In this document: positions 1-64,000 of the stretch, in pieces
How positions within the stretch are numbered: the stretch's first letter is position 1
How the letters are laid out: each line of letters opens with the position of its first letter
DNA from: Gillisella vitis
GTDB lineage: Bacteria > Pseudomonadota > Alphaproteobacteria > Rhizobiales > Rhizobiaceae
Direction of reading: 5' to 3'
NCBI RefSeq assembly: GCF_001541345.2
Contig: NZ_LMVL02000001.1
Location: forward strand, 62,001 to 126,000
DNA length: 64,000 bases
The notes under the pieces: model-generated
What the model was told of the DNA's origin: nothing
What the model saw: the letters and a program-made list of their open reading frames with translations, nothing else
Database searches by the model: none
Program-made: the position numbers and the translations under genes

Positions 1-1551
1 TCCTCGCTGTCGCGGGAAGAGTTTGTCGAGGTGCGGCGCGCCATTGCCGATGGCACGCTTGATCTCTTGTATGTCACGCCGGAGCGGATCGTCACGCCTG
101 CCTTCAAGGATGTGATCGGTTCTGCGAAAATCGCGTTGTTTGCCATAGACGAGGCCCATTGCGTCTCTCAATGGGGCCATGATTTCCGCCCGGAATATCG
201 GGAACTGGGCAAGCTTGCCGAGGCCCATCCCGGCGTGCCGCGCATGGCGTTGACGGCGACTGCCGATCCCCATACGCGCGATGATATTATCGACAAGCTT
301 GGTCTTCAATCGGCCAAGGTGTTTACCACCTCTTTCGATCGGCCCAATATCGCCTATGAAATCGTCGAGCGCGACCAGCCGCGCCAGCAACTCCTGCGGT
401 TTCTTTCCCGCCATGAAGGCGAGAGCGGCATTGTCTATTGCCTGTCGCGCGCCAAGGTGGAGGACACGGCGGAATGGCTCAATACGCAAGGGGTGAGGGC
501 TCTGGCCTATCACGCCGGCATGGACCGGGTGCTGCGCGATGCCAACCAGGATGCGTTCCTGAAAGAGGAAAACCTTTGCCTTGTCGCAACCGTCGCCTTC
601 GGCATGGGGATCGACAAGCCGAATGTACGCTATGTGGCGCATCTTGATCTGCCGGGCTCCGTCGAGGCCTATTACCAGGAAACCGGGCGAGCCGGACGTG
701 ATGGGCTGCCATCGGATGTATGGATGGCCTATGGTATGGCCGATGTCATCCAGCGCGGGCGGATGATCGATGGCGGCACTTCGGCTGAGGAGGTCAAGCG
801 GGTCGAGCGGGCCAAGTTGAATGCGCTGCTGGCGATTTGCGAGACCCCCGGCTGCCGCCGCCAGTCGATCCTGGCGCATTTCGGCGAAGTGCATCCCGGT
901 GCCTGCGGCAATTGCGACACCTGCCTGAAGCCGGTGGAAACCTGGGACGGAACTGACGCAGCGATTAAGGCGCTGGCGGCGATCTATAGGACCGGGGAGC
1001 GTTTCGGCACCGGCCATGTCATCGATGTGCTGCTGGGGAATGAGAACGACAAGACAGTCCGTTTTGGCCATGTTGACATGCCGGTTTTCGGTGCAGGCAA
1101 GGATCTGCCGTTAAAAACCTGGCAATCGGTGTTCCGGCAATTGTTGGCCGCCGGGTTGCTCCGGGTCGATCATGACGCTTTCGGCGCGTTGAAACTGGAA
1201 CCGGACGCGCGAGCTGTCTTTAAGCGGGAGCGCGAGGTACGGTTTCGCAAGGATCGCCCGACCAAGGGTAAGACGGCGCGCAATACCTCACCCGCCGCCG
1301 CAAAGGCGAAATCGGCGCTGGAGGGTGCCGATATGGAATTGTTTGAGGCGCTAAGGGCGGCGAGAATGGCGATTGCCAAGGACCTTTCCGTGCCGCCCTA
1401 TGTGGTTTTCCCGGATACGACGCTGATTGCCTTTGCAACGGAAAGGCCGGACAGCCGGGAGGCGTTATTGGGTATTTCCGGCGTCGGTCAATCGAAGCTG
1501 GAACGCTATGGTGACGCTTTCTTGGAGGTTATCCAGGCGCATGAGCGATGA
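1..1551 (+). CDS. recQ: ATP-dependent DNA helicase RecQ, 5'-truncated by window edge
   Basis: The reading frame is open from base 1, so the start and the Walker A region lie outside the window. The visible part carries the RecQ DEAH box ([19 protein letters not shown]) and helicase motifs IV to VI, including the arginine-finger stretch [11 protein letters not shown] zinc-binding cysteine set follows (CETPGCRRQ and CGNCDTC), then the winged-helix domain. The last 80 residues or so form an HRDC domain ([20 protein letters not shown]). RecQ unwinds DNA 3' to 5' in recombination and replication-fork repair. The gene stops 15 bases before the next start, so the two may be co-transcribed. The family call is secure; the missing N-terminus is probably a little over 100 residues. 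Confidence 0.95.
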
Positions 1552-1566
1552 TGAGAGGCACGGATC

Positions 1567-2832
1567 ATGACTGCACAGAACGATCTTATCTATGCCGCGC
1601 CCATGGCGGAGACGATTGACTGCGATTGCGCCATTGTCGGTGCCGGGCCTGCCGGGATGATGCTCGGCCTGTTGCTGGCCCGCGCCGGGGTTAATGTCAC
1701 GGTAGTGGAAAAGCACGGCGATTTCCTGCGCGATTTTCGCGGCGACACCTTGCACCCCTCCACTCTGGAAGTGATGCATGAGCTTGGCCTACTCGAAGAT
1801 CTGTTAAAATTGCCGCATGTGCAGGCACCCACCCTACATGCAGAAATCGGCGGGCGCGACGTGACGATGGCTGATTTCTCGCGACTGCCGACCCGCTGCC
1901 GGTTCATCGCCTTCATGCCGCAATGGGACTTTCTGGACTTTCTCGCCCGTGAAGCGGGCAAATACGCCAATTTTCGGCTGTTGATGAATTCCAGAGTGGA
2001 GACATTGCTGGAAGATCCCAATGGGGTGACAGGCTTGACGGCTTCCACCCCGCAAGGCCTGGTGACGCTGCGATCCCGGCTGGTGGTCGGTGCCGATGGC
2101 CGTCATTCTGTGACCCGCGCCAAGGCGGGGCTGGAGGTGGAAAGCTTTGGCAGTCCAAGCGACGTGTTGTGGTTCAAGCTGTCGCATCAGCCGCAAGATC
2201 CGCCCTATACGATGGGTCATGGCGGCCCAAGGCAGGGTTTCGTAATGATTGATCGCGGCGACTATTGGCAATGCGGCTATATCGTCCGCAAAGGCAGTTT
2301 CGATACGGTCAAAGCCAAGGGGATCGAAGCTTTCCGTCAAGCCGTGGCTTTGGTTTCGCCGCTGGCCCCTGAGCGTGTGGACGAAGTCACCTCCTTTGAC
2401 GATCTCTATCTTCTCAGCATCCGCATCGACCGCCTGAAACGCTGGTGGAAGCCGGGATTGATCTGCATTGGCGATGCGGCCCATGCCATGTCGCCGATTG
2501 GTGGTATTGGCGTTAATCTGGCCATTCAGGATGCCGTGGCCGCGGCAAACCGGCTGATAAAACCGTTGCTATCAGGCGAGCCTTTGGACGCCCATCTCGC
2601 CGCCATCGAGAAACGACGCCTGTTTCCCACCAAGGCGACGCAGAAACTGCAATTGATGATGCGCCGCAAGCCAAAGGCCGAGGATGAGACGGTTGCGAAC
2701 GAAGCACCGGCCAAGCCCTCCGGTCCGCCTGCATTCCTGAAGACCATTGCCCGTTGGCCATTGCTTGCGCATATTGCCGGGCGGTTGATCGGCCTTGGTT
2801 TCAGGCCGGAACATGTCCGGCCGTTGAAATAG
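1567..2832 (+). CDS. FAD-dependent monooxygenase/oxidoreductase (PHBH fold)
   Basis: A 421-residue flavoprotein of the aromatic-hydroxylase (UbiH/PobA-like) superfamily. The N-terminal Rossmann motif GAGPAGMMLGLLLARAG binds the FAD ADP moiety. The middle has the DG motif (VVGADGRHSVTR), and the second FAD motif is GDAAHAMSPIGGIGVN near residue 300. The family hydroxylates aromatic or similar rings with NAD(P)H and O2; nothing in the sequence identifies the substrate. A GAGAGG ribosome site precedes the ATG, and the gene follows recQ by 15 bases. It converges on dadA with an 8-base gap. The last 60 residues or so look like a divergent tail. It could equally be a geranylgeranyl-reductase-like or tetracycline-destructase-like flavoprotein. 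Confidence 0.85.
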   Translation: MTAQNDLIYAAPMAETIDCDCAIVGAGPAGMMLGLLLARAGVNVTVVEKHGDFLRDFRGDTLHPSTLEVMHELGLLEDLLKLPHVQAPTLHAEIGGRDVTMADFSRLPTRCRFIAFMPQWDFLDFLAREAGKYANFRLLMNSRVETLLEDPNGVTGLTASTPQGLVTLRSRLVVGADGRHSVTRAKAGLEVESFGSPSDVLWFKLSHQPQDPPYTMGHGGPRQGFVMIDRGDYWQCGYIVRKGSFDTVKAKGIEAFRQAVALVSPLAPERVDEVTSFDDLYLLSIRIDRLKRWWKPGLICIGDAAHAMSPIGGIGVNLAIQDAVAAANRLIKPLLSGEPLDAHLAAIEKRRLFPTKATQKLQLMMRRKPKAEDETVANEAPAKPSGPPAFLKTIARWPLLAHIAGRLIGLGFRPEHVRPLK

Positions 2833-2840
2833 AGCATTTT

Positions 2841-4106
2841 CTATCCGGCCCGACCGGCAGCATAGCGGCTGAGCGCCAGATCGGCATTGTCGATCTCGGT
2901 CTGGCGGCCACTGACGATGTCGCTGAGCAAGCGGCCCGAACCGCAGCTCATTGTCCAGCCCAGCGTGCCATGGCCGCTGTTGATGTAGAGATTGCTGATG
3001 CCGGTTGCGCCGATCACCGGCGTGCCATCCGGGGTCATCGGGCGAAGGCCGGACCAGAAATCGGCCCGCGCCATGTCGCCGCCGGGAAACAGGTCGGTGA
3101 CGGAGTGTTCGAGCGTGCGGCGACGCGCGGCACCGAGATCATTGGTATAGCCGGAAATTTCCGCCATGCCGCCCACCCTGATCCGGTCACCCAGCCGGGT
3201 AATGGCAATCTTGTAGGTCTCGTCCATCACGGTGGATTCGGGTGATTTCGACGGATCGACAATCGGAATGGTCAGCGAATAGCCCTTGACCGGATAGACC
3301 GGCAGCGTAATGCCGAGTGGTTTCAACAGCAGCGGCGAATAGCTGCCGAGTGCCACGACATAGGCGTCGGCGGTTTCGGTTCCCCTGTCGGTGACAACGC
3401 CGGTAACCTTGCCACCCGATACCACCAGCCGCTCTATGGTGCGGCCATAGTCGAACACCACGCCAAGCGATGCGGCCTTTTCTGCAAGCTGGTTGGTGAA
3501 TTTGAAACAGTCGCCGGTCTCGTCCTTCGGCGTCAGCAAGCCGCCGACGATTTTGTGGCGGGCTGCTGCCAAGGCAGGCTCGACCCGGATACAGGCTTCG
3601 CGGTCCAGCACTTCATAGGGAATACCGTCTGCCGCCAGTGCTTTCACATCCTTGGCCGAGGCATCCAGCTGCGCCTGGGTGCGAAACAGCTGCAAAGTCC
3701 CCTGCATGCGCTGGTCGTAGTCGATATTGGTCTCGGTGCGCAGCTGCGCCAGTGCAATCCGGCTGTAATCGGCCAGCCGCAGCATCCGGCTCTTGTTGAT
3801 CGCGTAGCGCCCGGAGGTGCAGTTGGAGAGCATTTTCAGCATCCAACCCAGCATGGCAGCATCGATTTTCGGTCGCAGGATCAGCGGCGCATGTTCCATG
3901 AACAGCCATTTCAAAGCCTTTTGCGGAATGCCCGGTGCCGCCCAGGGCGAGCAATAGCCAAAGGAGACTTCGCCCGCATTGGCAAAGCTGGTCTCCAGCG
4001 CCGGACCCGTCTGTCTGTCGATGACGGTCACTTCATGGCCTGCTTTGGCGAGATAATAGGCACTGGTGACGCCGATCACGCCCGCGCCCAGAATGGTGAC
4101 TTTCAT
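2841..4106 (-). CDS. dadA: D-amino acid dehydrogenase (small subunit, DadA family)
   Basis: A 421-residue FAD oxidoreductase of the DAO superfamily. It opens [20 protein letters not shown] with the GxGxxG dinucleotide fold, and the C-terminal substrate/FAD motif includes [15 protein letters not shown]. DadA oxidatively deaminates D-alanine and other D-amino acids to 2-oxo acids at the membrane, passing electrons to quinones. An upstream in-frame codon at 4160 is rejected: the ATG at 4106 has a GGGGAA ribosome site and starts directly with the Rossmann strand. It is the second gene of a two-gene operon, 16 bases after the alanine racemase stop, an arrangement classic for L-alanine catabolism via D-alanine. 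Confidence 0.94.
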
Positions 4107-4122
4107 GCCGTTCCCCAATTTT

Positions 4123-5247
4123 TTATGCTGAAATATAGTCGCGGTGATAGCGGTGACCAAGGCTGGTCAGGATTTCATAGGCAATGGTGCCCGCCGCCTG
4201 AGCTACATCCTCCAGGCTCTGGTGCGGACCAATCATCTCCACCAGACTTCCCAGCTTCAACGTGCCGGGTGGCAGGGCCGAAATATCGAGTGTCATGCTG
4301 TCCATCGACACCCGCCCGACAATTGGCAAACGGATGTCACCATAGTAAGCGGCACCCCGGTCGCTCAAGCAACGCGGCAGGCCATCGGCATAGCCAATAG
4401 CGATGGTGGCCAGTCGGGTTTCCTTGGTTGCCACATAGGTTGCGCCGTAGCCGACGCAGGCACCGGCTGGCACTGTTCGTGTCTGGATCACCTTCGCATC
4501 GATCCGCACCACCGGCTTCATACGGCGTCCTGCCAGATCGCTGGGGACTGCGCCGTAAAGTGCCACTCCGGGGCGGACCAGCGCGCCGTGAAACTGCTTG
4601 TCGATAAAGATGCCGCCTGAATTGGAAAAGCACAAGGCAATGCCTGTAAATTGCGCCAGTCGCTCGCGCATGACCGAAAATTGCGCGGCATTCTGCGCGC
4701 TGGCGCTATCATCGGCTGAGGCGAGATGGCTCATGATGAAGCGGATGGAAAGGCCCGATAACAAGGCGGGGTCGCCTGCAAGCACATTGGCTTCTTCCGG
4801 TGAAAAGCCGAGCCGCGACATACCAGTATCAAATTGCAGGATCGCAGGCAGGGTCCGACCAAATTCACTCGCTGTTTTCGACCAATTGGCAAGCTGCTCT
4901 AACGAATTCAGTACCGGTATGAAGCCGTTTGCCGCCGCAAAGGGCTCCGCGCCCGGCTGCAAACCATTGAGAACGAACAGTTCTGCATCTCCAGGCAAAT
5001 GCTGCCTCAGCCCGGCGGCTTCCTGCACATGCGCCACGAAGAATTTCCGGCATCCAGCCCGGTAGAGGGCAGGGGCGACGTGGGCAGCCCCAAGGCCATA
5101 GGCATCGGCTTTGACGACAGCGGAGGTTTCCGCCGGGGCGGCTTCAGCATCCAATTGGCGGTAATTGTCGGCAAGCGCGTCGAGATCGATCAAGAGGCGG
5201 GCGGAAAACGCATCGGCATTCAGATCCTGGCTGATAGACATATCCAT
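4123..5247 (-). CDS. dadX: Alanine racemase, catabolic (DadX type)
   Basis: A 374-residue fold-III PLP enzyme. The PLP lysine lies in [11 protein letters not shown] (Lys46), and the second catalytic residue is the Tyr in [10 protein letters not shown]. The C-terminal beta domain contains [12 protein letters not shown], the usual substrate-binding Met-Asp-Ser-Met region. It interconverts L- and D-alanine in the cytoplasm. Placement immediately before dadA and opposite an Lrp-type regulator points to the catabolic DadX role rather than a dedicated cell-wall Alr. It might still be the only racemase in the genome, which this window cannot show. Confidence 0.93.
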
Positions 5248-5371
5248 AACTGTACCCCGTTTTCTTTTGATGATATTGAAACATTCGCGAAATTTCCGGG
5301 CGGTTTATCGGCAGCTATTGTGCTCTGTGAATTTTTGCGCAATTTTCTGCGAAGAAAACGAGGATTGTTGC

Positions 5372-5839
5372 GTGAGTGGAATCGACGCTATCGACCGGGC
5401 CATTATGCGCCAATTGCAGCTGAATGCGCGGATCAGCAATGCCAGTCTGGCTGCGGCTGTCGGGCTCTCCGCCTCGGCCTGCCTGCGGCGGGTCGCACTC
5501 CTTGAAAAGCAGGGTTATATCAGCGGCTATACCGCCATTCTCGGCAAGTCTGACAAGGACGATGGCATTGCCGTGATCATCAATATCACACTGGATCGGC
5601 AGACAGAGGATCATCTCAACCGCTTTGAGGCGGCGATCCGGAAATATCCGGAAATCCAGGAATGTTTTCTGATGACCGGCGGATCGGATTATCTCTTAAA
5701 ACTGGAAGTCGAAAGCGCCCATGATTTTGAGCGCATCCATAAGGAAATCCTCGCCAAACTGCCGGGCGTTGCGCGCATCCACTCCAGTTTTTCCATTCGT
5801 AATGTGCTGAAAACGCGCCATTCCAAGCCGAAATCGTGA
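5372..5839 (+). CDS. Lrp/AsnC-family transcriptional regulator, probable dad operon activator
   Basis: A 155-residue protein with an N-terminal winged HTH (residues about 1-60: IDAIDRAIMRQLQLNARISN, LSASACLRRVALLE) and a C-terminal RAM/AsnC effector domain (about 65-150). The frame is open further upstream, but the GTG at 5372 has a GAGGA site 9 bases before it and places the canonical Lrp N-terminus at the start. Transcribed divergently from dadX-dadA with a 124-base shared intergenic region. Lrp-type regulators (DadR, AlaR) that sense alanine are the usual partners of dad genes, so local control is a strong inference. Confidence 0.9.
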   Translation: MSGIDAIDRAIMRQLQLNARISNASLAAAVGLSASACLRRVALLEKQGYISGYTAILGKSDKDDGIAVIINITLDRQTEDHLNRFEAAIRKYPEIQECFLMTGGSDYLLKLEVESAHDFERIHKEILAKLPGVARIHSSFSIRNVLKTRHSKPKS

Positions 5840-5854
5840 GGATTTCATTCCCGC

Positions 5855-5886
5855 TTGTCATTTTGGCTTTTGGTAGACCATAATAC
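5855..5886 (+). promoter_or_regulatory. Promoter with overlapping GntR/FCD operator upstream of the regulator
   Basis: A TTGTCA -35-like hexamer (5855-5860) and a CATAAT -10-like hexamer (5879-5884) are 18 bases apart. The -10 lies inside TTGGTAGACCATAATAC (5870-5886). Fifteen of these 17 bases recur at 6693-6709, in front of the first enzyme gene. The core TTGG-TA-ACC is an imperfect inverted repeat of the size bound by FCD-type GntR dimers. The arrangement fits autorepression. The sites are visible; the binding protein is inferred. Confidence 0.6.
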
Positions 5887-5939
5887 GGATGAATTATCTG
5901 TTCTTGATGAGCGGTGTGGTTGCCGGGAAGGCTTATGGA

Positions 5940-6632
5940 ATGACAGAGACGATAAAGGTGGAGCGTCCCACCAAGACGCTGCGGGAACTGGCGCTTGAAA
6001 AAGTCCGTGATGCAATCATCAGCGGCTATTTCAAGCCGGGCGACCGGCTGGTCGAGCGTGATCTGTGCGCGCAGCTTGGGGTTAGTCGAACGGTGGTGCG
6101 CGAAGTGCTGCGACATCTGGAGTCCGAGGGTCTGGTCAGTAACCCCCAAAGCAAGGGGCCGATGGTGGCGCTGCTCGACGTGGATGAAGCCCGGCAGATT
6201 TATGAAATCCGTGCGGCTTTGGAAGGCATGGCGGCGCGACTTTGCGCGGAGAGGGGCGACACGTCTATTGTGGCTGGCTTGTCAGGGGCGTTGGACGCGA
6301 TCAAGGACGCCTATGTCCGCCAGGACATGGCAGAGGTTTTGAAGGAAACGACGCGATTTTACGAGACGCTGTTTACCCGGATTGACAGGCAGATCGCCTG
6401 GGGTGTTGTGCGGCAAATGACCGTGCGGATCAATCATCTGCGCTCGATGACCATCAAGACCGATGGCCGGGCAACAGAGGGGCCAGCCCAGATGCAAAGG
6501 ATTGTCGAGGCCATCCGCAATGGCGATGGTCCGGCTGCCGAACAGGCCGCTATCGATCATGTGCAGCGTGCCTCCTCTATTGCCGTCGCTGTGCTTGCGC
6601 AGCAGGCCCGATCCGTCGTTGAGACCGAATAA
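5940..6632 (+). CDS. GntR-family (FCD subfamily) transcriptional regulator
   Basis: A 230-residue regulator. Residues about 10-75 form the GntR winged HTH (LRELALEKVRDAIISGYFKP, GVSRTVVREVLRHLESEGLV). The rest is the all-helical FCD ligand domain, which in this family often binds a carboxylate and a metal. The frame could start at 5889, but that codon would sit at the predicted transcription start of the 5855-5886 promoter. The ATG at 5940 has a GGGAAGG site and is preferred. It lies directly upstream of the 6734-17170 catabolic island on the same strand, and the same operator is found before both. It is probably the repressor of that island. Confidence 0.88.
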   Translation: MTETIKVERPTKTLRELALEKVRDAIISGYFKPGDRLVERDLCAQLGVSRTVVREVLRHLESEGLVSNPQSKGPMVALLDVDEARQIYEIRAALEGMAARLCAERGDTSIVAGLSGALDAIKDAYVRQDMAEVLKETTRFYETLFTRIDRQIAWGVVRQMTVRINHLRSMTIKTDGRATEGPAQMQRIVEAIRNGDGPAAEQAAIDHVQRASSIAVAVLAQQARSVVETE

Positions 6633-6676
6633 ATATATTCCCTAAAAGAAAAATTAATTCCTATTCGACAAGTCGC

Positions 6677-6712
6677 TTGACTCTGAAATAGCTTGGCATA
6701 CCATAATACCAA
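6677..6712 (+). promoter_or_regulatory. Promoter and second copy of the GntR/FCD operator
   Basis: TTGACT (6677-6682) and CATAAT (6702-6707) form a plausible sigma-70 promoter with a long 19-base spacer. TTGGCATACCATAATAC (6693-6709) overlaps the -10 and matches 5870-5886 at 15 of 17 positions. An outer CCAA at 6709-6712 extends the dyad (TTGG...CCAA). It sits 22 bases before the AA_synth gene, where repressor binding would block initiation. Confidence 0.62.
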
Positions 6713-6733
6713 CATTGATATTTGAGGTAAACC

Positions 6734-7336
6734 ATGGCCCTGCAAATCCGCAAAACTCTTCTGCATGTGGAAACCACGCTAGTGGAAGGAGGCAAGGCCG
6801 CGCCCAAGCCGCTGAAACTCTACGCAGCCTTCGCCGTCGTTAAAAATCCCTGGGCCGGACGCGGCTTTGTCGAGGATCTGAAGCCGGAAATCCATCAATG
6901 CGCGCCGGTTCTCGGTGAGCTTCTGACTGGTATGATCCTGGAAGCCGTCGGTTCCGGCGAAGCGGTCGAGGCCTATGGCAAGGTTGCCGTTGTCGGTCTT
7001 GATGGCGAGATCGAGCATGCTTCGGCGCTGATCCATACGTTGCGCTTCGGCAACCATTACCGCACGGCGGTGGGGGCAAAATCCTATCTCGCCTTCTGCA
7101 ACACGCGCGGTCCGGCCAATGCCCCAATCATGATCCCGTTGATGGACAAGAATGACGAAGGTCGCCGCTCCCATTATCTGACGATCCAGACGGCCATTGC
7201 CGATGCGCCAGCCGCCGACGAAATCGTTGTTGGGCTCGGCGCATCTGTCGGCGGAAGGCCCCATCACCGCATTGGCGACCGCTATCAGGATCTGAAGGAT
7301 CTGGGCCAGGATGTCGCCAACCCGGCGGGCGTATAA
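6734..7336 (+). CDS. Amino acid synthesis family protein (AA_synth / DUF1185)
   Basis: A 200-residue protein recognised as the AA_synth (formerly DUF1185) family by its whole-length pattern. Landmarks are VKNPWAGRGFVEDLKP near the N-terminus, a central AVVGLDGEIEHASALIHTLRFG, and a C-terminal IVVGLGASVGGRPHHRIGDRYQDL. It has no signal peptide or membrane segment. The family name is historical and its biochemistry is not established to my knowledge. It is the first gene after the regulator and starts the enzyme operon, with a GAGGTAA ribosome site. Its association with a flavin monooxygenase pair suggests an unassigned step in turning over an N-containing substrate. Confidence 0.82.
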   Translation: MALQIRKTLLHVETTLVEGGKAAPKPLKLYAAFAVVKNPWAGRGFVEDLKPEIHQCAPVLGELLTGMILEAVGSGEAVEAYGKVAVVGLDGEIEHASALIHTLRFGNHYRTAVGAKSYLAFCNTRGPANAPIMIPLMDKNDEGRRSHYLTIQTAIADAPAADEIVVGLGASVGGRPHHRIGDRYQDLKDLGQDVANPAGV

Positions 7337-7351
7337 GCGGGGGGCGGGACC

Positions 7352-8188
7352 ATGGAGATGGCAGCAATGCGTGGCACGGCACCATCGCCATTTCCGGCGG
7401 TCGAGCGCCGCATTACCCCTAATGGCTCCGCTTATGTGGAACAAGGTAGCGGCGAGCCAGTGGTGCTTGTGCATGGCGTCGGCATGCGGCTCGAAGCATG
7501 GTGGCCGCAAATGGCAAGCCTGTCCGCCAGCCACCGCGTCATCGCCGTCGATATGCCGGGCCATGGTCAAAGTCTTGCCTTGCCGAAAGGCAGTGAGCTG
7601 CCGGATTTCGTGGCTTGGCTTGGCCGGTTTCTGGAGGAAATCAATCTTGGACCGGTCAATCTGGCCGGTCATTCGATGGGCGCGTTGATTGCAGGCGGTG
7701 CTGTCGCCAGCTTTCCGCAGAAAATCCGGCGCGTGGCGCTCGTCAATGGTGTCTACCGGCGTGATGTGTCGGCTAAGGCTGCGGTTCTTGCTCGGGCAGA
7801 GTCGATTGCAACTAAAGGCATCGATATTGAAGGGCCGTTGAAGCGTTGGTTCGATAGCTATGCCGTCAGCCTTGCCGCCCGCGCCTTGACCGAGCAATGC
7901 CTGCGGCAGATGAATGTCGATGCCTATGCCACCGCCTATCGTGCCTTTGCCCATGGGGATGAAACCTATGCCGATTGCTGGTCGCAGGTTTCCTGTCCGG
8001 CCCTGTTCCTGACGGGTGCCGGTGATCCGAACTCGACGGCTGAAATGGCTGAGACCATGGCGCGGCAAGCGCAGCAGGGTATTGCCAGGATCGTTACCGG
8101 CCACCGCCACATGGTCAATCTCACGGCACCGCAAGAGGTGCACGACATCATGGCCGCGTGGCTGGCTTTACCGGAGGCACATCCATGA
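7352..8188 (+). CDS. Alpha/beta hydrolase (RutD/lactonase-like)
   Basis: A 278-residue alpha/beta-hydrolase. The oxyanion loop is VLVHGVGMRLEAWW, the nucleophile elbow is GHSMGA (Ser near residue 110), the acid is probably Asp in GAGDPNS, and the catalytic His is in GHRHMVNL near the C-terminus. This resembles enol-lactonases and RutD-type aminoacrylate hydrolases, which cleave C-C, ester or amide bonds in ring catabolism. It lies 15 bases after the AA_synth gene. Its TGA overlaps an ATG that opens a 17-codon mini-ORF (8185-8238) leading into the flavin reductase. The exact substrate is unknown. Confidence 0.87.
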   Translation: MEMAAMRGTAPSPFPAVERRITPNGSAYVEQGSGEPVVLVHGVGMRLEAWWPQMASLSASHRVIAVDMPGHGQSLALPKGSELPDFVAWLGRFLEEINLGPVNLAGHSMGALIAGGAVASFPQKIRRVALVNGVYRRDVSAKAAVLARAESIATKGIDIEGPLKRWFDSYAVSLAARALTEQCLRQMNVDAYATAYRAFAHGDETYADCWSQVSCPALFLTGAGDPNSTAEMAETMARQAQQGIARIVTGHRHMVNLTAPQEVHDIMAAWLALPEAHP

Positions 8189-8238
8189 GTGCCGAGAATA
8201 TGAGTGCCGAGAAAACCAACAGTGAGGCGCGCGGATGA
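8185..8238 (+). other. 17-codon coupling mini-ORF with a tandem 15-base duplication
   Basis: An ATG overlapping the hydrolase stop (ATGA) opens a 17-residue frame, MSAENMSAEKTNSEARG, whose TGA overlaps the flavin reductase ATG (again ATGA). Bases 8185-8199 and 8200-8214 are near-perfect tandem copies differing at one base, so two start codons are in phase. This may carry ribosomes between the two enzyme genes, or be a decayed or duplicated start of the reductase. It is not proposed as a functional protein. Confidence 0.45.
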
Positions 8239-9155
8239 GCGAAGCGAAAATCGACCCCCGCAGTCTGCGCGATGCCTTCGGGGCTTTCGCCACCGGCGTC
8301 ACCGTTGTCACCACGCTTGATCCTCATGGTTCTCCAGTCGGCTTTACCGCCAATTCCTTCACCTCTGTCTCGCTCGACCCGCCTTTGCTGCTGGTCTGTC
8401 TTGCCAAGACCTCGCGCAATTTTGAGGTGATGACCAAGGCCAAAGGCTTTGCCGTCAATATATTGTCTGACGTGCAGAAGGACGTGTCCAACACCTTTGC
8501 TCGGCCTGTCGAAGACCGATTTGCAACTGTGGACTGGCAGCTTGGTCCCTATGGTTCGCCAGTGTTTTCCGGGACATCTGCCTGGTTTGATTGCAGCCTG
8601 GAACAGGTGATCGAGGCTGGTGATCATGTCGTGCTGCTGGGGCGGGTACAGGCATTCGACAAAAGCGAGTTGAATGGGCTTGGCTATGTGCGCGGCGGTT
8701 ATTTCACTCAGGCCCTTGCCGAAAAAGCGGTCAGTGCCGCCAGCGACGGCCCGCTGCATCTGAGCGCCGTCATCGAGCGTGATGGCGAGGTGCTTCTGGT
8801 GGGAGAAGATGGCCGCAGCCTGCCGGGTTGTCATGCGGTCAGCGGCGAGCCATTGCAGGATTTGAAAGCCCATCTCGAACACCTGACTGAGCTCGGCATT
8901 ACCATCGGGTTTCTGTATTCTGTCTACGAAGACAAGGGTGAGGGATGCCAGCATATCGTTTATCGGGCCTTTGCCGGTTCCGGCACGCCGAAATGCGGCA
9001 ATTTCGTTCCCGTTGACCAGCTTGCCGGTGCGGGCGGGTCGGCCACGGCAGATATTCTCAATCGGTTCGCGGCGGAAAGCTCGCTGGGCAATTTCGGCGT
9101 CTATGTTGGCAATGAGACGGCAGGCCGGGTTCATTTCATTGCCAGGAAGGCTTGA
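8235..9155 (+). CDS. Flavin reductase with fused C-terminal Nudix-like domain
   Basis: A 306-residue protein in two parts. Residues about 8-165 are a flavin-reductase-like FMN-binding split barrel of the HpaC/RutF type (LRDAFGAFATGVTVVTT, GFTANSFTSVSLDPPLLLVCL). Residues about 180-290 look like a Nudix fold (LSAVIERDGEVLLVG, then LPGCHAVSGEPLQDL), but the Nudix-box acidic REXXEE motif is replaced by LEHLTE, so pyrophosphohydrolase activity is unlikely. The reductase should supply reduced flavin to the luciferase-like monooxygenase encoded next, 3 bases downstream. Ordinary HpaC/RutF proteins are about 160-190 residues, so this is roughly double length. The function of the extra domain is unknown. 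Confidence 0.87.
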   Translation: MSEAKIDPRSLRDAFGAFATGVTVVTTLDPHGSPVGFTANSFTSVSLDPPLLLVCLAKTSRNFEVMTKAKGFAVNILSDVQKDVSNTFARPVEDRFATVDWQLGPYGSPVFSGTSAWFDCSLEQVIEAGDHVVLLGRVQAFDKSELNGLGYVRGGYFTQALAEKAVSAASDGPLHLSAVIERDGEVLLVGEDGRSLPGCHAVSGEPLQDLKAHLEHLTELGITIGFLYSVYEDKGEGCQHIVYRAFAGSGTPKCGNFVPVDQLAGAGGSATADILNRFAAESSLGNFGVYVGNETAGRVHFIARKA

Positions 9156-9158
9156 TCC

Positions 9159-10196
9159 ATGAAGTTCTCTCTCTTCGTCCATATGGAACGGCTCGATGCC
9201 AGCCAGAGCCACAAGAGCCTCTATGAGGAATTTCTGCAACTCTGCGAGATCGCCGATAAGGGCGGTATGCATGCGATCTGGACCGGCGAACACCACGGCA
9301 TGGATTTCACCATTGCGCCGAACCCGTTCGTGACCATTGCCGATCTGGCCAACCGGGTGAAAAACGTCCGTCTTGGAACGGGAACGGTGATTGCGCCCTT
9401 CTGGCACCCGATCAAGCTGGCGGGCGAGGCGGCAATGACCGACCTGATCACCGATGGCCGGTTGGATATCGGCATCGCCCGGGGTGCTTATTCCTTTGAA
9501 TATGAGCGGCTAATGCCGGGCCTTGATGCCTGGACCGCTGGCCAGCGGATGCGGGAACTTATTCCAGCCGTCAAAGGCGTCTGGGCCGGAGATTATGCCC
9601 ATCAGGGAGAGTTCTGGTCCTTCCCGGCGACCACCTCGGCGCCGAAACCTCTGCAGGAGCCGATCCCGCTCTGGGTGGCGGCGCGTGATCCCAATTCCCA
9701 TGATTTTGCCGTGGCCAATGGCTGCAACGTGCAGGTGACGCCGCTGTGGAATGGTGACGGGGAAATCGAAACTCTGATGCAACGGTTTAACGACGCCTGC
9801 GAGAAGTCCCCCGATCTGCCGCGCCCGAAAATCATGTTGCTGCTGCATAGCTATGTCGGCTCCAGCGAGGCCGATATCGCCCAGGCCGCCAGGGAATTGA
9901 GCACCTATTACAATTACTTCTTCGCGTGGTTCAAAAACGAGCGCCCAATCCATCAGGGTCTGATCGAACGGTTGAGCCAGGAGGATATCGACGCCAATGC
10001 CATGCTGGCGCCTGAGGTGATGCGAGCCAACATGGCTGTTGGTACGGCGGATGATGTCATCGCCCGGCTGAAACGCTATGAGGCGCTGGGCTATGATGAG
10101 TTTTCCTTCTGGATCGACACCGGCATGAGCTTCGAGCGCAAGAAAGCCTCGCTGGAGCGTTTCATTGCCGATGTCATGCCAGCCTTTGCGGAGTAA
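9159..10196 (+). CDS. LLM-class flavin-dependent monooxygenase
   Basis: A 345-residue luciferase-like monooxygenase, the alkanal-monooxygenase type of (beta/alpha)8 barrel. Signature stretches are MKFSLFVHMERLD, WTGEHHGMDF, RLGTGTVIAPFWHPIKLAGE and RLDIGIARGAYSFEYERLMPG. These enzymes use reduced FMN delivered by a separate reductase, which is the preceding gene. Its neighbours (hydrolase, reductase, aldehyde dehydrogenases) resemble two-component systems that oxygenate and open N-heterocycles, such as the uracil Rut pathway and PyrA-type pyridine oxygenases. The substrate is not determined by sequence. The start has weak Shine-Dalgarno spacing but is coupled to the reductase stop. Confidence 0.9.
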   Translation: MKFSLFVHMERLDASQSHKSLYEEFLQLCEIADKGGMHAIWTGEHHGMDFTIAPNPFVTIADLANRVKNVRLGTGTVIAPFWHPIKLAGEAAMTDLITDGRLDIGIARGAYSFEYERLMPGLDAWTAGQRMRELIPAVKGVWAGDYAHQGEFWSFPATTSAPKPLQEPIPLWVAARDPNSHDFAVANGCNVQVTPLWNGDGEIETLMQRFNDACEKSPDLPRPKIMLLLHSYVGSSEADIAQAARELSTYYNYFFAWFKNERPIHQGLIERLSQEDIDANAMLAPEVMRANMAVGTADDVIARLKRYEALGYDEFSFWIDTGMSFERKKASLERFIADVMPAFAE

Positions 10197-10200
10197 AGCG

Positions 10201-11664
10201 ATGCAGCGTTTCCAGCTTTACATCGATGGTACCTTCAGTGAGGGCGAGGCGCGGTTTGAAAGCCTCGATCCGGCCACTGGCGAGGTCTGGGCGGATATGC
10301 CGGAAGCGCGCGAAGCGGATGTGAACCGCGCAGTGGACGCGGCCCATACGGCACTCTATGCCGGGCCATGGGCAAAAATGACTGCCACCCAGCGCGGCAA
10401 GCTGATCTACCGGCTGGCCGATCTGATTGCCGCCAACGCGCCAAGGCTGGCAGAGCTGGAAACTCGCGATACCGGCAAAATCATCCGCGAGACAAGCTCG
10501 CAAATTGCCTATGTCGCCGATTACTATCGCTATTATGGGGGGCTCGCCGACAAGATCGAAGGCTCTACACTGCCGATCGACAAGCCGGATATGGATGTCT
10601 GGCTGCGGCGTGAGCCGGTTGGCGTGGTTGCTATGGTTATTCCGTGGAATAGCCAGCTGTTTCTCTCGGCGGTCAAGATCGGCCCGGCGCTGGCCGCTGG
10701 CTGCACGATGGTGGTGAAAGCCTCGGAAGACGGTCCGGCGCCGATGCTGGAATTTGCCCGGCTGGTGCATGAGGCCGGGTTCCCGCCCGGTGTCATCAAT
10801 ATCATTACCGGATTTGGCCCGTCCTGTGGTGTAGCACTCACCCGCCATCCCAGGGTTGCTCATGTGGCCTTTACCGGCGGGCCGGAGGCAGCACGGCATG
10901 TGGTGCGCAATTCGGCGGAAAATCTGGCCTCGACCTCGCTGGAGCTGGGCGGCAAGTCGCCGTTCATCGTGTTTGCCGACGCGGATCTGGAAAGTGCTGC
11001 CAATGCGCAGGTCTCCGGCATTTTTGCCGCCACCGGCCAGTCCTGCGTTGCCGGATCGCGGCTGATTGTCGAGCGCTCGGTGAAGGATGCATTTCTGACC
11101 CGGCTGAAGACCAAGGCCGAAGCAATTCGCATCGGTAGTCCGCTGGATATGGCAACAGAAGTGGGGCCGCTCGCGACCCGCCGCCAGCAGGATCATGTCG
11201 ATGCGCTGGTCACGGCCTCGCTTGCCGCAGGCGCCCGGCTGGTGACGGGAGGGCAGCGCCCGGATGGTCCGGGCAATTTCTATCCGCCGACCATTCTCGA
11301 TTGTGATGGTGTCAATTCGCCCTCCATGGCGCAGGAATTTTTCGGACCGGTCCTGTCCGTGGTGTCTTTCGAGGGCGAGGCGGAGGCACTGCATCTGGCC
11401 AATGATACAGCCTATGGCCTGGCCTCCGGCGTGTTTACTCAAAACCTGGCACGTGCGCATCGGATGATACGCGGGCTTCGTGCTGGCGTTGTCTGGGTCA
11501 ATACCTACCGCGCCGTTTCGCCGATTGCACCGTTTGGCGGCTTTGGCCTGTCCGGCCATGGGCGGGAAGGCGGCATGGCCGCGGTGCTGGATTATACCCG
11601 CACCAAGACGGTCTGGCTGAAGACTTCAGACGACCCGTTTCCCGATCCGTTCGTGATGCGGTGA
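10201..11664 (+). CDS. NAD(P)-dependent aldehyde dehydrogenase
   Basis: A 487-residue ALDH-superfamily enzyme. The cofactor/oxyanion Asn is in PWNSQL, the general-base Glu in LELGGKSPF, and the nucleophilic Cys in GQSCVAGSR. The C-terminal oligomerisation tail is intact. The start at 10201 gives MQRFQLYIDGTF, the usual N-terminus; an upstream in-frame ATG at 10165 lies within the previous gene and is rejected. It follows the monooxygenase by 4 bases. It probably oxidises the aldehyde released after ring or chain opening. Family members include betaine- and hydroxymuconic-semialdehyde dehydrogenases, so the substrate stays open. Confidence 0.92.
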   Translation: MQRFQLYIDGTFSEGEARFESLDPATGEVWADMPEAREADVNRAVDAAHTALYAGPWAKMTATQRGKLIYRLADLIAANAPRLAELETRDTGKIIRETSSQIAYVADYYRYYGGLADKIEGSTLPIDKPDMDVWLRREPVGVVAMVIPWNSQLFLSAVKIGPALAAGCTMVVKASEDGPAPMLEFARLVHEAGFPPGVINIITGFGPSCGVALTRHPRVAHVAFTGGPEAARHVVRNSAENLASTSLELGGKSPFIVFADADLESAANAQVSGIFAATGQSCVAGSRLIVERSVKDAFLTRLKTKAEAIRIGSPLDMATEVGPLATRRQQDHVDALVTASLAAGARLVTGGQRPDGPGNFYPPTILDCDGVNSPSMAQEFFGPVLSVVSFEGEAEALHLANDTAYGLASGVFTQNLARAHRMIRGLRAGVVWVNTYRAVSPIAPFGGFGLSGHGREGGMAAVLDYTRTKTVWLKTSDDPFPDPFVMR

Positions 11665-11744
11665 TAAAAACATGCCCCGGATGGATGGCCCAAAAGAAGC
11701 AACCGGCATCCGGGTAAGGCACAATCAAACAAGGACAAGGGAAC

Positions 11745-12755
11745 ATGAAAAACACAACCATTATCGCATCGCTGGCTCTGCTCTTGGGCGTCTCCGGTCA
11801 AGCTGTGGCCGCTGACATGGTATTCACCAGTTGGGGCGGCACCACGCAGGACGTGCAGAAATCCGCCTGGGCGGATAAATTCACCGCGAAAGAAGGCATC
11901 AACGTCCTTCAAGACGGCCCGACCGATTACGGCAAGATCAAAGCCATGGTCGAGGCCAAGGGCGTAAGCTGGGACGTTGTCGATGTCGAAGGCGACTATG
12001 CCATTCAGGCAGGCGACAAGGGCCTGCTGGAAAAACTTGATTTCAAGACCATCGACAAGACAACGCTCGATCCGCGTTTCGTGACGGATTATTCGGTCGG
12101 CAGCTTCTATTATTCCTTCGTGGTCGGCTGCAACAAGGACGCCGTCGCCGCCTGCCCGAAAAGCTGGACGGACCTGTTCGACACCAAGAAATTTCCGGGT
12201 AAGCGAACCTTCTATAAATGGTCGGCACCAGGCGTGATCGAAGCCGCGCTGTTGGCGGATGGCGTGACGCCGGATAAGCTTTATCCGCTTGATCTCGACC
12301 GTGCGTTCAAGAAGCTCGACACCATCAAATCCGACATCATTTGGTGGTCGGGCGGTGCGCAGTCGCAGCAATTGCTGGCCTCTGCCGAAGCGCCGTTCGG
12401 GTCCTTCTGGAATGGCCGGTTGACGGCGCTGGCCGCGACCGGTGTCACGGTTGAAACCTCCTGGGCGCAGAACATCACGGCAGCCGATGCGTTGGTCGTG
12501 CCGAAGGGTACCAAGAACAAGGAAGCGGCGATGAAGTTCATCGCTTTCGCAACCTCGCCTGCTGGTCAGGCAGAGATGGCGGCAGGGACCGGCTATGCGC
12601 CTGTGAATACCAAGTCACCAGCGCTGATGGACCCCGCCATCGCCAAGACCTTGCCGGACCAGCAGACCGCGTCACAAGTCAATGCCGACATGGCCTATTG
12701 GGCCAAGCATCGTGACGAGATTGGTGAGCGCTGGTACGCTTGGCAGTCGAAGTAA
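11745..12755 (+). CDS. ABC transporter periplasmic binding protein, PotD/polyamine-like
   Basis: A 336-residue lipid-free secreted protein with a Sec signal (residues 1-23, ending SGQAVAAD). The mature part is a type-II periplasmic binding fold of the spermidine/putrescine (PotD, SBP_bac_8) family (FTSWGGTTQDVQKSAWADKF near the N-terminus). The start has an AAGGGAAC ribosome site. It is followed by a 10-bp hairpin and then two permeases and an ATPase in potD-B-C-A order. It presumably captures the nitrogenous substrate of the adjacent oxidative genes. Specificity cannot be read from the sequence. Confidence 0.9.
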   Translation: MKNTTIIASLALLLGVSGQAVAADMVFTSWGGTTQDVQKSAWADKFTAKEGINVLQDGPTDYGKIKAMVEAKGVSWDVVDVEGDYAIQAGDKGLLEKLDFKTIDKTTLDPRFVTDYSVGSFYYSFVVGCNKDAVAACPKSWTDLFDTKKFPGKRTFYKWSAPGVIEAALLADGVTPDKLYPLDLDRAFKKLDTIKSDIIWWSGGAQSQQLLASAEAPFGSFWNGRLTALAATGVTVETSWAQNITAADALVVPKGTKNKEAAMKFIAFATSPAGQAEMAAGTGYAPVNTKSPALMDPAIAKTLPDQQTASQVNADMAYWAKHRDEIGERWYAWQSK

Positions 12756-12778
12756 GCCATACTCTAAAGTAAGGCATT

Positions 12779-12806
12779 TCCGGCACCGTAAACATCCGGT
12801 GCCGGA
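12779..12806 (+). other. Intercistronic stem-loop after the binding-protein gene
   Basis: TCCGGCACCG (12779-12788) pairs perfectly with CGGTGCCGGA (12797-12806) across an 8-base loop, 23 bases after the binding-protein stop. No U-run follows. It therefore looks like a 3' stabiliser or processing hairpin that raises binding-protein mRNA relative to the permease mRNA, rather than a terminator. Confidence 0.7.
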
Positions 12807-12877
12807 GCGTCCTCAGCGTTACGGCATGTTGCGTCCTTTAAATGCAAGGTGCCGGACGGGTTTCGCAAGGAAACGGC

Positions 12878-13744
12878 ATGGCGTCCCAGACCTCGACCAT
12901 TGAACAGCCCGTTAGAAACCGGTGGGGTTTCGGCAATAAAGCCGCTGCCCTGCCGGCCCTGGTGCTGATCCTGATCTTCTTCGTTCTGCCGGTGCTGGCT
13001 CTGCTGACGCGCTCGGTGACGGAGCCGGTTCTCGGCCTTGGCAATTATGCCTACTTGCTGGGGAGTGCGACCTATCTTAAAATCTTCTTTAACACGTTCT
13101 TCGTCTCGGCCCTGGTCACAGTAATTTCGCTGTTGATCGGCTTTCCAGTTGCCTGGGCGCTGGCGATCATGCCTCAACGATTGGCCTCCGTGATCTTTGC
13201 CATCGTGTTGCTGTCGATGTGGACCAACCTTCTGGCCCGCACCTATGCCTGGATGGTGCTGTTACAGCGCACCGGGGTCATCAACAAGACGCTGATCAGT
13301 CTCGGTGTGATCGATACACCGCTGGTGATGGTCAACAATCTCGTCGGCGTGACTGTTGGTATGAGCTACATCATGCTGCCCTTCATCATCATTCCGCTCT
13401 ATGGGGTGATCCGCAAGATCGATCCGGCGCTGTTGCAGGCGGCAGCATTGTGCGGCGCGACGCGCTGGCAGGCGCTGGTGGCGGTGCTGCTGCCGCTTGC
13501 CATGCCGGGCATGGTGTCTGGCGGATTGATGGTGTTCGTCATGTCACTTGGATACTTCGTCACGCCGTCGCTGCTTGGCGGCACATCCAATATGATGCTG
13601 GCCGAACTGATCGCTCAATTCGTGCAATCGCTGGTCAATTGGGGCATGGGCGGTGCGGCGGCGCTGGTGCTGCTGGTGGTAACGCTGAGCCTTTATGCCC
13701 TGCAATTGAAGCTGTTTGGTGCAGCCGGTGAGGGAGGGCGCTGA
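12878..13744 (+). CDS. ABC transporter permease, PotB-like
   Basis: A 288-residue inner-membrane protein with six predicted transmembrane segments and the EAA-type loop (LLQAAALCGATRWQALVAVLLPLAMPG) near residue 200, which docks the ATPase. The frame extends to an ATG at 12842, but the ATG at 12878 has an AAGGAA site and gives a normal short N-terminus. It is the second component of the PotDBCA-like importer. Its stop is immediately followed by the next permease. Confidence 0.9.
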   Translation: MASQTSTIEQPVRNRWGFGNKAAALPALVLILIFFVLPVLALLTRSVTEPVLGLGNYAYLLGSATYLKIFFNTFFVSALVTVISLLIGFPVAWALAIMPQRLASVIFAIVLLSMWTNLLARTYAWMVLLQRTGVINKTLISLGVIDTPLVMVNNLVGVTVGMSYIMLPFIIIPLYGVIRKIDPALLQAAALCGATRWQALVAVLLPLAMPGMVSGGLMVFVMSLGYFVTPSLLGGTSNMMLAELIAQFVQSLVNWGMGGAAALVLLVVTLSLYALQLKLFGAAGEGGR

Positions 13745-13745
13745 C

Positions 13746-14546
13746 ATGCTTTTGAATTTCAACAGCCTTGGTGCCTGGAAATGGATTTTGCTGGCCATCA
13801 CGCTGCTGACGGCGGCTTTTCTCTTACTGCCAATCCTGTTCATCGCGGCTCTATCCTTCGGCTCCTCGCAATGGCTGATTTTTCCGCCACCGGCCTGGAC
13901 CACCAAATGGTATGGCCAGTTGTTTGCCGATCCGCGCTGGCTGGATGCGGCCTGGACCAGCTTTCGCATTGCCGTCATCGTCACCATCCTGTCGGTGGTG
14001 ATCGGGCTTTGTGCGTCGTTCGGCCTGGTGCGTGGGCGGTTTTTGGGGCGGGATGCGCTGCGGGCTCTGTTCATGACGCCGATGATCCTGCCCGTCGTGG
14101 TGCTAGCGGTGGCGCTCTATGCGTTTTTCCTGCGCATCGGTCTGAACGGCACGACACTCGGTTTCGTCATTGCCCATCTGGTGGTCGCCCTGCCATTCTC
14201 TATTCTGGCGCTGACCAACGCGCTGGAAGGTTTTGACAAATCCATCGAAGATGCCTCCGTGTTGTGCGGGGCTTCGCCGCTGAAGGCGCGGCTGTTGATC
14301 ACGCTGCCCTGCATTGGTCATGGCTTGTTTTCGGCGGCGGTGTTTTCCTTCCTGACCTCCTGGGATGAGGTTGTTCTGGCGATTTTCATGGCAAGCCCGA
14401 CCCTGCAAACGCTGCCCGTGAAGATCTGGGCAACGCTGCGTCAGGATCTGACACCGGTGATTGCCGCTGCCTCCACCCTTCTGATTGTCGTCACCATCGC
14501 ATTGATGCTGATCACCGCCCTGGTGCGCAAAGGACTGAAAGCATGA
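13746..14546 (+). CDS. ABC transporter permease, PotC-like
   Basis: A 266-residue membrane protein with about six transmembrane segments. Its EAA-like loop is SIEDASVLCGASPLKARLLITLP. It starts at 13746 with a GGAGGG ribosome site inside the end of the previous permease; an upstream frame extension overlapping that gene is rejected. It overlaps the ATPase gene by ATGA, so translation is coupled. It forms the heterodimeric channel with the preceding permease. Confidence 0.9.
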   Translation: MLLNFNSLGAWKWILLAITLLTAAFLLLPILFIAALSFGSSQWLIFPPPAWTTKWYGQLFADPRWLDAAWTSFRIAVIVTILSVVIGLCASFGLVRGRFLGRDALRALFMTPMILPVVVLAVALYAFFLRIGLNGTTLGFVIAHLVVALPFSILALTNALEGFDKSIEDASVLCGASPLKARLLITLPCIGHGLFSAAVFSFLTSWDEVVLAIFMASPTLQTLPVKIWATLRQDLTPVIAAASTLLIVVTIALMLITALVRKGLKA

Positions 14547-15619
14547 CACCTTTTCTGGAAATCCGCGGTATTCGCAAGCAATATGGCCCGGTGGTGGCCG
14601 TGCAGGATGTCAATCTCGAGGTGGCAAAGGGCGAATTCATGACCTTTCTCGGCCCTTCCGGGTCAGGCAAGAGCACGACGCTTTATATTCTCGCCGGTTT
14701 CGAGCAGCCGAGTGCGGGTGATATGCTGCTATCGGGCAAGAGCGTGTTGCAGACCCCATCGCACCAACGCAATATCGGCATGGTGTTTCAGCGCTACACG
14801 CTGTTTCCGCATTTGTCTGTTGGCCAGAACATCGCCTTTCCGCTGAAAATGCGCGGCTGGTCGAAGGCCGATATCACCGAGCGCGTCCGCAAGATGCTGC
14901 AATTGGTGCGGCTGGAAGGCTATGAGGATCGCAAACCGGCGCAAATGTCCGGCGGTCAGCAGCAGCGCGTCGCGCTGGCACGGGCGCTTGCCTATGATCC
15001 GCCCGTGCTTTTGATGGACGAGCCGCTTTCGGCGCTGGACAAGAAATTGCGCGAGGAAATTCAGCACGAAATCCGCCGCATTCATCACCAAACGGATGTG
15101 ACCATCCTTTACGTCACCCATGATCAGGAAGAGGCACTGCGCCTTTCCGACCGGATTGCGGTATTTTCCAAAGGGGTGATCGACCAAATCGGCACTGGCG
15201 CCGAGCTTTATGCCAACCCAGCGACGCGGTTTGTGGCCCAATTCATTGGAGACAGCGATTTTCTGCCTTGCGTGGTGACGGGTGCCGGGGACGGCAAGGC
15301 TGACATCCGCCTTGGTGATCATCTGGCAATCGGAAATATTCCGCTGCATGGAAAAGCACAGAGTGGAAGCAATGCCATGCTGATGCTGCGCCCGGAACGG
15401 TTGACTCTACTTTCGGCTCAAGGACCGGGAACACTTGCTGCCAAGATTGAGGACATTACGTTTCTGGGCAATACGATTCATATTGCGGTCTTGAGTGAAG
15501 GTGGTCATGGCCTGTCCGTGCGTTTGCCTTTTGGCCATGCCGCACTGGATGGACTGGCGATTGGTGCGCCGGTCGCGCTGGGGTTCGATCCGGCGTCAGC
15601 GCATGTTTTTGCAGAATAG
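14543..15619 (+). CDS. ABC transporter ATP-binding protein, PotA-like
   Basis: A 358-residue ATPase with Walker A (GPSGSGKST), Q-loop (VFQRYTLFPH), signature ([15 protein letters not shown]), Walker B (VLLMDEPLSALD) and H-loop (YVTHDQ). A C-terminal TOBE domain starts at about residue 240. It powers the importer encoded by the three genes before it and belongs to the polyamine/2-aminoethylphosphonate/Fe-type CUT1-like group. The operon probably ends here or reads through, because the next gene has its own extended -10 promoter. Confidence 0.92.
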   Translation: MTPFLEIRGIRKQYGPVVAVQDVNLEVAKGEFMTFLGPSGSGKSTTLYILAGFEQPSAGDMLLSGKSVLQTPSHQRNIGMVFQRYTLFPHLSVGQNIAFPLKMRGWSKADITERVRKMLQLVRLEGYEDRKPAQMSGGQQQRVALARALAYDPPVLLMDEPLSALDKKLREEIQHEIRRIHHQTDVTILYVTHDQEEALRLSDRIAVFSKGVIDQIGTGAELYANPATRFVAQFIGDSDFLPCVVTGAGDGKADIRLGDHLAIGNIPLHGKAQSGSNAMLMLRPERLTLLSAQGPGTLAAKIEDITFLGNTIHIAVLSEGGHGLSVRLPFGHAALDGLAIGAPVALGFDPASAHVFAE

Positions 15620-15646
15620 CGCCTTACGAGAACCGGATTCTGGAAA

Positions 15647-15745
15647 TGCTATAATCTACAACTTTTGCGATCTTGATTAGGATCAACAGCCAGAACCACC
15701 GTCAGCGCTATCATTACCTCATCGACGCGACCGATGTCGGTAATG
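15647..15745 (+). promoter_or_regulatory. Extended -10 promoter and leader stem-loop before the semialdehyde dehydrogenase
   Basis: TGCTATAAT (15647-15655) is a strong extended -10. Downstream, CATTACC (15712-15718) pairs with GGTAATG (15739-15745), and inside it CATCG (15720-15724) pairs with CGATG (15732-15736), giving a 12-bp interrupted stem. It ends 33 bases before the ATG. It could be an operator dyad or a 5' UTR hairpin. No poly-U follows. Confidence 0.5.
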
Positions 15746-15778
15746 CGCGCCGCAGCAATGACTGCAAAGGACGGTTCC

Positions 15779-17170
15779 ATGGCTTACGCAACAACCAATC
15801 CCTACACTGGCGAAACTCTTATAACCTTTCCCGAAGCAACCGACGCCGCCGTTCAGGCGGCGATCACGGCGGCGGATGCCGCGTTTCAGCAATGGCGACA
15901 GACATCCTTTGCCGAGCGGGCCAAGGTCATGCATGCTGCCGCCGAAATCCTGCGTGGACAGACGGATGATTATGCCAAGCTGCTGACCCTGGAAATGGGC
16001 AAGCTGATGTCTGAAGCACGCGCTGAGGTGGGGCTTTCCGCCGATATCCTCGATTACTACGCCGTCAATGCCGAACGCTTGTTGAAGCCGGAACAGCTAC
16101 CCGTCGCCGACAAGGCTGAAGGTGAGGCGATCCTGGTGCATGAGCCGCTCGGTGTGCTGTTGGCCATTGAGCCCTGGAACTTCCCCTATTACCAGATCGC
16201 CCGGATTATCGCGCCGCAGCTGTCGGCCGGAAATACCATGCTGTTGAAGCATGCGTCGAATGTGCCGCAATGCGCAGCCGCTTTCGAGCGGTTGATGCTG
16301 GAGGCCGGTCTGCCGACGGGTGCCTTCACCAATCTTTATGCGACGCGGACCCAGGTGGAAATGATCCTCAACGATCCGCGCGTCCATGGTGTCGCCTTGA
16401 CCGGCTCAGAAGGTGCGGGCGCCACGATTGCCGCGCAGGCGGGGCAGGCGCTGAAAAAATCCACCATGGAGTTGGGAGGTGCTGATGCCTTCGTGGTCCT
16501 CGCCGATGCAGATCTGGAAAAGACTGTGAAATGGGCGGTTTTCGGTCGCCACTGGAATGGTGGTCAGGTCTGTGTTTCGTCCAAGCGGATGATTATCGTC
16601 GATGCGGTCTACGATGCCTTTCTGGAACGATACAAAACCGGCGTCGCCGGGCTGAAAGCCGGTGATCCGTTCGATCCGCAAACAACGCTTGCGCCGCTGT
16701 CCTCGCAAGGGGCTGCCGACGAAATCCGTCAGAAGATTGCCGAAGCGGTTTCCCATGGGGCGACGGCCACGGAAGTCGGGCCGCCGGTGCCAAACCAGGG
16801 CGCTTTCGTGCAGCCAACCATCCTGACCGATCTGGCCGATGATAATCCGGCACGTTACTGGGAGTTTTTCGGCCCCGTCTCCATGCTGTTTCGCGCCAAG
16901 GATGACGATGACGCGATCCGCATCGCCAATGATACGCCCTACGGTCTGGGCGGTTCGATCTTCACCCGTGATACCGCGCGCGGTGTCGCGCTTGCCCACC
17001 GGATCACCACAGGCATGGTGTTCATCAATCACCCAACCATGGTCAAGGCGGACCTGCCGTTCGGCGGCGTCAAGCGTTCGGGCTATGGCCGTGAACTGCT
17101 GGGCCTCGGTATCAAGGAATTCGTCAATCACAAGCTGATTGATGTCGTTGATATCGATGCGCCGTTCTGA
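15779..17170 (+). CDS. NAD-dependent succinate-semialdehyde dehydrogenase-type ALDH
   Basis: A 463-residue ALDH of the short SSADH/YneI type. The Asn is in EPWNFPYYQ, the general base in MELGGADAF and the nucleophile Cys in GQVCVSSKR. It starts MAYATTNPYTGE at 15779 with an AAGGA site; upstream in-frame codons are rejected because they fall in the leader hairpin. It lies at the end of the catabolic island and would feed the TCA cycle by oxidising succinic or a related C4/C5 semialdehyde. The same pairing of monooxygenase, reductase and SSADH is known from pyridine-degradation clusters. The specificity is an inference. Confidence 0.88.
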   Translation: MAYATTNPYTGETLITFPEATDAAVQAAITAADAAFQQWRQTSFAERAKVMHAAAEILRGQTDDYAKLLTLEMGKLMSEARAEVGLSADILDYYAVNAERLLKPEQLPVADKAEGEAILVHEPLGVLLAIEPWNFPYYQIARIIAPQLSAGNTMLLKHASNVPQCAAAFERLMLEAGLPTGAFTNLYATRTQVEMILNDPRVHGVALTGSEGAGATIAAQAGQALKKSTMELGGADAFVVLADADLEKTVKWAVFGRHWNGGQVCVSSKRMIIVDAVYDAFLERYKTGVAGLKAGDPFDPQTTLAPLSSQGAADEIRQKIAEAVSHGATATEVGPPVPNQGAFVQPTILTDLADDNPARYWEFFGPVSMLFRAKDDDDAIRIANDTPYGLGGSIFTRDTARGVALAHRITTGMVFINHPTMVKADLPFGGVKRSGYGRELLGLGIKEFVNHKLIDVVDIDAPF

Positions 17171-17186
17171 ATTTAACTTGTAAAAT

Positions 17187-17231
17187 CAAACGCCCGTCTT
17201 GGTCCGCTTATAAGACCAGGGTGGGCGTTTG
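17187..17231. terminator. Imperfect hairpin between convergent genes
   Basis: CAAACGCCC (17187-17195) pairs with GGGCGTTTG (17223-17231). The inner arms TCTTGGTC and GACCAGGG add G-T-rich pairing. It sits 17 bases after the SSADH stop and about 40 bases after the fuconolactonase stop on the other strand. Only short T or A runs flank it, so it is a moderate bidirectional terminator. Confidence 0.55.
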
Positions 17232-17271
17232 ACGTTCAGGAACGTTGCGAAAGGTCGCTGAGACCTATAAT

Positions 17272-18096
17272 TCAGACACCGTAAAAACGACGTGCATTGG
17301 TCTCGAAAATCAGTGTGAGATCATCAGGGCCGAAATGGGATGACAATAAGGTGCGGGCCAGATTGGCAACCTCACCGTAGCTTGCGGCCAGCGTACAGAC
17401 CGGCCAATCGCTTCCGAACATCAGCCGGTTGGGACCCAAACATTGGATAATATGGTTCACATAGGGCCGGAAATCTTCAAGCGCCCAATCCGTTTTGGCT
17501 TCTGTGACCATGCCGGAAACCTTGCAGCAGACTTGGTTGAAACCGGCGATTTCCGTCATATGGTCGCGCCAGGGATCAAGTGTGCCTTTGGCAATGTCAG
17601 GCTTGGAAATATGATCGACCACAGCCTTCAGATCCGGCACCTGTTTCAATGCCGCGATCACATGCGGTAAATGGCGCGGGAAGGTCAGGATATCGAAAGG
17701 CAGGCCGCTATCAGCAATGGCTTTAAGGCTGTTAATCACTCTCGGGCGCAGGATATAGGCGTCGTCGGGTAAGCTTTGTAGCATCGGACGGATGCCGATG
17801 AAGTGTGGATTTGCGCGATAGTGTTTCAGGCGAGAGGCGAAGTCATCGGCTTCCAGATCGAGCCAGCCGACAACACCTCCAACAAAATCAGTCTCCGCGG
17901 CAATGGTCAGCAGGAAATCGGTCTCTGCCTGGGTTTCCGCCGCCTGGACCAGAATGGTCCGGGTTACGCCAGCCCGGCGCATTTCGGGTTCCAGATCCTT
18001 TGGCAGGAAATTGCGGTAAATCGCGCCGAGATCAGGCGTCAGCCAGCCGTAATCGCCACGCTCAACTTTCCAGAAATGTTGATGACTGTCGAGCAT
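17272..18096 (-). CDS. Amidohydrolase, L-fuconolactonase-like
   Basis: A 274-residue TIM-barrel amidohydrolase of the 2-pyrone-4,6-dicarboxylate lactonase/fuconolactonase group. It opens MLDSHQHFWKVERGDYGWL, has a central His in VDHISKPDI, and near the C-terminus the catalytic Asp in MFGSDWPVC. Members hydrolyse sugar 1,5- or 1,4-lactones to aldonates. It is the last gene of a long minus-strand operon with a sugar importer, a sugar dehydrogenase and FucU, where opening of L-fucono-lactone (or a related 6-deoxy-lactone) is the natural role. Confidence 0.9.
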   Translation of the reverse strand: MLDSHQHFWKVERGDYGWLTPDLGAIYRNFLPKDLEPEMRRAGVTRTILVQAAETQAETDFLLTIAAETDFVGGVVGWLDLEADDFASRLKHYRANPHFIGIRPMLQSLPDDAYILRPRVINSLKAIADSGLPFDILTFPRHLPHVIAALKQVPDLKAVVDHISKPDIAKGTLDPWRDHMTEIAGFNQVCCKVSGMVTEAKTDWALEDFRPYVNHIIQCLGPNRLMFGSDWPVCTLAASYGEVANLARTLLSSHFGPDDLTLIFETNARRFYGV

Positions 18097-18116
18097 CTGA
18101 AACTTTCCATTCTGGC

Positions 18117-18542
18117 TTATGCGGGACGAACCACGCCCTTTTTCAGGATGATATTGCCGTACAGCCGACGCTCACCGGTTGAGACCACCGCAAAGGCGGC
18201 TTTGGACCGGTCGTAGAAAGCGAAGCGGTCGATGAGATCCAGCTCGATTTTGCGATTTTCGGCACGCTCTATGATTGTTTCGAACTCGGCATAGATGGAG
18301 GGCCGCTCGCCCGGCGCGTCCATGACACCGGCTGGATAGTCGACAAAGTCATCGAGCGGCATCAGCGAGAGAATGGCCTCCATAACAGCACAGGCGTCGA
18401 TGCCCGGCATCTGCACCAGACGGTTGGCGGCGGTGATGGCCGGGAAATTGGCATCAGCGATAACGATTTCATCGCCATGGCCCATATCGGCGAGGATAGC
18501 GAGAAGATCGCCGGTCAAAAGCGGGTTGATGGTTTTCAGCAT
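18117..18542 (-). CDS. fucU: L-fucose mutarotase (RbsD/FucU family)
   Basis: A 141-residue protein with the complete RbsD/FucU fold. The key region MLKTINPLLTGDLLAILADMGHGDEIVIADANFPA contains the conserved Asp and His residues. The C-terminal IDRFAFYDRSKAAFAVVSTGE is the FucU-type end. It interconverts alpha and beta anomers so that the correct one reaches the sugar dehydrogenase. It lies 20 bases after the aldo/keto reductase and before the lactonase. Its presence is the main reason for reading this operon as fucose-related; ribose is less likely because no ribokinase is present. Confidence 0.9.
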   Translation of the reverse strand: MLKTINPLLTGDLLAILADMGHGDEIVIADANFPAITAANRLVQMPGIDACAVMEAILSLMPLDDFVDYPAGVMDAPGERPSIYAEFETIIERAENRKIELDLIDRFAFYDRSKAAFAVVSTGERRLYGNIILKKGVVRPA

Positions 18543-18561
18543 GGTCGTCCTTCAGGAAATG

Positions 18562-19593
18562 CTAGGAGTTGATAAGGCCTTCGGCGCGCAGTTGCCCCCA
18601 AAGATCCTCGGGAATGTCCTGTTCGAACCAGGCAATATTGGTGGAGATCTGCTCTGCGGTTTTCGCGCCGATCACCACGCAGGTCGCAGCCGGATGGCGC
18701 AGCGGAAACTGGATGGCAGCAGCGGGCAGTGGAATCGCGAAACTGTCACAGATTGCCCTCAGCCTTTCGGCCTTATCGATAATGTCCTGCGGTGCATCGG
18801 CGTAGTTGAACTTGCGGCGACCGGTCGTGGAGGCGAGAATGCCGGAATTGAAAACGCCGGCGACCACCAGTGCCATGCCGCGCTTTTGGGCGATTGGCAG
18901 GAACTGTTGTTCCGCGTCTTGGTCGAGCAACGTATAGCGGCCCGCCAGCATGGAGCAATCGAGGTCAGCCTCTTCCAGTGCATCGCGGATGATCTGCCAT
19001 TCATTGACGCCAAGGCCGAAGCCCTTGATATCACCTGCATCGCGCAATTCCGTCAGTGCCCGAAAGCCGCCACCCTTGGTTAAAGCCGACCAGTGATGCT
19101 CGTGCAAATCAGCATGGGTAACGCTGCCGATGTCATGCACATAGAGAATGTCCGGATTTGGAAAGCCTAGCCGCTGCTGACTGTCATCGAAGCTGCGCAG
19201 GATGCCGTCATGGCTGTAATCGAACACCTCACGGAAATTCAAGCCGTTCCACCAGCCGGGATCGAGCGGGTTTTTCGGCGGGGCTTGGGGAAGCTTTCGG
19301 CCCGCCCGCTCCGTGGTCATCAATCTGCCGACCTTGGTGCTGATCGCCCAGTCTCGTTGCTCGGGATTTTTCTCCCGCAATAAGTCTCCAACAAGATGTT
19401 CGGAACGGCCATTGCCATACATGGGAGCTGTATCGAAATAGCGGATACCAGCCTCCCAGGCCTGATCCAGCATGGCGGTGGCATCGTCTTTGGCTACAGA
19501 CGCATACAGTCCGCCAAGCGGGGCCGTGCCGACGCCAAGCGCGGTGACGGTCAGGCCGGTCTTGCCGATCGGGCGTTTTTCAGTCGCTTTCAT
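18562..19593 (-). CDS. Aldo/keto reductase, L-fucose (D-threo-aldose) 1-dehydrogenase-like
   Basis: A 343-residue NAD(P) TIM-barrel enzyme of the AKR superfamily. The catalytic tetrad is visible as Asp/Tyr in YFDTAPMYGNGRSEH, Lys in ISTKVGR and His in YVHDIG. This matches the D-threo-aldose 1-dehydrogenase branch (pyridoxal reductase/L-galactose dehydrogenase-like). It would oxidise beta-L-fucopyranose to L-fucono-1,5-lactone. The start at 19593 is preferred to an open upstream frame because MKATEKRPIGKTGLTVTALG is the family N-terminus. It is operonic with the ABC permease before it (16-base gap). Confidence 0.88.
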   Translation of the reverse strand: MKATEKRPIGKTGLTVTALGVGTAPLGGLYASVAKDDATAMLDQAWEAGIRYFDTAPMYGNGRSEHLVGDLLREKNPEQRDWAISTKVGRLMTTERAGRKLPQAPPKNPLDPGWWNGLNFREVFDYSHDGILRSFDDSQQRLGFPNPDILYVHDIGSVTHADLHEHHWSALTKGGGFRALTELRDAGDIKGFGLGVNEWQIIRDALEEADLDCSMLAGRYTLLDQDAEQQFLPIAQKRGMALVVAGVFNSGILASTTGRRKFNYADAPQDIIDKAERLRAICDSFAIPLPAAAIQFPLRHPAATCVVIGAKTAEQISTNIAWFEQDIPEDLWGQLRAEGLINS

Positions 19594-19609
19594 GGTGTTT
19601 CCCTTGGCT

Positions 19610-20617
19610 TTAAATGTGGGCGCGTGTCTTGCGTCTTGCCCAGACAACCGTGGCGACGCCGCATAGCAGCAGCAGGCCGCGCACGATCTGACGCTGCGCA
19701 TCTGTCCAGCCGAGCAGGGCGGCACCGCTCAAAAGCGTGGCCAGGAGCAGGACGGCGGTAACGGTGCCGATGACATTGGGCTTGCCGTATTTCAGCGCCA
19801 TGCCACCCAGCAGGACTGAGGTCAGGCCGTCAATGAAATAGGAACTGCCGATATAGGGCTGACCGGACGAAAGATCGGCTGTCAACAGGATGCCCGCCAG
19901 TGCCGACACAAGGCCAGACAGCACGTAGAGCATCAGCAGCAATCGGTTGACTGGTACACCCGCTTCGATCACGGCGGCGCGGTTCTGTTCCATGGCATAG
20001 AGATAATGCCCAAAGGTCAGCCTTTCCTGGATAAACCAGGCGGCGGCATAGAGAAGGGCGACGATCACCGTCAGCAGCGGGATGATGCCGAGATTGACAT
20101 GCAAGAGAGAGCCGACGAAGCCGGTGGAGGAGAGAGAAATCGATGTGCCAAGACCGATGGCGGCGGCAATCGATCCGGCCAGCCCGCCAGTGGCGATGGT
20201 GATCACCAGAGCGGGAAGTTTGAAGATTGCCACAAGCAACCCATTCACCAGACCAAAGACAAGGCCGACCAGCAGGCCCGCAAGACAGGCTATAGCCCAG
20301 CCTTGGCCTGATGCAACCAGCGCTGCCACGACCATATTGGCAAGCGCTGCAACGGACATGAAGCTGACATCGATTTCACCTGCCGCAATGATCCAGGTCA
20401 GCCCCAGAAACATCAGGGCTGCAATGCTGGCCGAGCGCAACATGTCATTGATGTTGCCGCCACTGACGAAGCTGGGCCTGAGCCAAGCAAAGAGAAGAAT
20501 AAGCAGCACCAGCAGCAGGAATAATCCGTAGCGCAGGAAAAAGCCCTGTACGTCCACCCGGCTTGGAGTTGCGGCACTTTGCACAGTCGTCATGGTGATA
20601 TCCGTTGCGTTTTTCAT
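19610..20617 (-). CDS. Sugar ABC transporter permease (RbsC-like), first copy
   Basis: A 335-residue inner-membrane protein of the branched-chain/ribose (BPD_transp_2) permease family with about 9-10 hydrophobic segments. NGLLVAIFKLPALVITIATGG is the diagnostic RbsC-type loop. It has a GGGAGATAACGG ribosome site before the ATG. It probably forms a heterodimer with the next-upstream permease, 3 bases away. The two permeases are of the same family but clearly different in sequence, as in autoinducer-2, rhamnose and erythritol importers. Confidence 0.9.
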   Translation of the reverse strand: MKNATDITMTTVQSAATPSRVDVQGFFLRYGLFLLLVLLILLFAWLRPSFVSGGNINDMLRSASIAALMFLGLTWIIAAGEIDVSFMSVAALANMVVAALVASGQGWAIACLAGLLVGLVFGLVNGLLVAIFKLPALVITIATGGLAGSIAAAIGLGTSISLSSTGFVGSLLHVNLGIIPLLTVIVALLYAAAWFIQERLTFGHYLYAMEQNRAAVIEAGVPVNRLLLMLYVLSGLVSALAGILLTADLSSGQPYIGSSYFIDGLTSVLLGGMALKYGKPNVIGTVTAVLLLATLLSGAALLGWTDAQRQIVRGLLLLCGVATVVWARRKTRAHI

Positions 20618-20620
20618 CCG

Positions 20621-21613
20621 TTATCTCCCGTCTTTACCCGCTGCTTTTCGGCCAAAAATGTCGCCAAGCAGCGTTGTGAGCTTCGGATCGAAAATACCAA
20701 TGGCGAGGATCAGCACGGTGCTGACAATGGCGTCGCTGTAGTAGTAGGGAATGGCAAGCAGGGTGAAGCCGTTCAGCATGGCCGACATCAGCAGCGTGCC
20801 TGCAAGCGTTGCCGGGATGGACGGCGCGCCAAACAGGGCAGCCCCCAGGTAAACAGCGGCAAAGGCTGGCATCATCAACTGGTTGCCCGCCGTGACATTG
20901 GCTGCCCCAGATGAGGCAACCAGCAGGGTGATGGCAAGACAACTCAGCGCGCCGCAAAGGCCGAAGGCCGTCAGGATATAGGTCTTTACCCGTATGCCGG
21001 AAAACACCGCCGAGCGCCGATTTTCGCCCGTGGCATAAAAGGCCCTGCCAAAGCGGGTGCAATGCAAGATAACGAAAGCCACGATCGCCGTTGCCAGCAG
21101 GATGACAACAGGCATGTCGAGCGCCAGGAATTTTGAGTCATTCAGGTCGAGGATGCCCGACATGAAGAAGTTTTCCGAAATCGATGTGCCGTTGCTATAG
21201 AAATAGGACAGTCCCACCGCAACACCGCCGGTGGCAATGGTGGTGACGATATCGGGCAGCCGCAGATAGGAAATCACCGTGCCGTTGATCACCCCAGCCA
21301 TCAGCCCGACGCCGATGCCGCCCAGCACGCTCGCAGACAGGCTGTAGTCATTGGCAAGCAGCCAGCCGAGTGTCATTGCGCCCAACGATGCAACACCTGG
21401 AAAGGAGAGGTCGAAATGGCGAACGACGATGACGAAAGTCAACCCGATGGCCGTCAAGCCGTTGACCGACATATGGCGCAGCAGGGCGTGTAGGTTGTTT
21501 TCGGTCAGATAGGCGGGAGCAAAGGACTGAAAGATCACCGCAATCGCGCAGAGCAGGATCAGGAAGGCTGAAAGCCGCAAGGCAAGTGGCGAGGATTTGA
21601 ATGAAGCAATCAT
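20621..21613 (-). CDS. Sugar ABC transporter permease (RbsC-like), second copy
   Basis: A 330-residue BPD_transp_2-family membrane protein. The RbsC-type loop reads NGTVISYLRLPDIVTTIATGG. It overlaps the ATPase gene by 4 bases (ATGA), so its translation is coupled. Together with the downstream permease and the duplicated ATPase it makes a class-2 carbohydrate uptake (CUT2) importer. Confidence 0.9.
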   Translation of the reverse strand: MIASFKSSPLALRLSAFLILLCAIAVIFQSFAPAYLTENNLHALLRHMSVNGLTAIGLTFVIVVRHFDLSFPGVASLGAMTLGWLLANDYSLSASVLGGIGVGLMAGVINGTVISYLRLPDIVTTIATGGVAVGLSYFYSNGTSISENFFMSGILDLNDSKFLALDMPVVILLATAIVAFVILHCTRFGRAFYATGENRRSAVFSGIRVKTYILTAFGLCGALSCLAITLLVASSGAANVTAGNQLMMPAFAAVYLGAALFGAPSIPATLAGTLLMSAMLNGFTLLAIPYYYSDAIVSTVLILAIGIFDPKLTTLLGDIFGRKAAGKDGR

Positions 21614-23118
21614 GATCGTGCTCCCATGATTCCGGCTGACAGAAGCTGGTCGCGGCTGGGGCGTTGGTCGGCGACGGCGACGGGGCGGCCCTTGTAAAGG
21701 GCAATCATCCGATCGGCGACACCGTGCACTTCGTCACAATCAGACGAAATTACCAGCACGCCCGCATGCTGCGACAATTCCCGCATCAGCGCATAGAGTG
21801 TGGCGCGCGCACCGATATCAACGCCCACCGTCGGCTCGACGAAGATATAAATGTCAGCATCGCGGTAGAGGCCCTTGGCGATCACGATCTTCTGCTGATT
21901 GCCTCCGGAAAAGGCACTGGCCGGGCGGTCCAGCGTCATCGGGTGAAGAGCGACGCGCCGGGCGAGTTGTTCGGAAATCTTGCGGCTTGAGGAGAATTTC
22001 AAGAGCCCGCCGAGAAAGGAGGCCTTCTTCAGATGGGCCAATGTCATGTTGAAGATCACGTTGCGCGACAGCGTCAGGCCCTCGGTGCGGCGATCCCCGG
22101 GAACAAGGAAAATCCCCTTGCGCAGAGCGTCATGCGGGTCTTTCAACGACACCGGCTTGCCCTTGATCCGGATCGTGCCGGTGTCGGGGCGGATGACGCC
22201 GAACAGCGCTTTCGACAATTCATCGGCACCGGAGCCAACGAGGCCGAAAATACCGAGGATTTCGCCGCGCCGCAGGGTGAAGCTCACACCGGAAAACAGG
22301 CCAGATCGTTCAAGACCCTCTACTTCCAGAAGTGCTTCCCCTGCGGCGCTCGCGGCCTTGGGAGGAAAGATATTGCCCGGCTTTTCGTCCAGCATCAGTT
22401 CGGGAATGGATATGTTGCCGTCGCGAGCCTCACGGCAGGTGAAGGTGGCAACGCGCTTTCCCGCCCGGAACACGGTGAAGCGGTCGCCGATCTCGAAAAC
22501 CTCTTCCAGCCGGTGGGTGATATAGATAATAGCGATGCCCGCCGCTTTCAGGTGCCGCATCAATTGGAACAGGGATGTCTTTTCGCGCTCGGTCAGCGTC
22601 GAGGTCGGCTCGTCCAGAATGAGGATGCGGATATCGTCGCGCCTGAGCGCATGCAGGATGGCGACAATTTCCCTGTCAACGGCGGGCATTTCGCCGACGC
22701 GCTGGTCAAGATCGACTTCGATAGGGAAACGCTTCAGCAGCGAGGCCGCCTCGGTCTTCAGCACTTTTCGATCTATTCGGCGACCAAGACCGGCCTTGGT
22801 CGATTCCTGGCCAAGGAAAATGCTTTCCACGCCGGTGAAGTCATCGACCAGTTCCGGATGTTGCTGCACAGACGCGATGCCGCAGGCAATTGCCGCTGCC
22901 GGGCTGCCGAGTTCCACCGTCGCCCCGGCGATGGCGATTGTACCGGCATCTTTGGAATAGACGCCGGAAAGGATCTTGATCAAGGTTGATTTGCCCGCGC
23001 CATTGATGCCCAGCAGCGCGTGGATTTCGCCCGCATCCAGCGAGAAATCGACATTGTCCAGCGCCTTGACGACGCCGAACCGCTTTTCGATTCCCTTCAT
23101 GTCGAGAATGGCTGTCAT
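21610..23118 (-). CDS. Sugar ABC transporter ATP-binding protein (CUT2, RbsA-like)
   Basis: A 502-residue tandem ATPase. The N-terminal domain has Walker A GINGAGKST, Walker B ILILDEPTS and a signature-region motif (VGEMPAVDREIVAI) instead of canonical LSGGQ. The C-terminal domain has the signature FSGGNQQKIVIAKG, and its Walker A equivalent is degenerate (FGLVGSGADE), as is normal in RbsA/MglA. The Walker B position in the C-terminal half reads IFVEPTVG, with Val in place of the usual Asp. The start at 23118 has an AGGAT site; the frame upstream to 23151 is rejected. Confidence 0.9.
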   Translation of the reverse strand: MTAILDMKGIEKRFGVVKALDNVDFSLDAGEIHALLGINGAGKSTLIKILSGVYSKDAGTIAIAGATVELGSPAAAIACGIASVQQHPELVDDFTGVESIFLGQESTKAGLGRRIDRKVLKTEAASLLKRFPIEVDLDQRVGEMPAVDREIVAILHALRRDDIRILILDEPTSTLTEREKTSLFQLMRHLKAAGIAIIYITHRLEEVFEIGDRFTVFRAGKRVATFTCREARDGNISIPELMLDEKPGNIFPPKAASAAGEALLEVEGLERSGLFSGVSFTLRRGEILGIFGLVGSGADELSKALFGVIRPDTGTIRIKGKPVSLKDPHDALRKGIFLVPGDRRTEGLTLSRNVIFNMTLAHLKKASFLGGLLKFSSSRKISEQLARRVALHPMTLDRPASAFSGGNQQKIVIAKGLYRDADIYIFVEPTVGVDIGARATLYALMRELSQHAGVLVISSDCDEVHGVADRMIALYKGRPVAVADQRPSRDQLLSAGIMGARS

Positions 23119-23155
23119 ATCCTGCACCCACGCCTTTCCGGCTGTATTCATGGAG

Positions 23156-23180
23156 CCGGCAGGCTTGGTAAGCCTGCCGG
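23156..23180 (-). other. Intercistronic stem-loop after the sugar-binding-protein gene
   Basis: CCGGCAGGCTT (23156-23166) and AAGCCTGCCGG (23170-23180) form a perfect 11-bp stem with a 3-base loop. It lies 9 bases after the binding-protein stop (minus strand) and before the ATPase gene. No U-run follows on the minus strand. It fits a processing or stabilising hairpin that favours binding-protein expression. Confidence 0.75.
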
Positions 23181-23189
23181 AGTGACAGA

Positions 23190-24227
23190 TTAAAGCGCGC
23201 GCGCCCAGCCAAGCTTGATGGCTTCGCCAGGTTGGTCGTAATTGTCGGGAATGTCCTTGAGCGGCTTCAGGCTGTCCTCGGTCACCGCATAGGATGGCGT
23301 GATGACGAAGCGTGGTGCTTTGCGGCCTGCGACGACCTCGTGGGCATAAAAGGCATTCATATAGGCCATTTCGTAGAAGCTCTGGGCCATGGTCATGGCA
23401 AAGGGTGAACCGGCCTTGATATATTCAAAGGATTGGCGGCCACCATCGATGCCGGTGATGAACACCTTGCGGCCTGCGGCGCGAATGGCGAGCGTGCCTT
23501 CGGATGCTGCGCCATCCCAGGCACACCAGATGGCGTTTAACTCAGGATTGGCCGTCAGGATATTGTCCACCACCTGACGGGGCGTCGTCGTGCCGCCCAA
23601 TGCAAAGGCGATTTCCGAAACGACTTTGATATCGGGAAAGCGGACGAACACTGACTTTGCGCCCAACGTGCGCTGGTCCCAGGACTCGTTGGAGGGCAGG
23701 CTGACGAGGGCGACCTGTCCCTTGCCGTTCAGCCGTTTGGCAATATATTCTGCGCCAGCAGCTCCGAGGCCGAAATTATTCGACATAGCGGTGGAGGTTA
23801 CCGTGGTGTTTGGCACATAGCTGTCACCACAGAAAATCGGGATGCCTGAGGCAACTGCAGCCTGCACGGCAGGCGAGATCGCGGCGGCATCGGCTGGCGT
23901 GATGAAAATCGCTGCTGGCTTGGACGCCACGAAGGAAGCGATCTGATCGGCCTGTTTCTTGATGTCGTAATTGGCATCGGCAATGGTCAAGGTTCCGCCA
24001 AGACGCGAGACGGCGTCCTTATAGCCATTGACAATATGGCGACCCGATTCCCAGACGGTCCAGCCCAGCGAAGCGCAGAATTTCAGGTCTTCTGCACCCG
24101 CCATACGCGGCCTGCTGAGGGCCGCAGCCACGGTGAGTGCCGCACCGGCGCTCAATACGCCACGTCGGCTCAGTTTCAGATCGCCCATGAACCGGCTGCG
24201 ATCTTTGGTTTCCTCAAAGTCAGACAT
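23190..24227 (-). CDS. Sugar ABC transporter substrate-binding protein, Tat-exported
   Basis: A 345-residue periplasmic binding protein of the ribose/galactose type (Peripla_BP_4). The N-terminus has a twin-arginine motif (LSRRGVLSAG at about residues 19-28), a hydrophobic stretch and an AGA-type cleavage site near residue 44, so export is probably by Tat. The ligand domains include FVASKPAAIFITPADAAAIS and a GIDGGRQSF hinge segment. It is the second gene of the sugar operon, 39 bases after the alcohol dehydrogenase. The ligand is probably L-fucose or a related deoxysugar, inferred only from context. Confidence 0.9.
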   Translation of the reverse strand: MSDFEETKDRSRFMGDLKLSRRGVLSAGAALTVAAALSRPRMAGAEDLKFCASLGWTVWESGRHIVNGYKDAVSRLGGTLTIADANYDIKKQADQIASFVASKPAAIFITPADAAAISPAVQAAVASGIPIFCGDSYVPNTTVTSTAMSNNFGLGAAGAEYIAKRLNGKGQVALVSLPSNESWDQRTLGAKSVFVRFPDIKVVSEIAFALGGTTTPRQVVDNILTANPELNAIWCAWDGAASEGTLAIRAAGRKVFITGIDGGRQSFEYIKAGSPFAMTMAQSFYEMAYMNAFYAHEVVAGRKAPRFVITPSYAVTEDSLKPLKDIPDNYDQPGEAIKLGWARAL

Positions 24228-24266
24228 TGTGTTCTCCTCCCACTCGATTGTTGTTTGTCTCGGTTT

Positions 24267-25379
24267 TCAGGCCGATTCCTGTAATAGCGCCAGATAGTCC
24301 TCCCGGCTGGCCAACCGTGGATTGGTGGCATGGCAATGGTCTTTCAGGGCTTCTCCGGCGATTTTTTCCATCATCGCGTCGGTCACACCCATGGCTTTCA
24401 GGCCGGAGGGCATGCCAATGTCGTGGTTCAGTGACGCGGTTATTTCATCAGGCGCACCGCCCATAATGTCTGCCATCACGTCCCATTTCGCACCGATGAC
24501 TGAGCGGTTGAAGCGCAAGACGGCGGGCATCAGCACTGCATTCAGCGTGCCATGGTGCAGATTAAGGTCGCGGATGGCGCCCAGCGGATGGGTCAGCGCA
24601 TGAACGGCACCGAGACCTTTCTGGAACGCCATGGCTCCTTCCATGGCAGCCATCATCATGTCCCAGCGCGCCTGCCGGTCGCTACCATTTGCGACCGCCT
24701 TTCGAATGGCCGGGAAACCACGTTTCAAACCGTCGAGCGCAATCGCATCGGCAGGCGGATTGACGGATGGTCCCATATAGGTTTCCAGGCAGTGGGAAAG
24801 GGCATCCATGCCGGTTGCTGCGGTCAGAAACGGCGGCAGGCCATAGGTCAGTTCCGGGTCGCAGAGCGCAATGGAGGGCAGCATATGGCCACTCAATATG
24901 CCGAGCTTGCGGCCTTCCCGGGTGATAATGACGGCAGCGCGCCCCACTTCCGAGCCAGTGCCTGAGGTGGTTGGAACGGCGATCATCGGACAGATGCGTC
25001 CGTGGATTTTCGAGGCGCCGCCTTCGACCGCCGTATATTGCGCCAGTGGTGCGGCGTGGCCAGTCAGAAGTCGGACGGCTTTTGCCAGATCCAGCGATGA
25101 CCCGCCGCCGAGACCGACAATGCCGTCGCATCCGGCGCTTTTATAGAGGTCATAAGCCTGGGTGACGGCCTCTTCTGTTGGATTGGCCGGAGTGCCGTCA
25201 AACACCGCAGGTGTTTCATCAAACAGGCCGAGGACTTTCGCAACAAGGCCAGTCGAAACCAGTCCTTTGTCAGTTGCAATCAGCGGTTTTTTCACGCCGA
25301 GTTCAGCCAGCAACGCGGGCAATGTGGAAATTGCGCCTTCGTTGAATTCAATCCGCGTCAGATAATTGATTGTCGCCAT
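24267..25379 (-). CDS. Iron-containing alcohol dehydrogenase (lactaldehyde reductase/FucO-like)
   Basis: A 370-residue group-III dehydrogenase. The NAD motif is GGGSSLDLAKAV, and the metal-ligand histidines are in MDALSHCLETY, GAVHALTHPLGAI and LNLHHGTLNAV. The enzymes interconvert aldehydes and alcohols with Fe2+; FucO reduces lactaldehyde to propane-1,2-diol. The start at 25379 gives the family N-terminus MATINYLTRIEFN; an open frame further upstream is rejected. It heads the minus-strand sugar operon, facing the GntR regulator across a 266-base intergenic region that must hold the promoters. Confidence 0.88.
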   Translation of the reverse strand: MATINYLTRIEFNEGAISTLPALLAELGVKKPLIATDKGLVSTGLVAKVLGLFDETPAVFDGTPANPTEEAVTQAYDLYKSAGCDGIVGLGGGSSLDLAKAVRLLTGHAAPLAQYTAVEGGASKIHGRICPMIAVPTTSGTGSEVGRAAVIITREGRKLGILSGHMLPSIALCDPELTYGLPPFLTAATGMDALSHCLETYMGPSVNPPADAIALDGLKRGFPAIRKAVANGSDRQARWDMMMAAMEGAMAFQKGLGAVHALTHPLGAIRDLNLHHGTLNAVLMPAVLRFNRSVIGAKWDVMADIMGGAPDEITASLNHDIGMPSGLKAMGVTDAMMEKIAGEALKDHCHATNPRLASREDYLALLQESA

Positions 25380-25645
25380 GATCCGCTTGCATCCATAGTT
25401 TGTCAGCCGAGGTGAGACACAGATCTCCCGTCGCCATTGCATCACGCAACGCGCAAACAGTGTCGGCCAGAATCGTCATTCCCAAATTTTGAAAGCGCCT
25501 GCCGGCCTCCTCGCCAGCTCGGGTTATTCCTCCTGGCTGCGGGCTGAAAATTTCACTTGCACCGCCAACCAATATATGAGTTATTTAAGTCAGATGATTA
25601 TTCGCCTGTCAACAGGCTTTCGAAAACTTCTCTACAGGCGACAAA

Positions 25646-26359
25646 ATGCCCGAAATTGTTGAGATTACGATGCGCACGGAAAAGACGAAGACAATTCCAA
25701 AGGCTGAACAGATATATTGGTTGTTGCGTCAAGCCATCGTCCATCTGGAGATGCAGCCGGGGGCAATCATCTCGGAAAAAGATCTGTGCGCCGAGTTCGG
25801 GGTGTCGCGCACGCCGGTTCGCGAGGCGTTGCAGCGGCTGGCGGACGAGGGGCTCGTGGATGTGTTTCCCCATTCAGGCACCTATGTCAGCCGTATTTCC
25901 TTCACTGTGGCGGAAGAGGGTTTTGTTATTCGCCGGGCGCTGGAAATCGAAAGTGTCAGAAAGGCTGTGGCCAATGTGACCGATAGCGACGTCGCACAGC
26001 TGAAGTCGATCATCACGCAGATGCAGGCCATCCTCGACAGCAATGAACTGGGCAAATATCTCGATTGCGATGATGCCTTTCACAGCGCCATTGCCACGAT
26101 CAGCGGCTATCCACGCATCTGGAAGTTTATAACGCTTGCCAAGGTTCATCTCGACCGTATGCGCCAGCTCAGCGCGCCTGTGCCAGGCCATCTGGCTGTT
26201 GTGACCGAGCAGCACGACACAATCGTGCGTGCACTGGCCAGCCGAAATGCCGATCAGGCCGAGTTGGCCATGCGCATCCACCTCGATTCCTCCTTCGCCG
26301 TCATGGCCAAAATGCATGAGGATCAGGGCGCGCTCTTTGATGGAAAGGAAGGACCATGA
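25646..26359 (+). CDS. GntR-family (FCD) transcriptional regulator of the sugar cluster
   Basis: A 237-residue regulator. The GntR HTH spans about residues 18-80 (GAIISEKDLCAEFGVSRTPV), and the C-terminal FCD domain has the conserved Asp/His ligand set (CDDAFHSAI, HLAVVTEQHDTIV, MRIHLDSS). FCD proteins commonly sense sugar acids, fitting an aldonate or 2-keto-3-deoxy intermediate. It is divergent from the importer operon and overlaps the dehydratase gene by ATGA. MRTEKTK at 25670 is a possible alternative start; neither has an ideal ribosome site. Confidence 0.87.
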   Translation: MPEIVEITMRTEKTKTIPKAEQIYWLLRQAIVHLEMQPGAIISEKDLCAEFGVSRTPVREALQRLADEGLVDVFPHSGTYVSRISFTVAEEGFVIRRALEIESVRKAVANVTDSDVAQLKSIITQMQAILDSNELGKYLDCDDAFHSAIATISGYPRIWKFITLAKVHLDRMRQLSAPVPGHLAVVTEQHDTIVRALASRNADQAELAMRIHLDSSFAVMAKMHEDQGALFDGKEGP

Positions 26360-27888
26360 CAGTGACTTCGGTTTCTTCACCGCTGCTTAGGCTCAATATG
26401 CGCGACAATGTTGCCGTTGCCCGGTTGACGCTGGAGCCGGTGGCACTTCCAGAGCTTGGCGGTGTACAGCTCTCGACCCGGATCACCCAGGGCCACAAGG
26501 TTGCCATCACGGCCCTTCAGCCGGGGCAGGCCATTATCAAATACGGCCAGATCATCGGCTTTGCCACACAGCCCATTGCGGTCGGCGACCATGTTCACAC
26601 CCACAATATGGCGATGGGCGATGTGGAACTGGCCCACGAATTTTGCGTGGACGCACAGGAGCCGGTTTTTACGCCACAGCCCGCGACCTTTATGGGCTAT
26701 CAGCGGGAGAATGGTGAGGCTGGCACGCGCAATTACATTGCCATCATCTCGTCTGTGAATTGTTCCGCCACCGTTGCCAAGGCTGTGGCGCAGCATTATG
26801 CCCAGCCGGGCAGGCTTGATGATTTCGCCAATGTCGATGGGGTTATCGCGTTGACCCACGCGGGCGGCTGCGCCATCAATACCTTGACCGAGGGTTATCT
26901 CTATCTCACCCGCACGCTGGCCGGATATGCTACCCATGCCAATGTCGGTGGCGTGGTGATGATCGGGCTTGGCTGCGAAACAAACCAGATTCCGGCTTTG
27001 CTTTCCGCTCATGGTCTCAAGGAGAGTGATAGATTTCATGCACTGACAATTCAGGCGACCGGGGGCACCCGCAAATCCATTGAAGCCGCGATTGCAGCCA
27101 TCGATTCAATGCTGCCCGCCGTCAATGCTTTGAAACGCACGCCGCAACCGGTGTCCAAGCTGAAACTGGCGCTCGAATGCGGTGGATCGGATGGCTATTC
27201 CGGCATTTCCGCCAATCCGGCGCTTGGTTACGCCGCCGATTTGCTGGTCCGCCATGGTGGCACGGCCTGTCTGGCCGAGACGCCGGAAATCTACGGTGCG
27301 GAACATCTATTGACCCGGCGGGCAAAAAGCCCTGATGTTGCCCAAAAGCTGCTGGAGCGCATCGAATGGTGGCGTGATTATGCGGCACGGGGCAGGGCCG
27401 AGCTGAACAACAATCCATCCCATGGCAATAAGGCCGGTGGGCTGACCACAATTCTGGAAAAATCGCTGGGTGCGGTGGCCAAAGGCGGCACGACCAGGCT
27501 CAACGCCGTCTATGAATATGCCGAGCGCATTACCGAGCCCGGTTTCGTCTTCATGGATACGCCCGGCTATGACCCGATTGCCGTGACCGGCCAGGTGGCG
27601 GGCGGCTGCAATGTCATCTGTTTCACCACCGGGCGTGGTTCGGTTTCCGGCTTCAAGCCGGCGCCATCCCTGAAGCTTGCCACCAACACGCCGATGTATG
27701 AGCGGATGCAGGAAGACATGGACCTCAATTGTGGCACCATCGTCACCGGCGATGAGACGGTGGAGGCGGTCGGGCAGCGGATTTTCGAGGCTGTGATTGC
27801 CACTGCCTCGGGCGAGCGCACAGTGAGCGAGATCTACAATTACGGCGATAACGAATTCGTCCCCTGGCAGGTCGGTGCGATCATGTAA
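26356..27888 (+). CDS. UxaA-family sugar-acid dehydratase (altronate/galactarate dehydratase-like)
   Basis: A 510-residue protein with both UxaA parts. The N-terminal SAF-like domain (about 1-105) contains GHKVAITALQPGQAIIKYGQ. The long C-terminal domain contains the conserved Cys motifs SSVNCSATVAKAV, LTHAGGCAI and LGCETNQI and a late VAGGCNVICFTTGRGS. These are Fe2+-type dehydratases that convert aldonates to 2-keto-3-deoxyaldonates. Beside fucose genes the expected substrate is L-fuconate; the Campylobacter jejuni fucose locus also carries a UxaA homologue rather than an enolase-type dehydratase. Start and stop are well supported, with ATGA coupling to the regulator. Confidence 0.88.
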   Translation: MTVTSVSSPLLRLNMRDNVAVARLTLEPVALPELGGVQLSTRITQGHKVAITALQPGQAIIKYGQIIGFATQPIAVGDHVHTHNMAMGDVELAHEFCVDAQEPVFTPQPATFMGYQRENGEAGTRNYIAIISSVNCSATVAKAVAQHYAQPGRLDDFANVDGVIALTHAGGCAINTLTEGYLYLTRTLAGYATHANVGGVVMIGLGCETNQIPALLSAHGLKESDRFHALTIQATGGTRKSIEAAIAAIDSMLPAVNALKRTPQPVSKLKLALECGGSDGYSGISANPALGYAADLLVRHGGTACLAETPEIYGAEHLLTRRAKSPDVAQKLLERIEWWRDYAARGRAELNNNPSHGNKAGGLTTILEKSLGAVAKGGTTRLNAVYEYAERITEPGFVFMDTPGYDPIAVTGQVAGGCNVICFTTGRGSVSGFKPAPSLKLATNTPMYERMQEDMDLNCGTIVTGDETVEAVGQRIFEAVIATASGERTVSEIYNYGDNEFVPWQVGAIM

Positions 27889-27931
27889 CGCCAACGAGCA
27901 TCGGAGCATCTTCAAACCTTGGTAGAAAAGC

Positions 27932-27951
27932 GCCTTTCTGAGGAGAAAGGC
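27932..27951 (+). other. Stem-loop between the dehydratase and GMC oxidoreductase genes
   Basis: GCCTTTCT (27932-27939) and AGAAAGGC (27944-27951) pair with a 4-base loop, 44 bases after the dehydratase stop. No U-run follows, so it is more likely an mRNA-processing or stability element within the operon than a terminator. Confidence 0.5.
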
Positions 27952-27998
27952 ATTCATTCAGACGTAGGTGCAGCCAAGGGCAGGCACGGGAGAGAGAC

Positions 27999-29564
27999 AT
28001 GAGTGAGTTGAAGCGATTTTACGACGTGATCATTATTGGATCGGGCGTGGGCGGTGGGGCGCTGGCAAACCGGTTGGCAGAAACGGGCCGCAATATCCTG
28101 ATGATCGAGCGTGGGCCACGCCTGCCACGCGAAGACGACAATTGGAGCGTCGATGCGGTCTTTCACCAGAAGAAATATGCCACGACCGAAGAATGGCGCG
28201 ACAAGGATGGTCAGTCCTTCCGCCCCAGCACGTTCTATTATGTCGGTGGCAACAGCAAATTCTTTGGTGCGGCGACCCTGCGCTTTCGCCGGGAGGATTT
28301 TGAGGATTTGGCCCATGAAGGCGGCATTGCGCCTGCCTGGCCGGTTTCCTACGACGAATTCGAGCCTTATTATGCTGTGGCTGAACGGTTGATGGGCACG
28401 CATGGAACGGCGGGCCTCGACCCGACCGAGCCGCCACGCTCCGGCCCCATGCCGCATCCGGCTATCGGTCATGAACCGGAAATAGCCTTCTTTGAAAAAA
28501 AGCTGAAGGAGAGGGGACTGCATCCCTTTCCACTGCCGATTGCCATTGATTACCATCCCGGCGGCAGCTGTATCCGATGTCGGACCTGCGACGGCTTTGC
28601 CTGCAAGCTGGGCGCCAAGGGTGACGCAGAAGTGCGTCTCGTCAATCCGGCGCTCGCCCGTGGTAAAGGTAAGATCGAGCTTGTCACGGAAGCCTTTGTG
28701 CATCGCTTGCTGACAGATCCGACCGGCAAGAGAGTGACAGGCGTCGAACTGACCCATGCGGGTGAGAAAAGATTGATCGAAGCCGATCTGTTCGTGTCGA
28801 GCGCCGGGGCGATCAATTCGGCAGCCCTTCTGCTGCGGTCAACCAACCAGGCCCATAAGCGCGGTCTCGGCAACAACATGTCTGACCAACTCGGCCGTAA
28901 TTACATGGCACATAACAACACGGCGCTGATGGCGATCTCGCCCTTCAAGAAGAACCGCGTCGTCTTTCAGAAGTCCATGGCGATCAATGATTATTACCTC
29001 GCCAATGCCGAAAAACCCTATCCGCTTGGCAATATCCAGGGGCTTGGCAAGTTGCAGGGTGGCATGCTGACTGCGGGTGCGGCCTGGGCGCCGGAATGGT
29101 TGATGTCGATTTTTGCAGACCGCAGCGTCGATTGGTGGCTGATGTCGGAAGATCTGCCCGATCCTGAAAATCGCGTCACCGTCGATCCGGATGGCCGTAT
29201 TCGCCTCAGCTATACGGCCAACAACCTCAAATCCCACAATGAACTGGTCAAGGTCTGGTCGCGGCATATGCGTTCGCTGGGTTATCCGCTGATCATTACC
29301 AACAAGATGGATATCAAGGTGTCCATGCATCAATGCGGCACCGCCCGGTTTGGCAAGACGCCCGAGACGTCCGTGCTGGATCATCATTGCAAGGTTTGGG
29401 ACGTCGATAATCTCTATGTCGTCGATGCATCCTTCCTGCCGTCATCCACTGCCGTCAATCCATCGCTGACCATTGTCGCGCAGGCGCAGCGCACCGCTGA
29501 ACATATTCTCGCCCGCTGGGGCGAAAGCACGGTTACACCACAGGCTGCACCAACGGTGGCCTGA
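27999..29564 (+). CDS. GMC-family FAD oxidoreductase
   Basis: A 521-residue GMC-type flavoprotein. The N-terminal FAD motif is IIGSGVGGGALANRLAE. A second GMC-like block occurs around SSAGAINSAALLLRS, and the C-terminal block VVDASFLPSSTAVNPSLTIVAQA contains the Asn-Pro motif. The Cys-rich SCIRCRTCDGFACK near residue 190 is unusual for choline-dehydrogenase types and recalls cofactor-bound sugar/alcohol dehydrogenases. No signal peptide is evident. It probably oxidises a sugar or polyol hydroxyl. It is third in the plus-strand sugar operon with a GGGAGAGAG ribosome site. Confidence 0.87.
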   Translation: MSELKRFYDVIIIGSGVGGGALANRLAETGRNILMIERGPRLPREDDNWSVDAVFHQKKYATTEEWRDKDGQSFRPSTFYYVGGNSKFFGAATLRFRREDFEDLAHEGGIAPAWPVSYDEFEPYYAVAERLMGTHGTAGLDPTEPPRSGPMPHPAIGHEPEIAFFEKKLKERGLHPFPLPIAIDYHPGGSCIRCRTCDGFACKLGAKGDAEVRLVNPALARGKGKIELVTEAFVHRLLTDPTGKRVTGVELTHAGEKRLIEADLFVSSAGAINSAALLLRSTNQAHKRGLGNNMSDQLGRNYMAHNNTALMAISPFKKNRVVFQKSMAINDYYLANAEKPYPLGNIQGLGKLQGGMLTAGAAWAPEWLMSIFADRSVDWWLMSEDLPDPENRVTVDPDGRIRLSYTANNLKSHNELVKVWSRHMRSLGYPLIITNKMDIKVSMHQCGTARFGKTPETSVLDHHCKVWDVDNLYVVDASFLPSSTAVNPSLTIVAQAQRTAEHILARWGESTVTPQAAPTVA

Positions 29565-29598
29565 CGGGAAAAAACAAGACAGATAGGGAGGAGCCTAC

Positions 29599-30396
29599 AT
29601 GTCAAACACAGCATCAGATTACCGCCATATGTTCGATCTGACCGGACGCAAGGCCATTGTGACCGGTGGGTCGCGAGGCATCGGCAAGGCGCTGGCCGAG
29701 GCGCTTGCTGCCCATGGCGCTGATGTCGCCATCGTCGTGCGCTCGACGCTGGACCGTGCCGAAGAACTGGCCGCCAGCCTGAGGGAGCAGGGGCGTGATA
29801 GCTTCGCTCTTCAGGCCGATGTCGCGCAAGAGGCGGATGTCGAGCGCATGACACAGTCGGTGATGGATCGGTTCGGGCGTATCGACATTCTCATCAACAA
29901 TGCTGGTATTGTACTGCCAGCAGCAGCGGAAGATTGCAGCCTGGATCAATGGCGCCAGACTATGGCCGTCAATCTGGACGGCGTTTTTCTTGCCTCCAAA
30001 CATGTTGGACGGCAAATGATTGCGCAGAAAAGCGGGTCAATCATCAATATCGGTTCGATGTCAGGGCGGATCGTCAACTGGCCTTTCCGCCACGCCGCCT
30101 ACAATGTTTCCAAGGCTGGCGTCCATATGCTGACCAAGGCGCTGGCAACGGAATGGGCGGAGCACAATATCCGCGTCAATGCGCTTGCGCCCGGCTATAT
30201 TCGCACCGAACTGACCGATGACGTGCTGCGGGAACATCCCGATGTCGTCAGGGATCATTGGGCAAAAGGTGCCGTGCAGAACAGAATCGGTTCCGTCGAG
30301 GAACTGTCGGGCTCGGTCGTCTATCTGGCTAGCGACGCCAGTTCCTTCACCACAGGTGAAATCATCACCATTGATGGCGGCTTGACGCTGCGCTGA
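29599..30396 (+). CDS. Short-chain dehydrogenase/reductase
   Basis: A 265-residue classical SDR. The cofactor motif is TGGSRGIGKAL, and NNAG is followed by the catalytic Ser in NIGSMSGRI and the YxxxK pair in AAYNVSKAG. The C-terminal end is the gluconate-5-dehydrogenase/2-keto-3-deoxy-sugar-acid dehydrogenase type. In several bacteria an SDR oxidises 2-keto-3-deoxy-L-fuconate, which would suit this operon, but polyol dehydrogenation is equally possible. It starts 34 bases after the GMC gene with an AGGGAGGAG ribosome site. Confidence 0.9.
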   Translation: MSNTASDYRHMFDLTGRKAIVTGGSRGIGKALAEALAAHGADVAIVVRSTLDRAEELAASLREQGRDSFALQADVAQEADVERMTQSVMDRFGRIDILINNAGIVLPAAAEDCSLDQWRQTMAVNLDGVFLASKHVGRQMIAQKSGSIINIGSMSGRIVNWPFRHAAYNVSKAGVHMLTKALATEWAEHNIRVNALAPGYIRTELTDDVLREHPDVVRDHWAKGAVQNRIGSVEELSGSVVYLASDASSFTTGEIITIDGGLTLR

Positions 30397-30425
30397 TCAA
30401 TGCATTTTAGAAAAAGGATAAAACC

Positions 30426-31544
30426 ATGACTTCAAGAGGCTATGGCGGACCGCTGCGGTATGTTCAGGGACCGGGTGTCATCGATGAAATCGGGCTTTAC
30501 ATCGCGCCGCTGTCAAACTCGGCACTGATCGTCATCGATGGGTTTTTCTGGGATAGTCTGCGGCCCGAAGTGGAGAAAAACCTGGCTGCTCATGGGGTGA
30601 AAAGCCATTTCATGAAATTTTGCGGCGAATCCACGGATAACGAAGTTGAGCGCGCCGTGGGCCTCGGCAAAACCGCAGGTGCTGGCGTCGTTGTCGGGAT
30701 TGGCGGCGGTAAGGCGCTCGATACGGCCAAGATTTCTGCGCTTCATATTGGTGCACGCACGGTGACGGTCCCCACCATCGCCTCGACCGATTCCCCAACC
30801 AGTGCGCTTGGCGTGATCTATAGCGAGGACGGCGTTTACGACCGCGTAGTGCGTTGCGGCCGCAATCCGGATGTTGTTCTGGTTGATAGTGCTCTGATCA
30901 TCAAGGCGCCCGTCCGCTTTCTGGTTTCCGGCATGGGCGATGCGCTGTCGACCTGGTATGAGGCACGGTCCAATTTCGAAAGCCATTCGAACAATTATAT
31001 CGGCGATGGCTATGCAACAACCGCGGCGGGGGCAGCCATTGCGCGGCGTTGCCATGAGGTGCTGATGCGCGATGGGCGGGCTGCTTACGCTGCGGCCATC
31101 GACGGCAAACTGACGCCAGCGGTGGAAAATATCATCGAAGCCAATACGCTTTTGAGTGGTCTCGGGTTTGAAAACTGTGGTGTCTCCGGCGCCCACGGTA
31201 TCCATGATGCGCTGACTGTGCTGGAGCCGACCCATCATTTCTTCCACGGCGAAAAAGTCGCTTTCGGCATTATCGGCCTGCTGGTAATGGAAAACCGCCC
31301 GTTGGATGAGATCAACGAGGCAATTGACTTCTGCCAGGACCTGAAGTTACCGACGATGCTTGGCGATCTCGGGCTGGCGGACGTCACAGCAGACGACTTG
31401 CTCAAGGTCGGTGAGATCGCCATGGCTCCAGCCAGCGTCATTCACTCCGTTCCGGTGAAGCTTACACCGCGACTGATTGCAGATTGCATCTGGACAGCGA
31501 GTAAACTGGCCGAGAATCGCAAGCAGTCGAGGGCGGGGAGATGA
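30426..31544 (+). CDS. gldA: Glycerol dehydrogenase-like iron/zinc alcohol dehydrogenase
   Basis: A 372-residue GldA-type enzyme. The NAD motif is GIGGGKALDTAK, the metal ligands are Asp in SGMGDALSTWYE and His in SGAHGIHDALT and HHFFHGEKVAFG, and the length is normal. GldA oxidises glycerol to dihydroxyacetone and also handles 1,2-propanediol and hydroxyacetone, end-products expected from fucose via lactaldehyde. It lies 29 bases after the SDR and ends the operon. The frame stops 29 bases before the convergent tctE stop. Confidence 0.88.
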   Translation: MTSRGYGGPLRYVQGPGVIDEIGLYIAPLSNSALIVIDGFFWDSLRPEVEKNLAAHGVKSHFMKFCGESTDNEVERAVGLGKTAGAGVVVGIGGGKALDTAKISALHIGARTVTVPTIASTDSPTSALGVIYSEDGVYDRVVRCGRNPDVVLVDSALIIKAPVRFLVSGMGDALSTWYEARSNFESHSNNYIGDGYATTAAGAAIARRCHEVLMRDGRAAYAAAIDGKLTPAVENIIEANTLLSGLGFENCGVSGAHGIHDALTVLEPTHHFFHGEKVAFGIIGLLVMENRPLDEINEAIDFCQDLKLPTMLGDLGLADVTADDLLKVGEIAMAPASVIHSVPVKLTPRLIADCIWTASKLAENRKQSRAGR

Positions 31545-31573
31545 CTTGATGCTCCTTCAAGACCTTGGAATGC

Positions 31574-32977
31574 TTATGCGTGTGATGCTTTTGGGGCATT
31601 GGGAAATGTGACCGATACCGTCAGGCCGCGTCCCTCTGACGTGTCTTGAAGCGTGAGTTTGGCATTGAAGAGATTGGCGATTTCCTCAACGATCGGCAGG
31701 CCAAGGCCCAAACCCGGGGAGGGGTTGTGTTCCCCCCGGGCGAACCGTTGACGTACGATGCCGCGTCGTTCGGGAGCAATACCCGGACCATTGTCTTCGA
31801 CGACCAGGAAGACGTTTCGCATGTCGTGGCGGATGCGCACGGTGACTTCGGCGCCATTCCCTGCATAGGCAAGGGCATTGGCAATCAGATTGCTGAGCAA
31901 TTCGCCAATCAGTAAGGGTTCAGCCAGCACGAAAGCAGGGCCATCCTGCCCCTCGAACCCGAGATCGATACCGGCATCGGCGGCGCGTGGCACATGATCG
32001 GCGGTGATCGATTGTGACAGTTGGGCAAGATCGATCCGGGGCGGTGTTTGCGGGTCATTGGAGCCAACGGCATCGACACGGGCCATCAACAGCAATTGCG
32101 CCAGAATGTGTTCAGCATGGGCGAGCGCCTCATCGCCCTTGCGCGCTGCCGATTGCGCATCATCAAGGCTTGTGGCGCGAGCAGACAGCGCCAGCTGTGT
32201 GCGGATGATCGCCAGCGGCGTGCGCAATTGATGGCTGGCATTGCCGGTGAAATGGCGAAGGGCATCCAGCGCCGATTGCAGCCGGACCATGAAGGAATTG
32301 ACGGTTTCAACCAGGTTTTCGACTTCGCTTGGAACGGATTGCTCTATGGGATGCAGATCGTTCGGACTGCGTTCGGCAATGGCCTCTCCCAGCCGGTAGA
32401 GCGGGCGTAGCGAATAGGTGACAGCGACCCAGACAATGGCACCAGCACCGGCAATCATCAGCAAAAGCCGCAAAGCCGAGCGCAACAGAATGGCCTGGGT
32501 GAGTTGATTGCGCGCAATCGTCGTTTCAGCCACGGTCACCACGAAGGGCAGCGAATCGATACCCGTCGAGGCAGACCGTTGCAGGGCCGCGATGCGGATC
32601 GGCTCGTTGCGGAAAGCTGCGTCCATATACACAGCCGATTGCCCCTTGAAATCGGAAACTGTCGGTAGGTTCTGGTAGCCGGTGATGAAGCGGCCTCCTG
32701 GACCATCGACGCGGTAAAATACCCGATCCTGCGCCCCTGATGTCAGCATTTCCAACGCGACATAGGGAATATCAACCGCCAACTCGCCATTTTCCGAGAC
32801 GATGACCCGTTCGGCAATTGCCAATGCGGACCCGGCCAGAACCCGGTCGGAGACTGTATCGGCAGTTTTGACGGCCTCATAATAGGTGTCGACCAGGGCG
32901 ACTGCACCGATGAGTGCGGTTGATAGCAGCAACCAGCCCAACAAACGGCGACGGAGCGAGTAGGCGGCCCCGGTCAT
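31574..32977 (-). CDS. tctE: Sensor histidine kinase TctE
   Basis: A 467-residue membrane kinase. TM1 is at about 12-30, a 130-residue periplasmic sensor follows (TctE N-terminal type), TM2 is at about 168-188, then HAMP-like linker, the HisKA dimerisation helix with phospho-acceptor His249 (SHQLRTP) and the HATPase domain (N-box NLIANALAYA, G-boxes DNGPGI and GLGLGLPI). It autophosphorylates and passes phosphate to TctD. Its ATG overlaps the tctD stop by four bases. It sits beside tctCBA, which it is expected to control in response to citrate or another tricarboxylate. Confidence 0.92.
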   Translation of the reverse strand: MTGAAYSLRRRLLGWLLLSTALIGAVALVDTYYEAVKTADTVSDRVLAGSALAIAERVIVSENGELAVDIPYVALEMLTSGAQDRVFYRVDGPGGRFITGYQNLPTVSDFKGQSAVYMDAAFRNEPIRIAALQRSASTGIDSLPFVVTVAETTIARNQLTQAILLRSALRLLLMIAGAGAIVWVAVTYSLRPLYRLGEAIAERSPNDLHPIEQSVPSEVENLVETVNSFMVRLQSALDALRHFTGNASHQLRTPLAIIRTQLALSARATSLDDAQSAARKGDEALAHAEHILAQLLLMARVDAVGSNDPQTPPRIDLAQLSQSITADHVPRAADAGIDLGFEGQDGPAFVLAEPLLIGELLSNLIANALAYAGNGAEVTVRIRHDMRNVFLVVEDNGPGIAPERRGIVRQRFARGEHNPSPGLGLGLPIVEEIANLFNAKLTLQDTSEGRGLTVSVTFPNAPKASHA

Positions 32978-33654
32978 GCCGTCTCGGTCATGGTTTTTTC
33001 GAGGTAATAACCGATGCCGCGCGCTGTGCGCACGGTGAGACCGTGAGGCGCAAGCCGTTTGCGCAACCGGCTGGCATATTGCTCTATGGCATTGGCGCTG
33101 AGGTCGTCGTCAAAGGCCGCCAGCGATTGGATGATGGCTTCCTTGGCCACGACTTTGCCCGCCCGCATGAAAAGCACTTCCAGCAGTCCAAGTTCACGAG
33201 CGGGAATGTCGAGGGGGACGCCTGCCGCTGAAAAGCTGCGCGAATTCAGATCGAGCGAAACTGCGCCGTAGCTGATCATCGAAGACCGCAGCCCAGCCTG
33301 GCGACGCAACAACATGCGCACACGCGCTTCGAACTCGCCGATATCGAAAGGCTTGATCATGTAGTCGTCAGCGCCGAGATCCAGGCCTTTGACCTTGTCT
33401 TCCGGTGTGCCGCGCGCCGTCAGGATCAGGATTGCCACCTTGTCATGGCGGGCGCGCACGCAGCGCAGCACCTCTATTCCATCCATTTCCGGCAGGTTGA
33501 GATCCAGGATGATGAGATCGAAGTTCTCAGTCGCAATCGCGGCGTCAGCAGACGCGCCATCGCTGACGGTATCGACTGCATAGCCGGTGCCGCGTAGAAT
33601 GGCAGACAGGCCATCGGCGAGAGCCTTATTGTCTTCAACGAGCAAGATGCGCAC
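32974..33654 (-). CDS. tctD: Response regulator TctD (OmpR family)
   Basis: A 226-residue regulator with a receiver domain (acidic pair ED at 8-9, phospho-acceptor Asp51 in LIILDLNLPEMDG, switch Thr in LTARG, Lys in MIKPFD) and an OmpR/PhoB winged-helix (about 125-220). The frame opens at a GTG at 33672, but the GTG at 33654 has a GAGGAG site and gives the standard MRILLVEDN start with Asp at 51. It is divergent from the solute-binding gene at 33824 with a 170-base shared intergenic region. It is predicted to activate tctCBA. Confidence 0.93.
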   Translation of the reverse strand: MRILLVEDNKALADGLSAILRGTGYAVDTVSDGASADAAIATENFDLIILDLNLPEMDGIEVLRCVRARHDKVAILILTARGTPEDKVKGLDLGADDYMIKPFDIGEFEARVRMLLRRQAGLRSSMISYGAVSLDLNSRSFSAAGVPLDIPARELGLLEVLFMRAGKVVAKEAIIQSLAAFDDDLSANAIEQYASRLRKRLAPHGLTVRTARGIGYYLEKTMTETA

Positions 33655-33823
33655 TGGGGAATGTCTCCTCACTCACTGCTCTAGCACTTTATATTTCGTC
33701 TGGAATACGATGAATTGCTGAAAATGACACTTCCCATTCCACTTCGATGTCTTTTGAAGCATTTATGCTATGCTACCCTCCATGGTGCTTGTTAACAACG
33801 CTGGGCTGCGGCATGATCGGCTC

Positions 33824-34891
33824 ATGCGGTTTATCATGTGCATTTCAATCCTGCTGGGCCTTGCGTTTCCAGCCGCAGCAGGCCCTATATTGTTTCCTGC
33901 CTTGTCGGGCGATGCGAAAGCTCCCGAGCTGCTTGTCTATTCTTCGCTCGATGAGCCGATGGCAAAGCAGATCATTGCAGGCTTCCAGGCGAAAAACCCC
34001 GATATCGCGGTGCGCTACGAGGATATGCAGACCAGCGAAATCTATGACCGGATCGTCCAGGAAACCGATGCGGGCAAGACGACAGCGGATTTTGCATTTT
34101 CGTCGGCCATGGATCTGCAAGTCAAGCTCAGCAATGACGGCTATGCCCAGCGCAGTGACCTGCCGATGAGCGCAAGCTGGCCCGCCTGGGCAAATTGGCG
34201 CAATACTGCCTATGCCCTGACATTCGAGCCTGCGGTTTTCGTCTATCACAAGCCGAGTTTCATCGGTCAGAAGCCGCCCTCGACACGAGCGGAATTTGTG
34301 GATTACCTGAAAAGCCAGGGAAATGCCGTCTATGGCAGGATCGGCACCTACGATATCGAGCGTTCGGGTGTCGGTTTTCTGTTCATGGCGCGCGACCAGG
34401 AGCAGTTTGGCGATATATGGTCGGTGATCCGCAGCATGGGAACGGCGGGCGTCAAGCTCTACTCCAATAGCTCGGCGATTCTGGAGCGGGTCGCCGATGG
34501 GCGATTCGTGCTGGGTTACAATATTCTCGGCTCCTATGCCGCCGACTGGGCGTCGCGTCATCCCGATGTCGGTATTGTGTTGCCTAAGGACTATACTGTT
34601 GTGATGTCGCGTATTGGGCTCGTGCCACAGGCGGCCGCATCTCCGGAGCTTGGCCGGCGCTATCTGGAATTCTTCATGTCGAAGGAAGGGCAGGGTATCA
34701 TGGCGCGTGAGTTGCATATTGCGGCGGTCAGTCCGGATGTTGGCGGTGAAAACACCGCCAATACCATGCAATCCATGCTGGGTGCACAGCTGCGGCCCGT
34801 CCCCGTCAGCCCTGGACTGATGGTCTATCTCGATCAGGTCAAGCGCATGCGTCTCATCGCCCGCTGGAATGAGGTTTTGCGATCGCAATAG
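33824..34891 (+). CDS. Orphan periplasmic solute-binding protein next to TctDE
   Basis: A 355-residue secreted protein of the iron(III)/phosphonate-type ABC binding family (SBP_bac_11/AfuA-like). The signal peptide is MRFIMCISILLGLAFPAAAG. The mature part opens PELLVYSSLDEPMAKQIIAG and has a PALVFVYHKPSF-like hinge region around residues 140-150. No permease or ATPase is next to it. It lies between tctDE and tctC, so a role as ligand-presenting partner of TctE is more likely than transport. The frame extends to 33770; 33824 was chosen because it begins the signal peptide, but its ribosome site is weak. Confidence 0.8.
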   Translation: MRFIMCISILLGLAFPAAAGPILFPALSGDAKAPELLVYSSLDEPMAKQIIAGFQAKNPDIAVRYEDMQTSEIYDRIVQETDAGKTTADFAFSSAMDLQVKLSNDGYAQRSDLPMSASWPAWANWRNTAYALTFEPAVFVYHKPSFIGQKPPSTRAEFVDYLKSQGNAVYGRIGTYDIERSGVGFLFMARDQEQFGDIWSVIRSMGTAGVKLYSNSSAILERVADGRFVLGYNILGSYAADWASRHPDVGIVLPKDYTVVMSRIGLVPQAAASPELGRRYLEFFMSKEGQGIMARELHIAAVSPDVGGENTANTMQSMLGAQLRPVPVSPGLMVYLDQVKRMRLIARWNEVLRSQ

Positions 34892-34943
34892 CGCCTCGAA
34901 TGGTGTGGAGATTGTCTCCTCCATTTGATAAAATGCAGTGCAA

Positions 34944-34959
34944 TGTCAGCTCGATGACA
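34944..34959. promoter_or_regulatory. Dyad TGTCA-N6-TGACA upstream of tctC
   Basis: TGTCA (34944-34948) and TGACA (34955-34959) form an inverted repeat with 11-base centre-to-centre spacing, about one helical turn, 190 bases before tctC. This spacing suits an OmpR-family regulator such as TctD. The assignment is inference only; I know of no confirmed rhizobial TctD consensus. Confidence 0.35.
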
Positions 34960-35146
34960 GCTTTGTATGGTGCGTTCCAGGTCTTGATTGTCCGTGGAGG
35001 CGGATGATTGCGGCTTGAGGGAGGATACTCAAGGGATGGACGAGCACGGTGTCTTGCCGTGGCTTGCAGGAGGATCCCTCGAAACATTCTTCCTTCGGCA
35101 TCGACGAACACTGCGCATCGAGGCGCACTCGAAGGAGGACATTATT

Positions 35147-36091
35147 TTGAAGCAGTTCATTCTCGCAACCATCCTGGCCGGAGCTATCGCGTTGCCAGCC
35201 GCAGCGGCCGATTACACCATCATTGCACCAGCCAATCCCGGCGGCGGCTGGGACCAGACCGCCCGCTCCCTACAGACTGTTATGCAAAAGGAAGGCATTT
35301 CGAAGCGGGTTCAGGTCCAGAATGTCCCCGGTGCGGGTGGCACCATCGGTCTTGCGCAATTTGCAAGCCAGCAAAAGGGCAAATCCAATGCCCTGATCGT
35401 CGGCGGCTATGTCATGGTGGGCGCAATTCTCACCAATAATGCACCGGTTACGCTGAAGGATGTTACCCCGATTGCCCGCCTGACCGGCGAATATGAAGCG
35501 ATTGTCGTGCCAGCATCCTCTCCAATCAAGAATGTCGCGGATCTGGTTGCGGCGCTGAAGGCTGATCCGGCCAAGGTTTCCTGGGCAGGTGGTTCGGCCG
35601 GCGGTGTCGATCATATCGCGGTCGGACTGATCGCCAAGGCAGCAGGCGTCGATCCGACCAAGATCAACTATATCGCCTATTCCGGCGGCGGTGAGGCTTT
35701 GGCGGCTATTCTCGGTGCTCAGGTTACCGCTGGTATCTCCGGCTACGGCGAATTTGAATCCCAGGTCAAGTCGGGAACGCTGCGGTTGATCGCTATTTCC
35801 AGTGCCGAGCGGATTGCCGGTATCGATGCGCCGACGTTGAAGGAATCCGGTCTCGACGTCGTGGTTGAAAACTGGCGCATGGTGGCTGCCGCTCCTGGGC
35901 TGTCGGCCGAACAGAAGGCGGCTGTTTCGGCCGATATTGATAAACTGGCCAAGTCCGAGGGCTGGAAAGACGTGCTGAAGACCAAGGGCTGGCAGGATAC
36001 CTATCTGGCTGGCGATGCTTTCAATGCGCAGCTCGACAAGGACATTGCCGCGACCTCGACGATCCTCAAAGATATCGGTCTGGTGAAATGA
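35147..36091 (+). CDS. tctC: Tripartite tricarboxylate transporter substrate-binding protein TctC
   Basis: A 314-residue periplasmic receptor of the Bug/TctC family. The initiator is a TTG at 35147 with a near-perfect AAGGAGGA site 7 bases before it. A 23-residue signal peptide (KQFILATILAGAIALPAAAA) follows. The mature protein starts DYTIIAPANPGGGWDQTARS, the classic Bug N-terminus. The frame is open upstream to 34988, but that stretch has no signal or family sequence. It binds citrate-like carboxylates and delivers them to TctAB. It overlaps tctB by ATGA. Confidence 0.92.
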   Translation: MKQFILATILAGAIALPAAAADYTIIAPANPGGGWDQTARSLQTVMQKEGISKRVQVQNVPGAGGTIGLAQFASQQKGKSNALIVGGYVMVGAILTNNAPVTLKDVTPIARLTGEYEAIVVPASSPIKNVADLVAALKADPAKVSWAGGSAGGVDHIAVGLIAKAAGVDPTKINYIAYSGGGEALAAILGAQVTAGISGYGEFESQVKSGTLRLIAISSAERIAGIDAPTLKESGLDVVVENWRMVAAAPGLSAEQKAAVSADIDKLAKSEGWKDVLKTKGWQDTYLAGDAFNAQLDKDIAATSTILKDIGLVK

Positions 36092-36582
36092 GCAGTGGCC
36101 TCACCCCCTTGAACAACGAGAAGCGCCGCCCAGATTGGGCGGCGCTTGCAATCGCGGTTTGTCTCGTTGCCATCGCCGGTGTCATTCTGTGGGACTCTGC
36201 CCGGCTTGGCGCTGTGGCAGGCTACTCGCCCGTCGGTCCTGCGACAGTTCCCTATGCCATAGCGGTCTGTCTGATCGGATTGGCGATCTGGACCGTGTTC
36301 GAGGCATGGCGCGGTGAGTTTCCCGAGCGCGAAAAGCAGGAAATCGCCCCGGTGATATGGGTTGTGGGTGGTCTTGCCGCGCAGATGCTTCTGCTTGATG
36401 TTGCGGGCTTCTCTATCGCGACCGGCCTGCTTTTTGCTGCCACGGCCAGGGCCTTCGGCAAACGCAAATTGTGGTTCTCGATACCAATAGGCATAGCGCT
36501 CAGCCTCGCGGTCTGGCTGGTGTTTGCTGGCCTGTTGCAATTATCGCTGCCCGCCGGGCCGCTGGAAAATCTGTTTTTCTGA
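36088..36582 (+). CDS. tctB: Tripartite tricarboxylate transporter small membrane subunit TctB
   Basis: A 164-residue protein with four hydrophobic segments, the expected topology and length for TctB. It begins with a polar cytoplasmic tail and TM1 at [17 protein letters not shown]. Sequence conservation in TctB is low, so the call leans on position between tctC and tctA. Its ATG overlaps the tctC stop. Confidence 0.9.
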
Positions 36583-36604
36583 TACCCGACAGGGACTTAC
36601 CTTC

Positions 36605-38122
<1,518 letters not shown>

Positions 38123-38150
38123 GTTTCGGTCTGGGTGAAAATGAACAACC

Positions 38151-38187
38151 AACAGCCCCCTGCGCCATTATGGCGCAGGGGGCTGTT
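38151..38187 (+). terminator. Strong hairpin terminator of tctCBA
   Basis: A perfect 17-bp inverted repeat: left arm 38151-38167 (starting AACAGCCCCC), loop TTA, right arm 38171-38187. It is followed by a T-containing but not uniform tail. It lies 28 bases after the tctA stop. Confidence 0.85.
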
Positions 38188-38412
38188 CTGTTTCATTCGA
38201 GCAAATTCTCTGCAAATCTCGCCCAAAATGGGCAGATTGGGGCCTTTGCAGGCGCAAAAAAGTCGTGCCAGTGGATATACCCATAAAATCAGACAGATAA
38301 ATCAGCCCGATCTGTTCAGGTTGCATGGCTACAGTGCGTTTGTGTGCATTGAAACCAGCTAATGGAAGGCCCATCTTTCCTCTGTAAGATTTAACAAGGA
38401 AAGAGAACGAAA

Positions 38413-38580
38413 ATGGCTTCCCTCCCCCGTAAAGGCTTTATCGGTCGTGCCATCGCCGTGTTCGGCGCAGCAACCGCCGCTGCCGCGGCTGTAGATGGGC
38501 ATCGCCAGCCGCGTGACCGCGACCTGCGTCTTCTGGGTATCGATCCCCTGAGCTTCCGCAACATCAAGCGCGCTGACTGA
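38413..38580 (+). CDS. Small 55-residue protein of unknown function
   Basis: An isolated frame with its own AAGGAAAG ribosome site and, 21 bases after the stop, a strong terminator, which argues that it is a real gene. The N-terminus is MASLPRKGFIGRAIAVFGAA. An alanine-rich stretch (residues 18-26) follows, then a charged RDRDLR segment and a C-terminal LLGIDPLSFRNI motif. The Ala-rich stretch is too short for a confident membrane helix. No family is recognised. The 290 bases before it hold a terminator and a short GCCCA-AAA-TGGGC dyad; no clear promoter was identified. Confidence 0.7.
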   Translation: MASLPRKGFIGRAIAVFGAATAAAAAVDGHRQPRDRDLRLLGIDPLSFRNIKRAD

Positions 38581-38601
38581 ATTTTTTCATATCCCGCATG
38601 T

Positions 38602-38636
38602 AAAAGCCCGCCAGTTATAGAAACTGGCGGGCTTTT
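38602..38636. terminator. Bidirectional hairpin terminator
   Basis: A 15-bp stem, AAAAGCCCGCCAGTT (38602-38616) with AACTGGCGGGCTTTT (38622-38636), and a 5-base loop. T-runs on the plus strand and the A-run on the other side make it work both ways. It ends the small gene and also faces the DUF475 gene, which stops at 38708 on the minus strand. Confidence 0.88.
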
Positions 38637-38707
38637 TGTTTGGCAAGACGGCTGTTGTCCATGCAGCACACGGCGCCTTAAAGGTGCCAAGTGCCGCCAC
38701 AGGCTTT

Positions 38708-39769
38708 TCAGCCGTTCTGGTGCTCGCGTTTGTTATAACGGATCGAAGACCAGAGAGAGATGCCGATCAGTGCCGCACCGCCGAGGCCGGTAATCACTTC
38801 GGGAATATGCACCAGCGTCTGGCAATACATGATCACCGAGAGGATCAGGATCGCGTAGAAAGCGCCGTGTTCCAGATAACGGTATTCCGCGAGTGTGCCT
38901 TTTTCGACCAACATGATCGTCATCGAGCGGACATACATGGCGCCGATGCCAAGGCCGATGGCAATCACGAACAGGTTTTGGGTGAGGGCAAAGGCACCAA
39001 TCACACCGTCGAAGGAGAAGCTGGCGTCGAGCACTTCGAGATAGATGAAAGCGCCCAGGCCACCTTTGGCCGCAGCGCTCATCGTCTGCTGCGACGCATC
39101 GAGCAGGCCTCCGACCAATTCCACCGCCAGGAAGGTCAACAGGCCATAGATGGCGCTGTAAAGGAAGGTAATCGCTTCCGCTCCCTCCAGGAAGGACGAG
39201 AACAGTAGGATCAGCACCAGGACGAAGGCAACTTCAATGCCTTTGATGCTTGCGTATCGCGCCATATGCTTTTCGATAAAGGCGATCCAATGGACGTCTT
39301 TTTCCTGATCGAAAAAGTAGTTGAGACCTACCATCATCAGGAATGTGCCGCCGAAAGCTGCAATCGGCAAATGCGCTTCATTCATGATTCTGGCATATTC
39401 CGCAGGCTCGGCAGCAGCCAGTTTCAGGGCTTCAATCGGACCGATCTGGGCCGCGATGGCGACGATTGCCAGTGGAAAAATAATCCGCATGCCAAAGACG
39501 GCGATCAGGATGCCCCAGGTCAGGAAGCGTTGCTGCCAAACCGGGGTCATTTCCTTCAGCTTGTTTGCGTTGACAATGGCGTTGTCGAAGGAAAGCGAGA
39601 TTTCCAGAACCGCAAGGACTGTGCAGATGAAGAACACACTGGCCATGCCACCAAGCGTGCCTGTCATGTTCCAGCCGAGCCAGGCACCGAGTGCAAGACC
39701 TGCAATGGTGACGATAAAGGCCCATTTGAAATAGCTGAGAACGGAATTTGAAGGGGTTGCCGTGCTCAT
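38708..39769 (-). CDS. DUF475 family TerC-like integral membrane protein
   Basis: A 353-residue membrane protein with about nine hydrophobic segments. It has the TerC-type acidic motifs EISLSFDNAIVNANKL (residues about 45-60) and, near 235, EVLDASFSFDGVIGAFA. These paired FDNA/FDGV motifs are shared with TerC/Alx proteins, implicated in Mn2+ or other metal export, so metal efflux is the best guess. The start at 39769 has a GGAGGTG site; the frame upstream is rejected. It is transcribed alone, from a promoter probably near 40010 (minus strand), which leaves a leader of over 200 bases. Confidence 0.88.
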   Translation of the reverse strand: MSTATPSNSVLSYFKWAFIVTIAGLALGAWLGWNMTGTLGGMASVFFICTVLAVLEISLSFDNAIVNANKLKEMTPVWQQRFLTWGILIAVFGMRIIFPLAIVAIAAQIGPIEALKLAAAEPAEYARIMNEAHLPIAAFGGTFLMMVGLNYFFDQEKDVHWIAFIEKHMARYASIKGIEVAFVLVLILLFSSFLEGAEAITFLYSAIYGLLTFLAVELVGGLLDASQQTMSAAAKGGLGAFIYLEVLDASFSFDGVIGAFALTQNLFVIAIGLGIGAMYVRSMTIMLVEKGTLAEYRYLEHGAFYAILILSVIMYCQTLVHIPEVITGLGGAALIGISLWSSIRYNKREHQNG

Positions 39770-40010
39770 GCCCGCACCTCCAAAACGCGATGGAAAAGAG
39801 GGGTGGCGCACGAACGAGCACCGGTCATGCTGGAACGCTCGCGCGAAAAACACGTGGATGAAATTGTCATTGCGTTATAATCCGCCGGCCATGATTGCTG
39901 GCGGTACCGACATCACGAGAGCGCCGTAAACTCTCGCCAGAGGGGCCCGGCACCATAAGTTCACTCCGCAAAGACCGATGTCTTGCAATGCGGCAGCGTA
40001 TGTTAACTAC
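39770..40010 (-). promoter_or_regulatory. Long structured 5' leader and candidate promoter of the DUF475 gene
   Basis: On the minus strand TTGACC (rc of 40027-40032) is followed 16-19 bases later by TAGTTAACAT (rc of 40003-40012), a plausible promoter. The leader then contains a CGAGAG/CTCTCG stem (39915-39936 region) and GC-rich arms around 39890-39960. TerC-like genes are often governed by the Mn-sensing yybP-ykoY riboswitch, but I could not match its conserved core here. The remaining bases to 40106 show nothing else clear. Confidence 0.3.
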
Positions 40011-40106
40011 CAGCCATGCGAGCAAGGTCAAGTGCTGTTGTGTAAATGCCAACAACCATCGCACAGATAGGCATTCGTAACGTCTGATGAAACGGCGCTA
40101 AACACG

Positions 40107-40133
40107 AAAAAGGTGGAGAAAACCTCCTCCACC
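40107..40133 (-). terminator. Terminator of pcaIJF
   Basis: On the minus strand GGTGGAG (rc of 40127-40133) pairs with CTCCACC (rc of 40112-40118) and is followed by a run of five Ts (rc of 40107-40111). It lies 33 bases after the pcaF stop. Confidence 0.8.
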
Positions 40134-40165
40134 CTTATCTGTCTTCTTACCGGTTTGAAGCCGGA

Positions 40166-41371
<1,206 letters not shown>

Positions 41372-41380
41372 TGGGGTTCC

Positions 41381-42070
41381 TTAAAGCGCGGGTACAGTGA
41401 GATCGGCAATAGGCCCATCCACGTGCAGCTTTGCGCCGGTCATCGCCTGCAATTCGTCCAGCGTCATGGCGGCGAGCATTTCGCGCACCACGAAGTGACC
41501 CTTGGCGATATCGATCACGGCGTGGCTGGTATAGACACGGGTAATGCAGCCGACACCTGTAAGTGGGAAGGTGCATTTGTCCAAAAGCTTGAACTCGCCC
41601 TTTTTGCTGACATGTTCGGTGATGACGAAAACCTGTTTTGCGCCATGTACCAGATCCATGGCGCCGCCCACGGCAGGCACGCCCTTGCTGCCGACCCGCC
41701 AATTGGCGAGATCACCATTTTGCGCGACCTGATAGGCACCGAGAATGGCGACATCCAGATGGCCGCCACGCACCATGGCAAAGCTATCGGCATGGTGGAA
41801 AAATGCAGCGCCTGGCTTCAGCGTAACCGCCTTTTTGCCTGCGTTGATCATGTCCCAATCTTCCTCACCTTCCGGAGGGGCTTCGCCGAAATTCAGGATG
41901 CCGTTTTCCGTGTGGAAAATCGCCTCGCGGCCCGGCGGCTGGTATTGCGCCACCATTTCGGGAAAGCCGATGCCGAGATTGACATAGGCACCATCGGCAA
42001 TGTCCTGAGCGGCGCGCCAGGCGATCTGGGCGTTGGAAAGCTTGATGTCTTCGCGGGTGTTTATTGTCAT
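41381..42070 (-). CDS. pcaJ: 3-oxoadipate CoA-transferase subunit B
   Basis: A 229-residue beta subunit of a class-I CoA-transferase. The active-site Glu is in ENGILNFGE near residue 51, preceded by NLGIGFPEMVA. With PcaI it moves CoA from succinyl-CoA to 3-oxoadipate. Its ATG overlaps the pcaI stop by four bases, giving the coupled expression that heteromeric enzymes often show. Confidence 0.95.
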   Translation of the reverse strand: MTINTREDIKLSNAQIAWRAAQDIADGAYVNLGIGFPEMVAQYQPPGREAIFHTENGILNFGEAPPEGEEDWDMINAGKKAVTLKPGAAFFHHADSFAMVRGGHLDVAILGAYQVAQNGDLANWRVGSKGVPAVGGAMDLVHGAKQVFVITEHVSKKGEFKLLDKCTFPLTGVGCITRVYTSHAVIDIAKGHFVVREMLAAMTLDELQAMTGAKLHVDGPIADLTVPAL

Positions 42071-42774
42071 ACGTAAGCCACTCCCGCGCGGATCAGCGCT
42101 TCTTCCTGTTGCGGATTGGCGATCTCAACGACGCCATCAATGAAAATGCCGGGCGTAACGATAATTTCAGGATCGATCTCGCCAGGGGCAACAATCTTGG
42201 AGACTTGTACTATAGTGTTGGTCGCGGCCATGCACATCAGCGGATTGAAGTTGCGGCCCGCCTTGCTGTAGGTGAGGTTGCCATGCCGATCGGCGAGATG
42301 GGCTTTGACGATGGCGAAATCAGCCTTCAGCCAGCGTTCCTGTACGTAATGGCGACCGTCGAACTCGGCAATCACCTTGCCGTCGGCAAGTTCCGTACCG
42401 TAACCGGTTGGCGTGTAGAAAGCCGGAATTCCAGCCCCGCCAGCGCGAATGCGCTCCGCCAGCGTGCCTTGCGGCACCAGTTCCAGTTCGATCTCTCCAG
42501 CCAGATAGCGGTCAGTGAAGGCGCGTGGATCGGACGAGCGCGGAAAGGAGCAGATCATCTTCTTGACCATGCCCGCATCGATCATTGCAGCGATGCCGAT
42601 CCGGCCATTGCCTGCATTGTTGTTGATAACCGTCAGGTTTTTCGGCCCCTTGTCGATCAGGGCGTGAATGAGTTCGATAGGCGCGCCGGAGCCGCCAAAG
42701 CCGCCGATCATGACGACGGCACCATCACTTATACCGGCAACGGCGTCGGCCGCGCTGGCGATTGTCTTATCCAT
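42067..42774 (-). CDS. pcaI: 3-oxoadipate CoA-transferase subunit A
   Basis: A 235-residue alpha subunit with the glycine-rich VVMIGGFGGSGAPIELIHAL motif near the N-terminus and the later TPTGYGTELADGK loop. It partners PcaJ. The start at 42774 with a GGGAGAA site is preferred; the open frame up to 42912 would cross the pcaI/pcaR regulatory region. First gene of pcaIJF, divergent from pcaR. Confidence 0.95.
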   Translation of the reverse strand: MDKTIASAADAVAGISDGAVVMIGGFGGSGAPIELIHALIDKGPKNLTVINNNAGNGRIGIAAMIDAGMVKKMICSFPRSSDPRAFTDRYLAGEIELELVPQGTLAERIRAGGAGIPAFYTPTGYGTELADGKVIAEFDGRHYVQERWLKADFAIVKAHLADRHGNLTYSKAGRNFNPLMCMAATNTIVQVSKIVAPGEIDPEIIVTPGIFIDGVVEIANPQQEEALIRAGVAYV

Positions 42775-42864
42775 GGGATTCTCCCGTTTGCGATTGCGCC
42801 AGATGAAAACCAGGCGCGCCTCCAAGCAGAAAGATAAGGCCGGACCGATGACCCCGCAACTAAA

Positions 42865-42901
42865 TTGTGCGATAATTGACATTTGTTCGAATATCGCACA
42901 A
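42865..42901. promoter_or_regulatory. IclR-type operator dyad between pcaI and pcaR
   Basis: TTGTGCGATA (42865-42874) and TATCGCACAA (42892-42901) are perfect 10-base inverted repeats separated by 17 bases (centre-to-centre 27). An inner TTCGAA lies at 42885-42890. Position and symmetry suit PcaR binding to control pcaIJF and itself. Confidence 0.7.
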
Positions 42902-42926
42902 ACTGGTTGCATGTGAGGAGTGCGTG

Positions 42927-43682
42927 ATGCGCGAAACGGATATCATGGGCGGCTTTGCCAAGGGTCTGAAGATTATTGAGGCTTTTGAGGAGGCAGCACC
43001 GCGCCTGTCCATTGCGGAAGCAGCAAAGCTGTCTGGCCTGGACCGGGCAACCGCCCGCCGATGTCTGCTGACGCTTTCGCAACTGGGCTATGCCGATTAT
43101 GATGGCAAGTTCTTCTCCTTGACGCCCAAAATCCTGCGTCTTGGCCACGCTTGGCTCTCGGCGACCCCGCTGCCTGCAATTCTACAACCGCATCTCGATC
43201 AACTGAGTGAAAAAGTTGGGCAGAGCGCGTCTGCTTGCGTTCTCGACGGGACGGAGATTGTCTACATCGCCCGCGCCTCACAACGGCGTGTCATGTCGAT
43301 CAACCTGATGCCCGGCAGCCGGTTGCCTGCCTATTCCGCCTCCATGGGGCGGGTTTTGCTGGCCGGATTGAGCGATGCGGAGATCAGGGCCGCTCTGGAG
43401 GCATCGGTGTTGAAGGCCAATACGCCTTTCACCCGAACCGATCCGGAAGACCTTATGGCTGTAATCGCTGATGTGCGCCGCCAAGGCTATGCAATCATCG
43501 ATCAAGAGCTTGAAATCGGTCTTTGCTCTATTGCCGTACCGGTTTATGACAGCCGCGGCCAGATGGCGGCGGCGATCAATATCGGCGCCCCAGCCGCGCT
43601 TATCCCCGCATCGGAGATGGCTGAGCGATATCTGCCGGCGCTGCTGGCGACCCAAGCTAGTCTGAAGCCGTTGCTGCGCTGA
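42927..43682 (+). CDS. pcaR: IclR-family regulator PcaR
   Basis: A 251-residue IclR-type protein. The winged HTH spans about 10-70 (LSIAEAAKLSGLDRATARRC), and the effector domain (about 85-250) has QSASACVLDGTEIVYIAR and a late QELEIGLCSIAVPVYD. The start at 42927 has a GAGGAG site, and MRETDIMGGFAKGLKIIEAF is the normal N-terminus. Rhizobial and pseudomonad PcaR respond to beta-ketoadipate and activate pcaIJF. It is convergent with the AraC-type gene, whose 3' end it overlaps by 26 bases. Confidence 0.92.
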   Translation: MRETDIMGGFAKGLKIIEAFEEAAPRLSIAEAAKLSGLDRATARRCLLTLSQLGYADYDGKFFSLTPKILRLGHAWLSATPLPAILQPHLDQLSEKVGQSASACVLDGTEIVYIARASQRRVMSINLMPGSRLPAYSASMGRVLLAGLSDAEIRAALEASVLKANTPFTRTDPEDLMAVIADVRRQGYAIIDQELEIGLCSIAVPVYDSRGQMAAAINIGAPAALIPASEMAERYLPALLATQASLKPLLR

Positions 43683-44583
43683 TCTCCGCCTGCGATCGGT
43701 CGCTCAGGCTTTGCAGTTTCTGCCGCTCTGCAAGGCGCCATGCCCGCGGTGTCAGGCCGGTTTCCCGGGTGAAGAAACGGGTAAAATAGGCGGGATCGGT
43801 AAAGCCATGGTTGAGCGCGATGGTCTGAATGCTGGTTTGGCTGAAGATCAGCTCCTGCTGGGCGATCTCCAACTGCTTGCGGGCGATCAATTGTTGCAGG
43901 GTTGCGCCGGTTCCCGCCTTGCTAAGCCGGTTCAGATGGGTGGGCGAAAGACCCATTTCCCGGGCATAGAAGGCCGCAGTCTTGTGGCTGCGAAAATGGG
44001 CGGCAATCAGTGCGGTAAGCTTTTCCATCCGCCGGTCGTTGGCCGTCAGCGTCATCAGGTCTGGAGACGCGTCCGGTGCGGCTTGCCTTGCCAGCAGAAG
44101 CAAGACGGTTGCGAGATAGGCCTCGAGCAATCCGTTTCGACCCGGCTTTGTCCCTGCATATTCTTCGGCGATCCGCTCCATCAACAGGCCGATTTCGACT
44201 GCACACGGTTCGCCTTCCAAAGGCATATGGCGAGGCAAGGGCAGGGCCTGTTTCAGGCTGGTTCGAACGGCAAGCGGCAGAGCGGCGGGCAGAACGGTGA
44301 TGATCATGCCCTTGATGGCGCGCGAAAACCGAAATCCATGGCTAAACAGCGGTGGAACGACGATGGCGGCAGGTGGGGTGATGCCAATCACCTCTGCGTC
44401 CAGCGTCGCATCTCCCTGGCCCTCGGAAATGTACAGAATTTGCAGAAAGTTCTCGTGACGGTGGAGGTCTATCTCGAAGCGATATAGGCTGCTGCGGGAA
44501 AAAAGCGTTTCGCAATGCAGCAAAAACTCGCCGGAAACCTCGGTTTTTTCGCCATATAGCTTGTAAATTGGTATGGCAGCCAT
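43657..44583 (-). CDS. pobR: AraC-family regulator PobR
   Basis: A 308-residue AraC/XylS protein: an N-terminal cupin-like effector domain (about 20-150, with HRHENFLQILYISEGQGDA) and a C-terminal double HTH (about 200-295: LGLSPTHLNRLSKAGTGATL, GFTDPAYFTRFFTRETGLTP). Divergent from pobA, so it should activate pobA with 4-hydroxybenzoate, as rhizobial PobR does. A TTG at 44601 opens the frame slightly earlier; the ATG at 44583 is preferred. Its 3' end overlaps pcaR by 26 bases on the opposite strand. Confidence 0.9.
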   Translation of the reverse strand: MAAIPIYKLYGEKTEVSGEFLLHCETLFSRSSLYRFEIDLHRHENFLQILYISEGQGDATLDAEVIGITPPAAIVVPPLFSHGFRFSRAIKGMIITVLPAALPLAVRTSLKQALPLPRHMPLEGEPCAVEIGLLMERIAEEYAGTKPGRNGLLEAYLATVLLLLARQAAPDASPDLMTLTANDRRMEKLTALIAAHFRSHKTAAFYAREMGLSPTHLNRLSKAGTGATLQQLIARKQLEIAQQELIFSQTSIQTIALNHGFTDPAYFTRFFTRETGLTPRAWRLAERQKLQSLSDRSQAEISAATASD

Positions 44584-44657
44584 CGTCGCAGCATCCTTCA
44601 ATGATGGTCAAATAGTGCAAGTTTTGGATTGAAAAGTCCATTGAGAAGACGGCGTGA

Positions 44658-46792
<2,135 letters not shown>

Positions 46793-46799
46793 ATTTCCC

Positions 46800-46815
46800 A
46801 TAATCCACAGGTTAT
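46800..46815. promoter_or_regulatory. PcaQ box (imperfect)
   Basis: On the minus strand the site reads ATAACC-TGTG-GATTAT. The rhizobial PcaQ target is ATAACC-N4-GGTTAA, so one half-site is exact and the other has two differences. It lies 8 bases before the pcaQ start and 70 bases before pcaD, where it could serve both promoters. Confidence 0.6.
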
Positions 46816-46885
46816 CATTGATGGCGATAATGTCATTTTACTTAACCGATTGGCTGCTGCAAGATCGCTTTCGGAGGATTAAGTG

Positions 46886-47677
46886 ATGAAATTTCTCAAG
46901 ACGACGGATGCAGTTATCCATTACCACGCGATTGGCCTGGAGAGTGGCAAGCCGGTGATTGCGTTTGCCAATTCACTCGGCACGGATTTCCGGATCTGGG
47001 GCGAGGTGATCGAACGGCTCCAGGATCGTTACGCCTTTGTGCTGCATGACAAGCGCGGTCATGGCCTTTCGGACCTCGGAAATCCTCCCTATTCGATGGC
47101 CACCCATGTCGACGACATGGCCGCATTGTTGGACCATCTTTCGTTGAAACAGGTGATTGTCGTCGGGCTTTCTGTCGGCGGTCTGATTGCCCAGGGCCTT
47201 TACGCCAGCCGCCCGGATCTTGTGCGGGCGCTTATCCTCAGCAACACCGCCCATAAGATCGGCTCTGCCGAAATGTGGAACACCCGCATAGCGACCATTC
47301 AAAACAACGGCATCGGAGCCTTGCTTGAACCGATCATGGAGAGATGGTTCACGGCACCGTTCCGCACGACAGATAATTCGCTCTATGCGGGCTGCTGCAC
47401 CATGTTGCTGCGCCAATCAGCAGAAGGCTATTGCGGCACTTGCGCTGCGTTGCGCGATGCCGATTTCACGCAGCAGGCACCGGCTATCGCTGTTCCGACG
47501 CTATGTGTCGTTGGCGATCAGGATGGCTCGACCCCGCCGTCCCTGGTGCAATCGCTGGCAGAGTTGATTGCTGGCAGCCGGTTTTCTGTCGTGGCTGATG
47601 CGGGCCATATTCCCTGCCTTGAGCAACCGGACGCCTATGTGGCGGCCTTGCTGCCGTTTTTGGATGAGTTGGCCTAA
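46886..47677 (+). CDS. pcaD: 3-oxoadipate enol-lactonase
   Basis: A 263-residue alpha/beta hydrolase. Nucleophile elbow GLSVGGLIAQGL (Ser about 105), acid Asp in VVGDQDGSTP and His in ADAGHIPCLEQ. It hydrolyses beta-ketoadipate enol-lactone to beta-ketoadipate. The ATG at 46886 has a GGAGGA site; a GTG one codon earlier is also possible. First gene of pcaDCHGB, under PcaQ. Confidence 0.95.
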   Translation: MKFLKTTDAVIHYHAIGLESGKPVIAFANSLGTDFRIWGEVIERLQDRYAFVLHDKRGHGLSDLGNPPYSMATHVDDMAALLDHLSLKQVIVVGLSVGGLIAQGLYASRPDLVRALILSNTAHKIGSAEMWNTRIATIQNNGIGALLEPIMERWFTAPFRTTDNSLYAGCCTMLLRQSAEGYCGTCAALRDADFTQQAPAIAVPTLCVVGDQDGSTPPSLVQSLAELIAGSRFSVVADAGHIPCLEQPDAYVAALLPFLDELA

Positions 47678-47718
47678 CAAAGAACAACATACGAGATCGT
47701 CGCGGAGACAGAGCGGAC

Positions 47719-48129
47719 ATGACTGATAAAACAGACACAGCATCAGAGGCACATCGGCGCGGCATGAAAACCAGGCGTTCCGTGCTTGGTGACGCCCATG
47801 TGGATCGGGCAACAGCGGCGGCCACCGCCTTCGATCAGCCCTTCCAGACGCTGATTACGGAAAGCGCCTGGGGAACCGTGTGGTCGGGTGAGCAGTGGAC
47901 GAAACGCGAGCGGTCGATGGTGACGATCGCGCTTTTGGCCGCCCTTGGCCAGGATGAGGAAGTGGCCATGCACATTCGCGCCACGGTCAATACCGGGGCA
48001 ACCCGTGAGGATATACGCGAAGCGCTGATGCATGTGGCGATCTATGCGGGCGTTCCGGCCGCAAACCATGCGTTCAAGATTGCCAAGGGCGTTTACGCGC
48101 AGATGGATGCCGATGCAGCCTCAGCCTAA
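47719..48129 (+). CDS. pcaC: 4-carboxymuconolactone decarboxylase
   Basis: A 136-residue protein of the AhpD-like CMD fold, with LITESAWGTVWSGEQWTKRE and the core LMHVAIYAGVPAANHAFKIA. It decarboxylates gamma-carboxymuconolactone to beta-ketoadipate enol-lactone. It follows pcaD by 41 bases with a GGAGACAGAGCGGAC leader. PcaC and PcaD are separate here, unlike the fused PcaL of actinobacteria. Confidence 0.95.
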   Translation: MTDKTDTASEAHRRGMKTRRSVLGDAHVDRATAAATAFDQPFQTLITESAWGTVWSGEQWTKRERSMVTIALLAALGQDEEVAMHIRATVNTGATREDIREALMHVAIYAGVPAANHAFKIAKGVYAQMDADAASA

Positions 48130-48174
48130 CCGGCATCAGGAAGGCTACAACGGAGAACCTTGAGGAGGAAAGAC

Positions 48175-48915
48175 ATGAAGAATTCCCTGCCGGAAACCGG
48201 GCCATTTTTTGCCCGTGACCGGGATATGCATCCGCCGGCCTATGCCCCCTGGTACAAGACCAGTGTGCTGCGCTCGCCGCAGCGGGCGCTGATTTCGCTG
48301 GAAGGCACCAAGAGCGAAATTACCGGTCCGGTCTTTGGGCATGGCCTGTTGAACGAAACCGATAACGACCTGATCCTCAACTATGCCAAACCAGGCGAAA
48401 TGGCGATTGGTCAGCGCATTCTGGTGCATGGCCGGGTTCTGGACGAGCGTGGGGTCGGCGTAAACGGCGCTTTGGTTGAATTCTGGCAGGCCAATGCCGG
48501 TGGGCGTTATCGCCACAAGAAGGAAACCTATCTGGCAGCGCTCGATCCGAATTTTGGTGGGGTCGGCCGTATCATCACCGACGAGAACGGCTATTACTGG
48601 TTCAAGACCATTAAGCCCGGTGCATATCCCTGGCCGAACGGCGTCAATGACTGGCGCCCGGCGCATATTCATTTTTCTATTTTCGGTCATGGCTTCGCTC
48701 AGCGGCTGATCACCCAGATGTATTTCGAGGGCGATCCGATGATCTGGCTGTGTCCGATTGTCAAAACCATTCCGGATGAAGAGGCGATCAAGCGGCTGGT
48801 TGCGCCGTTGGATATGAACGCGGCCATCCCGATGGATATGCGCGCCTATAAATTCGATATCGTCTTGCGCGGACGCCGCTCCACACTGTTTGAAAATCGC
48901 AAGGAGGGCAACTGA
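48175..48915 (+). CDS. pcaH: Protocatechuate 3,4-dioxygenase beta subunit
   Basis: A 246-residue intradiol dioxygenase subunit. The Fe3+ ligands are visible as Tyr in [11 protein letters not shown], Tyr in PGAYPWPNG and the His pair in [11 protein letters not shown]. It opens the protocatechuate ring to beta-carboxy-cis,cis-muconate. The start at 48175 has a GAGGAGGAAAG ribosome site. It forms an (alpha-beta-Fe) multimer with PcaG, encoded one base downstream. Confidence 0.97.
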
Positions 48916-48916
48916 T

Positions 48917-49534
48917 ATGGTACAGCCACTCGGTTACCTGAAGGAATCTCCCTCGCAGACGGCGGGTCCCTATGTTCATATCGGTTGCACACCGAATTTC
49001 TCCGGCATCGAGGGGATCTTCAAGGAAGATCTTGGCTCCGGTTCGCTTTATAACGACAAAACCCGTGGCGAGCGTATCACCATTCGCGGTTATGTTTATG
49101 ATGGTGGCGGGAATGCACTGAAAGACGCGCTGATTGAAATCTGGCAGGCCGATAGCGATGGACTTTACAACAGCCCGTCCGAAACCGGCGGCAAGGCCGA
49201 TCCGAATTTCCTCGGTTGGGCTCGTTGCCCAGGCGATATGGCAACCGGGGAATTCGTGTTTCATACCATCAAGCCGGGCAAGGTTCCCTTTGCCGGAGGG
49301 CGTTGGATGGCGCCGCATGTGACCTTCTGGGTCGTGGCACGCGGGATTAATATCGGCTTGCAGACCCGCATGTATTTCCCGGAGGAAGAGGCGGCAAATG
49401 CCGAAGATCCGCTTCTGGCGCGTATTGAGCACAAGGTGCGTATTCCGACATTGATTGCCAAAAAACAGGGCAATGATTACGTGTTCGATATTCACCTGCA
49501 AGGCGAAAACGAAACTGTCTTTTTCGATATCTGA
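48917..49534 (+). CDS. pcaG: Protocatechuate 3,4-dioxygenase alpha subunit
   Basis: A 205-residue alpha subunit. It opens MVQPLGYLKESPSQTAGPYV, the typical PcaG N-terminus, and lacks the Fe ligand His pair (APHVTFWVVARG replaces RPAHIH), as expected for the structural subunit. An AAGGAGG site lies before the ATG inside the end of pcaH. It supplies part of the substrate pocket to PcaH. Confidence 0.96.
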   Translation: MVQPLGYLKESPSQTAGPYVHIGCTPNFSGIEGIFKEDLGSGSLYNDKTRGERITIRGYVYDGGGNALKDALIEIWQADSDGLYNSPSETGGKADPNFLGWARCPGDMATGEFVFHTIKPGKVPFAGGRWMAPHVTFWVVARGINIGLQTRMYFPEEEAANAEDPLLARIEHKVRIPTLIAKKQGNDYVFDIHLQGENETVFFDI

Positions 49535-49542
49535 TTGGCAAC

Positions 49543-50601
49543 ATGAGCATTTCCCCATTTGAACACCCCTTCCTGTCCGGCCTATTTGACGATGAGGCTT
49601 TTGCGGCCTTGTTTGCCGGGCAGGCGGATATTGCGGCCATGTTGTCCTTTGAGGCGGCGCTGGCTAAGGCTCAAGGTGAGGCCGGGGTGATTGAGCCGGG
49701 GGATGCCACGGCGATCCAGTCGGGCCTTGCCCGTTTCACAGCGGATCTCGATGCCTTGAAAACGGCCACGGCACGCGATGGCGTGGTCATTCCCGAATTG
49801 GTAGCCCAAATGCGCAAAGCCATCGGCGGGGCAAGCGCAGCGAAACTGCATTTTGGCGCGACCAGTCAGGATGTCATCGATACCAGCCTCGTGCTGCGTC
49901 TAAAGATGGCCGCTGAACTCCTTGATCAGCGGCTGGCGGCATTGATCGCCGGGTTCGAGCAGTTGGATGCCGCTTTTGGGCAGAACGCTTTGATGGGCCA
50001 TACCCGCATGCAGGCAGCCATCCCGATTACGGTTTCAGACCGGATCGCGGCCTGGGTTGGACCTTTGCAACGGCACCGCACCCGCTTGCAGGCTTTGCTT
50101 GGCGATGGTTTTGCCCTGCAATTCGGCGGTGCGGCAGGAACATTGGAAAAGCTCGGCGATAAAGGCCCTGCGGTGCGCGCCAGACTGGCAGAACTGCTTG
50201 GCCTTGAGGATGCGCCGCAATGGCATAGCCAGCGCGACCGGATCGTTGCCCTTGCCGATCTTCTGTCACTTATCTCAGGGAGCCTTGGTAAATTCGGTCA
50301 GGACGTAGCGCTTCTGGCGGAAATGGGTGGTGAAATTCAATTGACCGGCGGCGGCAGCTCCTCGGCCATGCCGCATAAGCAAAACCCTGTTGGGGCGGAA
50401 ACGCTGGTGACGCTTGCCCGTTTCAATGCCGTACAGATTGCTGGCCTGCATCAAAGCCTTGTGCATGAACAGGAGCGGTCCGGGGCCGCTTGGGCCTTGG
50501 AATGGTTACTGCTGCCGCAGATGGTTGTGGCGACAGGGGCCGCCACAAAAACCGGATTGCAATTGATTGGCGCCATCGCCCGGCTTGGCAAACAGGCCTG
50601 A
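49543..50601 (+). CDS. pcaB: 3-carboxy-cis,cis-muconate cycloisomerase
   Basis: A 352-residue member of the fumarase/adenylosuccinate-lyase superfamily, with the C3 signature GGGSSSAMPHKQNPVGAE and the mid-region HFGATSQDVIDTS. It converts beta-carboxymuconate to gamma-carboxymuconolactone. At 352 residues it has the short C-terminus typical of rhizobial PcaB; pseudomonad versions are about 100 residues longer. Last gene of pcaDCHGB, 8 bases after pcaG. Confidence 0.95.
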   Translation: MSISPFEHPFLSGLFDDEAFAALFAGQADIAAMLSFEAALAKAQGEAGVIEPGDATAIQSGLARFTADLDALKTATARDGVVIPELVAQMRKAIGGASAAKLHFGATSQDVIDTSLVLRLKMAAELLDQRLAALIAGFEQLDAAFGQNALMGHTRMQAAIPITVSDRIAAWVGPLQRHRTRLQALLGDGFALQFGGAAGTLEKLGDKGPAVRARLAELLGLEDAPQWHSQRDRIVALADLLSLISGSLGKFGQDVALLAEMGGEIQLTGGGSSSAMPHKQNPVGAETLVTLARFNAVQIAGLHQSLVHEQERSGAAWALEWLLLPQMVVATGAATKTGLQLIGAIARLGKQA

Positions 50602-50641
50602 TATCAGGCGGAACAATAAAGCCGTCGTTTGCGAAAAACGG

Positions 50642-51637
50642 CTATTTCGTCACATCAATCACCACCCGGCCACGGGTTTTCCCGGCAAGGATAGCCTCGG
50701 CTAGCGTGGGTAGATTGGACATCGGCTCAACGGTCGCCATGGCTGTCAGATGGTCGCGATTGAGGTGTTGGTCGAGAAACTCCCAGGCGCGGATGCGTTT
50801 TGCCATCGGCGTCATGACGGAATCGATGCCAAGCAGGGCCACCCCACGCAGGATGAAAGGCATGACGGTTGTAGGCAGGTCGGCACCGCCAGCCAATCCG
50901 CAGGCTGCAACGGCACCATTGTAGACCGTTTGGGCGATGACATTGGCAAGTGTGGTTGAACCAACGCTATCGATTGCACCCGTCCAACGCTCCTTTTGTA
51001 AGGCGCCAGCCTTTTCCGCCAGGTCGGCGCGATTCACAAATTGGCTGGCCCCAAGCGCTTTCAGATAATCATGGGTCTCGGGTCTGCCTGTGGATGCCGT
51101 TACCTGATAGCCTCGCGCTGCCAAAAGGCTGACGGCCATGGATCCAAGGCCACCGCCAGCCCCTGTCACGAGAACCTCGCTATTCCCCGGCTGGATTGCG
51201 CTCCAGTCCTCCAGAGCCAACACGGCGAGGGCAGCGGTATAGCCAGCCGTGCCGATGGCCATCGCCTCTTGCAAGGAAAAGCCTTCGGGCAGCCGCAGCA
51301 ACCATTCCGGCTTGACCCGCTGATAGCGGCTATAGCCACCGCCTTCGGTTTCGGTCATGCCAAACCCGTTGACGACCACGCGGTCACCGGGTTTCCAATC
51401 CGGCGAGCGCGAGTCCACCACCGTTCCGGCAAGATCGGCACCGGCGATGATAGGCGTGCGCCGAGCAATCCGACCGGCGCCCGTAAAGGCCAATCCGTCC
51501 TTGTAGTTCAATGTCGAATAGGAAACCTCCACCAGCACATCGTGATCGGCCAGATCCGCCAGCGTCAATTGTCGAAAAACGCCTTTTGGCTTGCCGTCGA
51601 CGGTATCGATGACGATGGCGGTGAATGGTTCGGTCAT
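50642..51637 (-). CDS. MDR-family quinone/acrylyl-CoA reductase (AcuI/YhdH-like)
   Basis: A 331-residue zinc-free medium-chain dehydrogenase. N-terminal GroES-like domain (VDGKPKGVFRQLTLADL, TLNYKDGLAFTG) and Rossmann domain with VTGAGGGLGSMAVSLLAARGY. It matches the YhdH/AcuI branch that reduces acrylyl-CoA with NADPH, though the same fold includes quinone reductases. It is a single gene, convergent with pcaB. Its role relative to the pca genes is probably none. Confidence 0.9.
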   Translation of the reverse strand: MTEPFTAIVIDTVDGKPKGVFRQLTLADLADHDVLVEVSYSTLNYKDGLAFTGAGRIARRTPIIAGADLAGTVVDSRSPDWKPGDRVVVNGFGMTETEGGGYSRYQRVKPEWLLRLPEGFSLQEAMAIGTAGYTAALAVLALEDWSAIQPGNSEVLVTGAGGGLGSMAVSLLAARGYQVTASTGRPETHDYLKALGASQFVNRADLAEKAGALQKERWTGAIDSVGSTTLANVIAQTVYNGAVAACGLAGGADLPTTVMPFILRGVALLGIDSVMTPMAKRIRAWEFLDQHLNRDHLTAMATVEPMSNLPTLAEAILAGKTRGRVVIDVTK

Positions 51638-52048
51638 GATTGTCTCCTCGCTATCTGTGCAGTGGAATCTGCCATGTCCAGTCCGGCCTGGCTACTGCCG
51701 ATTCGTCTAAGCTGATGGGGGCATGAATAGGGAAACCAGCGGCATTCCTTCGAGAACGATGAAGAATGGGGTGGGGGCCATCGCTCTGCCTCTCGCCGGA
51801 CGAATAAAATGGGTGCGCAGGCCCAACCGAGGCGAAAAAAATCCTGACTGCGATTATCCCCTGTTTTCAAGGCGCTGAGGGCGGGCTTTGATCTGTGCTC
51901 TTCCAGTCACGCATTGAAAAACAATGGGTTATACGCAGGATTTCGCGAGGTTTCGCCCAGTTATGATGCGGCTTGGAAAGGAGTGATTAACCTTTATTTT
52001 TTACTTCTATAGGGGACAAGAGCCATTCCAAATGAACTGTTAGGCATC
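51638..52048. other. 411-base intergenic region before ftsK
   Basis: No gene is supported here. The stretch carries promoters for the divergent reductase and FtsK genes. An AT-rich segment with TTAACC and a TTTATTTTTTA run (about 51988-52006) lies 45-60 bases before the ftsK start and may be its promoter. GGAAAGGAG (51976-51984) is a purine run with no frame behind it. Confidence 0.4.
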
Positions 52049-54913
52049 ATGCGCGTTCCAACACAGAATAGTCCCCGTTCTTCCGATCAGTCCGGTCATG
52101 ACGATCCGCAGTCTGGCGCGGTGTCTTCATCCGATCAGGGCCGTCAATCCGGTCCGAACGGACCGCTGGAGCCTTGGCAGTCTGCCTTCGTCTTAGGGCC
52201 GAATGTGCGCTTTACCCGCACGCCGGAAGCCGCCATCAACAAACGCCGCGAAGCTGAGGCGGCAGCGGAGCAGGCAGCGGTCGTTGCTGCCCTGCAGAAG
52301 GCTGTCGATCAGGCTCGCGTGTCTACGCCTGTGGTCTCCGTATCTCCCGATCTGGCGTCGACCACGGCCATGCCTGCCTCTGTTGCCCCTGAGTCCGCAG
52401 CGCAGAACGCGGGCTTTTTCGGATTGCCGAAGACAGGCAGTCCGCTCATCGTTCCACGCCGTGCGCCTCCGCCAAGGCCGGTGAATGCTCGTCCGGCAGA
52501 GCCCGTTGCCGAGGTGTCGGTGGCTGAACCTGTTCAGGATCAGGGTGCTGCCCAGGCCAAGGTGGTGCAAGTGCCACAGATCGTTATCGCCCCACAATTT
52601 TCGCCGGAGACGCTGGTGCGGCCCTTGCCGAACTCACAGAAAATCGAATCTATCGGTGCGGACCTGCCGCAATTGCCGGAGGCGCTACGTTTGCGTCAGG
52701 CGGCGGCAGCCATGCGTATGGCAGAGAATATCGAGTTGAATCTGCGCAATGAGAGCCTGTTGGTGGCTGCTGCTGCCGAAATTCCTGCTGATGGAGGGCA
52801 GGCGGCGACTGTGGTCGCTACAGCGCAGCTGTCCGTGTCCGATTTCGCATTTTTCGAAATGCTCGCCGATCCCTTCGATCTACCCGCCGAGGTGGAGGCT
52901 CCCCAGGTTGCTTTGGCGCCGGTATGGACGCCCATTCCTGCCGTCGCGCCCGTGTCAGAGCCGGTTAGCGGTTCGGTTGCTGCGCTTTATCGGGAGATCC
53001 GGGTGCGCCATGGCGCGGAACAGGTCATTTCCGTGCCTGCTCCTTCCATCGTTGTCGAAGAGAATGCCCAGCAGCCCGTTCCGCATGCGCCATTCATGGA
53101 GCAGACAGTCGAACTCGCCGCTGAACCTGAAATTGTCGTTGACGTAACGGAAGCGGCTTCTGTCGATCTAGCCCCTTGGGAAGAGCCTGCTCAGCCGCTG
53201 GAAGTCGTTCCAGACCTTTCTTTTGTTGAGGCTCAACCGATCGTTTTGGCGCCTGTGGCGGTCGCTCGTCCCGTTTCGGAAACCATCAGGGCCAATCGCG
53301 CCATTGGCGGCCTGGAAATGAACCGGCATCATCCACTCGATGGTGATTTCGTATTCCCGTCGATCAGCCTGTTGCAGGAGCCGCCGGCTGCTCGCGCCGA
53401 GGCGATGTTGCCGGAAGCGCTGGAGCAGAGCGCCGGTCTGCTGGAAAGCGTGCTGGAGGATTTCGGCATTCGCGGCGAGGTCATCGACGTGCGCCCCGGT
53501 CCGGTCGTAACGTTGTATGAATTTGAACCAGCCCCGGGCATCAAGTCGTCGCGGATCATCGGCCTTGCCGATGATATAGCGCGCTCCATGTCGGCGCTCT
53601 CGGCCCGTGTTGCCGTCGTCCCCGGTCGCAATGTCATCGGTATCGAATTGCCCAATGCCGTGCGCGAAACCGTTTATCTGCGCGAACTGATCGAATGCGA
53701 GGATTATTGGGAAAGCCGGTTCAAGCTGGCGCTTTGCCTCGGCAAATCGATTGGCGGCGAACCTGTTATCGCTGAACTCGCCAAGATGCCGCATCTTCTG
53801 GTGGCAGGCACGACCGGTTCAGGCAAATCCGTGGCCATCAACACTATGATCCTGTCGCTGCTCTACCGGCTGAAGCCGGAGGAGTGCCGGTTGATCATGG
53901 TCGATCCGAAAATGCTGGAACTCTCTGTTTATGACGGCATTCCGCATCTGCTGACCCCTGTCGTGACGGATCCGAAAAAGGCCGTCATGGCGCTGAAATG
54001 GGCGGTTCGCGAAATGGAAGACCGCTATCGCAAGATGTCGCGGCTCGGCGTGCGCAATATCGATGGCTATAACGCCCGCGCTGCCCAGGCCCGCGAGAAG
54101 AACGAGGTGATTACCGTCAGCGTCCAGGTCGGATTTGATCGTCATTCAGGCGAGATCCTCTATGAGGATCAGGATCTCGACATGTCGCATATGCCCTATA
54201 TCGTCATCATCGTCGACGAAATGGCCGACCTGATGATGGTGGCTGGCAAGGAAATCGAAGGCGCAATCCAGCGTCTGGCGCAGATGGCGCGCGCGGCGGG
54301 CATTCACTTGATCATGGCGACCCAGCGGCCGTCCGTCGATGTCATCACCGGCACGATCAAGGCGAATTTCCCGACCCGGATTTCCTTCCAGGTGACATCC
54401 AAGATCGACAGCCGCACGATTCTGGGCGAGCAGGGTGCGGAACATCTGCTGGGCCAAGGTGATATGCTGCACATGGTTGGCGGCGGCCGGGTTTGCCGTG
54501 TCCACGGACCATTCGTTTCGGATGCGGAAGTCGAGCAAGTCGTGGCACATCTGAAAACCCAGGGCCGTCCTGAATATCTCGGCACGGTGACTGAGGAAGA
54601 TGGCGGCGAACCCATGGCCAGCGCCCATGCCGTTGAAGAGACCTATGACCGTGCTCCGGTTGGCGGTGGCAGCGAGGAAAGCGACGAGGTCTATGAAAAG
54701 GCCGTCAAGGTGGTGCTGCGGGACCAGAAATGCTCGACATCCTACATCCAGCGTCGCCTGTCGATTGGCTATAACCGCGCTGCTTCGCTCGTGGAACGGA
54801 TGGAGCGGGAAGGTCTGGTTGGTCCGGCAAACCATGTTGGCAAGCGGGAAATCATTGCCGGTTCTTCATCCGATCCAGTCGGGAGCGGCATAGGTTTTGA
54901 TGAGGTCGATTGA
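52049..54913 (+). CDS. ftsK: FtsK/SpoIIIE-family DNA translocase lacking an N-terminal membrane domain
   Basis: A 954-residue protein. Residues 1 to about 445 are low-complexity (Ala, Pro, Val, Glu) and show no transmembrane segment, where canonical FtsK has four. From about 450 the alpha and RecA-like beta domains are intact: Walker A GTTGSGKS at 587-594, Walker [14 protein letters not shown] near 720, and [12 protein letters not shown]. The last 70 residues or so form the gamma winged-helix ([20 protein letters not shown]) that reads KOPS sites. FtsK pumps chromosome ends to the septum and activates XerCD. This looks like the soluble paralogue that some rhizobia have besides a membrane-bound FtsK. 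The start is supported by position only. Confidence 0.9.
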
Positions 54914-54971
54914 CGTGAGGGACCGTGGCGACTGCGTCATTCCTGATGATGGAGATGATCAGAGTTTGTCA

Positions 54972-55064
54972 GGGAAAAGTGGAACCCGGTTTTCCCGAAA
55001 AGACAAACGAAAACAAAAGAACCTAGGATCTGTCTGGTTCAATCTGAACCTGACAGATCCTAGG
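54972..55064. repeat. RIME-like intergenic mosaic element with two palindromes
   Basis: The first palindrome is GGGAAAA (54972-54978) with TTTTCCC (54990-54996). The second is CCTAGGATCTGTC (55022-55034) with GACAGATCCTAGG (55052-55064), reinforced inside by GGTTCA/TGAACC (55036-55041 and 55045-55050). The first part, with GTGGAACCCGGTTTTCC, is close to the AGTGGGAACCGGTTTTC sequence I associate with Rhizobium-specific intergenic mosaic elements. It lies after ftsK. Confidence 0.6.
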
Positions 55065-55079
55065 CGCAGAATACACACC

Positions 55080-55110
55080 AACGCCGTGCCTCTCACAGAG
55101 GTACGGCGTT
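55080..55110. terminator. Bidirectional hairpin terminator after ftsK and the iron ABC operon
   Basis: AACGCCGT (55080-55087) pairs with ACGGCGTT (55103-55110), continued inside by CCTCT/AGAGG. TTTT overlaps the plus-strand end. The plus-strand gene before it is ftsK and the minus-strand gene after it stops at 55138. Confidence 0.7.
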
Positions 55111-55137
55111 TTGCATTCTACGGCTATTGGGAACCGA

Positions 55138-56184
55138 TTATTCTGGCGGCAGGATGTGGGCGCTGCCGATAACGGTCAAATAAGACAGATCGCCCGGCCT
55201 TGGCAGATCAAGGCGGGACATCCTCACGGAAAGGGTCGGTATTGCGACATCGTTACCCTGCAATTGCAAGGTCACCGTACCACTTGCTCCTGAAAATTCG
55301 ACATCCAGGACCCGCACCGGTCTGCTTGCATCTGTCATGGCCGGTTTGATGCAGATCTGCTCCGGTCGCAACATGATATCACCGTTGCCAGTGTTGCCGC
55401 TTTCGACAGGGATGGTTCCAAGTGCGCAATTGGCTTGTCCAGTTGCAAATATTGCGGGAAGAACGATGGCTTCGCCCAGGAAAAGCGCTGTTTGGCGGTC
55501 AATTGGCCGCTCGTAAAGGTCTCTGGGCGCACCGGCCTGCACCAGCTTTCCATCACGCAAAACAGCAAGCTGGTCAGCGAAGGACAGTGCCTCCGTCTGG
55601 TCATGGGTGACGAGGATGGTGGTAATCCCAGCGGCGGCCAGCAGTTTGGATACTGCCTTGCGCATGGTTTCCCTCAAACCCGTGTCCAGTGCCGAAAAAG
55701 GTTCATCCAGCAACATCAGTCGCGGTTGGCGACCAAGGGCGCGCGCCAGCGCCACCCGCTGCTGCTGGCCACCGGACAATTGGTGGGGACGCCGGGCCAG
55801 CATGCTAGGATCAAGCTCGACCATTTCGGCCAAATTCCTGATCCGTTCCTCGCGGTTCTTTAGCCCGCGTTCAAATCCGAAGGCGATATTGTCGGCAACG
55901 CTCAGATGGGGAAACAGCGCGCCGTCCTGAGAGACGATGCCAATGCCGCGTTTATGGGCTGGCTGCATGAAGCCCGGCTCGGCCTGAAGCGCGCCACCAA
56001 GGCTGATCCGGCCCGAATTCGGCATTTCAAAGCCAGCGATCAACCGCAAAAGTGTGGTTTTCCCTGAGCCAGAGGGGCCGACGATGGCGGTGCGGCTGCC
56101 GGCGGGAATAGCCAGCGAGACATCGTTCAAAGCCTGTACATGACCGTATTGTTTGCTGACGGATTGAATATCGAGAAAGGTCAT
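55138..56184 (-). CDS. fbpC: Ferric iron ABC transporter ATP-binding protein
   Basis: A 348-residue ATPase: Walker [12 protein letters not shown]-loop [12 protein letters not shown], signature [15 protein letters not shown], Walker [14 protein letters not shown]-loop [12 protein letters not shown]-terminal regulatory/TOBE part starts at about residue 240. It has the FbpC organisation and is coupled to the permease by ATGA overlap. A thiamine or phosphonate importer is the main alternative. Confidence 0.88.
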
Positions 56185-57722
56185 TGGCCAGCCGTGCGTT
56201 TGGATTGCGACTGCAAAAGCAGGGTAAGGGGCAGAGAGAGGACCACCATCATCAAGGCGAAGGGAGCCGCTGCCACATAGTCGATTTCGCTGGTTAGTGA
56301 CCAGAATTTGGTGGCAAGCGTGTCGACCCCGTTGGGAGCCAGCATCAGCGTTGCGGTCAGTTCATTGGTGATACCCATGGCAACCAGCGCGATACTGGCG
56401 GCGGCTCCGGGTGCGGCCAGCCGCATCGTTGTCAGCCAGACCGCTTGGGTCGGGCTTTTACCAAGGCTCATGGCGGCTCTTTCCAGTTCCACCGGAGCCT
56501 GCGAAATGCTGGAGCGTAAACCCACCATGGCACGCGGCAGGAAAAGCAGGATATAGGCAGCGATCAGCGTCGCGAATGTCTGGTAGAAGGGCAGGGCCAC
56601 CCGCACCGTGATGGTCACCAGCGCCAGTGCCACGACGACGCCGGGCAGAGAGCCGACATAATAATGGCAGGCCTCCAGCAGCTTTTGCAGGCGTCCCGGT
56701 GCGCGCACTGATAACCAGGCCATCGGTGCTGCGGCCAACATAGAGAGAATGCCGCCGGTAAGCGCCAGCACGATTGTTTCCACAAAGGCCGTCCAGACCA
56801 TGTCATTCTGCCATGCCTGCAAGCCACCAATATAGAGCCATCGCAGCAGCGTATAGACAGGCACGCCAAGCGCCAGCACCGTCACGCTGAGCAGCAGCAA
56901 CAAGGCTGGAACGACAAATCCGCCCAACCGGTGACGCAGAGACGGCCGGATGGCGCCGGAGCCGACGCGTGCATAGCGCTCGCTGCCGCGCAAAATCCCG
57001 TCAAGACCCAAGAGCAGCAAGCAGCAGAACACCAGAACGCCGCTCAGCATATTGGCGGCGGGGCTGTTATAGGCCGATTGAAACTGGTCGACGATGGCGG
57101 TCGCAAAAGTGTCGAACCGGATCATCACGAACAAGCCGTATTCGGACAACAGATGCAGCGCCACCAGCAAAGCGCCACCAAGAATGGCCAGACGCAATTG
57201 CGGCAAGACCACGCGGAAGAAAACCTGCCATGGCCCAAGGCCGAGCGAGGCTGCGGCATCCTCTATGGCCGGATCGAGCCGGCGAAGAGAGGCGGCAACA
57301 GGTAAGTAGAGAAACGGGAAATAGGCAAGCACCGAAATTAGGACAGCGCTCCACAGCCCGTGCATGCCGGGGGCAATACCGATCCAGGCATAGCTGTGCA
57401 CGAAAGCCGGAACTGCCAGCGGCGTCACCATCAGCCAGGACCAAAGCCCGGCCCAAGGCAGGTGTGTCCGCTCGATCAACCAGGCAAGGGCCACGGCAAG
57501 CACGACGGTAATGGGAATGGTTGCCGCTTCCAGCAGGACCGTATTGATCAGCAGGTCGCCGACACGACCGCGAAAGACCAGGGCTTTCACCGTCTCCCAG
57601 CCGACATCGACGGTAACCCAGGCGATAAAACCAAGTGGCACAAGGCTGAACGCGGCAACGAAGCCTGCAATCACCAGCAGACCGATATGCCCGGCGGGCC
57701 GGTGCTGGCGCCCTGCCGTCAT
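56181..57722 (-). CDS. fbpB: Ferric iron ABC transporter permease (fused FbpB)
   Basis: About 513 residues with 12 hydrophobic segments, two permease modules fused in one chain as in FbpB/SfuB. Each half has an EAA-type loop ([43 protein letters not shown]). The ATG at 57722 is preferred; the frame runs on to a TTG at 57767 and either could be used, as neither has a clear ribosome site. It forms the membrane pore for the iron received from FbpA. Confidence 0.87.
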
Positions 57723-57834
57723 CCCTGTCTGCGCTTTGGGCGCTGTTCGCCTATTGTCCTGCAACAACGGTATTCGATCTTCTTGTTATGGCAATATCGA
57801 TGCGGGCGGTGTCTGGAAAAGCCAAAATGACTCT

Positions 57835-57864
57835 AAAAAAGGCAATCGCCGATTGGCGATTGCC
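57835..57864 (-). terminator. Attenuating terminator between fbpA and fbpB
   Basis: GGCAATCGCC (57841-57850) and GGCGATTGCC (57855-57864) form a 10-bp stem; the minus strand then has a run of six Ts (rc of 57835-57840). It lies about 95 bases after the fbpA stop and before fbpB. It should end most transcripts after the abundant binding protein and let a fraction into fbpBC. Confidence 0.85.
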
Positions 57865-57957
57865 CTAAGCCTTTCTTGAGGGAAAGACAATAGTTTCGAA
57901 GCAAAGGCGATGTCTGGCAGTCAGCGGGGCCGGTTGCCGTAATACGTGCCTTCTGTT

Positions 57958-58980
57958 TTAGAGAATCCCGGCAGCCGTCATCATTTCAGTGACCTTCTTG
58001 CTGTTCAGCTTGGTCGGCTCAACCTTCGGTGCGTCCAGATCCTTGATCGGCACCAACTTGGCATTCGACTCCGCACCCTTGCCCACGGCATATTCATAGG
58101 ACGTGCCGGTTTTCAGGATCGCCTGGCCTTCCTTGCTAGTCATGAATTTCAAGAAGGCCTGGGCATCCTTCATATGTTGGGTGGACTTGATGATGCCGCC
58201 GCCGGAAATGCTGAGGAAGGCGCCCGGGTCCTGATGCTTGAAATAATGCAGCGCCACGTTACCGCTGTTTTCTGCGGTCTTGGCCTGATCGCCGAACCAG
58301 TAATAATGATAGATCACCGCACCTTCGACTTCACCGGCATTCACGGCCTTCATGGCAACGCTGTTGCCCTTGTAGAAGGTCGCATTTTCCTTCAAGGCCT
58401 TCAGCCACTTGGCGGTGGCTTCCTCACCATTCAGCTCCAGGAGGGCGCTGACGATGGCCTGGAAATCCGCACCTGATGGAGAGGCTGCCCAACGGCCTTT
58501 CCACGCCGGATCGGCAAGATCGAGCAGGGATTTTGGCAGTTTGTCTTCGCTGAGCTTGGTCTTGTCATAGGCAAACACGGTGGAGCGGGCAGCAATGCCG
58601 ATCCATTGGCCATTGGCTGGACGAAACTCTTCCGGCACTTGCGCCAGAGTATCGGCATCAACAGGAGCAAACAGGCCAGCTTGATCGACCAGCGTCATGG
58701 CTGGCGAATTTTCCGTCAGAAACACATCGGCTGGTGAGGCTTCGCCCTCCTGCAAGAGCTGATTGGCAAATTGCATGTCGCTGCCCTGGCGCATCGTCAC
58801 CTTGATGCCCGTCTGCTTGGTAAAGGCTTCGACCCATTCCCGGCCCAGACTTTCATGCTGGGCATTGTAGACGACAATGCCGTCGCCATCGGCGGCGAAA
58901 GCCGGCGCAATTGCAGTCGTGGCGAAGAGCGCGGAAAGAACAGCCATAGCGCGGAGGTTGGAAATGCGAGAGATTTTCAA
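57958..58980 (-). CDS. fbpA: Ferric iron ABC transporter periplasmic binding protein
   Basis: A 340-residue periplasmic protein. It starts at a TTG (58980) with an AAGGAG site 8 bases before it. A signal peptide of about 30 residues ends FATTAIAPAFAA, then mature DGDGIVVYNAQHESLGREWV, the FbpA/SBP_bac_6 N-terminus. The paired tyrosines expected for Fe ligation are in VIYHYYWFGDQ. It binds Fe3+ in the periplasm and delivers it to FbpBC. A candidate RirA/IRO box lies in its promoter. Confidence 0.9.
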   Translation of the reverse strand: MKISRISNLRAMAVLSALFATTAIAPAFAADGDGIVVYNAQHESLGREWVEAFTKQTGIKVTMRQGSDMQFANQLLQEGEASPADVFLTENSPAMTLVDQAGLFAPVDADTLAQVPEEFRPANGQWIGIAARSTVFAYDKTKLSEDKLPKSLLDLADPAWKGRWAASPSGADFQAIVSALLELNGEEATAKWLKALKENATFYKGNSVAMKAVNAGEVEGAVIYHYYWFGDQAKTAENSGNVALHYFKHQDPGAFLSISGGGIIKSTQHMKDAQAFLKFMTSKEGQAILKTGTSYEYAVGKGAESNAKLVPIKDLDAPKVEPTKLNSKKVTEMMTAAGIL

Positions 58981-59019
58981 GTCAGTCTCCTTGTCGAAGG
59001 GCAGAAGGAAGTCACAAAT

Positions 59020-59055
59020 CTGGACCTTGGTTAGGTAAGCTGAGTATCGAAGTCA
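59020..59055 (-). promoter_or_regulatory. fbpA promoter with IRO-like (RirA) box
   Basis: On the minus strand TTGACT (rc of 59051-59056) is followed after 17 bases by TAACCA, an acceptable promoter. Overlapping the -35 is TGA-N9-TCA (59041-59055), the core of the rhizobial iron-responsive operator. Iron-replete repression by RirA is inferred; the motif is short and could occur by chance. Confidence 0.45.
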
Positions 59056-59267
59056 AGTTACTCTTGGTTGGGAGGTCTGTGGCTGTTGAACGGTTTAGCT
59101 GTATGCTGTTTCTAGAATGACGGTTGCGTATGCCTATGAGCATGGGAATGAGGGGCTTGACGCCTTTTGTCGCATTACGGTTGCAATCAGTATTGCTTTT
59201 CTGATCACGATGAATTGTACCCTGGGGAAGGGAACCGTCGATTTGAGAGGGCAAATTTCAACGCTTT

Positions 59268-61448
59268 TTACGGCGCGTTGGCGGCTTTTGCGGATAGGGT
59301 CGAAGCTGCCGCCGCATCATTGATTGCGGTGCCATCGGAACGTACGACGACCGCATTGGAAGCGAGATTGAGCCCCGCGGCCTTGAAGGCGGCGAGCAGG
59401 CGTTTGATACCCTCGCGCTTGATCAGGCTGGGATTGCCGGGTCGGCAAGTGAATTTGAACCGGATGACCATGGAATTCTCATTGACCTCCTGAATGCCCT
59501 GCATTTTGAGAGGAATGAGAAAATCGCCCGCAAATTCCGGTTCTTCTAACAGTGACAGACCGACTTTTTTGGCCGTCTTGCGGATCATTTCCAGATCGGC
59601 GTCGCGGTCGAAGCGCAATTCGAATTTAATCGTGCCCCAATCGCGACTGTAGTTGGTAACGGCGGCGATCTGGCCAAAGGGCACTGTATGCACAGGGCCA
59701 TTGTGGTGGCGCAAACGAACGGAGCGCAGCGAAATCTGCTCGACAGTGCCCTGTAGCTTGCCAACATCAATATATTCATCGATCCGGAAGGCGTCTTCCG
59801 CCAGGAAAAATATGCCGGAAACGACATCCTTGACGAGCGCTTGCGATCCGAACGAGACGGCAAGGCCAAGCACGCCGAAGCCTGCGAGAAGCGGCGCGAC
59901 ATTGACGCCGAGCGAGGACAGGATGACCAGAAGTGCGACGGCGAGCACCGCGCCCATGACCAGATTGCGCACGACAGGCAGAACCGTGGACAACCGGCTC
60001 GTGGTTTTCTGTTCGCCATCATCCTCGTGACCCGGTAGCTTGACGGTGTTGACCGGGGATATGGTCTCGAAAAACTTCCAGAGAAAGCCGCAGACAAAGG
60101 CGCTGCAGACAATGGTAATGCCAAATTGCTGTAAATGGTTCAGCCAGTAGGAGGCATCCACCCCGGCATTGGCCAGAAGCGGTTGCCACAAGATGACGGT
60201 GATGTGAATTCCAATCAGCCAGATCGCGCCGGAAAACGGGATGCGCAACGCCCAGAGCAGGACCGAGTGGAAACCGGGGCCATAGACGGCTTCCCGTCGT
60301 ATTGCCAGATATTGAAACAGGCCAGAGACACCGCGATGCAGGATGGGAATCAGTATGAACACGATCTGGCTGATGCCTGACACGCGCACCCAAAGGACGT
60401 TTTGAGCCGTGCCGGCAACCAGAAGACCGAGCAGCCATATAACAATTGTGGAAACGATGTAGAAATTGACGATCAAATTGCCGGTAATACGCTGCCATCC
60501 GTTGACATGGCCAGAATGAGAGTTGGCGATGTCGCGCCGCCCCACGATAAACCAGACCAGCAGATAGGCGGTGACGATAGTGGAGCTGAGGAACAGCCAG
60601 CCATCCACCGCCATCGGGGCTAGCCCGCGGGCATCGGCCAGATTAAGGCTGCTATGGGTAAAGCCGGACAGAAACCCGAAGCCCACCATCATTTTGAGAT
60701 GCCAGGATGGTTTGGCGATATCGAATAACGGTTCGAAACCATTGATCCTGGCAAAGAGCAGGCGACCGAAACTGGCAAAGATCGCTGTCGTCATGGCGAT
60801 ATGAATGAAGCTGGAGGTGACCTCTTTGCCAAATGAGCCGGAGACCATGCCCATATGGGCGCCATTGCGCGCCAAAACCACGAAAATGACGACCGCAAGC
60901 AGATCTCCGGCCAGCCGCAGGCCTGCCCATAAAGCCTTGCCAAGTGGCCCGCGATCCGGACCAAGACGGGGCATGAGCCGTGCGAACGCCATTAGAAACA
61001 CGGCTGATGTCGCGAGCCCGGCAACGATAGCGCCCGCGGCCGTTAGGCTGAGTTCCTTCATGCCTGTTTGCTCTTCATGCAAAGATTGCATGCTGTTGCT
61101 AAACGCTGCTGGCAAGCTTTGCAGACCCGTTAAAGCGACGGTCCCGCCACGCCGAAGGGCGTTTGCCACCTCTGCGTAAGCAGCCGTCATCATGTCAGCT
61201 TCCATGCTGGCGGAACTGGATTGCGCAGGTTGGGCGGTGGTTACTCCGGACGGTGTGGACGATAAAGGAAGGCTTGTGGGTGGCGCTTGCTGGAGGACCG
61301 CATTGTTCTGCTCCACAGAGACCTTGGCCGGAACCTTAGTGCTGTCCTGTGCGGCAACCCGTGACGTTATTCCGCTGGAAAGGCTTGAGAGGAAGAGGAT
61401 GGCGATGATCAGGCCGGTATGCCGGCACCTTGCGATAAGCTGTGTCAT
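59268..61448 (-). CDS. Large MscS-family mechanosensitive channel
   Basis: A 726-residue inner-membrane protein with a signal-like N-terminus (LIAILFLSSLSSGITSRVAA), a periplasmic segment and about ten transmembrane helices. The MscS pore/beta-domain block is LGLAVSFGSQALVKDVVSGIFFLAEDAFRIDEYIDVG near 540-575, followed by the cytoplasmic cage domain. Large channels of this kind (YbiO/MscM-like) release solutes on hypo-osmotic shock. The ATG at 61448 has a GGGGGAAC site and is preferred to 61472. The last 50 residues are Ala-rich and unconserved. Confidence 0.9.
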   Translation of the reverse strand: MTQLIARCRHTGLIIAILFLSSLSSGITSRVAAQDSTKVPAKVSVEQNNAVLQQAPPTSLPLSSTPSGVTTAQPAQSSSASMEADMMTAAYAEVANALRRGGTVALTGLQSLPAAFSNSMQSLHEEQTGMKELSLTAAGAIVAGLATSAVFLMAFARLMPRLGPDRGPLGKALWAGLRLAGDLLAVVIFVVLARNGAHMGMVSGSFGKEVTSSFIHIAMTTAIFASFGRLLFARINGFEPLFDIAKPSWHLKMMVGFGFLSGFTHSSLNLADARGLAPMAVDGWLFLSSTIVTAYLLVWFIVGRRDIANSHSGHVNGWQRITGNLIVNFYIVSTIVIWLLGLLVAGTAQNVLWVRVSGISQIVFILIPILHRGVSGLFQYLAIRREAVYGPGFHSVLLWALRIPFSGAIWLIGIHITVILWQPLLANAGVDASYWLNHLQQFGITIVCSAFVCGFLWKFFETISPVNTVKLPGHEDDGEQKTTSRLSTVLPVVRNLVMGAVLAVALLVILSSLGVNVAPLLAGFGVLGLAVSFGSQALVKDVVSGIFFLAEDAFRIDEYIDVGKLQGTVEQISLRSVRLRHHNGPVHTVPFGQIAAVTNYSRDWGTIKFELRFDRDADLEMIRKTAKKVGLSLLEEPEFAGDFLIPLKMQGIQEVNENSMVIRFKFTCRPGNPSLIKREGIKRLLAAFKAAGLNLASNAVVVRSDGTAINDAAAASTLSAKAANAP

Positions 61449-61558
61449 CTCGTTCCCCCGGCGTTTAGCCATCCGGCTATGCTATGCCTTGGGAAGTATT
61501 ATCGCGATTTTCTGAAAAATCAGCAAAGCCATCGCGAAGCCATGCGAAATTTCATGCA

Positions 61559-61591
61559 AAAATGGCGCGAGACAGAGTCTCGCGCCATTTT
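61559..61591 (-). terminator. Terminator of the BA14K-family gene
   Basis: A perfect 15-bp stem (61559-61573 with 61577-61591) and a 3-base loop, followed on the minus strand by a T-run. It lies 20 bases beyond the BA14K stop. Confidence 0.88.
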
Positions 61592-61610
61592 ACCGTTGAT
61601 GAAGAGAGAA

Positions 61611-62081
61611 TTACGGGGAAACGCACTGGCGGCGTGGGCCATAATTGGGCTGGAACGTATTGTCCGAGGCCCGGTAGGACCGGTAGCGATTATAGCACCA
61701 TTGAGTATGCGAGTTTCCACCCTGTGGCCGTGCGCTGAGGGCGCCGCCAATGATAGCACCTGCGGCCAAACCACCAATAATCGCGCCCGCATTGCTGCGG
61801 TTATGGCGACGGTGATATCTGTCACGATCGTAGCGGTTATAGCCGCGACGGCCGTCCCAATTGCGATCGCTATGGCGACGGGGACCAGGAACATAGCGGC
61901 GTTGGCGGCGATCATCAGCCCAACTATTTTCCGCCACTTGGACGCCGCCCTGTCCTGCGCTCGGAACGCTCTGCGTCTGTGCAGGTTGCGAAAGTGCTGT
62001 TGGTGCGGCGGATGCGCCAACCGGCGCCATACCTGTCAGCAGTGTCGCCGCTGACAGCAGAATTGCGGCAATTTTTTTCAT
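61611..62081 (-). CDS. BA14K-family (lectin-like) secreted protein
   Basis: A 156-residue protein with a signal peptide ([20 protein letters not shown], ending ASAAP). An Arg/Tyr/His-rich low-complexity stretch ([19 protein letters not shown]) follows, then a glycine-rich hydrophobic helix [17 protein letters not shown] and a C-terminal [20 protein letters not shown] motif. The last motif is the BA14K signature seen in Brucella and rhizobial surface proteins. It is probably in the outer envelope. The start at 62081 has a GAGGA site. Confidence 0.85.
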
Positions 62082-62303
62082 TTCCTCACCTGTTTCTGTC
62101 TTTGATTTCACCGGTAAACTGTTTGCCAGCAAGAAAAGTTCCCCGGGTTGGGAGTTTAGGGCCTCGTATTTTACGGCACGTGCTGAAACATACGGGATGG
62201 TATTTTGCCATCTCAGTGAACATCCCGCGTAAACTCACCTTTTCGGGAACAAAGTCGTTTGTGGCGGCTTTATTACGAACTTCACAAACGGGAGCGGTTC
62301 TCG

Positions 62304-62666
62304 ATGAAATATATTTTCCCAATTCTATTGGTCACAGCAATGCCGGCCATGGCCCAATCGCCGCAGCTCGAACAGGCTTGTCATACGGTGCTGCAAAATT
62401 TTCTGATGAAGCCGGATGTGAAAATCGGCCAGACGCAGAGCTTTCCTGAATTAACCCCTCCAGGGGCACGCATCACCTTTTCCGAGCGACAGGATGCCGA
62501 TGCCTCGAAGATGGATGATGTCATCGATTGCGAGTTTCAAAAAGCGACCGCACCTTTCGGTCTGACCAAGTTCTGCATTTCCAGCACCTGCTATTCGCCA
62601 GGGGAGCGCGCCGACGACCGCCGCCGCCGTTTCGAGGAAATGCAGGCGTTGATGAACAGAAAATAA
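62304..62666 (+). CDS. Small secreted hypothetical protein
   Basis: A 120-residue protein with a short signal peptide (MKYIFPILLVTAMPAMAQ). The mature part holds four cysteines, two in a CISSTC pair, plausibly forming disulphides, and ends in an Arg-rich helix (RADDRRRRFEEMQALM). A GGGAG site precedes the ATG at 62304. No family is recognised. It is divergent from the BA14K gene. Confidence 0.75.
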   Translation: MKYIFPILLVTAMPAMAQSPQLEQACHTVLQNFLMKPDVKIGQTQSFPELTPPGARITFSERQDADASKMDDVIDCEFQKATAPFGLTKFCISSTCYSPGERADDRRRRFEEMQALMNRK

Positions 62667-62772
62667 CGGCTTTGCTGCATATCCTTGAAGGATTGCCGAG
62701 AGGTGGCACTTCGGAGCTGGGAATGCATGACTGCCAGACAACATTCCAAGTCAAACACAATTTTGAGATGAC

Positions 62773-62934
62773 ATGACACAACACGCTAGCAAACCAAGAC
62801 GTCGCATGCAGATTTTCGTCGGCTCCCTTTTCATCATTGGCTGCCTTATCGGTGGCTACTACGTGATTGGCTATCATCCCGGTGAAGTGGAACCAGAAAA
62901 CCCACTCAACAGCTCCAGCCAAACTAACCCGTAA
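62773..62934 (+). CDS. Small single-pass membrane protein, 53 residues
   Basis: The frame begins MTQHASKPRRRMQ, with a basic N-terminus, then one transmembrane helix (IFVGSLFIIGCLIGGYYVIG, residues 14-33) and a polar tail rich in Pro, Glu and Ser. It has the charge pattern of a small inner-membrane protein with its N-terminus inside. The ribosome site is weak (TGAGATG). It is too short for a domain call. Confidence 0.55.
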   Translation: MTQHASKPRRRMQIFVGSLFIIGCLIGGYYVIGYHPGEVEPENPLNSSSQTNP

Positions 62935-62998
62935 GGTCTGCTTTCAGCATCAGAGCGAGAAAACAGAAGCTGATATTTCATATATATAAGAGAAAACA

Positions 62999-63040
62999 AT
63001 GGCTTCCTGTGTAGTCGCTCTTCGTGACTTACGCTTCTGA
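62999..63040 (+). other. Possible 13-residue leader ORF
   Basis: An ATG at 62999 opens a 13-residue frame (MASCVVALRDLRF) ending in TGA. It follows the AT-rich TATATATAAG stretch (about 62980-62990), which may be a promoter -10. It may be spurious. It is recorded because two further short frames precede the exporter gene. Confidence 0.25.
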
Positions 63041-63057
63041 AATCATCCAGTCACGGC

Positions 63058-63092
63058 GCAACAGCCTTCCTTAGCAGAAGGTCGGCTGTTGC
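63058..63092 (+). other. Stem-loop in the exporter leader
   Basis: GCAACAGCC (63058-63066) pairs with GGCTGTTGC (63084-63092), with a short internal CTTC/GAAG pairing. There is no U-run on either strand. It lies between the small membrane-protein gene and the leader peptide frame. Confidence 0.45.
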
Positions 63093-63202
63093 CGAAATAC
63101 CGCAGTCCCTGCGTTTTATCCCAAAATTGCAAATCACTTATTGGCTTCAGAATCGAGTCGATCTAAAAACCATTTATGTTCAACACCAATCAGGGAGGCT
63201 TT

Positions 63203-63271
63203 ATGGCATATTTTTCCACCTCCCCGGTGGCCAGCGCCAATTTCATGTTGGTAGGCGCCATCCGCAGTTAA
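63203..63271 (+). CDS. 22-residue leader peptide upstream of an ABC exporter
   Basis: An ATG at 63203 with an excellent AGGGAGG ribosome site (63192-63198) opens a 22-codon frame beginning MAYFSTSPVASANF and ending GAIRS, with TAA at 63269. Immediately around the stop is a small stem CGCAG/CTGCG (63264-63268, 63274-63278) and after it GTAACGG/CCGTTAC (63283-63289, 63295-63301). A strong ribosome site on so short a frame, next to hairpins and 150 bases before a transporter gene, is the pattern of a ribosome-arrest leader peptide. No homologue is recalled. Confidence 0.6.
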   Translation: MAYFSTSPVASANFMLVGAIRS

Positions 63272-63390
63272 CCTGCGTGTGCGTAACGGTCAGTCCGTTA
63301 CCTTGTGTTGAATCCGGCTGGTCCGGGAATAGAAATTTCTCCCTCTAACGCCACTTTATCGCGTCTCCGCGCGGTTTCCATTCTATTCAT

Positions 63391-63432
63391 ATGTTGGAGC
63401 CGGCTCGCGCCGGAATTTTCCTATGGCTTTAG
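63391..63432 (+). other. Second upstream ORF overlapping the exporter start; start-region hairpin
   Basis: An ATG at 63391 opens a 13-residue frame (MLEPARAGIFLWL) whose TAG (63430-63432) lies inside the exporter gene, seven bases past its ATG at 63423. The hairpin CCGGC-TCGC-GCCGG (63400-63413) partly covers the exporter's likely ribosome site (GGAA at 63412-63415). Translation of this frame would open the hairpin, so it may act with the leader peptide to control the exporter. Confidence 0.4.
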
Positions 63433-64000
63433 GTTATAAATCTCGCCGTGGCGGGGCATTTCGCAGCGTTTTCGGTTTTTGTGCGGTTCATTGGCGCCGG
63501 CAGCCGGGGCGTGTGGTGTTCATGCTGTTTGCCGTATTGCTTTCCACTTTGGCGGATGTGTTGACGCCGCTGTTTTCCGGTCGTTTGGTCGACGCGGTTG
63601 TCTCGGGCCGTGCCGATGACAGCCTTGCGTGGAACAGCGCGCTTGCCGCCTTCGCCTGGCTGATGGCGCTTTCCGCCGGAGCTGTCTTGCTGCGCCATGC
63701 AACGTTTACCGCCATTATCGGCTTTACGCTGCGCTCCATGTCGGACATTGCCGCCGATGCCTTCTCTCGCATTCAGCGCTTTTCCAGCGATTGGCATGCC
63801 AATAGTTTCGCTGGCTCGACGGTGCGCAAAGTGACACGCGGCATGTGGGCACTCGACCTGTTGAACGACACGGTTTTCGTCGCGCTGTTTCCCTCGCTTG
63901 TCATGCTGATCGGTTCCACTGTGCTCATGACCTGGCATTGGCCGATGATGGGCCTGTTGGTCGGGGTCGGGTCCGTTTGCTTCGTGTTGTTTACGGCAAT
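63423..64000 (+). CDS. ABC exporter, transmembrane domain (3'-truncated by window edge)
   Basis: The frame opens MALGYKSRRGGAFRSVFGF and stays open to the end of the window (about 192 residues). It shows the start of a type-1 exporter transmembrane domain: a polar N-terminus, TM1 (VVFMLFAVLLSTLADVLTPL), FSGRLVDAVVSG, TM2 (ALAAFAWLMALSAGAVLL), the long cytoplasmic loop RSMSDIAADAFSRIQRFSSDWH and TM3/4. The ATPase domain lies beyond the window. Substrates of this group include lipids and drugs. The ribosome site GGAA lies in a hairpin. Confidence 0.85.
   Translation, partial: MALGYKSRRGGAFRSVFGFCAVHWRRQPGRVVFMLFAVLLSTLADVLTPLFSGRLVDAVVSGRADDSLAWNSALAAFAWLMALSAGAVLLRHATFTAIIGFTLRSMSDIAADAFSRIQRFSSDWHANSFAGSTVRKVTRGMWALDLLNDTVFVALFPSLVMLIGSTVLMTWHWPMMGLLVGVGSVCFVLFTA

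Follow-up and report, generated by a model that had tools for sequence, protein, structure and literature searches.

The window, viz. the whole 64,000-nucleotide stretch of DNA that was analysed, ends within a plus-strand gene for an ABC exporter of the ExsA family (63423-64000, running off the window), whose product in the genome is 603 aa long (L058:7423-9234). Upstream of this gene, on the same strand, lies a leader ORF of 22 codons (63203-63271), which reads MAYFSTSPVASANFMLVGAIRS followed by a stop codon, and whose Shine-Dalgarno (SD) sequence GGGAGG (63193-63198) is placed 4 nt 5' of its ATG and is complementary to the sequence CCTCCC (63219-63224) within the leader ORF. As stated in a preliminary description of this DNA, the TAA that ends the leader (63269-63271) is placed within the loop of a small stem CGCAG/CTGCG (63263-63267/63273-63277, plus strand), and a further stem-loop, GTAACGG-TCAGT-CCGTTAC (63283-63289/63295-63301, plus strand), stands 3' of it. 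A stem of the CGCAG/CTGCG type, with TGA in its loop, is also present in the related locus L012, where the counterpart of the second stem is CAACGG/CCGTTG, and stems analogous to the first are seen in L013/L064 and L062. A probable promoter on the plus strand (63141-63168), consisting of a -35-like TTGGCT (63141-63146) and a -10-like CTAAAA (63163-63168), precedes the leader, and comparable pairs were recognised by eye at the equivalent place in relatives; a scan with the sigma-70 consensus gave no promoter at 63141-63168. Based on these promoter-like pairs, the leader transcript probably begins at about 63175, some 28 nt before the leader ORF. The span given in the preliminary description is 62999-63440, of which the part from 62999 to 63140, being situated upstream of the likely promoter, is probably not leader RNA. 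An inverted repeat, GCAACAGCC/GGCTGTTGC, is found upstream of the promoter at 63058-63092 and is present, with changes, in close relatives. Farther upstream on the plus strand (62773-62934) there is an ORF of 53 aa with a hydrophobic stretch (MTQHASKPRRRMQIFVGSLFIIGCLIGGYYVIGYHPGEVEPENPLNSSSQTNP), and a seemingly related ORF, as judged by eye, precedes the leader in L012.

The exporter is 70.3% identical, over 340 of the 342 residues of its membrane part, to an exporter encoded beside queC on pSymB of S. meliloti, where the gene lies between the exo genes and queC. Due to this synteny in S. meliloti the exporter is named as ExsA, and it belongs to a family which is related to succinoglycan in that species and is not a known drug pump. 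Passages of the literature state that exsBCD correspond to queCDE, with a cited title from 1995 calling exsA a gene for an ABC transporter (PMC3568095), that ExsA matters for high-molecular-weight succinoglycan and that exsA affects the size classes of this polymer (PMC1403797), and that exsA is up-regulated under attack by Myxococcus (PMC10315480). Around the copy in the window, no exo or que genes were recognised by eye among the ORFs of at least 180 aa in 16 kb; the exporter is followed there by a convergent pair of genes resembling, again by eye, a histidine kinase and a response regulator.

Related loci were collected by several searches. Among 151 family genomes the leader DNA as a query matched 2, one of which is the genome of the window itself, and a longer piece gave matches in 21 of 63 genus genomes, 16 of which represent the exporter together with the leader and 5 of which (L019, L020, L022-L024) are short matches of 25-45 bases that were kept outside the worked-out set. 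A scan of public genomes using an alignment of the membrane part of the exporter yielded at least 584 relatives, and the set of 92 loci used below consists of the window, 11 genus loci (L005-L012, L014, L015 and L021) and the best 80 of these at least 584 relatives. Left out of this set, as certain or apparent repeats of the window or of named loci, were L001-L004, L013, L016-L018, L025 and L029-L033; the window and L005-L011 are more than 90% identical and hence are not independent of each other. An order-wide search found the exporter at E <=1e-80 in 24 of 150 genomes, and of the 24 loci besides the window 19 were placed and five (L150, L157, L159, L160 and L162) were left out. A leader was counted as strict when GGAGG or GGGAG was followed after 3-10 nt by ATG, 9-32 codons and a stop, with dinucleotide shuffles serving as the control. 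A search with the leader peptide pattern gave 44 matches, of which 30 were translated (5 of them leaders and 25 other sequences) and 14, without a locus, were left unread. The pattern matches L034 and L035 are located in a sugar-ABC-like operon and were rejected as leaders.

At 90 of the 92 loci a strict leader stands ahead of this ABC exporter, as compared with 1.1% of the shuffles, so that the 22-codon frame with a strong ribosome site, noticed earlier in the window, is indeed present, and in the order-wide set it is found at 13 of 19 loci versus 1.4% of the shuffles. The length of the leader varies between about 11 and 29 codons. One of the two loci missed in the set of 92 (L060) has a leader with the SD GGGGG, and in the other (L130) the region is replaced; the six order-wide misses are L144, which has a TTG-start leader when inspected by eye, and L147, L148, L149, L151 and L163. 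It is established by this comparison that the loci share one conserved leader ORF, whose occurrence is wider than the 22-codon case in the window. The locus L130, from Mesorhizobium erdmanii USDA 3471, carries other DNA in place of the leader region while retaining the split ribosome-binding site (described below) and the exporter, and it is a natural leader-loss allele. The genome G484 has two copies of the exporter, one of them with leader and split site and the other with neither (L153 and L163), and the exporter homologs at L148, L149 and L151, which belong to a single other family, differ at the N-terminus and lack both a leader and a strict split site. The preliminary description knew of no such leader for this exporter group, and none was found among the best matches in the open-licence literature, where a paper on a split ribosome-binding site at the exporter gene was likewise not found, or in Rfam, in which the leaders of the window and 6 related loci gave no match above the gathering score (the sole match at E <=5 was below threshold and on the other strand). 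Terms for this locus are absent from the portions considered of an S. meliloti Ribo-seq paper (PMC10117765). Elsewhere in the window, a terC RNA (RF03067) scores above its gathering score at 39898-39958 on the minus strand.

The start of the exporter has an unusual construction. It was earlier claimed that the SD of the exporter lies inside a CCGGC/GCCGG stem (63400-63404/63409-63413), but the SD GGAG (63396-63399) stands directly 5' of this stem. The plus-strand region 63396-63422 is thus made up of the SD, the hairpin CCGGC-TCGC-GCCGG (63400-63413) and a spacer (63414-63422), and the distance from SD to AUG is 23 nt in the linear sequence and 9 nt once the hairpin is folded. A strict arrangement of this kind, with the SD at the foot of a strong hairpin, is present in 82 of the 92 loci and in 7 of 4600 shuffles; its linear SD-AUG distance is 21-31 nt and its folded distance 6-10 nt, the latter being 8-9 nt in 76 of the 82. 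In eight of the remaining loci the hairpin is weaker or the spacing is longer, and in two (L081 and L136) there is none by the criterion used. In the order-wide set 11 of 19 loci pass, against 7 of 950 shuffles. To gauge the background, 327 long ORFs from 464 kb of this genome were considered: a site resembling a split ribosome-binding site occurs at some candidate start in 10 of them, and in 3 when an ordinary SD is lacking; the exporter, being cut by the window end, is not among the 327. The pairing of the hairpin is maintained in 99.2% of the cells in Ensifer/Phyllobacterium, 2 of its 6 pairs showing both-sided changes, and in 96.9% of the cells in Mesorhizobium, where 9 cells, all at one pair, are changed on both sides. 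The compensatory stem changes that the preliminary description proposed looking for are seen in this hairpin in these two groups, but none of its 5 pairs has changed on both sides in the window's own clade. Comparison of the sequences establishes a split ribosome-binding site at the start of the exporter, with a hairpin placed between SD and AUG.

A second frame of 13 codons (63391-63432, plus strand), reading MLEPARAGIFLWL and a stop, overlaps the exporter ATG at 63423, and it had been proposed as a second leader. The frame exists, but it is without an SD and it is not conserved beyond near-identical relatives, being found in the window and in 7 of 7 of these. Among the other Rhizobium-type loci an overlapping out-of-frame ATG ORF is seen in 2 of 21, with different peptides, and is absent from L012; some overlapping out-of-frame ORF occurs at 41 of 84 loci in other clades and has an SD at 2 of the 41. 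The candidate second leader was rejected on these grounds, and the view that two leaders precede the exporter is not borne out.

In terms of the peptide that it encodes, the leader differs greatly between groups. In the Rhizobium/Agrobacterium-type clade, to which the window belongs, it has the core M..FSxSPVASA with variable tails (MAYFSNSPVASASKS, MMAYFSKSPVASANIATGVRSGAMPGVAA and MAVFSNSPVACAQIA), a divergent example being MMFSASSRYAG in L021. The leaders of Mesorhizobium (MPGFDIVMRGREA and similar), Ensifer (MPAFSFSLRGGVQF and MTVFSFSLSGDPIFSV), Phyllobacterium (MAAFTMSPRGGARS) and Aminobacter (MPEYDMSSRGSNRGH) have their own peptides, and loci from the order-wide search encode unrelated ones, e.g. 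MISSHSQIVCPRSMMFWLGMYAAC. The alignment across related exporter loci that the preliminary description called for hence gives a conserved peptide in the window's clade, but peptides that are unrelated between families. The ratio dN/dS, which was pooled over sequence pairs that share ancestry so that its values should not be interpreted as probabilities, is 0.38 in frame versus 1.27 and 1.85 in the shifted frames for the Rhizobium-type leaders (n=26, 19 distinct), 0.60 versus 2.03 and 1.46 for those of Mesorhizobium (n=31, 14 distinct), and 1.00 versus 1.32 and 0.84 for those of Ensifer/Phyllobacterium (n=20, 16 distinct). Further, codon 12 of the Rhizobium-type leader specifies Ala in 26 of 26 sequences by means of four codons, and codon 11 is AGC or TCN, both for Ser, in 22 of 26. 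By these comparisons the FSxSPVASA core is under codon-level selection in the window's clade, and it represents a candidate nascent-chain motif. In S. meliloti (L184 3660-4040) the Ensifer stretch CTCCCTACGGGGCGG is kept but another frame is read, giving the peptide MQAFSSPYGADPRS. This frame shift and the contrasts in dN/dS suggest that what matters is the peptide in the window's clade and, in the Ensifer clade, the RNA. Due to the unrelated peptides in different families and the in-frame value of 1.00 in Ensifer/Phyllobacterium, no single arrest peptide can be the general mechanism.

The RNA of Ensifer/Phyllobacterium has six helices with 29 pairs in all, which are formed in 96.7% of the cells (slid controls, 37-50%), and 12 of these pairs are changed on both sides; on 4 of 5 measures of covariation none of 500 shuffles scored as high, whereas the fifth, which counts further pair types, was reached by 450 of 500. 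These covarying helices are established by comparison. In one of them codons 10-11 of the leader are predicted to pair with a segment X some 60-75 nt downstream, all five pairs being possible in 18 of 20 loci and four of five in the other 2. A competing helix between segment X and the H3 arm was not upheld, as it is perfect in 9 of 20 loci only. For the window's clade the hairpin at the exporter start is the only consensus structure. The leader RNA of the window (63175-63440) has a fold z of -2.2, with 5 of 200 shuffles as good, and both MFE and centroid predict a possible long-range helix around the leader on the plus strand, in which GTTCAACAC (63178-63186) pairs with GTGTTGAAT (63305-63313). 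Contiguous counterparts of this helix, some with G-U pairs, are present in L012, L014, L064 and L070, and it shows a weak cognate preference (p 0.042 and 0.017), which is confined to the window's clade. Tests of pairing between the leader and the exporter start, 36 in all (12 segment tests in each of three clades), gave no clear cognate preference; the best of the 36 (p 0.029) is a hint, in the window's clade only, of a helix between the 5'UTR and the middle of the region.

Considering these results together, the reading that we favour, with a probability of roughly 0.6, is that the leader ORF controls the exporter in a manner that depends on the position of the ribosome and that acts on the split ribosome-binding site, where both the signal and the direction of the regulation are what we infer. 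The exporter mRNA would begin, judging from the promoter-like pair, about 28 nt before the strong-SD leader ORF, on which ribosomes would load. Their progress or pausing on the leader would then set the folding of the approximately 150 nt between leader and exporter, and this fold would in turn set the output of the exporter, whose SD would need the intervening hairpin to be folded in order to stand at a workable distance of 8-9 nt from the AUG. The nascent FSxSPVASA probably makes the ribosome pause in the Rhizobium/Agrobacterium-type clade, and in the Ensifer clade it would be the leader RNA, and not the peptide, that is kept. A more specific proposal, which we consider speculative and improbable as it stands, is that the folding of the bridging hairpin is itself the regulated step, being set by the position of the leader ribosome. 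In the ON state the hairpin would be intact and the SD at 8-9 nt, and in the OFF state upstream RNA would take the arms of the hairpin, leaving the SD at 21-31 nt and partly covered; such an OFF state is suggested by the MFE of the window, in which both arms are paired elsewhere. If true, this would represent a split ribosome-binding site that is under regulation, has an arrest leader coupled to it and is kept over several bacterial families.

The same fold also bears on a different explanation, viz. that the locus is a translational attenuator of the erm/cat type, where a ribosome stalled on the leader by a drug would free a sequestered exporter SD. A leader with a structured spacer agrees with this, as does the window MFE, which pairs the exporter SD with 63343-63346 and dismantles both hairpin arms (63323-63326 with 63400-63403, and 63314-63318 with 63409-63413). 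In the predicted folds of L006-L011 the SD pairs with the spacer TTCC (63418-63421 in the window), and from these folds and the window MFE some masking appears possible. Among 83 loci with the strict hairpin, the hairpin is present in the MFE of 46, and at least 3/4 of the SD bases are paired in 66, including 28 of the 29 Rhizobium-type loci, which makes an attenuator of the erm/cat type slightly less unlikely. However, the mean probability of the SD being paired is 0.75 and is likewise 0.75 after shuffling of the stretch that separates leader and SD (0.87 vs 0.80 in the 29 Rhizobium-type loci), and that of the hairpin is 0.61 vs 0.60; folding alone therefore decides nothing for or against masking. 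Further, the partners of the SD vary between loci, that at 63314-63318 is altered in L006, and the pairing of the SD region shows no cognate preference, in a comparison of little power as the SD is nearly invariant. The masked exporter start of the preliminary description is thus retained as a prediction of the MFEs, but one that equals shuffled RNA and is without cognate preference. The target, moreover, is ExsA-like and no link of it to drugs was found, and an attenuator of this type is unlikely.

Leader translation could alternatively decide on the formation of a terminator before the exporter, as in the transcription attenuation of the BmrB type, for which the parts of PMC4191407 considered here provide a precedent at an ABC exporter. 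Although there are 3 terminator-like sites in 62600-63700 where 1.5 are expected, such sites occur in 26 of the 92 loci versus 16.3% of shuffles, a weak excess, and in 1 of 19 order-wide loci versus 13.2%. This explanation is quite unlikely, although a Rho-dependent form of it may apply. It is also conceivable, with a small chance of being correct, that the leader is no switch and that a short translated ORF loads ribosomes early and shields the mRNA from decay or Rho. It would then be readily understood that different families have unrelated peptides and that the frame has shifted in S. meliloti, but not that FSxSPVASA is selected at the codon level in the window's clade or that a helix between leader codons and downstream RNA is conserved in Ensifer/Phyllobacterium. 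Lastly, the leader peptide might act in trans in the manner of the S. meliloti peTrpL, a rhizobial precedent (PMC7298713, in part). This is very improbable, as the peptide is unrelated between families while its position and SD are kept, and all 5 of the MAYFSxSPVASA matches (among the 30 translated pattern matches) precede the exporter.

The control of the exporter by leader-ribosome position, as favoured here, shares features with several known systems. The translational attenuators ermC and catA86 have a short leader with a strong SD and a structured spacer, and the same is seen here; they differ in that the masking of the exporter SD is without comparative support and the exporter is not a known resistance gene. 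In Bacillus subtilis, according to the portions of PMC4191407 that were consulted, the small leader ORF BmrB stands before the ABC exporter bmrCD and its translation is needed for induction, and the exporter loci described here share this placing of a small leader ORF ahead of the exporter gene. However, an intrinsic terminator lies within bmrB, whereas the present loci are without a consistent terminator and have a split ribosome-binding site. The peptide peTrpL of S. meliloti, which passages of PMC7298713 link to the regulation of resistance genes, is similarly a rhizobial leader peptide, but it is part of the trp attenuator rnTrpL and acts in trans, and it is likened here without a comparison of sequences. 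The ExsA locus of S. meliloti, beside queC/exsB, encodes the same exporter family and also has leader and split site, but its neighbours are exo and que genes and its leader peptide MQAFSSPYGADPRS is unlike that of the window. In regard to the split site, a literature search on stem-loops between SD and start found no paper, and a search for the exporter in phages found no match. A likeness exists with phage T4, for whose genes 25 and 38 the parts of PMC3014915 considered here describe a structure between SD and AUG that cuts the spacing from 27 to 11 nt and from 22 to 5 nt, similar to the reduction from 21-31 nt to mostly 8-9 nt at the exporter loci. In contrast to T4, the split site of the exporter is bacterial, conserved over several families and coupled to an upstream leader ORF. 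A leader ORF is thus joined with a split ribosome-binding site before a single exporter family, as seen in Rhizobium, Agrobacterium, Ensifer/Sinorhizobium, Phyllobacterium, Mesorhizobium and their relatives, and this would be an example of bacteria making conserved use of an arrangement known from phage T4.
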